DNA from: Eubacteriales Family XIII. Incertae Sedis bacterium
GTDB lineage: Bacteria > Bacillota > Clostridia > Peptostreptococcales > Anaerovoracaceae
Reading direction: 5' to 3'
NCBI GenBank assembly: GCA_031270275.1
Contig: JAISXZ010000176.1
Location: forward strand, 1-36,963
DNA: 36,963 bases
Part shown: one piece after another, positions 1-36,963 of the stretch
How the letters are laid out: each line of letters begins with the position of its first letter
Position numbering within the stretch: position 1 is the first letter of the stretch
The notes under the pieces: generated by a model
What the model saw: only the letters and a program-made list of their open reading frames with translations
Databases searched by the model: none
Told to the model about the DNA's origin: nothing
Program-made: the position numbers and the translations under genes

Positions 1-137
1 GTTTCCCGCTTCCGTTAGGGGGCTCATCGCCCCCTTCGGCGGCCGCCTGCGCGGCCTGAACACCCCCAGGACGGGAAGGGGGATTCCCCCTTCCATCCCC
101 CGATCGCATCGCGGCACAGGGCGCCGTGATGCGATTA

Positions 138-210
138 GCTACGTGAGGAAGCCAATAATCGCAGCCAGGTTCCGAGATGGGCAAAAATGGCGTGGCGTGT
201 GAGCAGTGAC
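138..210 (-). repeat. Element A, left-half copy 1 in opposite orientation
   Basis: Reverse complement reads GTCACTGCTCACACGCCACGCCATTTTTGCCCATCTCGGAACCTGGCTGCGATTATTGGCTTCCTCACGTAGC; stops in the apical loop. Confidence 0.9.
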
Positions 211-211
211 C

Positions 212-1015
212 TTACGAGACGCACAGCTGGCCCCCGTCGTGCGCGTACACGCAGCCGGTGATCTGGCAGGCGGCGGGCGACGAGAGGAACACGCACAGCG
301 CGCCGATCTCGATGGGCTCGCCGAAACGATGCGTCGGCAGGTCCTTCTCTACGCTGGCTATGGCGGCGGGGGGCAGCTCCGCGTCGAGATTCGAGTGCGT
401 CGGGCCCGGCGCTATGGCGTTGACGCGTATGCCAAACGCCCCAAGATCGGCGGCAAGGTATCGCGTGAAGTGATCTATGCCCGCCTTGGCCACGCTGTAC
501 GACGGCGTATGGTGGCCGTTCTGGAGGTTCAGTATGCGCTGCCCGCCGACGGACGAGATGCTGATGATCTCGCCTCCAAGCCCGGCGGCCTTCATCCTCG
601 GCGCCACCGTATGTATCATGTTCGCGGCGCCCTGCAGATTGATGCCTATTACCCTGTGCCATTCGCCCATGTCCCTGTCCGCCAGAAACTCCGTCGTCGC
701 GCCCACGCCGGCGTTGTTCACCAGCACGTCCACATGGTCAAAGAAGCCGTATACCGCCGAGACCGCCGCCTTGACGCTCGCTATGTCCGATATGTCGCAC
801 TCGAACGCCTCGCTCCTGACGCCGCAGCCCCGCATATCGGCGGCGGCGGCCTCCCTGTCGTCCCTGATATCGAGGATCGCGACGTTCGCGGCCGACTGGG
901 CGAACGCGGCCGCTATGCCATAGCCTATGCCCGTCGCGCCGCCTGTCACGACGACGTTCTTGCCGGCCACGGAGAAGGCCCCTTCCATGCTCTTGATCGC
1001 TGCGGTCTTTATCAT
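212..1015 (-). CDS. SDR family oxidoreductase
   Basis: ORF contains TGGATGIG (TGxxxGxG), NNAGVG, and YSVAKAG (YxxxK). The ATG at 1015 is preceded by GGAGG; the ORF-track start at 1027 is a TTG. Confidence 0.9.
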   Translation of the reverse strand: MIKTAAIKSMEGAFSVAGKNVVVTGGATGIGYGIAAAFAQSAANVAILDIRDDREAAAADMRGCGVRSEAFECDISDIASVKAAVSAVYGFFDHVDVLVNNAGVGATTEFLADRDMGEWHRVIGINLQGAANMIHTVAPRMKAAGLGGEIISISSVGGQRILNLQNGHHTPSYSVAKAGIDHFTRYLAADLGAFGIRVNAIAPGPTHSNLDAELPPAAIASVEKDLPTHRFGEPIEIGALCVFLSSPAACQITGCVYAHDGGQLCVS

Positions 1016-1023
1016 CTTCGCCT

Positions 1024-1050
1024 CCAAAGCCCGATCTTGACTAAACTGCC
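1024..1050 (+). repeat. Possible element A right-arm fragment
   Basis: CCAAAGCCCGATCTTGACTAAACTGCC resembles CCAGAACCCGATCTTGACAAAGGCTGCC of copy 6. Confidence 0.55.
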
Positions 1051-1118
1051 GCGCGGGCGGCCGCCCGCGCGGCGGATACAGCCGGCCTGCGGCCGGCAGA
1101 CAGCTTAAGGGACCCTCT

Positions 1119-2717
1119 TTAGAACGTGATCTCCTGGTACAGCGTAAGCCCGGACACGGTGTGCTTTATGTTCTTGATCTCATTGCTGTAGGCGTACACG
1201 AGCGGATCCTCGCACAGGCCGTACCAGAGGACATGCTTGTTGAACAGCTGCAGAAGCTCGTAAGCCAGATCCATGCGCGCCGTCTGATCATAGGTGGCGT
1301 TCATCCTCGTGGCCAGCGCGAGGTACTCCTCGCGATCGGGGCCGCTCCAGTCCTGGGGGATGAACACAGGGTAGTTGCCGAAGACGTCGGCGGGCAGATT
1401 GCTGGGGGCGACAGGCGTGTTGATGGCGATATCATACTCGTTTTCGGACATCAGGAACGAAAAATACGATGCCTGGTCGTAGTTGATGATCTCCGCCTTG
1501 ACGCCGATGGCCTCAAGCCCGTTCTGGATTACCTCCGCGGCCGTGATGTAGTTGGCGTCGCCGTTCGTGACTATGCGCAGCGATTTCCCCACGAGGCCCG
1601 ACTCCTCCGCCAGCTGCTTCGCCTTTTCGACGTTGTAGCTGTCCGTGTACAGCTCGGACATGTTCATATAGCGGTCCTGGATCTCCTGAAGGGACTCCGA
1701 CGCGCCCCAGTCGATGACCTTGGCATGGCCGTTGTACGCGATGTCGGAGATCGACTGGCGGTTGATCGCGTAGGAGACGGCCTCCCGGGCCGCGACCGAG
1801 TTGAGCGGGCTGGTGGCCCCCATGTTGTACTGGGCGATCAGGGACGAGCCGACGTTCGATATCTCGGTCTTCGCCGTGCCGAGGGACTCGATATAGTCGA
1901 TGTCCGCCGTGGTGACGAGGGTGAAGTCTACGTCCCCGGTCTCTATCGCGTTGACCCTCTGGGAAAGCTCGCCCAGGCACTTGAAGTTGATCGTCTTGAT
2001 CGACGGCTTCTCGCCCCAGTAGTCGTCGCGGCGCTCGACGGTGACGTGGCTGTTGACGACATAGTCCGTGACGGCGTACGCGCCTGTCCCGACGGGGTTG
2101 TCGGAATACGTGGCCTGGTCGTAGCTCTCGGCGTCGACGATCTGCATCTGCACGATCCCCGGCTCCTGGGAGGGGTCATACGCCGTATACCACACGTCAA
2201 GCGTATAGTCGTCGACCACGGTGGTCTTTTCGACGTCGAAGACCTTGACGTTCAGGAAGGCCCTCGAATCCGCGGCGTTGAGCTTGATTGTGAACAGGAT
2301 GTCCTCGGCGGTCAGGGGGTTGCCGTTCGAGAAGGTGACGCCCTCGCGGACCTTCATCGTGTAATGGACGTCGCTGCCCTCCACGGGGTCAAAGGCGGTG
2401 GCCAGCACCCAGAACCTCTCGCCGGTCTCGAGATCGTAGTCCCAAAGGGGCTCGCAATAGGTGCGCTGGACGCTCAGATAGCCGCCCTTGCCCGTCATGA
2501 ACAGGGGATCTAGGGTGCCGGTGTCGAGGAACACGCCGATGTTGAGCGTGTCCCGCGCCGCCTGGGTGTCGCCTGTGGCCGTCTCGCCCGCGGCCGTCTC
2601 GCCCGTGCTGGCGGCATCGCCCGTGTCGCCTGAACCCGAGCCGCCGCAGGACGCCAGCGTCACCACCATCAGGCAGATCAGGAGCATCCCTATCATCTTC
2701 ATAGTAAGCCTTTTCAT
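1119..2717 (-). CDS. ABC transporter substrate-binding lipoprotein, oligopeptide/dipeptide type (SBP family 5)
   Basis: Signal peptide with lipobox (LASCGG), SBP_bac_5-like body (VREGVTFSNGNPLTAEDILFTIK, AVSYAINRQSI), RBS GGAGGTGAAAG-ATG. Confidence 0.92.
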   Translation of the reverse strand: MKRLTMKMIGMLLICLMVVTLASCGGSGSGDTGDAASTGETAAGETATGDTQAARDTLNIGVFLDTGTLDPLFMTGKGGYLSVQRTYCEPLWDYDLETGERFWVLATAFDPVEGSDVHYTMKVREGVTFSNGNPLTAEDILFTIKLNAADSRAFLNVKVFDVEKTTVVDDYTLDVWYTAYDPSQEPGIVQMQIVDAESYDQATYSDNPVGTGAYAVTDYVVNSHVTVERRDDYWGEKPSIKTINFKCLGELSQRVNAIETGDVDFTLVTTADIDYIESLGTAKTEISNVGSSLIAQYNMGATSPLNSVAAREAVSYAINRQSISDIAYNGHAKVIDWGASESLQEIQDRYMNMSELYTDSYNVEKAKQLAEESGLVGKSLRIVTNGDANYITAAEVIQNGLEAIGVKAEIINYDQASYFSFLMSENEYDIAINTPVAPSNLPADVFGNYPVFIPQDWSGPDREEYLALATRMNATYDQTARMDLAYELLQLFNKHVLWYGLCEDPLVYAYSNEIKNIKHTVSGLTLYQEITF

Positions 2718-2827
2718 CTTTCACCTCCACTTTTCACATCCGATTCTTGCGTTTGCCCTGTCCTTCGCTTTGCATATCCCTTCTTCACATCTTCGCGCCC
2801 TCCATCTTCTTCCTCCTTTGCTTTGTC

Positions 2828-3778
2828 CTACACGATTTCCCCGTGTATATGGCACGCGACGAAATGTCCGGGTGAACATTCCTCGAGTGTCTGCGGCTGG
2901 GAACATCCCTCGGAGGCATGCCGGCACCGGGCCATGAAACGGCAGCCCGGCCCGGGGTTTATCGGGGAGGTGATCTCCCCGCGCAGCAGTATGCGCTTGG
3001 TTTTGCCGTGGATGCCCGGAATGGGTATGGCGGAAAGCAGCGCCTTGGTATAGGGATGCCTCGTGTCGCGGAACAGCTCGTCGGCCGGCGCCATTTCGAC
3101 CATCTGCCCCAGGTACATGACCATGATGTCGTCCGATATATACTTGACCACCGACAGATCGTGGGTGACAAACATGTATGTAAGCCCGCGCTCCTCCTGC
3201 AGGTCCAGCATCAGGTTGATGATCTGGGCCTGGATGGAAACGTCCAGCGCCGATACCGGCTCGTCGCAGACGATGAACTTAGGGTTGAGGGAGAGGGCGC
3301 GGGCTATCCCGATCCGCTGGCGCCGCCCGCCGTCAAGCTCGTGCGGGTATGAATTTTCGAACCGGGCGGCCAGGCCGACCGAATCCATCAGCCTGCGCGT
3401 CTCCGCGATCATATCGCCCTTGGGCAGGGCACCTTGGATCTTCAGCGGCTCCATTATGGTTTCGCCGACCGACTTGCGCGGGTCAAGGGACGAATACGGA
3501 TCCTGGAATATGATCTGCATCTTCTCGCGCAGCCCGCGCAGCTCGGCCCTCTTGGGGTTTGTTATGTCCTCGCCGTCGAAGGACATGCGGCCGCCCGTCG
3601 CGTCCAGCAGATGCAGTATCGTGCGGCCCAGGGTGGATTTGCCGCAGCCCGATTCCCCCACGACGCCCAGGGTCTTCCCCGCCTCGAGGGAGAAGTTTAT
3701 CCCGTCCACGGCGTGAAGCATGCCGCTGCCGGTCCTAAAATACTTTTTGAGATCCTGTACTTCCAGCAGTGCCGGCAT
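2828..3778 (-). CDS. Oligopeptide ABC transporter ATP-binding protein (DppF/OppF type)
   Basis: Walker A GESGCGKST, Walker B FIVCDEPVSALD, signature variant LDGGRRQR, C-terminal Cys-rich oligo_HPY-like motif. The ATG at 3778 follows AAAGGTGA; the ORF-track start at 3808 is upstream of it. Confidence 0.92.
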   Translation of the reverse strand: MPALLEVQDLKKYFRTGSGMLHAVDGINFSLEAGKTLGVVGESGCGKSTLGRTILHLLDATGGRMSFDGEDITNPKRAELRGLREKMQIIFQDPYSSLDPRKSVGETIMEPLKIQGALPKGDMIAETRRLMDSVGLAARFENSYPHELDGGRRQRIGIARALSLNPKFIVCDEPVSALDVSIQAQIINLMLDLQEERGLTYMFVTHDLSVVKYISDDIMVMYLGQMVEMAPADELFRDTRHPYTKALLSAIPIPGIHGKTKRILLRGEITSPINPGPGCRFMARCRHASEGCSQPQTLEECSPGHFVACHIHGEIV

Positions 3779-3783
3779 ATCAG

Positions 3784-4758
3784 TCACCTTTGTGGCGCGA
3801 AAAAGCACTTAACGGCGTGGCCGGGCGCGATTTCGCTCTCCGCGGGGGGCGATTTCGAGCATCTGTCCTCCGCGCGGGGGCAGCGGTCGCAGAACCGGCA
3901 GCCCTCGGGCACGTTGGTCGGATCGGGCATACGCCCCTTTATCGGCTTGAGCCGGCGCTCGGTCGCGTCCAGCCTCGGCAGGGATCCGAACAGGCCCAGC
4001 GTATAGGGATGGCCTGGGCGGTCGAATATGTCCTCGACCGTGCCGCGCTCCACGATCTCCCCGGCGTACACGACGGCCACGCTGTCGCAGAATTCCGAAA
4101 CGACGCCCAGGTCGTGCGTGATCAGCATGACCGAGGTCTCCAGCCTTTCCCGCAGCGACTGCATCATCTCCAAGACCTGCGCCTGGATCGTGACGTCGAG
4201 CGCCGTGGTGGGCTCGTCCGCAAGCAGCAGCTCCGGATTGCAGGCGAGCGCCATGGCGATGACCACGCGTTGCTTCATCCCGCCAGAAAACTGGTGCGGG
4301 AAATCGCCGAAGCGCCCCATCGCTATGCCCACCATCTCCAGCATGTCGCAGGCGCGCCTGTTCGCCTCGACCTGGGAGACGCTGTCGTGCTGCCTGATCG
4401 TCTCGGCGATCTGGAACCCGACCGTTTCAATCGGGTTTAGCGCCGTCATCGGATCCTGGAATATCATGGCGATCTTGTTCCCGCGTATCTTTCGCATCTC
4501 CCGTTCGGGGAGCCTTAGAAGCTCATTGCCGCGGTAAAGGATCTCGCCGGAGACGATCTTGGCCGGCGGCATAGGGAGTATGCCCAGTATGCTCCGCGCT
4601 ATCGAGGTCTTCCCGGCGCCCGTCTCGCCCACCAGGCCTATGGTCTCGCCCTTCTTTACCGTTAGGCCGATATGGTTGACGGCATAGATCGTCGCCTCGT
4701 CGGTATGGTACTCTACCGCCAGATCGCGTATTTCCAGGAGATTGCCCTGTTCTTCCAT
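3784..4758 (-). CDS. Oligopeptide ABC transporter ATP-binding protein (DppD/OppD type)
   Basis: Walker [10 protein letters not shown], signature FSGGMKQR, Walker [13 protein letters not shown]. Confidence 0.92.
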   Translation of the reverse strand: MEEQGNLLEIRDLAVEYHTDEATIYAVNHIGLTVKKGETIGLVGETGAGKTSIARSILGILPMPPAKIVSGEILYRGNELLRLPEREMRKIRGNKIAMIFQDPMTALNPIETVGFQIAETIRQHDSVSQVEANRRACDMLEMVGIAMGRFGDFPHQFSGGMKQRVVIAMALACNPELLLADEPTTALDVTIQAQVLEMMQSLRERLETSVMLITHDLGVVSEFCDSVAVVYAGEIVERGTVEDIFDRPGHPYTLGLFGSLPRLDATERRLKPIKGRMPDPTNVPEGCRFCDRCPRAEDRCSKSPPAESEIAPGHAVKCFFAPQR

Positions 4759-4774
4759 TGGCCCGCCTTCTTTT

Positions 4775-4947
4775 GGTTACTACTCACACGCCACGCCATT
4801 TTTGCCCATCTCGGAACCTGGTTGCGATTTTGGCTTCCTCACGTAGCTTCTAGTACGCTCCGGGAGCCAAAATCGCCCCCAGAACCCGATCTGAACAAAA
4901 CTGACGCGGCGTGTGAGTAGTTCCATTAGAGTGGGTGAGTAGCAACC
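4775..4947 (+). repeat. Palindromic interspersed element A, copy 2 (full length)
   Basis: Outer stem CTACTCACACGCC/GGCGTGTGAGTAG, core stem GCGATTTTGGCTTCC/GGGAGCCAAAATCGC, conserved ACGCCATTTTTGCCCATCTCGGAACCTGG and CCAGAACCCGATCTGAACAAAACTG. Bounded by GGTTACTACTCAC...GTGAGTAGCAACC. Confidence 0.95.
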
Positions 4948-4952
4948 CATCG

Positions 4953-5822
4953 TCAGTTTCTAAGCCGGGGGTCAAGCGCGTCGCGGAGCCCGTCGCCGAG
5001 CAGATTGCAGGACAGGACGCTGAGCATGACGCATATGCCGGGGTACAGCGCCAGCGTCGGGTGCTCGCGCATGACGTTCCGCCCTTCGGCTATCATGGTG
5101 CCCCATTCGGGTGTCGGCGGCTGCACGCCCAGGCCTACGAAGCTGAGCAGGGAGCCCGCCAGTATGCAGGAGCCGATCCCCATCGTAATCTCGACGATCA
5201 GGGGCGCCATGGCGTTCGGCACTATGTGCTGGAGTATGATGCGGGCATTGCCGGCGTTGACCGCCCTCGCCGCCTCGATGAACTCCTTGTCGCGGACGGT
5301 GAGCACCGACGCTCGCATCAGCCTCGCGTAGCCTGGCACGCTGCACACCCCCAGCGCTATGATGGCGTTCTGCAGGCTCGGCCCCAGGATCGCGGCCAGC
5401 GTTATGCACAGAAGCAGCATGGGGATCGACTGGTATATGTCCAAAACGCGCATGCTTATGTTGTCCGTCCAGCCGCCGAAATATCCGGCGGTGGCACCTA
5501 TCGCTATGCCTATGGACGCCGCTATCGAGACGGCGATGGAGCCCATCATGAGCGATGCCCTTGCGCCGACTATGAGCCGGCTCAGAAGGTCGCGCCCCAG
5601 CTTGTCGGCCCCCAGCGGATGCTCCGGGCTCGCGGCCGCGTAGGACGCCTTGGAGTCCTGCACCGAGTACCCGTAGGGCGCCAGCAGCGGGGCGGCTATG
5701 GCGACGAATATGAGCAGGGCCAGCACGACCAGCCCGGCAACGGCCAGCTTGTTCCTTTTGAGCCGGCGCCATAGATCCTTAAGCTTCGATTTCTTGCGGG
5801 TCTTCCTCAATTTGGTTGCCAA
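4953..5822 (-). CDS. Oligopeptide ABC transporter permease (DppC type)
   Basis: HPLGADKLGRDLLSRLIVGARASL motif, multiple TM segments. The start is uncertain (TTG at 5822). Confidence 0.88.
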   Translation of the reverse strand: MATKLRKTRKKSKLKDLWRRLKRNKLAVAGLVVLALLIFVAIAAPLLAPYGYSVQDSKASYAAASPEHPLGADKLGRDLLSRLIVGARASLMMGSIAVSIAASIGIAIGATAGYFGGWTDNISMRVLDIYQSIPMLLLCITLAAILGPSLQNAIIALGVCSVPGYARLMRASVLTVRDKEFIEAARAVNAGNARIILQHIVPNAMAPLIVEITMGIGSCILAGSLLSFVGLGVQPPTPEWGTMIAEGRNVMREHPTLALYPGICVMLSVLSCNLLGDGLRDALDPRLRN

Positions 5823-6771
5823 CCTTTCGCTTCTTGCTATTGTTGCGTCCGGACTGGGCGCGTATCCGCGGGTCTACTATCGCGAACACCACATCGACGA
5901 TCAGTATGACCAGTGAAAACATGACGGAAAGGATGAACACGCTTCCCTGTATTACGGGATAGTCCCGGCCGGTAAGGCCCGCTATCGTGTACTGGCCCAG
6001 GCCGGGTATCCCGAAGATGACCTCGGTGATCAGCGCGCCGCCGATCAGCAGCCCGAACATGTTCCCGATAACCATTATTACAGGGATCAGGGCGTTTTTA
6101 AGGGCGTGCCGGTAGATAACCCTCCGTTCGGGAAGCCCCTTCGCCTTGGCGGTCACTATGTAGTCCTGCCGGACCACCTCAAGCATGTTGGAGCGGGTCT
6201 GCCGGGCGATGGTGGCCACAAAGCCGAGCGAGGTCGCGACGATGGGCAGTATCCAGCTCTGCCACGTGTCGATCCCCGACAGGGGAAGCCATCGCAGCTC
6301 GACCCCGAAAAACCGCACGAGCAGCAGCGCGAACCAGAAGACCGGCATGGAAACGAAGAACAGCGATATGAACATCGCGCCGTTGTCCTTCCAGGTGTTG
6401 TGGTGCGTCGCCGCGTAGACGCCCAAGGGGATGCCCAGAACCACGGAAACGCCCAGGCTGACGCTGACGAGCAGCAGCGTGTAGGGCATGCGCGTGATCA
6501 TCTCGTCGAATACTGGGCGTTTCGTCATGAACGACGTGCCGAAGTCGCCCTGGACGATCTGCCCAAGGAAATGCACGAAACGCACGAGAATAGGGTCGTC
6601 AAGCCCCAGCGTATCGCGGAGCGCCGCGATCCTTTCGGGCGTCGCCTGCGTGCCAAGCATCATCTTGGCGGGGTCGCCTGGGGTTATCGCAAGCAGCAGC
6701 AATACGATAAACGAGATGCCAAGCACGACCGGTATCAGCATGAACAGCCGCTTTGCAATAAATTTGCCCAT
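5779..6771 (-). CDS. Oligopeptide ABC transporter permease (DppB type)
   Basis: MGKFIAKRLFMLIPVVLGISFIVLLLLAITPGDPA N-terminus and GLPERRVIYRHALKNALIPV EAA-loop region. Confidence 0.9.
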   Translation of the reverse strand: MGKFIAKRLFMLIPVVLGISFIVLLLLAITPGDPAKMMLGTQATPERIAALRDTLGLDDPILVRFVHFLGQIVQGDFGTSFMTKRPVFDEMITRMPYTLLLVSVSLGVSVVLGIPLGVYAATHHNTWKDNGAMFISLFFVSMPVFWFALLLVRFFGVELRWLPLSGIDTWQSWILPIVATSLGFVATIARQTRSNMLEVVRQDYIVTAKAKGLPERRVIYRHALKNALIPVIMVIGNMFGLLIGGALITEVIFGIPGLGQYTIAGLTGRDYPVIQGSVFILSVMFSLVILIVDVVFAIVDPRIRAQSGRNNSKKRKVGNQIEEDPQEIEA

Positions 6772-6800
6772 AATATCCCTGCCTCCGCCGGGTTGAGGCC

Positions 6801-6959
6801 CTACTGGAAAATATATTGCATGATAAAGTCGTACACCCGCGCGTCGGCGTCCTTCATGAGCTTCTTGCAGTGCTCAGCCCAGGGCGCCGCGTCCTCGTCC
6901 GGGCGCGCGCTGATGTACGCGTCGTAGTCCAGTATGTATCTGCTGTCGGTATCGGCCAT
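6801..6959 (-). CDS. Small protein of unknown function (52 aa)
   Basis: ATG at 6959 preceded by purine-rich GGGGAGGGGCGTGAA. Lies between the UroD-like gene and dppB on the same strand; composition is acidic and not low-complexity. Confidence 0.55.
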   Translation of the reverse strand: MADTDSRYILDYDAYISARPDEDAAPWAEHCKKLMKDADARVYDFIMQYIFQ

Positions 6960-6973
6960 TTCACGCCCCTCCC

Positions 6974-8140
6974 CTAATAGACCGCGTTGTCGCGCAGCCA
7001 TTCAAGCACGGCCTGCAGCTTGCCTATGTCCACGCTCGCGGCATCCATGACGCCCCTGTTGAAGGTGAAGTAGAAGTGGCCGCTCCCCATGCAGGCGTCG
7101 CACATGCGCTTGGCCGCGTCTATGCACTCCTCCTTGCTTCGCGCGAGCGTTATGGTGGGGTCGAAGAAGCCGCCGAACGCGTGCTCCCTGCCGACGGTCG
7201 CGGCGTAGCGCTCCTGATCCCCGTCCTCCGCCCAGACGACGACGGATCGCGGGAGCCTTTCGAGGTAGGGGAGGAAGCGCGTCCAGTCGTTCTCGGCGAA
7301 TATGGTGGTGCCAACGCCGCTCCTGTCGATCTCGGCGACAAGCTCCTCGAAGCTGGGCCACCAAAGCTCCTCGAACTGCTTCTGCCTCATGTAGGGCGCC
7401 AGGTGCAGCGGTATGAACGCCTGTATGCCGGCGCCGGGGCCATCCTCGGGGACGGCCAGCTTTATCATGAACGGCAGGATGGCCCTGGCGGCGGCATCCA
7501 CCTTTTCGGGCATGCGGCGGCAGTCCATGAGCACGGCCTTGAAGCCCCGCAGCTGGTCGGCCACGAAGTCGAAGGGGGCCTCCGTCTGCGGCCCGGCGAT
7601 TATGCCGGGCGTGTAGCCGTATTTCTTGCTCAGGCGCCCTATGATGCCGAAGTGGGCGGCCTTCTGCTCGCAGTATGTCTGGAACGCCTTGGCGAAGGCT
7701 ATCCCCCGGCTGATCGGGTCCGTGTCGAGCGCCGTGCAGACACGCGGCAGGAATTTTTCCACTATCGTGTCGTAGGGCCTGGCTATGAACTCGTCGTAGT
7801 CCTCGACGAGCATGGTCTCGATCTCGGGATGCTGTACGGCCCCGTTCGACGCCAGTATCCAGTTTTTTGCCCCCAGCAGCTGGTAGACGGGCGGGTATCT
7901 CAGGTTTCCGGAAGGGAACGAGTCCGAATAAAAGAGCTCGCACACCCTTTCATGCGCCTTTTCCGCCAGCCCGAGATCGTAATGGGCCTCCATCAGGCTT
8001 ATGCCGGCGAAGCCGCAGGCCGCCTCCAGGGAAAAGGACGCGTACACGGGGACTCTCCTGGGGCGCCTGCCCGCGAACAGATCGGACCTGATGGCGCTTC
8101 TTTCCTCATACAGCTCGGCGATTTTGCCCAAGCGGCTCAC
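6974..8140 (-). CDS. Uroporphyrinogen decarboxylase (URO-D/MtaA)-like protein
   Basis: Overall URO-D-like organisation (RVPVYASFSLEAACGFAG...; central GPQTEAPFDFVADQLRGFKAVLMD; C-terminal GGFFDPTITLARSKEECIDAAKRM). GTG start after AGGGG. Confidence 0.65.
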   Translation of the reverse strand: MSRLGKIAELYEERSAIRSDLFAGRRPRRVPVYASFSLEAACGFAGISLMEAHYDLGLAEKAHERVCELFYSDSFPSGNLRYPPVYQLLGAKNWILASNGAVQHPEIETMLVEDYDEFIARPYDTIVEKFLPRVCTALDTDPISRGIAFAKAFQTYCEQKAAHFGIIGRLSKKYGYTPGIIAGPQTEAPFDFVADQLRGFKAVLMDCRRMPEKVDAAARAILPFMIKLAVPEDGPGAGIQAFIPLHLAPYMRQKQFEELWWPSFEELVAEIDRSGVGTTIFAENDWTRFLPYLERLPRSVVVWAEDGDQERYAATVGREHAFGGFFDPTITLARSKEECIDAAKRMCDACMGSGHFYFTFNRGVMDAASVDIGKLQAVLEWLRDNAVY

Positions 8141-8143
8141 CCC

Positions 8144-8827
8144 CTAAGTCTGTGCGCGCCGCGGCTTTTCACGCCCCAGGCGCCTGTAGTATTTCTCCGG
8201 GATGTCTTTTTTGTCCTTGTAGAATATGAACTGGCACGATGTCCCATCGCCCGGCGGGTTGTTGACGAACAGGAAATCGCCCGTCTCGTCGATGGCGTTC
8301 ATGTTGAACAGCGGGCAGTGCACGCAGTACAGCGGATAGTCCGGCGTGTTGAAGGTCAGATCCGAGGGCTCGGCTATGCGCGCCAGCCCCACCTCCGGGC
8401 TGTAGCCCCCCATCTTGATGAGGCGTCCGCCGGAGCCGCAGGGCGTGTTGGTTATGACGAGCTTCTCGTCGTCCTCCGCCAGGGCCATATGCTGATGCAC
8501 GTGCCCCTGGAGCTCCGCCGCCATCTTCTCCACCATGAACTGAAAATCGGTGCGCTCGGGCGGCAGGAAGACGAGTTTCGCCTCCTTCGCGTGCGCGTCG
8601 CGCTCGGCCGCCTCGACGCCCTCTATCCCATGGCGCTCGTATATCCATGTGAGCAGACCCGCAATCCATACCATGTAGCCGTCGTGGAGATGCACGAACT
8701 GGTCATACATCAGCTGCGTCTGCTCCTTGGCCTTCTGCGAATCGCCGGCGTCTATAGCATCGAACGCCTTGTCGATGGTGCGCTTTGCCATTTCGGCAAG
8801 CTGGTTGTCGGTCCATATGCGGCCCAC
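8144..8827 (-). CDS. Conserved hypothetical; possible L-2-amino-thiazoline-4-carboxylate hydrolase-like protein
   Basis: Cysteine-rich C-terminus (LYCVHCPLFNMNAID...GDGTSCQFIFYKDK) resembles the ATC_hydrolase C-terminal pattern. GTG start preceded by AGGAGG. Confidence 0.5.
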   Translation of the reverse strand: MGRIWTDNQLAEMAKRTIDKAFDAIDAGDSQKAKEQTQLMYDQFVHLHDGYMVWIAGLLTWIYERHGIEGVEAAERDAHAKEAKLVFLPPERTDFQFMVEKMAAELQGHVHQHMALAEDDEKLVITNTPCGSGGRLIKMGGYSPEVGLARIAEPSDLTFNTPDYPLYCVHCPLFNMNAIDETGDFLFVNNPPGDGTSCQFIFYKDKKDIPEKYYRRLGREKPRRAQT

Positions 8828-8843
8828 GGCTTAGCCTCCTGAT

Positions 8844-9017
8844 GTTACTACTCACCCGCCACGCCATTTTTGCCCATCTCGGAACCTGGGTTCGGTTATT
8901 GGCTTCCTCACGTACCAGGCAGTACGCTCCGGGAGCCAAAACCGCCCCCAGAACCCGATCTGGACAAACACTACCGCGGCGGGTGAGTAGTTTCGATTTA
9001 AGTAGGTGCGTAGCAAC
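8844..9017 (+). repeat. Palindromic interspersed element A, copy 3 (full length)
   Basis: Outer stem CTACTCACCCGCC/GGCGGGTGAGTAG, core CGGTTATTGGCTTCC/GGGAGCCAAAACCG. Same conserved flanking blocks as copy 2. Confidence 0.95.
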
Positions 9018-9040
9018 GCCATTTTTGCCCATCTCGGAAC
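9016..9040 (+). repeat. Element A partial left module, tandem to copy 3
   Basis: ACGCCATTTTTGCCCATCTCGGAAC repeated immediately after copy 3, 16 nt before the CocE-like stop codon. Confidence 0.85.
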
Positions 9041-9056
9041 TCAGACAGCTTTTCGC

Positions 9057-10907
9057 CTACTCCGGAATGATCGGGACCTCCAGGTAGGAATTGCCGAGAT
9101 GGAGCGTGTGCGTCACCGTCCGCATGAAGGGCCACCAGTAGATGCCGTTTCTGGCCATCTTGCCGCGCATGTCGGACTGGTTCCTGACGATCAGCTCCAT
9201 TTTGTGGCCCTTCTGAAAAACGCAGGATGTCGGCATGATGGCGATCTCGTAGCGGTTTACCTCGCCCGGAACGATGGGGATCGGCTCCTGGCGCTTGTGG
9301 CAGGGATAGTAGTCCAGCGACTTATCCTCGTCTATCGTGTTGAACTTCGCCTTCAGGTAGCCGGCCGCCACGAGGAAGCGCGAGCCGTCCGGATGGAGGT
9401 CGATCACGTCGATCAGCCAGTTCGTGTCGTCCGTGTCGATCTCGGCGTCGAAGCGGAGCGCCATATGCCCCGTGATCTCCATGTCCTTCTCCAGCGCCGG
9501 CGTGGCGTACCGCAGGCAGTAGACCGTCGCGTCCATGTACGGCGCCTGCTGCGTCCAGGACTCCGTCGCGGGCGCCGGGGCGCCGTCGGGGCTCAGGCCG
9601 CCGCCCGGCTGCAGATAGAACTTCGTGTACTGCGTCCTCGCAAGCGGCCATTCGTTCTCGAACTTCCACTTGTTCACGCCCATCGTGAAGATCTTGACGC
9701 GCGGCTCGTCCATTATGCCGTTGTCTATGCCCTTCGTCCAGTACTCGTTCCAGCGCACGTCCTCGTCGCAGAACCAGTAAAAGGGCCGGGCCGCGTTCAT
9801 GGGGGGGAAGATCATGAGCTTCTTGTGCTCGTCGGGCACCTGGGTGGACTTCCTGAAGCACTCGAAGGTCGCCCAGCAGTAGATGTCGTTGTTCCAGCAG
9901 GCGCCGATATACATGGGGAGCTTTATGTCCCCGAGCCCGCTGTTGACTGGGGTCGGGTGGTTGAGATAGATCAGCTCGTCCACCAGCTGATGGGAGACGG
10001 TCGGGTACTTGACCTGCGGGTAGAACTTGGGGTTCCACTTTACGTCGGGGTCGTCGAGGATCTCCTGCACGAGTTTCTGGCCCTCCTCCTTGCTGTAGGC
10101 GGTCAGGTACTTGGGCAGCAGCCTGTACTCGGGGTGCAGGTTGGAGTTGACCTGCAGCTGGTCATAGGAATGCAGGCCCTGGTGGACATTGTAGAACATC
10201 GAGTCCTTGATGCCGGAGAAGTTGTCGTAGAGGTGGGACGGCCCCTCGGACGGGCGTATGGCGACCATGTTCGGGTGCGGGTCCGCGCCCCCCACGAGCG
10301 TCGCCCTGCCGTAGGACGAGGGCCCCATCATTACGGCCTTGCCGTTGGACCACGGCTGCTTGGTGGCCCAGTCGATGATGTCCTGCATGTCCTTGGGGTT
10401 GTGCTGGGTCGAGTCCCCGAGGTCCACGCCCTCGGAGTTGCCCAGGCCCCTCGGCTCCGCGATGATGTGGACGAAGCCCCTCGGGACCGTGTAGGTGAAG
10501 TCGCCGCCCTCCAGGCTGCCGTTCCAGAACGGGCTGACGAAATAGTCCTGCGGATAGTCTATATACCATGCAAGGCAGTCCTGCCCGTCCTTGCCCCATT
10601 CGCCGATGCAGAGGATGACGGGGAACTTCTCGCCCTCCGCGTTGTCGGGCCGGTACACGTCGATGGCCAGGCGCACGCCGTCGCGCATGGGGATCATGAC
10701 GTCCTTGTCCACCGTCCACTTGTATGTCGGCTGCGTCTCCTCCCCCTTTATGAGCTGCGGGTGCCCGTCGTAATATACGCCCGTAAGCTTTTTGCCGGCT
10801 TCATACGGGATCTTGGTCGGCGACGGCCTCCAGCCAGGCAAGAGGGCCCACACGTCGTCCGAGCTGTATACGCTGACGCGCGGGTTTTGGTTCTGAATGC
10901 TGCTCAT
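9057..10907 (-). CDS. CocE/NonD family hydrolase (X-Pro dipeptidyl-peptidase-like alpha/beta hydrolase)
   Basis: VMIPMRDGVRLAIDVYRPD, AEPRGLGNSEG, nucleophile region MGPSSYGR, C-terminal jelly-roll-like region. RBS AGGAGACC-ATG. Confidence 0.88.
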   Translation of the reverse strand: MSSIQNQNPRVSVYSSDDVWALLPGWRPSPTKIPYEAGKKLTGVYYDGHPQLIKGEETQPTYKWTVDKDVMIPMRDGVRLAIDVYRPDNAEGEKFPVILCIGEWGKDGQDCLAWYIDYPQDYFVSPFWNGSLEGGDFTYTVPRGFVHIIAEPRGLGNSEGVDLGDSTQHNPKDMQDIIDWATKQPWSNGKAVMMGPSSYGRATLVGGADPHPNMVAIRPSEGPSHLYDNFSGIKDSMFYNVHQGLHSYDQLQVNSNLHPEYRLLPKYLTAYSKEEGQKLVQEILDDPDVKWNPKFYPQVKYPTVSHQLVDELIYLNHPTPVNSGLGDIKLPMYIGACWNNDIYCWATFECFRKSTQVPDEHKKLMIFPPMNAARPFYWFCDEDVRWNEYWTKGIDNGIMDEPRVKIFTMGVNKWKFENEWPLARTQYTKFYLQPGGGLSPDGAPAPATESWTQQAPYMDATVYCLRYATPALEKDMEITGHMALRFDAEIDTDDTNWLIDVIDLHPDGSRFLVAAGYLKAKFNTIDEDKSLDYYPCHKRQEPIPIVPGEVNRYEIAIMPTSCVFQKGHKMELIVRNQSDMRGKMARNGIYWWPFMRTVTHTLHLGNSYLEVPIIPE

Positions 10908-11053
10908 GTGCTAGGTCTCCTTTCATTTTGCCAACAATGCGCGGGCTCCAACAATATGCGGGATCCTGATGTGTGGCTATAACACCTTGCAATCGCAAGC
11001 CATTATCCAGAAAAAGCGAAGGGACCGCGGATCCGGGGCCTTATCGCAGGACG

Positions 11054-11500
11054 CTAGGGCCGCGGCTCCTTGTAGGCCGTGTCCCCGGAGTATTCGGGGT
11101 TCGTCACTACCGAGAAGTGGAAGATCGGCTGATCGACCCTGAGCAGGCGGAGCGGGTTGTGCCTCATGCCCCCTGGGACAAAGATCAGCGAGGTCCTGTC
11201 GATCAGGTGGACGTTTCCGTCGAGCGCCAGCTCAATCGTCGCGTGAAGGTCGTAGGGGCTCTCGGGGTCACAGCCGAAAAAGCCGATTATCTCGTCATAG
11301 TCGTGGGTGTGCTCCTCGAAAAGCGGGTCGCGCGGCTGGGCCTTCTTGTACCATGCCGTGTTCATCTGGAACGCGCCCGGCACCTCGTTGCCGTCAATCC
11401 ACAGTATCCGTTTCGCGAAGGCCGCGTACAGCCCCTTGAAATCCTCGCTTATGATGCCCGGTTCGTGCAGCTCCTGCACTATATACCTCGATGTGTCCAT
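11054..11500 (-). CDS. Cupin-like small protein
   Basis: Internal ATG at 11500 gives a 148-aa product with HTHDYDEIIGFFG ... FVPGGMRHNPLRL, consistent with a cupin-type metal-binding barrel. Confidence 0.6.
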   Translation of the reverse strand: MDTSRYIVQELHEPGIISEDFKGLYAAFAKRILWIDGNEVPGAFQMNTAWYKKAQPRDPLFEEHTHDYDEIIGFFGCDPESPYDLHATIELALDGNVHLIDRTSLIFVPGGMRHNPLRLLRVDQPIFHFSVVTNPEYSGDTAYKEPRP

Positions 11501-11507
11501 ATCCCTG

Positions 11508-11942
11508 CTATTCAACCCCCAAATCGCCCTTAAGGAGCGCGACCGTCTCCTTTGCCGTGACCGTATTCCTGAACACGCGGTTGAAGCCCATCTCGATATA
11601 GCGGCGCTCGACCTCGGCCCAATTGTTCTCGAGCTCCACCGAAGGCGCGACCGAGCCGCCTGCGTAGAGTATGATGTCGTCCAGGCCGGCCTCGACGCAT
11701 CTGTCGCGCAGGCCCTCGCAGTCGATAAGCCCCATGCCGTAAGACGAGGACACGAGGATCGCGTCCGCGTTCGACTCGATGGCGGCGTTGATGAATTCCT
11801 GCTGCGGCACGACGGCGCCGAGGAAGGACACCTTGAAACCGGCGTCCTCAAAGCTGTGCTTCAGCACCCAGCCGCCGATGATGTGCGCGTCCTCGCCTAT
11901 GGTGCCGATTACCACGCTCATGTTGGGTTTTCCCTTGCTCAT
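11508..11942 (-). CDS. glmS: Methylaspartate (glutamate) mutase S-subunit-like cobalamin-binding protein
   Basis: DxHxxG B12 motif (GEDAHIIGG), AILVSSSYG, ILYAGGSVA, and close similarity to remembered GlmS/MutS sequences (FINAAIE.NADAILVSS.YG.G.IDC.GLR..C.EAGL). Symbol denotes family, not proven substrate. Confidence 0.88.
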   Translation of the reverse strand: MSKGKPNMSVVIGTIGEDAHIIGGWVLKHSFEDAGFKVSFLGAVVPQQEFINAAIESNADAILVSSSYGMGLIDCEGLRDRCVEAGLDDIILYAGGSVAPSVELENNWAEVERRYIEMGFNRVFRNTVTAKETVALLKGDLGVE

Positions 11943-11960
11943 CGCATAAGCCCTCCCTAT

Positions 11961-12134
11961 GTTACTACTCACCCGCCACGCCATTTTTGCCCATCTCGGA
12001 ACCTGGCTGCGATTATTGGCTTCCTCACGTACCAAGCAGTACGCTCCGGGAGCCAAAATCGCCTCCAGAACCCGATCTGAACAAAGACTGCCGCGGCGGG
12101 TGAGTAGTTTCGATTTAAGTAGGTGAGTAGTAAC
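11961..12134 (+). repeat. Palindromic interspersed element A, copy 4 (full length)
   Basis: Bounded by GTTACTACTCAC...GTGAGTAGTAAC and fills nearly the whole glmE-glmS intergenic gap. Core GCGATTATTGGCTTCC/GGGAGCCAAAATCGC. Confidence 0.95.
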
Positions 12135-12138
12135 CTCC

Positions 12139-13611
12139 CTATTTCTGAACCATCGGCAGGCGCGAGGCGTATTGCAGATCCGCGACGACCATGTCGAAGT
12201 CAAGCGGCCGGCCCTCCTTCGCGGCGCGGCTCTCGAGCTTCCCAAGATGGTATTCCTCGACCTCCTTGGGGAGCGGCATGTCGCCGATCCTGTAATAGCG
12301 CATGGCCTGGCTGGCGTCACGCATGAGAAGCACGTTGCCCCTGTTGTGCTTCCACGGGGAGATCATCGTCTGGACCCAGCCGGCGTCCACGCCCAGGCAC
12401 AGGCCGAGGGCAATGTCGCCGTCGCCCGCGTCGAGGCATTTTTCCAGCATGGCCCGCACCTCGATCTCGAGTATGCGCTCCTCCTCCTCGACTTCCCTGC
12501 CTATGGGCAGCCTCTGCGCCCCGACGAGCGTCTCGACCTCCCTCGCTATGCGGACCGACGCGCCCATGCCCTCCTTCGAGGGCGTGGCAAACGCCTCGTC
12601 CTGGCATTTGAGCAGCATGGACGTGCTGCCCCCCATGCAGCCGATGGTCAGCGCGTGGCTCATCATCGCGCTGCATTCCTCCAGCCTCGGGGGGAAGGCC
12701 CCCTGGAACATATGGCTGTTCTGGGTAAAGAGGATGCCCTCGTAGCCGAAGCGCCCGCAGTATTCCTCGCAGAGCCTCTTTGTGACGCGCATCATGGCGA
12801 CGTCCTGGATCAGGTTCATGTTCAGGCCGAACTCGAGGAAGAACTGCCTGATGCCCTGCTCCGCGCCGAGCAGCGACTGGGCGACCATCACGAAGGACTT
12901 GAAGCCGCAGCTGTCGTAGCCCGTCAGGTTGCACGAGATATGCGGGCTCTGCGGCACGCCGCGCTCGTGGTAGATGGCGGCAAGCCGCGATTCGTACTGG
13001 TTTATGCGGATCTCCTCGTCGAGCGATATATGCTTGCAGTGGGACATGACCTCCTGGACGGATCGGCAGTTGCACGCGTTCCAGCCTGCGGCCAGCGCTA
13101 TCTCGGAGGCGAGCCGCCCGTCCTCGTCCGTGGAGTTCAGCGACATGGGGGACCTGATCGCCCGTTTGAGCCTCCGCGCCTCGTCTACCCCGTGGTTCAC
13201 TATCGGCCAGCCGTTCAGCATCGTCGAGCCTTCCTTCCTGCTGCGCTCGATGCCGTCCGCGGCCCTCCTGTAGTTGTTCTTGCGCGTATACGAGTCGGAA
13301 AAGACGTTCCACATGCCGTCCGGGATCAGGGGGTATTCGTCCTCGACAAAGCCCATGCCCTTCAGCATGAATTCCGTGAGCGCCTGCCCGAACTGCGGGT
13401 GGAACAGATGCCTGCCCGTCTCGTGGTACTCGCGCTGCTTGATGGCGTAGTTGCGGCCCGCGCCTACCGAAAGCTCATAGGCCGCCGCTATGTTTTCGTC
13501 CATGTTCTCGATAGCGCGGCCCGTCTCCCACTGCGGCAGCACCTCCTCCCTGCGGATCCTGTAGAATTCCTCGTCCGTCAGCCGTCTGTTCCTGATCGCG
13601 TATTTGGCCAT
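12139..13611 (-). CDS. Methylaspartate mutase E-subunit-like protein (AdoCbl-dependent carbon-skeleton mutase, divergent active site)
   Basis: LTDEEFYRIRREEVLPQW, DSYTRKNNY, STMLNGWPIVNHGV, DGRLASEIALAAGW, FQGAFP, PSKEGM align with GlmE. ATG at 13611 preceded by AAAGGAG. Confidence 0.88.
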   Translation of the reverse strand: MAKYAIRNRRLTDEEFYRIRREEVLPQWETGRAIENMDENIAAAYELSVGAGRNYAIKQREYHETGRHLFHPQFGQALTEFMLKGMGFVEDEYPLIPDGMWNVFSDSYTRKNNYRRAADGIERSRKEGSTMLNGWPIVNHGVDEARRLKRAIRSPMSLNSTDEDGRLASEIALAAGWNACNCRSVQEVMSHCKHISLDEEIRINQYESRLAAIYHERGVPQSPHISCNLTGYDSCGFKSFVMVAQSLLGAEQGIRQFFLEFGLNMNLIQDVAMMRVTKRLCEEYCGRFGYEGILFTQNSHMFQGAFPPRLEECSAMMSHALTIGCMGGSTSMLLKCQDEAFATPSKEGMGASVRIAREVETLVGAQRLPIGREVEEEERILEIEVRAMLEKCLDAGDGDIALGLCLGVDAGWVQTMISPWKHNRGNVLLMRDASQAMRYYRIGDMPLPKEVEEYHLGKLESRAAKEGRPLDFDMVVADLQYASRLPMVQK

Positions 13612-13648
13612 GCCAAGCTCCTTTCCCATGCGGCGGGCCGTGAGCGGC

Positions 13649-15007
13649 CTAAAGCAGCGAGAGCAGGGCCCTTACGTCCTCTGCGTTCTCAAGCGTCTTC
13701 AGATACCTGAATATTTCGTCGGCCTTTTCCGTCACCCTCGGTATGTCCCCGATCCCTACGCAGTCGTGGAAGCGCTGCCTGTGCTCGTCCTCCGTCATCG
13801 GATAGGCCGGCGTTCCAGGCGGGACGTCGATGGAGCCTTTGAGGACGCGCCCGTCCTTCAGCGTAACGACGAGATCCGAGGAATAGTGCTCCCGCGTCGC
13901 GGCGATGCCCTCGTCGATGACCACGGACACCTTCTCTTCCATATATTTCAGCATAGCGGGGTCCCTGATCGCCTCGCGCTCGAAATGCGCCAGCTGGACG
14001 GGCGGCCGAAACAGCGCGTTCGCGACGCAGTAGCCCACGCTGAACTGGGCGTCCACCTTCGGGTTGGGGCCGAGCCTGAATTCCCCGGTAAGCTTGTACG
14101 TGAACGGTGGGACCAGGACCTCCGCCTTTTCGACGTCCTCCCCCGTAAACCCGTGCTGCCTCTGCATGTCCAGCGCCAGCTGCGTGCTCCCCTGGGTAAG
14201 GCCGCAGCTCGGGTACTTTTTGAAGTTCAGGTCCGTCACATGCCATTTGTCGCCCAGGCCGTCCACGGCCTTTGCCGTATCCGCCCTGCCCCTGCCGAAA
14301 AGGAAGAAATACCCGTAATGCCCGTCGAGCCAGTTTTCCGGCCCCGTTATGCCAAGCCGCGCGAACCGCGCGCACTCTATGCCCGTTTCCGCGGTCCAGC
14401 CCTCGATGACGCGCACGGCCAGCGCCCCGTCCGCGTGGCTCTGGAAGCTGCCGCCGCTCTTGTTGAAGGCGAGCGCCATGGCGTTCATGATCTGGGACTC
14501 GTCGAGCTTGAGCAGCCATGAGGCCGCGGCCGTCGAGCCGAAGACGGACACGACGCCCGTCGGGTCGAAGCCGGCGTACTCGTCCTCCCTGAGATTCAGG
14601 CGCAGCGCGGTCTCCGTGCCGACGGCCACGGCGGCAACGAGGTCTTCCCCGCTGCACCCGCCGATCAGCTCCGCAGCGGCCAGGGCCGCCGGAATCGTCG
14701 CCGCGCCGATGTGCGGGCCGGGCGCTATGTGGTCGCATATGTCCCAGGCCCGCGCCATCGAGCTGTTTACGAAGGCCGCCGCGTGCGCGGGGACCTTCCC
14801 CCCATGCAGCAGTATCGTGGCCTCATGCTTCCCGCCCAGCTCCTTTGCCAGATTCGCCAGGGCCTCGATGCCGTCCGATTTCCATCCGGCAATCGCCGCG
14901 CCGCAGATCGCCACGCACTGCCTTTTTGCCCCTTCGACTACGTCTTTGGGTATGTCCTCGTACCTGATCCCATGGATGAAATCAGCCAGCTGGTCTTCTT
15001 TTCTCAT
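13649..15007 (-). CDS. MmgE/PrpD family protein (2-methylcitrate dehydratase / cis-aconitate decarboxylase fold)
   Basis: MARAWDICDHIAPGPHIGAATIPAALAAAE, KKYPSCGLTQGSTQLALDM, RFHDCVG-type C-terminus, all typical of MmgE/PrpD. RBS GGAGACGCC-ATG. Confidence 0.9.
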   Translation of the reverse strand: MRKEDQLADFIHGIRYEDIPKDVVEGAKRQCVAICGAAIAGWKSDGIEALANLAKELGGKHEATILLHGGKVPAHAAAFVNSSMARAWDICDHIAPGPHIGAATIPAALAAAELIGGCSGEDLVAAVAVGTETALRLNLREDEYAGFDPTGVVSVFGSTAAASWLLKLDESQIMNAMALAFNKSGGSFQSHADGALAVRVIEGWTAETGIECARFARLGITGPENWLDGHYGYFFLFGRGRADTAKAVDGLGDKWHVTDLNFKKYPSCGLTQGSTQLALDMQRQHGFTGEDVEKAEVLVPPFTYKLTGEFRLGPNPKVDAQFSVGYCVANALFRPPVQLAHFEREAIRDPAMLKYMEEKVSVVIDEGIAATREHYSSDLVVTLKDGRVLKGSIDVPPGTPAYPMTEDEHRQRFHDCVGIGDIPRVTEKADEIFRYLKTLENAEDVRALLSLL

Positions 15008-15047
15008 GGCGTCTCCTTCAGTCGTTTCGATTTGGTTTGCCTTATTG

Positions 15048-15105
15048 GCGGCGTGTGAGTAGTTTCGATTTATGGTTGCTGCTTATGGTTGCTGCTCACC
15101 CGCAC
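15048..15105 (+). repeat. Element A remnant (right end) with 13-bp tandem duplication
   Basis: GGCGGCGTGTGAGTAGTTTCGATTTA matches the right end of copies 2-4, followed by TATGGTTGCTGCT x2 and CTCACCCGC. Confidence 0.75.
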
Positions 15106-15111
15106 AGTTCC

Positions 15112-16467
15112 TTAGATCGGCTTCAGGTATTTCTTCGCGATTCTCAGCGCCGAATCGGGATGCTCCTGCGAAAGGAGCCCGATTGCGTACATTATGTACT
15201 CGCTGTCCACCCACGCCTTCGGTGACATCGGCCGCAGGCTCCAGGGGGCGCTCTCGCTGAACACCGCCGCGTCGAGCACGGCGCCCGGCGCCCTGCCGTA
15301 TTTGAATATCCCCCCGGTCCCGATTATGTTTTTCACGCCGAGCAGGTTCTTCCCGCGCTGGATCGACACCTCGCCTATCGCCGTGAACTCATTCCTCAGG
15401 CTCCCCGCATGCCTCTCCGTCGCGATGCCCGCCGCGGCCTTCGCCAGCGCGATGTCGAGAAGCGCCTCCTGCTCGTTCTGCGGGACGTGTTCCACGTCCG
15501 CGCTGACCATCCGCGTGTATTCGTCCAGGCCCGCGTCCCCGGAGCGCTCGAAGATCGCGCGGGCGTTGTACCTGATCCCCATGTCGCCCTCGACGGTCCT
15601 CATGACCCTCGACTCGGGCAGGCCCCTGACCAGGGTCTGGGGCGTGACCGCCTTGACGTCCTCGACGGAGTGGATGTTCGTGGTCGCCCCGCCGACCTCG
15701 ACGAGCATAAGGCTGCCTATGCCCGCCTCGTTCCTCGTGCCGTCCGCGAGAAGCCTGGCCGCCTGCAGCGAGGCCGCCGGCGTAGGGATGACGTCCCTCT
15801 GGACGAACTCCCTGGCCCTGTCCAGGCCCTTCGCCTTGACGATATGGGCGATGAAGATATCGCGGATCAGCTCCTGCGCCGGCTCGACCTCGACGCGGTC
15901 CACCTCGGGAAGCACGTTCTTCGCCGTATAGACAAGCTTGCCCTTCGACTCCAGCATCTCCTTCGCTTCGCCCGTCGCCGCCCGGTTCCCGCAGACGAGG
16001 ATCGGGCACGCGACGCCCGATTCGGAAAGGGCCTTCGCGTTGTGCAGCATGACCTGCCTGTTGCCGCCGTCGGTGCCGCCGCAGAGCAGCACGATGTCGC
16101 AGCCGCAGGCTTCGATCTCGCCTGCCGTCCCCTTGTCGATCTCGTAGCCATAGGCGCAGAGGACCTTCGCGCCCGCGCCTAGCGCCGCGCGCTGCGCCGC
16201 CTTCAGCGTGAGATCCGGCACGAGCCCGACCGCGGCGATCTTCAGCCCGCCCGCGGCGCTGCTGCAGGCGTATCTGCGGAAGGCCCCGTCCGCCCGGCAG
16301 CCGCAGGCCGCGCCCAGATCTTCAAGGGCCCTGTCCATGCCTATCGTTATGTCCGTCCCGATGGTGGTCGGCGACTGCGCCCTTCCGATCAGGGTCTCGC
16401 TCTCCAGGTCCATCGCGACGGCCTTCGTGTAGGTGCTGCCGAAATCAATCATAAAGCAAACGCGCAT
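15112..16467 (-). CDS. glmL: GlmL/MutL family ATPase-like protein (mutase-associated, ASKHA fold)
   Basis: MIDFGSTYTKAVAMDLE, LLCGGTDGGNRQVMLHNAKALS, SLMLVEVGGATTNIHSV. Co-located with GlmS/GlmE homologs. Confidence 0.9.
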   Translation of the reverse strand: MRVCFMIDFGSTYTKAVAMDLESETLIGRAQSPTTIGTDITIGMDRALEDLGAACGCRADGAFRRYACSSAAGGLKIAAVGLVPDLTLKAAQRAALGAGAKVLCAYGYEIDKGTAGEIEACGCDIVLLCGGTDGGNRQVMLHNAKALSESGVACPILVCGNRAATGEAKEMLESKGKLVYTAKNVLPEVDRVEVEPAQELIRDIFIAHIVKAKGLDRAREFVQRDVIPTPAASLQAARLLADGTRNEAGIGSLMLVEVGGATTNIHSVEDVKAVTPQTLVRGLPESRVMRTVEGDMGIRYNARAIFERSGDAGLDEYTRMVSADVEHVPQNEQEALLDIALAKAAAGIATERHAGSLRNEFTAIGEVSIQRGKNLLGVKNIIGTGGIFKYGRAPGAVLDAAVFSESAPWSLRPMSPKAWVDSEYIMYAIGLLSQEHPDSALRIAKKYLKPI

Positions 16468-16541
16468 CTAGACACCCTCCCGAGCATCGTGGGGCTGCGC
16501 CGGCGAGGCACGGCGGCGGAAAACGGGCTGCGCACAGCGAC

Positions 16542-17498
16542 TCAGGCGAACCGCTCGGCGAAATGGCATCGCGCGAGGCGCCTCGGCAGGATCTCCCGAA
16601 GCTCGGGGCCCTCCTCCAGGCACCTATCCTGAACATAGTCGCAGCGCGGGGCGAAGCGGCATCCCTCGCCTGGGTTCACAGGGGAGCTGATCTCGCCCTT
16701 AAGCAGTATGCGCTTCTTGTCGTAGTTCACTATCGGGACAGGGACGGCGCTGAGCAGCGCCCTCGTATACGGATGTATCTGCCTGCTGAACAGCTCCGCA
16801 GACGCGACCTCCTCCACGACCTGCCCCAGGTACATGACGATTATGTTGTCGGATATATGCTTTACCACGGACAGATCGTGCGTGATGAAGATATAGGCGA
16901 TGCCCAATTCCGTCTGGATGTCGATCAAAAGGTTCAGTATCTGCGCCTGGATCGAGACGTCGAGCGCGGAGACCGGCTCGTCGCACACGATGAACTCCGG
17001 CTCGATGGACAGCGCGCGCGCGACCCCGATGCGCTGCCTGCGCCCGCCGTCAAGCTCGTGCGGGTAGGCGTTGACGAAGCGCTGCGCCAGGCCTACGATA
17101 TCCATCAGCTCGACGACGCGCTTCTTTATCTCGGGGGCCGAAAGCCTGCCGTTTATCGACATCGCCTCGGAAATCGTCTGGAATACGGTCTTTCTCGGGT
17201 TCAGCGAGGCGTAGGGGTCCTGGAATATGATCTGCATCCGCTTGCGCAGCGCCTTGAGCTTCGCGCCCTTCACGTGGGTCACGTCCTCGCCGTCGAAGAC
17301 AATCCTGCCGTCGGTGCTGTCCAAAAGGCGGAGCACTACGCGCCCCAGCGTGGTTTTCCCGCAGCCGGACTCCCCGACGACGCCGAGGGTCGCGGCCTTG
17401 TCGATGGAGAAGCTCACGTCGTCCACCGCGTGGAGATAGCCCTGTGGCACCGCAAAATACTTTTTCAGATTATCGACCTGCAGCAAGGCTGTTGACAT
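16542..17498 (-). CDS. Oligopeptide ABC transporter ATP-binding protein (DppF type), second system
   Basis: Walker A GESGCGKTT, LDGGRRQRIGVARAL, FIVCDEPVSALD. RBS AGGAGCGAAG-ATG. Confidence 0.92.
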   Translation of the reverse strand: MSTALLQVDNLKKYFAVPQGYLHAVDDVSFSIDKAATLGVVGESGCGKTTLGRVVLRLLDSTDGRIVFDGEDVTHVKGAKLKALRKRMQIIFQDPYASLNPRKTVFQTISEAMSINGRLSAPEIKKRVVELMDIVGLAQRFVNAYPHELDGGRRQRIGVARALSIEPEFIVCDEPVSALDVSIQAQILNLLIDIQTELGIAYIFITHDLSVVKHISDNIIVMYLGQVVEEVASAELFSRQIHPYTRALLSAVPVPIVNYDKKRILLKGEISSPVNPGEGCRFAPRCDYVQDRCLEEGPELREILPRRLARCHFAERFA

Positions 17499-17506
17499 CT
17501 TCGCTC

Positions 17507-18475
17507 CTATTGGCCGGCTTTAAGGCAGCGGACAAAATGCGTCCCCGATTCCAGGCGCAGCCCAACCGGCCCCTTCGTGCAGGCCTCGCCGCAGGCCGGG
17601 CATCGCGGCGAAAACTTGCAGCCCTCGGGAAGCGCCGTGGGATCCGGCATAAGGCCCGCGATGGGCAGCAGGCGTTTGCGCTCCCCCGTTATATCCGGCA
17701 GTGAATTGAACAGGCCCACGGTGTAGGGGTGGCTTTTCTTCTCAAAGACGGCGTCCGCCGTCCCTATCTCCACTATCTCGCCGGCATACACCACCGCTAC
17801 CCGGTCGCAGGTCTCCGCAACGACGCCGAGGTCGTGCGTGATCAGGACCATCGAGGTGCCGAGCTCGTTCTTCAGCCCCTTCATCATGTTCAGGACCTGG
17901 GCCTGAATGGTCACGTCCAGGGCGGTCGTCGGCTCGTCCGCGAGAAGCAGCTCCGGCCTGCACGCCAGGGCGATGGCTATGATGACGCGCTGCTTCATGC
18001 CGCCGGAGAACTGGTGCGGATAGTCGTTGAAGCGCGTGGACGGTATGCCGACCATCTCCAGCATTTCGGCGGCCTTCCCTGCGGCCTGCGCGTTGTTCAG
18101 ATCCAGATGCAGCTTGATCATCTCGCTTATCTGGTCCCCGACCCTGTCGATGGGGTTGAGCGCGGTCATGGGATCCTGAAAGATCATGGATATCCTGCCG
18201 CCGCGTATGCCGCGCATGCCGCCCTCCGGCATTTTCAGAAGATCCTCGCCCTGCAGATATATCTCGCCCGACACGATGCGCGCCGGAGGCATGGGCAGAA
18301 GCCTGAGTATGCTCAGGGCTATCGTCGTCTTGCCCGCGCCGGTCTCGCCGACCAGGCCGATGGTCTCGCCCTTTTTCACGTCCAGGGAGACGTCGTTGAC
18401 CGCGTGGCAGACGCCCGTTTCCCTGGATATGTATTTGACGGTCAGGTTCCTGACCGAAAGGATGTTTTCACTCAT
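17507..18475 (-). CDS. Oligopeptide ABC transporter ATP-binding protein (DppD type), second system
   Basis: [29 protein letters not shown]. Confidence 0.92.
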
Positions 18476-18492
18476 TGCAAAAGCCGCCCCAG

Positions 18493-19395
18493 CTATATCT
18501 TCAGCCTCGGGTCAAGGCAGTCCCTCAGCCCGTCCCCAAAGAGGTTCAGCGCTATGACCGTCAGGGAAATCGCGATGCCTGGCATTGTGACGAGATACGA
18601 ATGGTCTATGATGTAGACCATCGCCGAGGTTATGATGGCGCCCCACTCGGGACTCGGCGGCTGCACGCCCATGCCGAGGAAACTGAGGCCCGCCGCGAGC
18701 AGGATGGACAGCGCGACGTTCACGGTGACCTGGACGATCAGCGGCGACATGATATTCGGCAGCAGATGCCCGAACATTATGCGGAGCCGGCCCGCGTTGA
18801 TGGACCGCGCCGCCTCGACGTACTCCTCATTTTTGAGCTGGATGATGGGCGCGCGCGTCAGCCTTGCGAAGATGGGTATGGATGATATCCCTATCGCAAA
18901 GATGGCGCTGCTGACGCCGGTGCCTAGGGCGGCGGCTATCGTGATCGCGAGGAGTATGGCCGGTATCGACATCAGCACGTCCATGAACCTCATGGCGATG
19001 TTGTCGGCCGCCCCCCCGCTGAAACCCGCGAACAGCCCGATGACGATGCCGACCGCCGCCGCGAAAAGCGTGGAGGCAAAGCCGATGAACAAAGACACCC
19101 TGCCGCCGTACAATATGCGCGCGAAGACGTCCCGCCCCAGGTTGTCCGTGCCGCAGGGATGCCTAAGGGACGGCGTAAGGAACTTCTCGAGCAGGTTCTG
19201 CGCGTTGTACCCCTCGGGCGCTATCACGGGCGCGAGCAGGCAGAGGACGACGATGGTCATAAGGATGCAGAAGCCGATCATGGCGGATCTGTTTCTCACG
19301 AGCCTGTCCACGATCTGGCGGAACATGCTCCTCTGCCTTACGACGACATTCTCGTACGGCCCCTGGGCGCGCGCTGCGGCATTGGCGCTAGGCAT
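18493..19395 (-). CDS. Oligopeptide ABC transporter permease (DppC type), second system
   Basis: HPCGTDNLGRDVFARILYGGRVSL and TM pattern; ends FGDGLRDCLDPRLKI. Confidence 0.9.
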   Translation of the reverse strand: MPSANAAARAQGPYENVVVRQRSMFRQIVDRLVRNRSAMIGFCILMTIVVLCLLAPVIAPEGYNAQNLLEKFLTPSLRHPCGTDNLGRDVFARILYGGRVSLFIGFASTLFAAAVGIVIGLFAGFSGGAADNIAMRFMDVLMSIPAILLAITIAAALGTGVSSAIFAIGISSIPIFARLTRAPIIQLKNEEYVEAARSINAGRLRIMFGHLLPNIMSPLIVQVTVNVALSILLAAGLSFLGMGVQPPSPEWGAIITSAMVYIIDHSYLVTMPGIAISLTVIALNLFGDGLRDCLDPRLKI

Positions 19396-20404
19396 GGGCG
19401 CCCCCCCCTTTGGGGAAGTGTCCCGTCTTTTTTGCCCTGGCCGCGAAAAACCGTCCCCTGCCGAAAAACGACTGGCCCTCGAAATCCGCCTTTATGCGCG
19501 GATCGACGGCGGCGTACAGCAGATCGAGGACAAGGTATATGATGCTGTAGCTTATGGCGAGTATCAGCACCGAGGCGCGGACGACCGGGTAGTTGCGCAT
19601 GGCAATGGCCTCGACCATCAGCCGCCCGAGGCCGTTGATCGAGAACACCTGCTCGAGGATCATGGCCGTGCCGAGCGCGCCGCCGAACAGGGTGCCGACG
19701 GTGGTGATGATCGGGATGAGCGCGTTCCTTACGATGTGGTGCCATGTGATCACACTCTCGGTCTGCCCCTTGGCCCTCGCCGTGCGCACATAGTCCTGCC
19801 TTATGCATTCCAGGACGCTCGTCCGCGTAAACCTGAGCAGTATAGCCGCGTTCTGCACGCCTAGGGCGACGCAGGGCAGCACCCAGTACCTTGGGCCGTC
19901 AAAGCCCGAGACGGGAAACCATTTCAGATTGAGGCCGAACCAGATGAGAAGCAGCAGGCCAAGCCAGAACTGCGGCATGGATATGCCGACCATGCCCACG
20001 ACGGAAAAAGAGGTGTCGAGCCATGTGTTCTGGTGTTTTGCGGTAAAGACGCCGAGCAGTATGCCGATGACGCACGCGATGACGGTGGTCAGGCAGGCCA
20101 GCAGAAAGGTGTTCGGGAAGCGCAGCATGATATCGCCGGTCACGGACTGCCCGTTCACAAAGGAGCTGCCCCAGTCACCATGCAGGACTATCCCGCCGAT
20201 GAAGTTGAAATACTGCACGAAAAAGGGATCGTTCAGGCCACGGGATTCCCGCCAGGCCTCGCGCACGTCCTCCGTCACCTGGCCCGAGAGTATCACGTCC
20301 ACGGGATCCCCAGGCGTCAGGAACAGGATGACAAAGATCAGGAAGGATACGCCAAGCAGCACAGGAATCATGAAAATCAGGCGTTTGACGACGTATCTGG
20401 CCAT
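19388..20404 (-). CDS. Oligopeptide ABC transporter permease (DppB type), second system
   Basis: MARYVVKRLIFMIPVLLGVSFLIFVILFLTPGDP. An in-frame upstream ATG at 20425 is an alternative start. Confidence 0.9.
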   Translation of the reverse strand: MARYVVKRLIFMIPVLLGVSFLIFVILFLTPGDPVDVILSGQVTEDVREAWRESRGLNDPFFVQYFNFIGGIVLHGDWGSSFVNGQSVTGDIMLRFPNTFLLACLTTVIACVIGILLGVFTAKHQNTWLDTSFSVVGMVGISMPQFWLGLLLLIWFGLNLKWFPVSGFDGPRYWVLPCVALGVQNAAILLRFTRTSVLECIRQDYVRTARAKGQTESVITWHHIVRNALIPIITTVGTLFGGALGTAMILEQVFSINGLGRLMVEAIAMRNYPVVRASVLILAISYSIIYLVLDLLYAAVDPRIKADFEGQSFFGRGRFFAARAKKTGHFPKGGGAHA

Positions 20405-20513
20405 TGGATTCCCTATCCCCATCACTATTTATGGCGCGCCCGCGAAAACCGCGGACGCGCCTGCGGCAGGAACCACAAGAATCAGAGGGCTTTTCGGAAA
20501 ACGCGCCCGGCTT

Positions 20514-22187
20514 CTACCTGAAGTACGACTCCTCGAAGTAGACGAGGAAGCCGTTGAAGCGCAGGCCCGTCAGATCCTTGTCGATGCCGACATAGGTCTG
20601 GGACGCGGCCAAGGGGAGCCAGTAAAGGCCCTTGTCGAAGAAGAACTCCTGCAGATCGAGGTACAGCTGCGTGCGCTTGGCGAGATCCCCCGTCGAGCGG
20701 ATGCTGTCGCAGATCTCCCTGTAGGTGTCCCCCGATCCGTCGGATGAGAGCTCGGGGTGCGAGGCCCCGAACAGCATCGGGTTGTCTATCGTCGCTATCG
20801 AGTCGGCGCAGTCCTCGACGACCTGCATGTACAGATCATACGCGGTCGTGTCGCCGCTGAATATCTTCGCGCTGACCGAGGCGTAGTCCGTGAGCTCGGG
20901 CTCGAGCGTGATCCCTATCTCGCCGAGCTGGGCCGAAAGCTGCTCCACCACGAGCTGGAAGTTGATGGTCGATTCCGCCAGGACGCGCAGCGTCAGGCCG
21001 TCTCCATAGCCCGCCTCCTCCATCAGCGCCTTCGCCCTCTCGACATCCCGCGCCGGGAAGGGGGAGTTCGTGTCGTAGTCCTCGTTGTACCCTATGCTTT
21101 CGACGGTCAGGATGCTGTTGGCGGGGAACGCGAGCCCGTCATACGCGCCGCGAACGATGTCGTCGCGGTTCGCCGCGAGGTATATCGCCTGGCGGACACG
21201 GAAGTCCGCGAGCGCCTCGTTGCCGGCGTTCATACCCATGTAGATCATCATGTTCTGGCCCGTCATCACGAGCTTTAGGTCATCGCTCTGATAGGCCGTC
21301 GCCACCTGGTCGGCGCTGATGTTCCAGAGAAGGTCGATTTCCCCGTTCTGGAGCGCCATGAACGCGGAGGTGCGGTCGCTGATTATCCTCATGGTCTGGG
21401 TCTTGATCGGCGGGGCGCCCCTGTAGTAGTCCTCAAAGGCGGTGACCGTGATGTGATCGCCGGGGACCCATTCCGTAACCCTGTACGCGGCGGGGCCGAC
21501 GGGCTTCTGGTAGAAGCTCTCGTCGCCGGGCGTGTAGGACTTGCCGCTGATGAGCGTCATCATCTCCAGGCTGACCTCCCAGACGCCGTTGGGGAAGGTG
21601 AACTTAAGGTAGCATGTGTATTCGTCTATGGCCTTGGACGCGTCCAGGTCGATGAAGTCGAGCTGCCAGCCGAGGCCGGCGTCGTTGCGGAACGCGAATA
21701 TGGACGTCAGGAGGTCGGAGGACTCGAAGGTCTCACCGTCGTGCATCTTGATGCCGGGGGTGATGTGGAAGGTCACGCCCTGCCCGTCCGCATCGACCTC
21801 GTAGGAATCGCATACGGGCGAGTAATACTTTCCGGCCTCAAAATCCCAGCGGATGAAATACTCGACGCAGGAGGTCGCGAAGGGATACTGGGTGAAGTCA
21901 AGAAGATTGTCGAGGGATATCCTTCCCGGATCCACGACAGCCGCAAAGACGAGGCTGTCCTTCGAGCTTGTCGCGCCGGCTTTTCTCTCCGAATCGACCT
22001 GCGCGCTGTAGTCCAGGGCTTCCTGAGCGATCTGCGCGGCCAGGTCGGAACCGCCGCCCGCCGGCTGGCCCGAGGCATCGGGCGAATCCGAGCTCGTGCC
22101 CGAACCGCCCCCGCACGCCGACAAGGCGAGCAAAACCATCGAGAACGCCAGGATCAGCACGGCCACTTGTTTCATTCTTGCACTCAT
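20514..22187 (-). CDS. ABC transporter substrate-binding lipoprotein (SBP family 5), second system
   Basis: ATG at 22187 after GGAGGGAGAACGGAA, signal peptide with lipobox LSACGG, HITPGIKMHDGETFESSDLLTSI. Confidence 0.92.
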   Translation of the reverse strand: MSARMKQVAVLILAFSMVLLALSACGGGSGTSSDSPDASGQPAGGGSDLAAQIAQEALDYSAQVDSERKAGATSSKDSLVFAAVVDPGRISLDNLLDFTQYPFATSCVEYFIRWDFEAGKYYSPVCDSYEVDADGQGVTFHITPGIKMHDGETFESSDLLTSIFAFRNDAGLGWQLDFIDLDASKAIDEYTCYLKFTFPNGVWEVSLEMMTLISGKSYTPGDESFYQKPVGPAAYRVTEWVPGDHITVTAFEDYYRGAPPIKTQTMRIISDRTSAFMALQNGEIDLLWNISADQVATAYQSDDLKLVMTGQNMMIYMGMNAGNEALADFRVRQAIYLAANRDDIVRGAYDGLAFPANSILTVESIGYNEDYDTNSPFPARDVERAKALMEEAGYGDGLTLRVLAESTINFQLVVEQLSAQLGEIGITLEPELTDYASVSAKIFSGDTTAYDLYMQVVEDCADSIATIDNPMLFGASHPELSSDGSGDTYREICDSIRSTGDLAKRTQLYLDLQEFFFDKGLYWLPLAASQTYVGIDKDLTGLRFNGFLVYFEESYFR

Positions 22188-22290
22188 TTCCGTTCTCCCT
22201 CCTCCAAACTGTCGGTCACAAACAGGCCACACGATTAAAATCAACAGGCGGACTGCCCGCCATGCCCCAACTAGCCCTCTGCCGGCCGAG

Positions 22291-22337
22291 AAAAAAATAG
22301 AGCCATGTAACATTTTTAGCTAAATGTTACATGGCTC
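22291..22337 (-). terminator. Leader terminator/attenuator-like hairpin upstream of the SBP-dpp-mutase block
   Basis: On the minus strand, GAGCCATGTAACATTT-agctaa-AAATGTTACATGGCTC (16-bp perfect stem) is followed by TATTTTTTT, ~100 nt upstream of the SBP start codon. Confidence 0.7.
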
Positions 22338-22441
22338 CGGGGAACCCTGGCATATAAGCGGCAACCGCGGCCCTGCTAACGCAAAGTCGATGCGGCTCCA
22401 CTTTTATGGCTCGAAAACATGTTGGAATTTCAACAGAATAT

Positions 22442-22477
22442 TTCCATGTAACATTTAGCTAAAAATGTTACATGGAA
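22442..22477. repeat. Second palindrome of the pair (reverse complement of the core of 22300-22337)
   Basis: TTCCATGTAACATTT-agctaa-AAATGTTACATGGAA. The central 32 nt are the exact reverse complement of the core of the first palindrome. Confidence 0.9.
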
Positions 22478-22526
22478 CGCCGCCGCCAAGGACAGCGTGG
22501 CCGGCGGGGCGCCGTCATGATTCATT

Positions 22527-22555
22527 ATTATAACAAAATCGTAACGGCTTGTAAA
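22527..22555 (-). promoter_or_regulatory. Candidate sigma-70-type promoter for the minus-strand block
   Basis: Minus strand TTTACA - 17 nt - TATAAT. Confidence 0.6.
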
Positions 22556-22610
22556 GGCTTGTCAATGCTAACAGCAGGAAAAAATTTTTCAGATTATTTC
22601 AAAAAAGGTG

Positions 22611-22639
22611 TTGACACTCCAATTTGAATGTGGTATCGT
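22611..22639 (+). promoter_or_regulatory. Candidate promoter for amt operon
   Basis: TTGACA - 17 nt - TATCGT. Confidence 0.5.
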
Positions 22640-22743
22640 CGTAAATTATAGCTCGGCCTTGTGGCTGGGACGCTCCCGCAGAGCGGGGCGCTTCGGCTTC
22701 GGGGGCGGGAAGGCGCGATAAGCAAATATACGAGCATCAGCAC

Positions 22744-22785
22744 AAAGGCGTGTTAATTTTCGGTTAACGCGCCTTTTGTTTTTTC
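22744..22785 (+). terminator. Intrinsic terminator in the amt 5' leader (attenuator)
   Basis: AAAGGCGTGTTAA-ttttcgg-TTAACGCGCCTTT followed by TGTTTTTT, located 27 nt before the amt ATG. Confidence 0.85.
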
Positions 22786-22812
22786 TAGTTTTTCTAGCGA
22801 GGAGGTGTTTTT

Positions 22813-24096
22813 ATGGGTACGACCTATCTGATCAACTCGATGTGGGTGCTGGTTGCCGGAATACTGGTGTTCTTCATGCAGGGAGGCTTCGCCTTGCTGG
22901 AGGCGGGGCTGACGCGGTGCAAGAACACGGTCAACGTGCTGTCGAAGAACATAATGGACTTCGGCCTGGCGACTGTGGCCTACGGGCTCGTCGGATTCGG
23001 CCTGATGTACGGGGCCGACGTCTCGGGGCTGTTCGGCGGCAGCTTTTTCGTGGATCCCATAACGGGCTTCGACGCGGGCGAGCTCTCGCCCGGCGTGTTC
23101 TTCTTCTTCCAGCTCGTCTTCGCGGGCGCGGCGGCCACCATAGTGTCGGGCGCCATGGCCGAGCGCACGCGGTTCAGGACCTATCTCGTATGCAGCTTCT
23201 TCATAAGCCTCGTCATCTACCCGATACCGGGGCATTGGATCTGGGGCGGCGGCTGGCTGTCGCAGCTGGGCTTCATGGACTTCGCCGGCTCCACCGCCGT
23301 CCATTCCGTGGGCGGCTGGGCAGCCCTCGCCGGCGCCGCGGTCGTCGGGCCACGCATCGGGAAGTACGACAAAAACGGCAAGCCGCGCGTTATACCGGCG
23401 GGCAATATCTTCATGGCGACCCTGGGGGTGTTCGTGCTGTGGCTCGGCTGGTACGGCTTCAATCCGGGCAGCGAGCTTGGCTTCGACGACGTGACCATGC
23501 ACACCGTCGTAACGACGACCGTGGCGGCGGCGGGCGGCATGCTGGCCGCGATGCTCGTGACCTGGAAGCGCTACGGCAAGCCCGACCTCAGCATGATACT
23601 GAACGGGCTGCTGGGCGGCCTTGTATCAATAACCTCGGGCTGCAACGTCATCAGCTTCTGGCCCGCCCTGCTGGTCGGGGCGCTCGGCGGCGTGCTCATC
23701 GTGTTCTCGGTCGAGTTCCTGGACAGAAAGCTCAAGATCGACGATCCCGTAGGCGCCATAAGCGTACACGGGAGCTGCGGGGCGCTGGGCACGCTCTGCG
23801 TCGGGCTTTTCGCCTCGGTCAACACGGAATCGTACGGCCTGTTCTACGGCGGCGGCTTCACCCAGCTTGGCATACAGGCGATAGGCGTTGTAGCGGTCTT
23901 CGTCTGGACGGGAGTGGTGTCGTTCATAATGTTCAGCGTGATGAAAAGGCTCATGGGCCTGCGCGTGTCCAGGGAGGAGGAGATCCGCGGCCTCGACATC
24001 TCGGAGCACGGCGTGGAGGCGTATCCCGACTTTGTCACGAGGGATCTCGAGCACGAGGGAGTCACATTGAATGGAGGTGTCAAGATTGAGCGATGA
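22813..24096 (+). CDS. amt: Ammonium transporter (Amt/MEP/Rh family)
   Basis: GGFALLEAGLTRCKNTVNVLSKN, DFAGSTAVHSVGGWAALAGA, AISVHGSCGALGTL. RBS GAGGAGGTG. Confidence 0.96.
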   Translation: MGTTYLINSMWVLVAGILVFFMQGGFALLEAGLTRCKNTVNVLSKNIMDFGLATVAYGLVGFGLMYGADVSGLFGGSFFVDPITGFDAGELSPGVFFFFQLVFAGAAATIVSGAMAERTRFRTYLVCSFFISLVIYPIPGHWIWGGGWLSQLGFMDFAGSTAVHSVGGWAALAGAAVVGPRIGKYDKNGKPRVIPAGNIFMATLGVFVLWLGWYGFNPGSELGFDDVTMHTVVTTTVAAAGGMLAAMLVTWKRYGKPDLSMILNGLLGGLVSITSGCNVISFWPALLVGALGGVLIVFSVEFLDRKLKIDDPVGAISVHGSCGALGTLCVGLFASVNTESYGLFYGGGFTQLGIQAIGVVAVFVWTGVVSFIMFSVMKRLMGLRVSREEEIRGLDISEHGVEAYPDFVTRDLEHEGVTLNGGVKIER

Positions 24097-24454
24097 CGTC
24101 ATAAGCAAGGTCACCATCATCACGCGGCGCGAGAAGTTCGCGGAGCTGCGGGACGCGCTCTACGGCATAGGCATAACGGGAATGACGATAACGGCCGTGG
24201 AGGGCTGCGGCGTGCAGCAGGGGCATATACGCTATTACAGGGGCGTCAAGGAGGAAATAAGGCTGATGCCCAAGATAAAGGTCGAGATGATAGTCTGCGA
24301 GGTCCCGGTGCAGGCCGTCATAGACGCCGCGCTGGATACGCTCAGGACGGGCGAGATAGGCGACGGCAAGATATTCGTTTCCGAGGAGCTGCGCGTGGTC
24401 AAGATACGCACGGGCGACGAGGGCCGGGCCGCGCTCGAGAACGCGGAGGAGTAG
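24086..24454 (+). CDS. glnK: P-II family nitrogen regulator (first of tandem pair)
   Basis: PII body with GCGVQQGH..YYRGVKEEIRLMPKIKVE and RTGEIGDGKIFV. TTG at 24086 follows GGAGGTG; the ATG at 24071 overlaps the RBS and is a less likely start. Confidence 0.9.
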   Translation: MSDDVISKVTIITRREKFAELRDALYGIGITGMTITAVEGCGVQQGHIRYYRGVKEEIRLMPKIKVEMIVCEVPVQAVIDAALDTLRTGEIGDGKIFVSEELRVVKIRTGDEGRAALENAEE

Positions 24455-24465
24455 GAGGTGAGCGC

Positions 24466-24825
24466 ATGGGCGCGGAAATGTACAAGGTGAGCGTCGTCAC
24501 CCGCCGCGAGAAGCTCCTTACCCTGATGGCGGCGCTGGAGGCCATAGGCGTGGCCGCGATGACCGTGACGCAGGTCGACGGCTGCGGCACGCAGCTAGGG
24601 CAGATGGAGCAGTACAGGGGCGTAAAGGAGGAGATACACTGCCTCCCCAAGATCATGGTCGAGGCGGTCGTGTCCACGGTCCCCGTAGACGATGTCGTGC
24701 GCACGGCGAGGGAGGCGCTGTGCACGGGGAACATAGGCGACGGGAAGATCTTCGTCTCGCGCGTCAGCAGGGTCGTGAGGGTACGCACGGGCGAGGAAAA
24801 CCTGGCCGCGCTGGTAAACAAGTAG
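24466..24825 (+). CDS. P-II family nitrogen regulator (second of tandem pair)
   Basis: GCGTQLGQ..QYRGVKEEIHCLPKIMVE and CTGNIGDGKIFV. GGAGGTGAGC upstream. Confidence 0.9.
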   Translation: MGAEMYKVSVVTRREKLLTLMAALEAIGVAAMTVTQVDGCGTQLGQMEQYRGVKEEIHCLPKIMVEAVVSTVPVDDVVRTAREALCTGNIGDGKIFVSRVSRVVRVRTGEENLAALVNK

Positions 24826-24853
24826 CCACCGCTCAGGGGCAGTCAGTCCGCAG

Positions 24854-24889
24854 GGGCGGGAAAGGGGACCGCGATCCCCTTTCCCGCCC
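24854..24889. repeat. Element B, short form (perfect hairpin)
   Basis: GGGCGGGAAAGGGGA-ccgcga-TCCCCTTTCCCGCCC. Ends match the long element at 34477-34674. Confidence 0.8.
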
Positions 24890-24949
24890 GCACACATGCC
24901 TCTGAACGGCACATGAACGGCAACAACGGATAGTTACAGCGATTTCCTG

Positions 24950-24978
24950 TTGCCATATCCCGCTTAATGTAGTATAAT
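24950..24978 (+). promoter_or_regulatory. Candidate promoter for TRAP operon
   Basis: TTGCCA - 17 nt - TATAAT. Confidence 0.6.
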
Positions 24979-25072
24979 TCTAATTGCTCCGGCGCGGCTG
25001 AACGCGGCCTGCAGCGCGGAGCGACAGTTATAGATGGTTTCGTGTGGGAACAGTCAAAAGGAGGATTTAGGG

Positions 25073-26134
25073 ATGAAAAGAATTGCAGCTGTATTGCTGG
25101 CGATCTGCATGGTGTTCGCCTTTGCGGCCTGCGGCGGCGGGGGCGAGGAGAGCGCAAGCGGAGGCGAGACAGCCGCCGGCAGCGAGAGCTCCGGGGACAG
25201 CGGCGCCGCCAGCGGCGAGGCGCTTGTCATCAAGGCGGGCCATGTGGAGACGGAGGAGTCCCCCCTGGGGCAGTCCTTCATCAAGTTCAAGGAGTGGGTC
25301 GAGTCGGAGTCCGGCGGCAGCATCCGCGTGGATGTCTACGCCAACGGCGAGCTGGGCAGCGACCGCCAGGTCTTCGAGGCGGTCAACCTGGGCACGATCC
25401 AGATGAGCGTGGGTTCGATCTCCGTGCTCACCCAGTATGACGAGAAGTTCGCCCTTTCCATGCTGCCCTTCACGTTCGACGGGCCCGAGGCCGAGAACGC
25501 GGCCATCATGGGCAGCTTTGGGCAGAAGATCATCGACTGGATGGCCGACTACGGCTTCAAGTGCTTCGGTTTCCAGTATGACGGCGCCCGGTCCATATCC
25601 AACAGCAAGGGCCCCATCAACACGGTGGCCGACATGAAGGGCCTGAAGATCCGCGTCATGGAATCCGATCTCTACGTGCGCCTGTTCAACCTGTTCGGCG
25701 CCAACCCGACGCCGATGAGCTTCACGGAGATCTACACGGCGCTGTCCCAGGGGACGGTGGACGGGCAGGACAACCCGCCCAGCCTGACCTACGAAAGCAA
25801 GTTCACGGAGGTTCAGAAGTACTACAGCCTGACGCGCCACACCTACTCCGAGTGCCCCATAGTCGCGAACCCCGACTGGTTCAACGGGCTTACGGCGGAG
25901 CAGCAGACCATAGTGACCGAAGGCGCCGAGACCTGGCTGAGGGATTGGCAGCGGGAGACCGCCATGGGGCTTGAAAACGACTATATCGACAAGATCAGGG
26001 AAAGCGGCGTCGAGGTCAACGAGCTCACCCCGGAGGGCCTGGAGACCTTCAAGGAGGCCGTTCTCCCGATGTACGAGGAATACGAGGAGAAGCTGGGCGA
26101 CGTGTACGGGGAACTGATGTCGCTCGCCAGCTGA
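25073..26134 (+). CDS. TRAP transporter solute-binding protein (DctP family)
   Basis: Lipobox FAACGG, GLKIRVMESDLYVRLFNLFGANPTPMSFTEIYTALSQGTVDGQDNPP. RBS AAGGAGG. Confidence 0.94.
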   Translation: MKRIAAVLLAICMVFAFAACGGGGEESASGGETAAGSESSGDSGAASGEALVIKAGHVETEESPLGQSFIKFKEWVESESGGSIRVDVYANGELGSDRQVFEAVNLGTIQMSVGSISVLTQYDEKFALSMLPFTFDGPEAENAAIMGSFGQKIIDWMADYGFKCFGFQYDGARSISNSKGPINTVADMKGLKIRVMESDLYVRLFNLFGANPTPMSFTEIYTALSQGTVDGQDNPPSLTYESKFTEVQKYYSLTRHTYSECPIVANPDWFNGLTAEQQTIVTEGAETWLRDWQRETAMGLENDYIDKIRESGVEVNELTPEGLETFKEAVLPMYEEYEEKLGDVYGELMSLAS

Positions 26135-26148
26135 TTTTTCGGCTTGTT

Positions 26149-26185
26149 GAGTCCGCCGGGCATGGCGCCAGGCGGACTCATTTTT
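26149..26185 (+). terminator. Intercistronic terminator-like hairpin after dctP
   Basis: GAGTCCGCC...GGCGGACTC followed by ATTTTT. Confidence 0.75.
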
Positions 26186-26264
26186 GGTTACTGCCCACAC
26201 GCCACGCCATTTTTGCCCAGAACCCGATCTTGACAAAGGCTGCCGCGGCGTGTGAGCGGCAACC
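26186..26264 (+). repeat. Element A, internally deleted copy 6
   Basis: GGTTACTGCCCACACGCC ACGCCATTTTTGCCC joined directly to AGAACCCGATCTTGACAAAG...GGCGTGTGAGCGGCAACC; the core stem-loop is absent. Confidence 0.9.
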
Positions 26265-26288
26265 ATTTTTTACGGTGGAGTACTGGAC

Positions 26289-26801
26289 ATGCGTAAGAAA
26301 ACGAATAAATTTGTCACCGTCATGAACAACGCGGAGGAATACCTCCTGGTGGCGCTGATCTCCGTCACCGTCGTGCTTCTGTTCATGCAGGTCGTCATGC
26401 GCTACGTGTTCAACAACTCACTGGCGTGGACGGAGGAGCTGTCGCGCTATCTGTTCATATGGGAGTCCTGGCTTGGGATCAGCATAGGCGCGAAGCACGC
26501 GAAGCACATAAAGATCGTCATACTGACGGATCGCGCGAAGGGGCTGCTGCGCCCGATCATACTGACCGTCGCGGACCTGTTCACGCTTTTCGTGCTGGTC
26601 GCGCTCGTGTACTACGGCTTTATCCTGACGCAGAAGATAATGGACATGCACACCTCGTCATCGGTGCTGCATATCCCCATGTGGATGATCTACGCCTCGC
26701 TTCCCGCCGGCTGCGCCTTCATGACGCTGCGGATCGTGACGGACCTGGTGAACCGCCTGCGCGGGCGCGGCGAAAGGCAGGAAGGGGGCGAGACTTCCTG
26801 A
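26289..26801 (+). CDS. TRAP transporter small permease (DctQ family)
   Basis: NNSLAWTEELSRYLFIWESWLGISIGAKHAKHIKI. Confidence 0.93.
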   Translation: MRKKTNKFVTVMNNAEEYLLVALISVTVVLLFMQVVMRYVFNNSLAWTEELSRYLFIWESWLGISIGAKHAKHIKIVILTDRAKGLLRPIILTVADLFTLFVLVALVYYGFILTQKIMDMHTSSSVLHIPMWMIYASLPAGCAFMTLRIVTDLVNRLRGRGERQEGGETS

Positions 26802-28069
26802 TGGCGATACTGTTTCTGTTCGTCGTGTTCTTCATAGCGATATCGATCAGCGTGCCGATCGGCCTGGCCATAGGCGGGGCCACCCTGCTGACCTTCATGG
26901 TCTACAGCGAGATGCCGATCATGGTGGTGGCGCAGTACTCCGTGACGGGGCTGGACTCGTTTCCCATGATGGCCATACCCTTCTTCATCCTGGCCGGGGC
27001 CATAATGAGCGCCGGCGGCATCGCCAGGCGGCTTATCGACACGGCCATATGCTTTATCGGCTTCATAACGGGCGGCCTGGGCGCGGTCGTGACGGTCTCG
27101 TCCATGTTTTTCGCCGCCATTTCGGGCTCGGCCATGGCCACGGTCTCGGCCATAGGCGGCTTCATGATCCCCGAGATGACGAAGAAGGGCTACGAAAAGG
27201 GCTACAGCGCGGCGCTCACCGCCTGCGCGGGCACCATAGGCGTAATCATCCCGCCCAGCATACCCCTGGTCATCTACGGCGTCTGCACGCAGACATCCAT
27301 AGGGGATCTCTTTCTGGCGGGGATAGTGCCCGGCGTGCTCATCGGCATGGGCATCATGATCGCCAACTACTTCGTCTGCAAGGGGCGCGGCTACGCAAGA
27401 AGCGAGCCCCAGCCGCTCAGGAAGTCGCTGAAGGCGCTCTGGGAGGCCAAGTGGGCCATACTGTCGCCCGTCATAATCCTCGGCGGGATATACGCGGGCG
27501 TGTTCACGCCGACGGAGGCCTCCGTGGTGGCGGTCGTCTATTCCGCGCTGGTGAGCGTCTGCGTCTACCGCGAGATGGATCTGAAAGGGCTCTACCGGAC
27601 CATAGTCAACACTTCGGTCATCAACGGGATCACGTCGTTCCTGCTGGGGCTTTCCTCCGCCTTTGCGGCCTATCTGAGCCTGGAGAACGTCCCCGGCATG
27701 CTTCTCGACGCCCTTCTCGGCATAACGGACAACAGGATACTGCTTCTGTTGATGATCAACGTCGTGCTCCTGCTCATAGGCTGCGTCGTGGACAACATAC
27801 CGTCCACGATCATACTGTCGCCCATACTGCTGCCGGTCGCGGTGAGTTTCGGCATAACGCCGGTGCAGTTCGGCCTGATACTGACCGTAAACCTGACGAT
27901 AGGGCTGGTGACGCCGCCATACGGCTGCAATCTCTTTGTGGCCGCCGCCGTGGGGAACGTGCGGATGGAGGACATACTGCGGAACCTGTGGCCCTTCCTG
28001 CTCGCGCTGATAGCCGTGCTCATGGTCATAACCTATGCGCCGGGCGTGACAACCTTCATCCTGGGCTGA
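26801..28069 (+). CDS. TRAP transporter large permease (DctM family)
   Basis: ATGA overlap with DctQ. SISVPIGLAIGGA, AAISGSAMATVSAIGGFMIPEM, VTPPYGCNLFVAAAVG. Confidence 0.95.
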   Translation: MAILFLFVVFFIAISISVPIGLAIGGATLLTFMVYSEMPIMVVAQYSVTGLDSFPMMAIPFFILAGAIMSAGGIARRLIDTAICFIGFITGGLGAVVTVSSMFFAAISGSAMATVSAIGGFMIPEMTKKGYEKGYSAALTACAGTIGVIIPPSIPLVIYGVCTQTSIGDLFLAGIVPGVLIGMGIMIANYFVCKGRGYARSEPQPLRKSLKALWEAKWAILSPVIILGGIYAGVFTPTEASVVAVVYSALVSVCVYREMDLKGLYRTIVNTSVINGITSFLLGLSSAFAAYLSLENVPGMLLDALLGITDNRILLLLMINVVLLLIGCVVDNIPSTIILSPILLPVAVSFGITPVQFGLILTVNLTIGLVTPPYGCNLFVAAAVGNVRMEDILRNLWPFLLALIAVLMVITYAPGVTTFILG

Positions 28070-28955
28070 CCGGGACGGGGCGTATGCTTATCTCGCCTGA
28101 GCTGAGCGTTTCCAGCGTCCCGTCCGCGTAGCGCACCACGAGGCCGCCGCCCCCGTCTATGCCGAGGGCGGCGGCCTCTTTCTTTTCGCCGCCCCTTCCC
28201 AGGACATAGACGTCCCTGCCCGTGACGCAGGAGCGCCTTCTGTACTCGTCGAGCGCGGCGGCGCGGCCGGCCTCGCCCCCGCCCAGGCCCTCGCGGCCGC
28301 CGAAGCCCTCGCCCCCGCCCTCGCCGCACAGCGCCGCCACCCTGTTTATGAGCCCGGCGGCGAACGGGCAGAGCCTTTCCTGCGGCAGGCTCAGGGAGCC
28401 GGCCGTGCCGCGGATGTCTTCGGGGAAGCTGTCCGCGTCGATGTTGATGTTGACGCCTATGCCTAGGATCACATGCCCGTCGCGCCCGCCCCCGGCACTC
28501 CCGCCGGCGCCCGCCACGGCCTCGGCCAGTATGCCGCATACCTTGCGCCCGCCCGCGAGCACGTCGTTCACCCACTTTATGGAGCAGTCGCCCCCCGTGT
28601 GCGCCTCTATCGCCTGGCAGGCGGCCACGGCCGCGAAAACGGTCACGAGCTGCGCCGCCCCGGCATCGGCGGGGGCCTTGAGTATGAAGCTGGCGTAGAC
28701 GCCGCCGCGGGGCGAGAAGAAGGCCCTCCCGAACCTGCCCCTGCCCGCGCTCTGTTCCTCGGCGAGGACCACGGTCCCGGCGGGCGCGCCCGAAAGCAGC
28801 ATCTCCCTGGCGGTTTTGTTCGTCGATTCAAGGGTCTGGCGGACGCATATCCTCCCGGGATCGATCCCGGCGGCAAGATGGGGCGCGATCCCCCGCGCCG
28901 AAATGCCGCAGGGCGGCGGTTCCTTTGCGCTGCGCCGCAAGGAAGCCAGTTCCAT
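28056..28955 (-). CDS. birA: Biotin--[acetyl-CoA-carboxylase] ligase (without obvious N-terminal HTH)
   Basis: ESTNKTAREM, GTVVLAEEQSAGRGRFGRAFFSPRGGVYASF, KWVNDVLAGGRKVCGILAE, ILGIGVNINI. Start at MELASL (28955) is inferred. Confidence 0.93.
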   Translation of the reverse strand: MELASLRRSAKEPPPCGISARGIAPHLAAGIDPGRICVRQTLESTNKTAREMLLSGAPAGTVVLAEEQSAGRGRFGRAFFSPRGGVYASFILKAPADAGAAQLVTVFAAVAACQAIEAHTGGDCSIKWVNDVLAGGRKVCGILAEAVAGAGGSAGGGRDGHVILGIGVNINIDADSFPEDIRGTAGSLSLPQERLCPFAAGLINRVAALCGEGGGEGFGGREGLGGGEAGRAAALDEYRRRSCVTGRDVYVLGRGGEKKEAAALGIDGGGGLVVRYADGTLETLSSGEISIRPVPVSPG

Positions 28956-28966
28956 TTTCGGGCTCC

Positions 28967-30424
28967 TTAATCTTCGGTTCCCTTCGGGAAATTGACTCTG
29001 TACGAGAGCCACACGTTCACGGCGGCGAAGTTGAAGCGGTGTATCAGCATGTTTTTCAGCAGATCCCCTATGTCGCCGTTCTTTTCCACGCGCTCCTTAA
29101 GGCTCATGTACAGATCCTCCCACTCCTTTCTGTTGTCTTCCTGCGTCTTGTCAGGCGCAGGATGGCTGGACTCCACGTTCTTCATGAAGACCTCGCGCCT
29201 CATCCTTTCGAATTCTTCGCCGTAAATGAAGCGGAAGGAGGCTGCCGTGCCGGGCTCGCAGCCCTGATCAAGCATACTGTCCGTCAGGGACGCGGCGCTG
29301 CCGCCGGACAGGATATGCTGCTTCGCGTTGTGGAGCATTACTGCGAAATTCCTGACAAGCGCGTTTGCCAGTATGTCGCCGTCTTCCCCCGCCTTTTCGC
29401 GGATCATCGTATCGTAGCTGTAGAACCCCTCCACCAGATTGCCCAGTTTGCCCTTAAGCTGTCTTGCCGAAGTGAAAGACGCAGAAGAAGCATCGATCCT
29501 GTCATCCAATTTCAGCAGCATCCCATTGTAGAATTCGTCTCCCTCTCCAAAATCGCCGTTCGCCTGCCGCGTATTGACATCGTTCAGCCATTTTTCCCAA
29601 GTGCCAAACACGCCATCCCAAAACGACGCCGCGTCTGAGCCTGACGCGTAGATGTTGCTAAAAGCAAACTTGCTATATATCGCGTTCAGCGCTTCCTGCC
29701 GCATCTGGTATTCGTCGTCTTCGATTTCGCTGCATGCACGCGCCTCTCTGAGTTCGCGCAAAAGAGTGTCGTAGGTGTTGCGAAATGCGGCGTCCTTGCG
29801 CTCGCTGAAGTCTTCCGAATCGCCTTCATATGTGCGGCGCGCGTCATTGAGATGGAATTCCATTATTGCAGAATAGCGCTGTTCCCAGTCCTCCGCAGAA
29901 TTCGGGGCCGACTGCGTATATTCAACGATATTCCCCGAGCTGTCCAGCCAGGCCCCCACCGGCGGCAACAGGATGGCGCCGCCCTTGGAAGTGGCCAGCA
30001 CTTCCGCTTTGTAATCAGAGCCGCCGATTCCCGTGGCCTCGGACGGATTCAGCGGCAGGGAAGCAAGCGACACAGGCGTCCCCGAGATGTCCGACTTGAT
30101 CCCTGTCAGCGCCGTGCTGAAACTCGCCGGCGTTTTTTGCTCAAAGCCGTCGATTCTCGGCGCCTCGGACGAATACGGCAGCAGGGAGGCATCGGCCTTT
30201 CCCGAGATGTCCGCCCTGATCCCCGTCAGCGTATCGCCGTCGCCAAGAGTCGCCAGCGCTTTTTGCACAAAGCCGTCAATTCTGGAGATCTTGGACGAAT
30301 TTGGCTGTAGGGAGCCAAGCGCTACAGGCGTCCTTGCGTAGCCGGCAGACACGCCCGAATCCGTCTTGCCCTGCAACACCGTGCGCTGAATGCCGAAAGC
30401 CTCGCTTGAAAAATCTATCTTCAT
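28967..30424 (-). CDS. Hypothetical protein, 485 aa, with internal N-terminal repeats
   Basis: Long ORF with RBS-like AGGAAAA-ATG, ending 11 nt before the birA start. Non-random acidic/aromatic composition. I recognise no family. Confidence 0.75.
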   Translation of the reverse strand: MKIDFSSEAFGIQRTVLQGKTDSGVSAGYARTPVALGSLQPNSSKISRIDGFVQKALATLGDGDTLTGIRADISGKADASLLPYSSEAPRIDGFEQKTPASFSTALTGIKSDISGTPVSLASLPLNPSEATGIGGSDYKAEVLATSKGGAILLPPVGAWLDSSGNIVEYTQSAPNSAEDWEQRYSAIMEFHLNDARRTYEGDSEDFSERKDAAFRNTYDTLLRELREARACSEIEDDEYQMRQEALNAIYSKFAFSNIYASGSDAASFWDGVFGTWEKWLNDVNTRQANGDFGEGDEFYNGMLLKLDDRIDASSASFTSARQLKGKLGNLVEGFYSYDTMIREKAGEDGDILANALVRNFAVMLHNAKQHILSGGSAASLTDSMLDQGCEPGTAASFRFIYGEEFERMRREVFMKNVESSHPAPDKTQEDNRKEWEDLYMSLKERVEKNGDIGDLLKNMLIHRFNFAAVNVWLSYRVNFPKGTED

Positions 30425-30707
30425 TTTTCCTGACCCCCTTCTGGCCCATACGCAGCCCTGTCAAACCAAGGCAAAGAAACAACAAAGCGCCGCATGCGCA
30501 ACGCGCACGGGCAAAGCCGCCTTCGCCAGGCAACGGAATTCTTCCTCTGTATATTGGCATCGTCATTTTTGTACAAAACTTTAGAAATTTGCATATTTTC
30601 CATTCACCACCGCCAAGGCCGCATAGCGCCGGCGCGCGCGATTTCATGCATGCGGCTATCCTCCAGGCCAGGGGTGGGCGACAGGGCGAGGGGGGCCGGC
30701 CCCGGCG

Positions 30708-32558
30708 CTAGCCCCCGAACTGGCTGTCGTACAGCTCGGCGTAGCGGCCGCCGAGCTGCATGAGCGACTCGTGCGTGCCCTGCTCCGCTATGTCGCCGTC
30801 CATCATGAGCAGTATCAGGTCGGCGTCCCTGATCGTGGAGAGCCTGTGGGCTATTATGAACGCGGTCCTGCCCCTGAGCAGATTCCGCATCGCCTTCTGC
30901 ACCAGCGCCTCCGTGCGCGTGTCCACGGAGCTGGTGGCCTCGTCGAGTATGAGTATCGGGGGATCCGCGAGGAAGGCCCTCGCGATGGTCAGAAGCTGTT
31001 TCTGGCCCTGCGAGATGTTGGTGGCGTCCTCGTTGATGACCATGCCGTAGCCGCCTGGAAGCGTGTGTATGAAGTGGTCCACCTGCGCGGCCCTGGCTGC
31101 GGCGAAGACCTCGTCGTCGGAGGCGTCAGGCCTGCCGAAGCGTATGTTCTCCATGACGGAGGCGCTGTACAGCCAGGCGTCCTGCAGCACCATGCCGAAC
31201 AGCCCGCGCAGGCTGCTCCGCGAATAGCCCGATATGTCGGCGCCGTCTATGAGCACCCGCCCCGAGTCCAGCTCGTAGAAGCGCATGAGCAGCTTCACGA
31301 GCGTGGTCTTGCCGGCGCCCGTCGGGCCGACTATGGCGACGCGCATGCCCGGCGACACATGCACGCTGAAATCCTTTATCAGCGGGGCGTCCGTATAGCT
31401 GAAGCGCACGTTTTCGAACGCTATCCCGCCCCTGAAGCCATTCGTCACGGCCTCCGTTTCCGGGTCGGGGCTTTCCTCCTCCTCGGACAGGAACTCGAAC
31501 ACCCTTTCGGCCGCGGCGGCGGTGGACTGCAGCACGTTGACGATGTTGGCGATCATGGTTATCGGCTGGCTGAAGCTGCGGACATACTGCATGAAGGCCT
31601 GTATGCTGCCTATGCTGACGCTGCCCCTGACCGCCAGCCAGCCCCCCGTGACGCAGACGAACACATAGGACAGATTGCCTATGAAGCCCATTGCCGGCAT
31701 CATCAGGCCCGACAGGAACTGCGCCTTCCACGCCGAGTCGCACAGCTTTTTGTTGATGGCGTCAAAGCGCTCTATGGAATCGGCCTCGCCGTTGAAGGCC
31801 CTGACCGTCTGGTGCCCGGCGTACATCTCCTCTATATGCCCGTTGATCTCCCCCAGGAGCCTCTGCTGATCCGCGAAATGCCCCTGCGACGCCCGGACTA
31901 TGACGCGTATCAGCGCCATGGACAGGGGCAGGACGATCAGGGCGACCGCAGTCATAAGGAGGCTTATCCTCAGCATCATGACGAGTATGCCCGCTATCGT
32001 GACCGCGCTCGTCACCGCCTGCGTCAGGCTCTGGCCCAGGGTGACGTTCACCGTCTCTATGTCGTTGGTCATGCGGCTCTGCATCTCCCCGTGGGTCTTC
32101 GAGTCGTAGTACCTGAGCGGCAGCCTGTCCATCTTCTCCGACATGTCGCGGCGCAGCCTGTAGGTGACGCCCTGCGACACGCCCGACATGATGAAGCCCT
32201 GCACGTAGGAGAACAGGAAGCTCAGCAGGTAAAGCCCCGCGAGCAGCAGCAGTATGTCCCGCAGCGAGCCGAAGTCTATGCGGCCCCTAAGGACGCCGCG
32301 CACGATGATGTCCGTGGCGTCCCCCATTATGGCGGGCGCGACTATGCTGAACGCCGTCCCGAGTATCGCGAAGGCGAAGACGAGGAAAAGCCGCGCGCGG
32401 TAGGGCTTTAGGTATCTCAGCAGCGTCCTCATCGTGGCGCCGAAGTTCTTGGCCTTCTCCCCAGGCATCATCGCCATGGGGCCGCCCTGCGGCCGCTGCG
32501 GCTTCCTTGGCCCCGCGCCCTCGGCAGCCCCCGCGCCCCTTCCGCCGGATTCGCTCAT
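30708..32558 (-). CDS. ABC exporter half-transporter (TMD-NBD), consensus catalytic NBD
   Basis: Walker A GPTGAGKTT, signature SQGQKQ, Walker B ILILDEATSSVD, H-loop IAHRLST. Confidence 0.94.
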   Translation of the reverse strand: MSESGGRGAGAAEGAGPRKPQRPQGGPMAMMPGEKAKNFGATMRTLLRYLKPYRARLFLVFAFAILGTAFSIVAPAIMGDATDIIVRGVLRGRIDFGSLRDILLLLAGLYLLSFLFSYVQGFIMSGVSQGVTYRLRRDMSEKMDRLPLRYYDSKTHGEMQSRMTNDIETVNVTLGQSLTQAVTSAVTIAGILVMMLRISLLMTAVALIVLPLSMALIRVIVRASQGHFADQQRLLGEINGHIEEMYAGHQTVRAFNGEADSIERFDAINKKLCDSAWKAQFLSGLMMPAMGFIGNLSYVFVCVTGGWLAVRGSVSIGSIQAFMQYVRSFSQPITMIANIVNVLQSTAAAAERVFEFLSEEEESPDPETEAVTNGFRGGIAFENVRFSYTDAPLIKDFSVHVSPGMRVAIVGPTGAGKTTLVKLLMRFYELDSGRVLIDGADISGYSRSSLRGLFGMVLQDAWLYSASVMENIRFGRPDASDDEVFAAARAAQVDHFIHTLPGGYGMVINEDATNISQGQKQLLTIARAFLADPPILILDEATSSVDTRTEALVQKAMRNLLRGRTAFIIAHRLSTIRDADLILLMMDGDIAEQGTHESLMQLGGRYAELYDSQFGG

Positions 32559-34294
32559 CGCCTCAGTTCCTCCTCGCTCAGCTGGGACAGGGCTATCTCC
32601 CTGTAGACCCCGCAGCTCTCCATCAGCTCGCGGTGGGTGCCTGAACCCGCTATCAGCCCCTCGTCCATGACTATTATCCGGTCCGCGTTCCTGATGGCGC
32701 TGATGCGCTGCGCCACTATCAGCACGGCGCTGCCGCCCATCCTGTCCTTAAGGGCGGCCCGCAGGGCCTTCTCCGTCTTGAAGTCGAGCGCCGAGAAGCT
32801 GTCGTCGAATACGTATATCGGCGCCTTCTTCACGAGGGCCCGCGCTATGGCGAGCCTCTGCCTCTGGCCGCCGGAGACGTTGGTCCCCCCCTGTGCCACG
32901 CTTTCGCCGTAGCCATCCGGCTTTTCCGCGATGAAGCCTGCGGCCTGCGCCGTCTCGGCCGCCTCCGCCAGCTCGCCCAGGGACGCCTCCCTGCCGCCGT
33001 AGCGCAGATTGCTCTCTATGGTCCCCGAGAACAGCGCCGGCTGCTGCGGCACGTAGCCTATGCTGTCCCGCAGCTCCCGCTGCGGCAGGTACTTTATGTT
33101 GACGCCGCCTATGCGTATCTCGCCCTCGCTCACGTCGTAGAACCTCGGTATGAGGTTCATGACCGTGGACTTGCCACTGCCTGTGCCGCCTATGAAGGCC
33201 GTAGTCTCGCCCGGCCTCGCCGTGAAGCTGATGTCCCTTATGACGTATTCGTCGGCGCCGGGATAGCGGAACGAGACCCTGTCGAACTCCAGGGCGGCGG
33301 CCCCGGCATCGGGGAGATGGCGCAGCCTGTCCGCAGGCGCGTCCTTTATAGATATCTCGGCGTCCAGCGCCTCGGCTATGCGCGTCATGGACACCATGGC
33401 CCTGGGCAGCATGAAGAACACCATCGAGAGCATGATGAACGACATGATTATGTGCATGGTGTACTGGATGAAGGCCAGCATGTCGCCCACCTGGAAGCCG
33501 TCCACGCCGATTATCCGGGAGCCCGCCCAGAGTATGAGTATGCAGACGGCGTTCATGATGAAGAACATCAGCGGCATCATCAGCGACAGGGTGCGGTTTA
33601 TGAACAGATTCAGCTTCATGAGCGCGCTGTTCGTCTCGTCGAAGCGCGCCTCGGACGGGCCTTCGGCGCGGAATGCGCGTATCACCAGCATCCCGGACAG
33701 GCGCTCGCTCATCGCCAGGTTTATCCTGTCGAGCAGCTTCTGCGACAGCCTGAAGCGCGGCATCATGAGCGTGAACATTATCAGCAGCATCACGAGTATC
33801 AGCGCCAGCGCCAGGGCTATCGTCCACGAGAGGGATGGGCTGGTCCCGTAGCTGCGGATCAGGGCGCCTATGCCCATTATGGGCGCGAACAGGGCCATTC
33901 GGAACAGCATGGACGTCACCATCTGTATCTGCTGCACGTCGTTGGTGGAGCGCGTCGTCAGCGAGGCCGTGGAGAAGCGGTCGAACTCGGGGTTGGCGAA
34001 GAAGGTGACGCGCCTGAATATCGCGCCGCGTATGTCGAACGACGCCCTGGCCGATATCCGCGACGCGAAGAAGCCCACGCCGACGGCGCAGGCCACCGAA
34101 AGCAGCGACATGAGCAGCATCCGGACGCCTTGGGCGAGTATGAGCCGGGTGTCGCCGGCCAGTATGCCGCTGTCGATTATGGCGGCCATGTAGCCGGGCA
34201 GGGAAAGCTCGGCCATGGCCTGCCCGAAGGTGAGCAGGAGCATGACGAAGATGCCGGCGATGTGCGGCCTGTAGAAGCGAAGCAACGATTTCAA
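32555..34294 (-). CDS. ABC exporter half-transporter (TMD-NBD), degenerate NBD
   Basis: Walker A GGTGSGKST, signature SGGQRQR, Walker B variant IYVFDDSFSALD, Q-for-H switch IVAQRIS. TTG at 34294 after AGGAAAGGG; the ORF-track GTG at 34378 is an alternative. Confidence 0.92.
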   Translation of the reverse strand: MKSLLRFYRPHIAGIFVMLLLTFGQAMAELSLPGYMAAIIDSGILAGDTRLILAQGVRMLLMSLLSVACAVGVGFFASRISARASFDIRGAIFRRVTFFANPEFDRFSTASLTTRSTNDVQQIQMVTSMLFRMALFAPIMGIGALIRSYGTSPSLSWTIALALALILVMLLIMFTLMMPRFRLSQKLLDRINLAMSERLSGMLVIRAFRAEGPSEARFDETNSALMKLNLFINRTLSLMMPLMFFIMNAVCILILWAGSRIIGVDGFQVGDMLAFIQYTMHIIMSFIMLSMVFFMLPRAMVSMTRIAEALDAEISIKDAPADRLRHLPDAGAAALEFDRVSFRYPGADEYVIRDISFTARPGETTAFIGGTGSGKSTVMNLIPRFYDVSEGEIRIGGVNIKYLPQRELRDSIGYVPQQPALFSGTIESNLRYGGREASLGELAEAAETAQAAGFIAEKPDGYGESVAQGGTNVSGGQRQRLAIARALVKKAPIYVFDDSFSALDFKTEKALRAALKDRMGGSAVLIVAQRISAIRNADRIIVMDEGLIAGSGTHRELMESCGVYREIALSQLSEEELRR

Positions 34295-34327
34295 GGGCGA
34301 CCCTTTCCTAGGCAGGCGAAAACGGCG

Positions 34328-34358
34328 GCCCGAAGCCGCCTGCCATGCGGCTTCGGGC
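34328..34358 (-). other. 12-bp-stem hairpin in the exporter leader
   Basis: GCCCGAAGCCGC-ctgccat-GCGGCTTCGGGC, between likely start 34294 and the upstream GTG. Confidence 0.6.
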
Positions 34359-34476
34359 GCGATGGGGGGGGGCAACACGCAAAAACGCCTCCTTGTTTAA
34401 TACCACAAAAAAGAGAAATCAACATGTTTTTGTATGCCGCCGACAAATTATTTTTCGTTACAGTTCGGAGGTATGT

Positions 34477-34674
34477 GGGCGGGAAAGGGGACCGCGCCCC
34501 CGCTTCCGTCGCAAAACGGGTATTTCCTGCGATTTCACTCACAGGCTTTGGGAACTTGCTCAAACTCGCTTCGCTCAAACAGTGAGCCAAGCTCACCAAA
34601 GCCTTTGTTCGCAAAATCGGGAAATACAGCCGTTTTGCTCCAAGTCAGCGACGGCGCGGTCCCCTTTCCCGCCC
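34477..34674. repeat. Element B, long form (nested palindrome, ~198 bp)
   Basis: Ends GGGCGGGAAAGGGGACCGCG / CGCGGTCCCCTTTCCCGCCC. Nested arms GCAAAACGGGTATTTCC...GGGAAATACAGCCGTTTTGC and AGGCTTTGG...CCAAAGCCT. Confidence 0.9.
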
Positions 34675-34831
34675 TCGCGAACTGACTGACCTTGAACAGC
34701 AATTATTTTTCTGGGCCGCCGAACAGATTTGTATGTAACAAAGCTTACATCTGTGGTAAGATAATACCGTACAGCAAGTGAAAGCCGCCGGCAGACGGAC
34801 TGCGGCGGCAGCGTTGAGAGGAGGGCGGAGC

Positions 34832-35731
34832 ATGGAAATCAGAAGGCACGTTCATGGGGACGGCAGGCTGTGGACCCTGACCTGCATCGCGAGGGACGAC
34901 GGGTTCAGGGTGGCTTCCGTCATCATCGTCGGCAAGGATGAGGTCGTCGTCGTGGACACGCAATGGACGCTGTCCAACGCGCACAGGGTCGTCGCGGAGA
35001 TATTCTCGCTGAACAAGAGGCTTAAGGCGATCTTCTGCACGCACGCGCACCCGGATCACTATTTCGGCACGCAGGTCTTCACGGACGCCTTCCCCGGCGT
35101 GCCCGTGTACGCCCTCGAGGAGGACATACCCGTGATAGCGGATCAGTTCCTGCCCAAGCTCGACCACTGGAAGGCGCAGATCGGCGACGTCAACTGCGCC
35201 GACAGGCCCATAGAGTTCACGCCCTACAGGGATGGCTGCCTCGACCTGGACGGCAGCAAGATAGAGGTCATGCCCAAGGTCTGGGGCGACCTGAAATACA
35301 ACTCCGTCGTGTGGGTCCCCTCCATAAAGACCGTCATATGCAGCGACGTCGTGTTCAACGGGGCCCATCCCTTCACCTGCGAGGTCACGCGGAAGGGGCG
35401 CAAGGGCTGGATCCAGGATCTCGAAAGGATCAGGGGCCTGGGCGCCGAGGTCATAATACCCGGCCACGCGAAGCGCGACATGCCCTTCGACGAGTCCGGG
35501 CTGGACTATACCAGGGAGTACCTGATCGCCACGGACGAGGAGCTGGACGCCATATCCGCGAGGCAGGGCAGGGGCGGCGTCTTCGAGTTCTACTACAACA
35601 TGGACAAGCGCTTCTTCGATTCCAAGCTTAAGATGAGCAACGAGATGAACGCCAACGTCTTCCTCGGGGGGCGCGAGTGGAACGACCTATGGAACGAGGA
35701 CATGGACGAGGATGCGGACGCGGAAGGCTGA
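34832..35731 (+). CDS. Metallo-beta-lactamase-fold hydrolase
   Basis: THAHPDHYFG (HxHxDH), DVVFNGAHPF, IIPGHAKR. ATG at 34832 after GAGGAGGGCGGAGC. Confidence 0.9.
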   Translation: MEIRRHVHGDGRLWTLTCIARDDGFRVASVIIVGKDEVVVVDTQWTLSNAHRVVAEIFSLNKRLKAIFCTHAHPDHYFGTQVFTDAFPGVPVYALEEDIPVIADQFLPKLDHWKAQIGDVNCADRPIEFTPYRDGCLDLDGSKIEVMPKVWGDLKYNSVVWVPSIKTVICSDVVFNGAHPFTCEVTRKGRKGWIQDLERIRGLGAEVIIPGHAKRDMPFDESGLDYTREYLIATDEELDAISARQGRGGVFEFYYNMDKRFFDSKLKMSNEMNANVFLGGREWNDLWNEDMDEDADAEG

Positions 35732-35846
35732 ACGACAGGCCGTCCTGACTGAGGCGGGCGGGCGGCGCCGGCGGTGCCGCCCGCCCGCTTAAGACGTTTG
35801 GGCAGCGATTGCCCACAGTGGCCGAAAGGCCGGAATGGAGGCAGAA

Positions 35847-36674
35847 ATGAGCGGCAGGCTTGAGGGGAAAGTAGCCATCGTCACGGGAGGCGGGGCAGGC
35901 ATAGGCGCCTCGATAGCGAGGGCCTTCGCGAAGGAGGGCGCCAAGGTCCTGATAACGGGGCGGCGCAGGGAGAAGCTCGAGGAATTCGTGGCCTCAGCGC
36001 CCGCCGGCGCCGTGTCGTTCCACGCCGGCGACGTAACGAAGGAGGAGGACTCAAAGGCCATGGTAGCGGCAGCCGTCGCCTTCGGCGGGCGGCTCGACGT
36101 GCTGGTCAACAACGCCGGCATCGACCCTCCGGGGACCGTGACCGAGATATCGCTGGAGCAGTGGACGCGGATCATAGACACGAACATCAACGGCACCTTC
36201 CTCATGTGCCGGCACGCCATACCCGAGATGATAAAGACCGGCGGCGGTTCCATCATCAACGTGGCGTCGCTTGCGGGGCTGCGCTGCATACCGGCGATGC
36301 CCGCCTACACGACATCCAAGGCCGGCATGATAGGGCTGACGAACGCCATAGCGCTCGACTACGGCCCGCAGGGCATACGCGCCAACGCCATATGTCCCGG
36401 CGCCACCGCCACGGAGATGCTGAAGAACTCGATGGCGCCCCTGGCAAAGGGCCAGGGCACCGACATAGACGGCGCCCTGAAGCTGCTGACGAGGTTCTGC
36501 CCGCTGCCTCGGCCGGCCAGCCCCGACGAGATCGCCCCGGCGGCTGTCTATCTCGCCAGCGACGAATCCTCGTTCATGACGGGGGCGCAGATGGTGCTGG
36601 ACGGCGGCGCCTGCGCGGTTGATCCGTGCGGGGCGGCTATTGCGAGCTTGGGCACGAAATGGGGCGGCGCGTAA
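35847..36674 (+). CDS. SDR family oxidoreductase
   Basis: TGGGAGIGASIARAFA, NNAGIDPPG, YTTSKAG, YLASDESSFMTGAQMVLDGG. ATG 35847 preceded by GGAGGCAGAA. Confidence 0.93.
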   Translation: MSGRLEGKVAIVTGGGAGIGASIARAFAKEGAKVLITGRRREKLEEFVASAPAGAVSFHAGDVTKEEDSKAMVAAAVAFGGRLDVLVNNAGIDPPGTVTEISLEQWTRIIDTNINGTFLMCRHAIPEMIKTGGGSIINVASLAGLRCIPAMPAYTTSKAGMIGLTNAIALDYGPQGIRANAICPGATATEMLKNSMAPLAKGQGTDIDGALKLLTRFCPLPRPASPDEIAPAAVYLASDESSFMTGAQMVLDGGACAVDPCGAAIASLGTKWGGA

Positions 36675-36691
36675 TGTAACTGCCCGTAATG

Positions 36692-36836
36692 TAACTGCCC
36701 GGCGCCCACGCCATTTTTGCCCATCTCGGAACCTGGTTCCGAATTTCGAATCCTCACGTAGCTAGGCAGTACGCTCCGGTTCAAAATCCGGCCCCAGAAC
36801 CCGATCTGGACAAAACTGACGCAGACGCCGGGCAGT
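36692..36836 (+). repeat. Element A, copy 7 (full length, diverged)
   Basis: Outer stem ACTGCCCGGCGCC/GACGCCGGGCAGT, core CCGAATTTCGAATCC/CCGGTTCAAAATCCGG, same conserved CCATTTTTGCCCATCTCGGAACCTGG and CCAGAACCCGATCTGGACAAAACTG blocks. Confidence 0.95.
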
Positions 36837-36854
36837 CTCGATTGAAGGAACTGT

Positions 36855-36963
36855 CGAAAAATAACCTGCACATTTGGCTTGCCCTTTCGCGCCCCGGCTG
36901 CGTTGCCGGAACCCTTGAATACTACAAGTATTCGCGGAACCCGGCGCCTTGCCGGGACACAAA
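36855..36963. repeat. Fragment of a third repeat-like element running off the window
   Basis: GAATACTacaAGTATTC perfect palindrome with GGAACCC...GGAACCC and GGC...GCC flanks; starts right after element A copy 7. Confidence 0.45.

Follow-up and report, generated by a model that had tools for sequence, protein, structure and literature searches.

In the window, by which we mean the whole 36,963-nucleotide stretch of DNA that was analysed, the genes of a mutase-type operon lie on the minus strand: a GlmE-like catalytic (TIM-barrel) subunit with a remodelled pocket (E, 12139..13611; PF06368 and predicted model), a B12-binding S subunit (11508..11942; PF02310, NF002612 and TIGR01501), an MmgE/PrpD-family enzyme (13649..15007; PF03972 and PF19305) and a MutL/GlmL accessory protein predicted to be a mutase reactivase or chaperone (15112..16467; PF13941, 498 bits). 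Upstream, on the same strand, is an Opp/Dpp-type ABC importer consisting of two ATPases, two permeases and an SBP_bac_5 binding protein (16542..22313). The minus strand further encodes a small cupin-like protein with no family match that is common to loci L002 and L007 (11054..11500), and a CocE/NonD-type (peptidase S15) hydrolase common to L002, L004 and L006 (9057..10907). An ammonium transporter (Amt) gene is located on the plus strand just past the importer operon (22813-24096), and a URO-D-family protein is encoded at 6974-8140, its best solved relative being CdmB of Acetobacterium (E 4e-15); the 227-aa protein beside it has a relative directly upstream of E in L004. Neither the 227-aa protein nor the cupin-like neighbour gave an informative match, and no cobalamin riboswitch or other known RNA was found near the operons at the gathering threshold. 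A MITE-like repeat of about 175 bp, palindromic in part and with ends resembling GTTACTACTCACC, is scattered over intergenic positions at 140-210, 4776-4947, 8835-9017, 11952-12134 and 36706-36847 with 80-96% identity, one copy being located between the E and S genes; the repeat ends gave 9 matches against 0.2 expected.

The ORF for E is a real gene, with its ATG start at 13611 preceded by a GGAAAGGAG ribosome-binding site and a second in-frame ATG at 13629. The protein matched the PF06368 (Met_asp_mut_E) profile with 297.3 bits against a gathering score of 26.6, and obtained 289 bits on TIGR01503, the glutamate mutase E equivalog, for which the curated cut-off is 390.1. Its AlphaFold model (mean pLDDT 82, pTM 0.87, low confidence in the pocket loops) superposed on the solved glutamate mutases 6h9e and 1cb7 with TM values of 0.90 and 0.92, respectively, at 2.1 Å, and E is on this model a GlmE-fold protein. 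Profile, model and the anchor motifs, which are in place, agree with the sequence-only reading in making E a true member of the family.

The S subunit surpassed both profile cut-offs (NF002612, 154 vs 110; TIGR01501, 149 vs 135.8), as did MutL (NF040745, 518.7 vs 475). Since S and MutL pass the glutamate-mutase equivalog cut-offs whereas E fails its own, an automatic pipeline would probably give the operon a wrong name. The cofactor side of the enzyme appears intact: the DxHxxG motif of S (DAHIIG in the window) and, in E, the residues corresponding to K326 and E330 of GlmE, which we take to be the adenosine contacts, are invariant across the clade described below, so that the B12 chemistry proposed from the sequence is well founded. 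Among members of the clade, the S proteins scored 256-280 bits and the MutL proteins 776-861, against maxima of 159 and 579, respectively, for those outside it, so these partners too fall into groups of their own. A corrinoid adenosyltransferase gene is found beside the operon in L002, L007, L012 and L131 (CobA/BtuR) and in L015 (PduO).

In glutamate mutase, R66, R149 and E171 grip the migrating glycyl half of the substrate and R100 and Y177 hold the acrylate half (PMC10947579). We located the pocket positions in the window protein by aligning it with the GlmE chain of the C. cochlearium structures 1CB7/1CCW/1I9C, whose numbering is used for columns, and all the residue calls made earlier from the sequence were reproduced. 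Q73 (13393..13395) occupies the Arg66 position, N159, with codon AAC (13135..13137), that of Arg149, and a remodelled loop and helix, N181-CR183-SVQE187-VMSH191 (13039..13071), the positions of Glu171, Gly173, Tyr177 and Tyr181; R110 (13282..13284) equals Arg100 and is kept. The swaps are therefore R66Q, R149N, E171N, Y177E and Y181H, such that R100 alone is left of the R66/R100/R149 arginine claw and one of the six glutamate contacts is retained. The claim that the carboxylate contacts were lost consequently stands for R66 and R149 and falls for R100, which preserves one of them. It had also been considered that arginines might be supplied from shifted positions; this case is excluded in part, R183 (column 173) being present within the remodelled segment in 16 of the 19 clade members. 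Three of the eleven GlmE-invariant arginines (R66, R149 and R213) are lost in the window E. As for the invariant columns of GlmE, the window protein keeps 83 of 174 outside the pocket vs one of six within it (Fisher p 0.22), and an argument from chance on the window sequence taken by itself was dropped as too weak.

A scan of 84,980 species genomes returned 15 loci with an E at 56-83% identity, and an additional member, L131, came from a Syntrophia genome. The clade thus comprises 19 E sequences including that of the window, from at least 17 loci in several bacterial phyla; the 18 others belong to clostridia, Sporomusa, Syntrophia, Geobacter, Burkholderiales, Rhodospirillaceae and a Bacillus-type MAG, and Sporobacter termitidis DSM 10068 and two cultivated Sporomusa strains are among the carriers. 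Q66, R100, N123, H181, K326 and E330 are invariant in all 19, and E177 is present in 18, one of the L016 copies having G177. Column 149 holds N in 15 sequences and V in four, column 171 holds N, S or F, and column 173 holds R in every N149 member and one V149 member and T in the other three. V149 and T173 occur together in a proteobacterial branch (L013, L014 and one L016 copy), so that the clade may have more than one substrate. The only basic residue gained in all 19 sequences is the K at column 101 (K111 in the window), beside R100; the other gained basic residues (columns 113, 115, 143, 192, 270 and 456) are distant in sequence from the known contact positions. At loci L011 (5227-10452) and L016 (7077-10057), a pair of clade E genes is in the same operon with only one S gene; the two E proteins may form a heterodimer or provide two specificities.

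The conservation of the clade is high (mean column identity 74%, more than 100 invariant columns), and its pocket differs consistently from that of true GlmE, of which 25 of 25 sequences retain all six contacts. Three of the six pocket columns that are invariant in GlmE are fixed to another state in the clade vs 25 of 174 other columns (p 0.049), which, judged from the alignment, is convincing as a sign that the pocket change is more than drift, the new states being fixed in 19 sequences. In a maximum-likelihood tree of 75 E sequences, the clade stood apart from the glutamate mutases, the biochemically known GlmE included, with UFBoot 100 and a stem of 0.92 substitutions per site; the expectation that the window protein would fall outside the glutamate mutase clade was thus borne out. 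A control group (L060, L061 and L147), whose members resemble true glutamate mutases, sits on a longer branch (1.37 vs 0.92) and keeps all six contacts.

The distribution of the clade is patchy. Among 291 sampled relatives of the same class, the window genome alone had a member; only the seed genome did among 300 genomes of the order of L011, and likewise among 385 of the class of L016, and two of 151 genomes, both Sporomusa, were positive in another set and two of 46 in Syntrophia. A closer, partial relative was found at L027, in a genome from the same family as the window. Most hits of a plasmid search carried the annotation of an ordinary methylaspartate mutase, and every one was below 35% identity. 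Such a rare and scattered occurrence fits an accessory catabolic trait.

The genomic context separates the clade from glutamate fermentation. We checked 15 genomes with a true GlmE, both Sporomusa included, and 14 of them have methylaspartate ammonia-lyase next to it; the exception, G043, is a draft genome about 83% complete. In the 10 genomes that have only the clade protein, no such lyase was found apart from fragmentary enolase-superfamily hits; in G000 (84% complete), the search for this pathway likewise gave a single fragmentary, sub-threshold enolase-superfamily match. Sporomusa KB1 and S. silvacetica possess a true GlmE (762 bits, six contacts) with its lyase, plus a separate clade member (361-367 bits), and this coexistence argues for two functions.

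The MmgE/PrpD-family partner bears both domains of its family (PF03972, 165 bits; PF19305, 92 bits) and is far from the PrpD 2-methylcitrate dehydratase equivalog NF042438 (20.9 vs 950). A homolog adjoins the E, S and MutL genes at 13 of 17 clade loci, those of L013 and L014 being less closely related (540-545 bits, against 712-766). Beside the mutase genes of Sporobacter and Sporomusa it is absent, and the rest of these genomes showed only remote paralogs (27-33%), which rules it out as an obligatory partner. The best sequence match of the window protein was iminodisuccinate epimerase (E 6e-29), which also gave the highest TM for its model (0.84-0.85), compared with about 0.7 for 2-methylcitrate dehydratase. 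The catalytic His and Tyr align, whereas an Asp replaces H151 of the Bacillus relative and no Lys aligns with K200, so that none of the known MmgE/PrpD reactions is assured. With iminodisuccinate epimerase, cis-aconitate decarboxylase and PrpD the protein has in common the fold and several active-site residues, but its identity to the epimerase and the decarboxylase in structural alignments is 19-22% and two active-site positions differ. As sequence and model place it nearer to iminodisuccinate epimerase and cis-aconitate decarboxylase than to PrpD, dehydration, epimerisation and decarboxylation would all be possible reactions.

Regarding transport, the Opp-type importer cassette of the window also adjoins the mutase in L005 and L006, and in the window it is likely to take up the mutase substrate. 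Carboxylate transporters accompany other clade loci (TRAP DctP in L012 and L014 and its relatives in L008 and L011; TctC in L013), and a flavocytochrome-c-type reductase scoring above the TIGR01813 cut-off is found in L008, L015 and L131.

Could the window enzyme still be a glutamate mutase? Glutamate would then be bound through R110, R183 and K111, with E187 at the amine, and the recurrence of R183, the invariant new lysine beside R100 and the equivalog-level scores of S and MutL speak for it. We nevertheless regard it as unlikely, because E falls far under the TIGR01503 cut-off, three clade members lack R183, the ammonia-lyase is missing from all 10 clade-only genomes, Sporomusa already has a normal glutamate mutase, and a comparably divergent group with 3-methylaspartate-type gene sets retains all six residues. 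Less probable still is that the E/S pair is catalytically dead, either a decaying paralog or a protein with a regulatory or other role; the long stem branch would suit such a history, but the strong conservation, the kept cofactor residues and the co-located MutL and adenosyltransferases speak against it.

Two further proposals are narrower versions of our main explanation, and their probabilities overlap with it. One is that the substrate is a dicarboxylate without an amino group, e.g., 2-hydroxyglutarate or a substituted glutarate, whose carboxylates are held by R110 and R183 and whose branched hydroxy acid product is dehydrated by the MmgE/PrpD enzyme. With Glu171 the contact to the amine is gone, a second carboxylate could be held by R183, MmgE/PrpD enzymes work on polycarboxylates, and the DctP, TctC and fumarate-reductase-like neighbours would suit such a compound; however, both upper-claw arginines are gone, some members lack both N149 and R173, and such a substrate would seem a better fit for relatives that have R66 and R149 without E171, of which one is next to class I fumarase-like genes, so we hold this version to be possible yet tentative. 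The other would make the MmgE/PrpD protein an epimerase of the mutase product, in the manner of methylmalonyl-CoA epimerase with methylmalonyl-CoA mutase, instead of a dehydratase. Its best match, its best structural superposition and the aligned His and Tyr favour this assignment, whereas the Asp at H151, the lack of a Lys at K200 and the enoate-reductase-like neighbours at three loci, which suggest an unsaturated product, do not, and we give it a similarly limited likelihood.

The explanation that we prefer is that the E, S and MutL proteins of the window form an AdoCbl carbon-skeleton mutase for a carboxylic acid other than glutamate, its product passing to an MmgE/PrpD step, and we consider it probable. 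In fact, the pocket has been rebuilt alike at no fewer than 17 loci while the mutase machinery was kept, which makes an acid other than glutamate the probable substrate, as the sequence-only reading had proposed and as the tree and the genomic context agree. With R100 and the cofactor residues retained and the grip on the glycyl half replaced, the enzyme would seem to run the radical chemistry of glutamate mutase on an acid whose migrating group is another, and an AdoCbl-dependent 1,2-group migration is predicted from fold, motifs and context. As for the activity and the order of steps, we infer that substrate binding would lead to Co-C homolysis in an E2S2 complex, that the 5'-deoxyadenosyl radical would take a hydrogen, and that the group would then migrate. 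R110 would hold the carboxylate of the acceptor half, as in glutamate mutase, and the migrating group would be accommodated in a pocket of Q73, N159, R183, E187 and H191, which replace the grip of R66, R149 and E171 on glycine; from the residues conserved in the clade, R183 and the invariant K111, a displaced second carboxylate contact is conceivable. The product would be handed to the adjacent MmgE/PrpD enzyme acting next to a carboxylate as dehydratase, epimerase or decarboxylase, and in some lineages a fumarate-reductase-like flavoprotein would probably reduce the resulting unsaturated acid.

For the clade as a whole, we lean slightly towards a rearrangement new for AdoCbl enzymes, coupled to MmgE/PrpD and with a carboxylic acid other than glutamate or a CoA ester as substrate. 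On this view PF06368 would comprise several subfamilies, the clade among them, each pocket type having a different lyase or dehydratase as its partner. The open literature searched, outside which most subscription journals and preprints lie, contained neither a non-glutamate GlmE subfamily nor a link between glutamate mutase and MmgE/PrpD; relative to it, the proposed substrate class and the operon are new, and the family and its chemistry are known. The number of known AdoCbl carbon-skeleton mutases is small, and annotators usually give GlmE-type E subunits the name methylaspartate mutase, which is probably wrong for a multi-phylum clade lacking the glutamate-binding residues and having another downstream enzyme. 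To identify the substrate could bring to light a radical rearrangement not seen before and a degradation pathway of anaerobes, termite-associated bacteria included, and the cultivated Sporomusa strains and S. termitidis make direct testing possible.

Other PF06368 proteins were encountered with pockets of their own. A common proteobacterial group (L039, L055-L059, L063 and L079-L095; about 20 of 248 genomes in one order, with membership judged from scores) has R66, R100, L149, L171, Y177 and Y181 where checked, and an enolase-superfamily gene lies near an E of the R66/L149/L171/Y177/Y181 type in L144 and beside the related L141. The clostridial GlmE-like protein of L139 (5717-11629) keeps R66, R100 and R149 with E171I and Y177P; its neighbours encode class I fumarase/tartrate dehydratase subunits and a malate/lactate dehydrogenase, and it is a candidate hydroxy-dicarboxylate mutase. 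The Syntrophia genome G1159 (L132-L136) carries six E subunits whose pockets differ (position 66 is D, E, G or R), and several of their genes adjoin MmgE/PrpD, CoA-transferase III, enoyl-CoA hydratase and acyl-CoA dehydrogenase genes. In S. termitidis, a second GlmE-like gene (L138, 2102-12112) with P171 and W177 is located after genes for a glycyl radical enzyme and for iron alcohol dehydrogenases. R100 was present in every sampled PF06368 protein covering that position.

The nearest known system is GlmES of C. cochlearium with its MutL/GlmL (1CCW/1CB7/1I9C/6H9E), with which the window shares the E fold (31% identity), the DxHxxG motif of S, MutL, R100, K326 and E330, and from which it departs by five pocket swaps, the lack of methylaspartate ammonia-lyase, the MmgE/PrpD partner and a separate clade. 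The proteins of L060, L061, L140 and L147 are linked to adenylation and decarboxylase genes (in L140, the adenylation and PLP-decarboxylase genes are beside E) and are presumably 3-methylaspartate-forming mutases as in macrolactam clusters; they belong to PF06368 and have a long branch like the window protein but, unlike it, they keep the six contacts. 2-Methyleneglutarate mutase and the methylmalonyl-, isobutyryl- and 2-hydroxyisobutyryl-CoA mutases carry out AdoCbl carbon-skeleton rearrangements on compounds that are not amino acids, as we propose for the window, but they are of other families and architecture. The likeness of the window E to most acyl-CoA mutases is that of a distant barrel (TM about 0.41-0.48), and none of our results points to CoA binding. 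Within PF06368, the GlmE pocket type pairs with methylaspartate ammonia-lyase, and from a modest sample it seems that the family offers one mutase scaffold whose lyase partner varies with the type of pocket.
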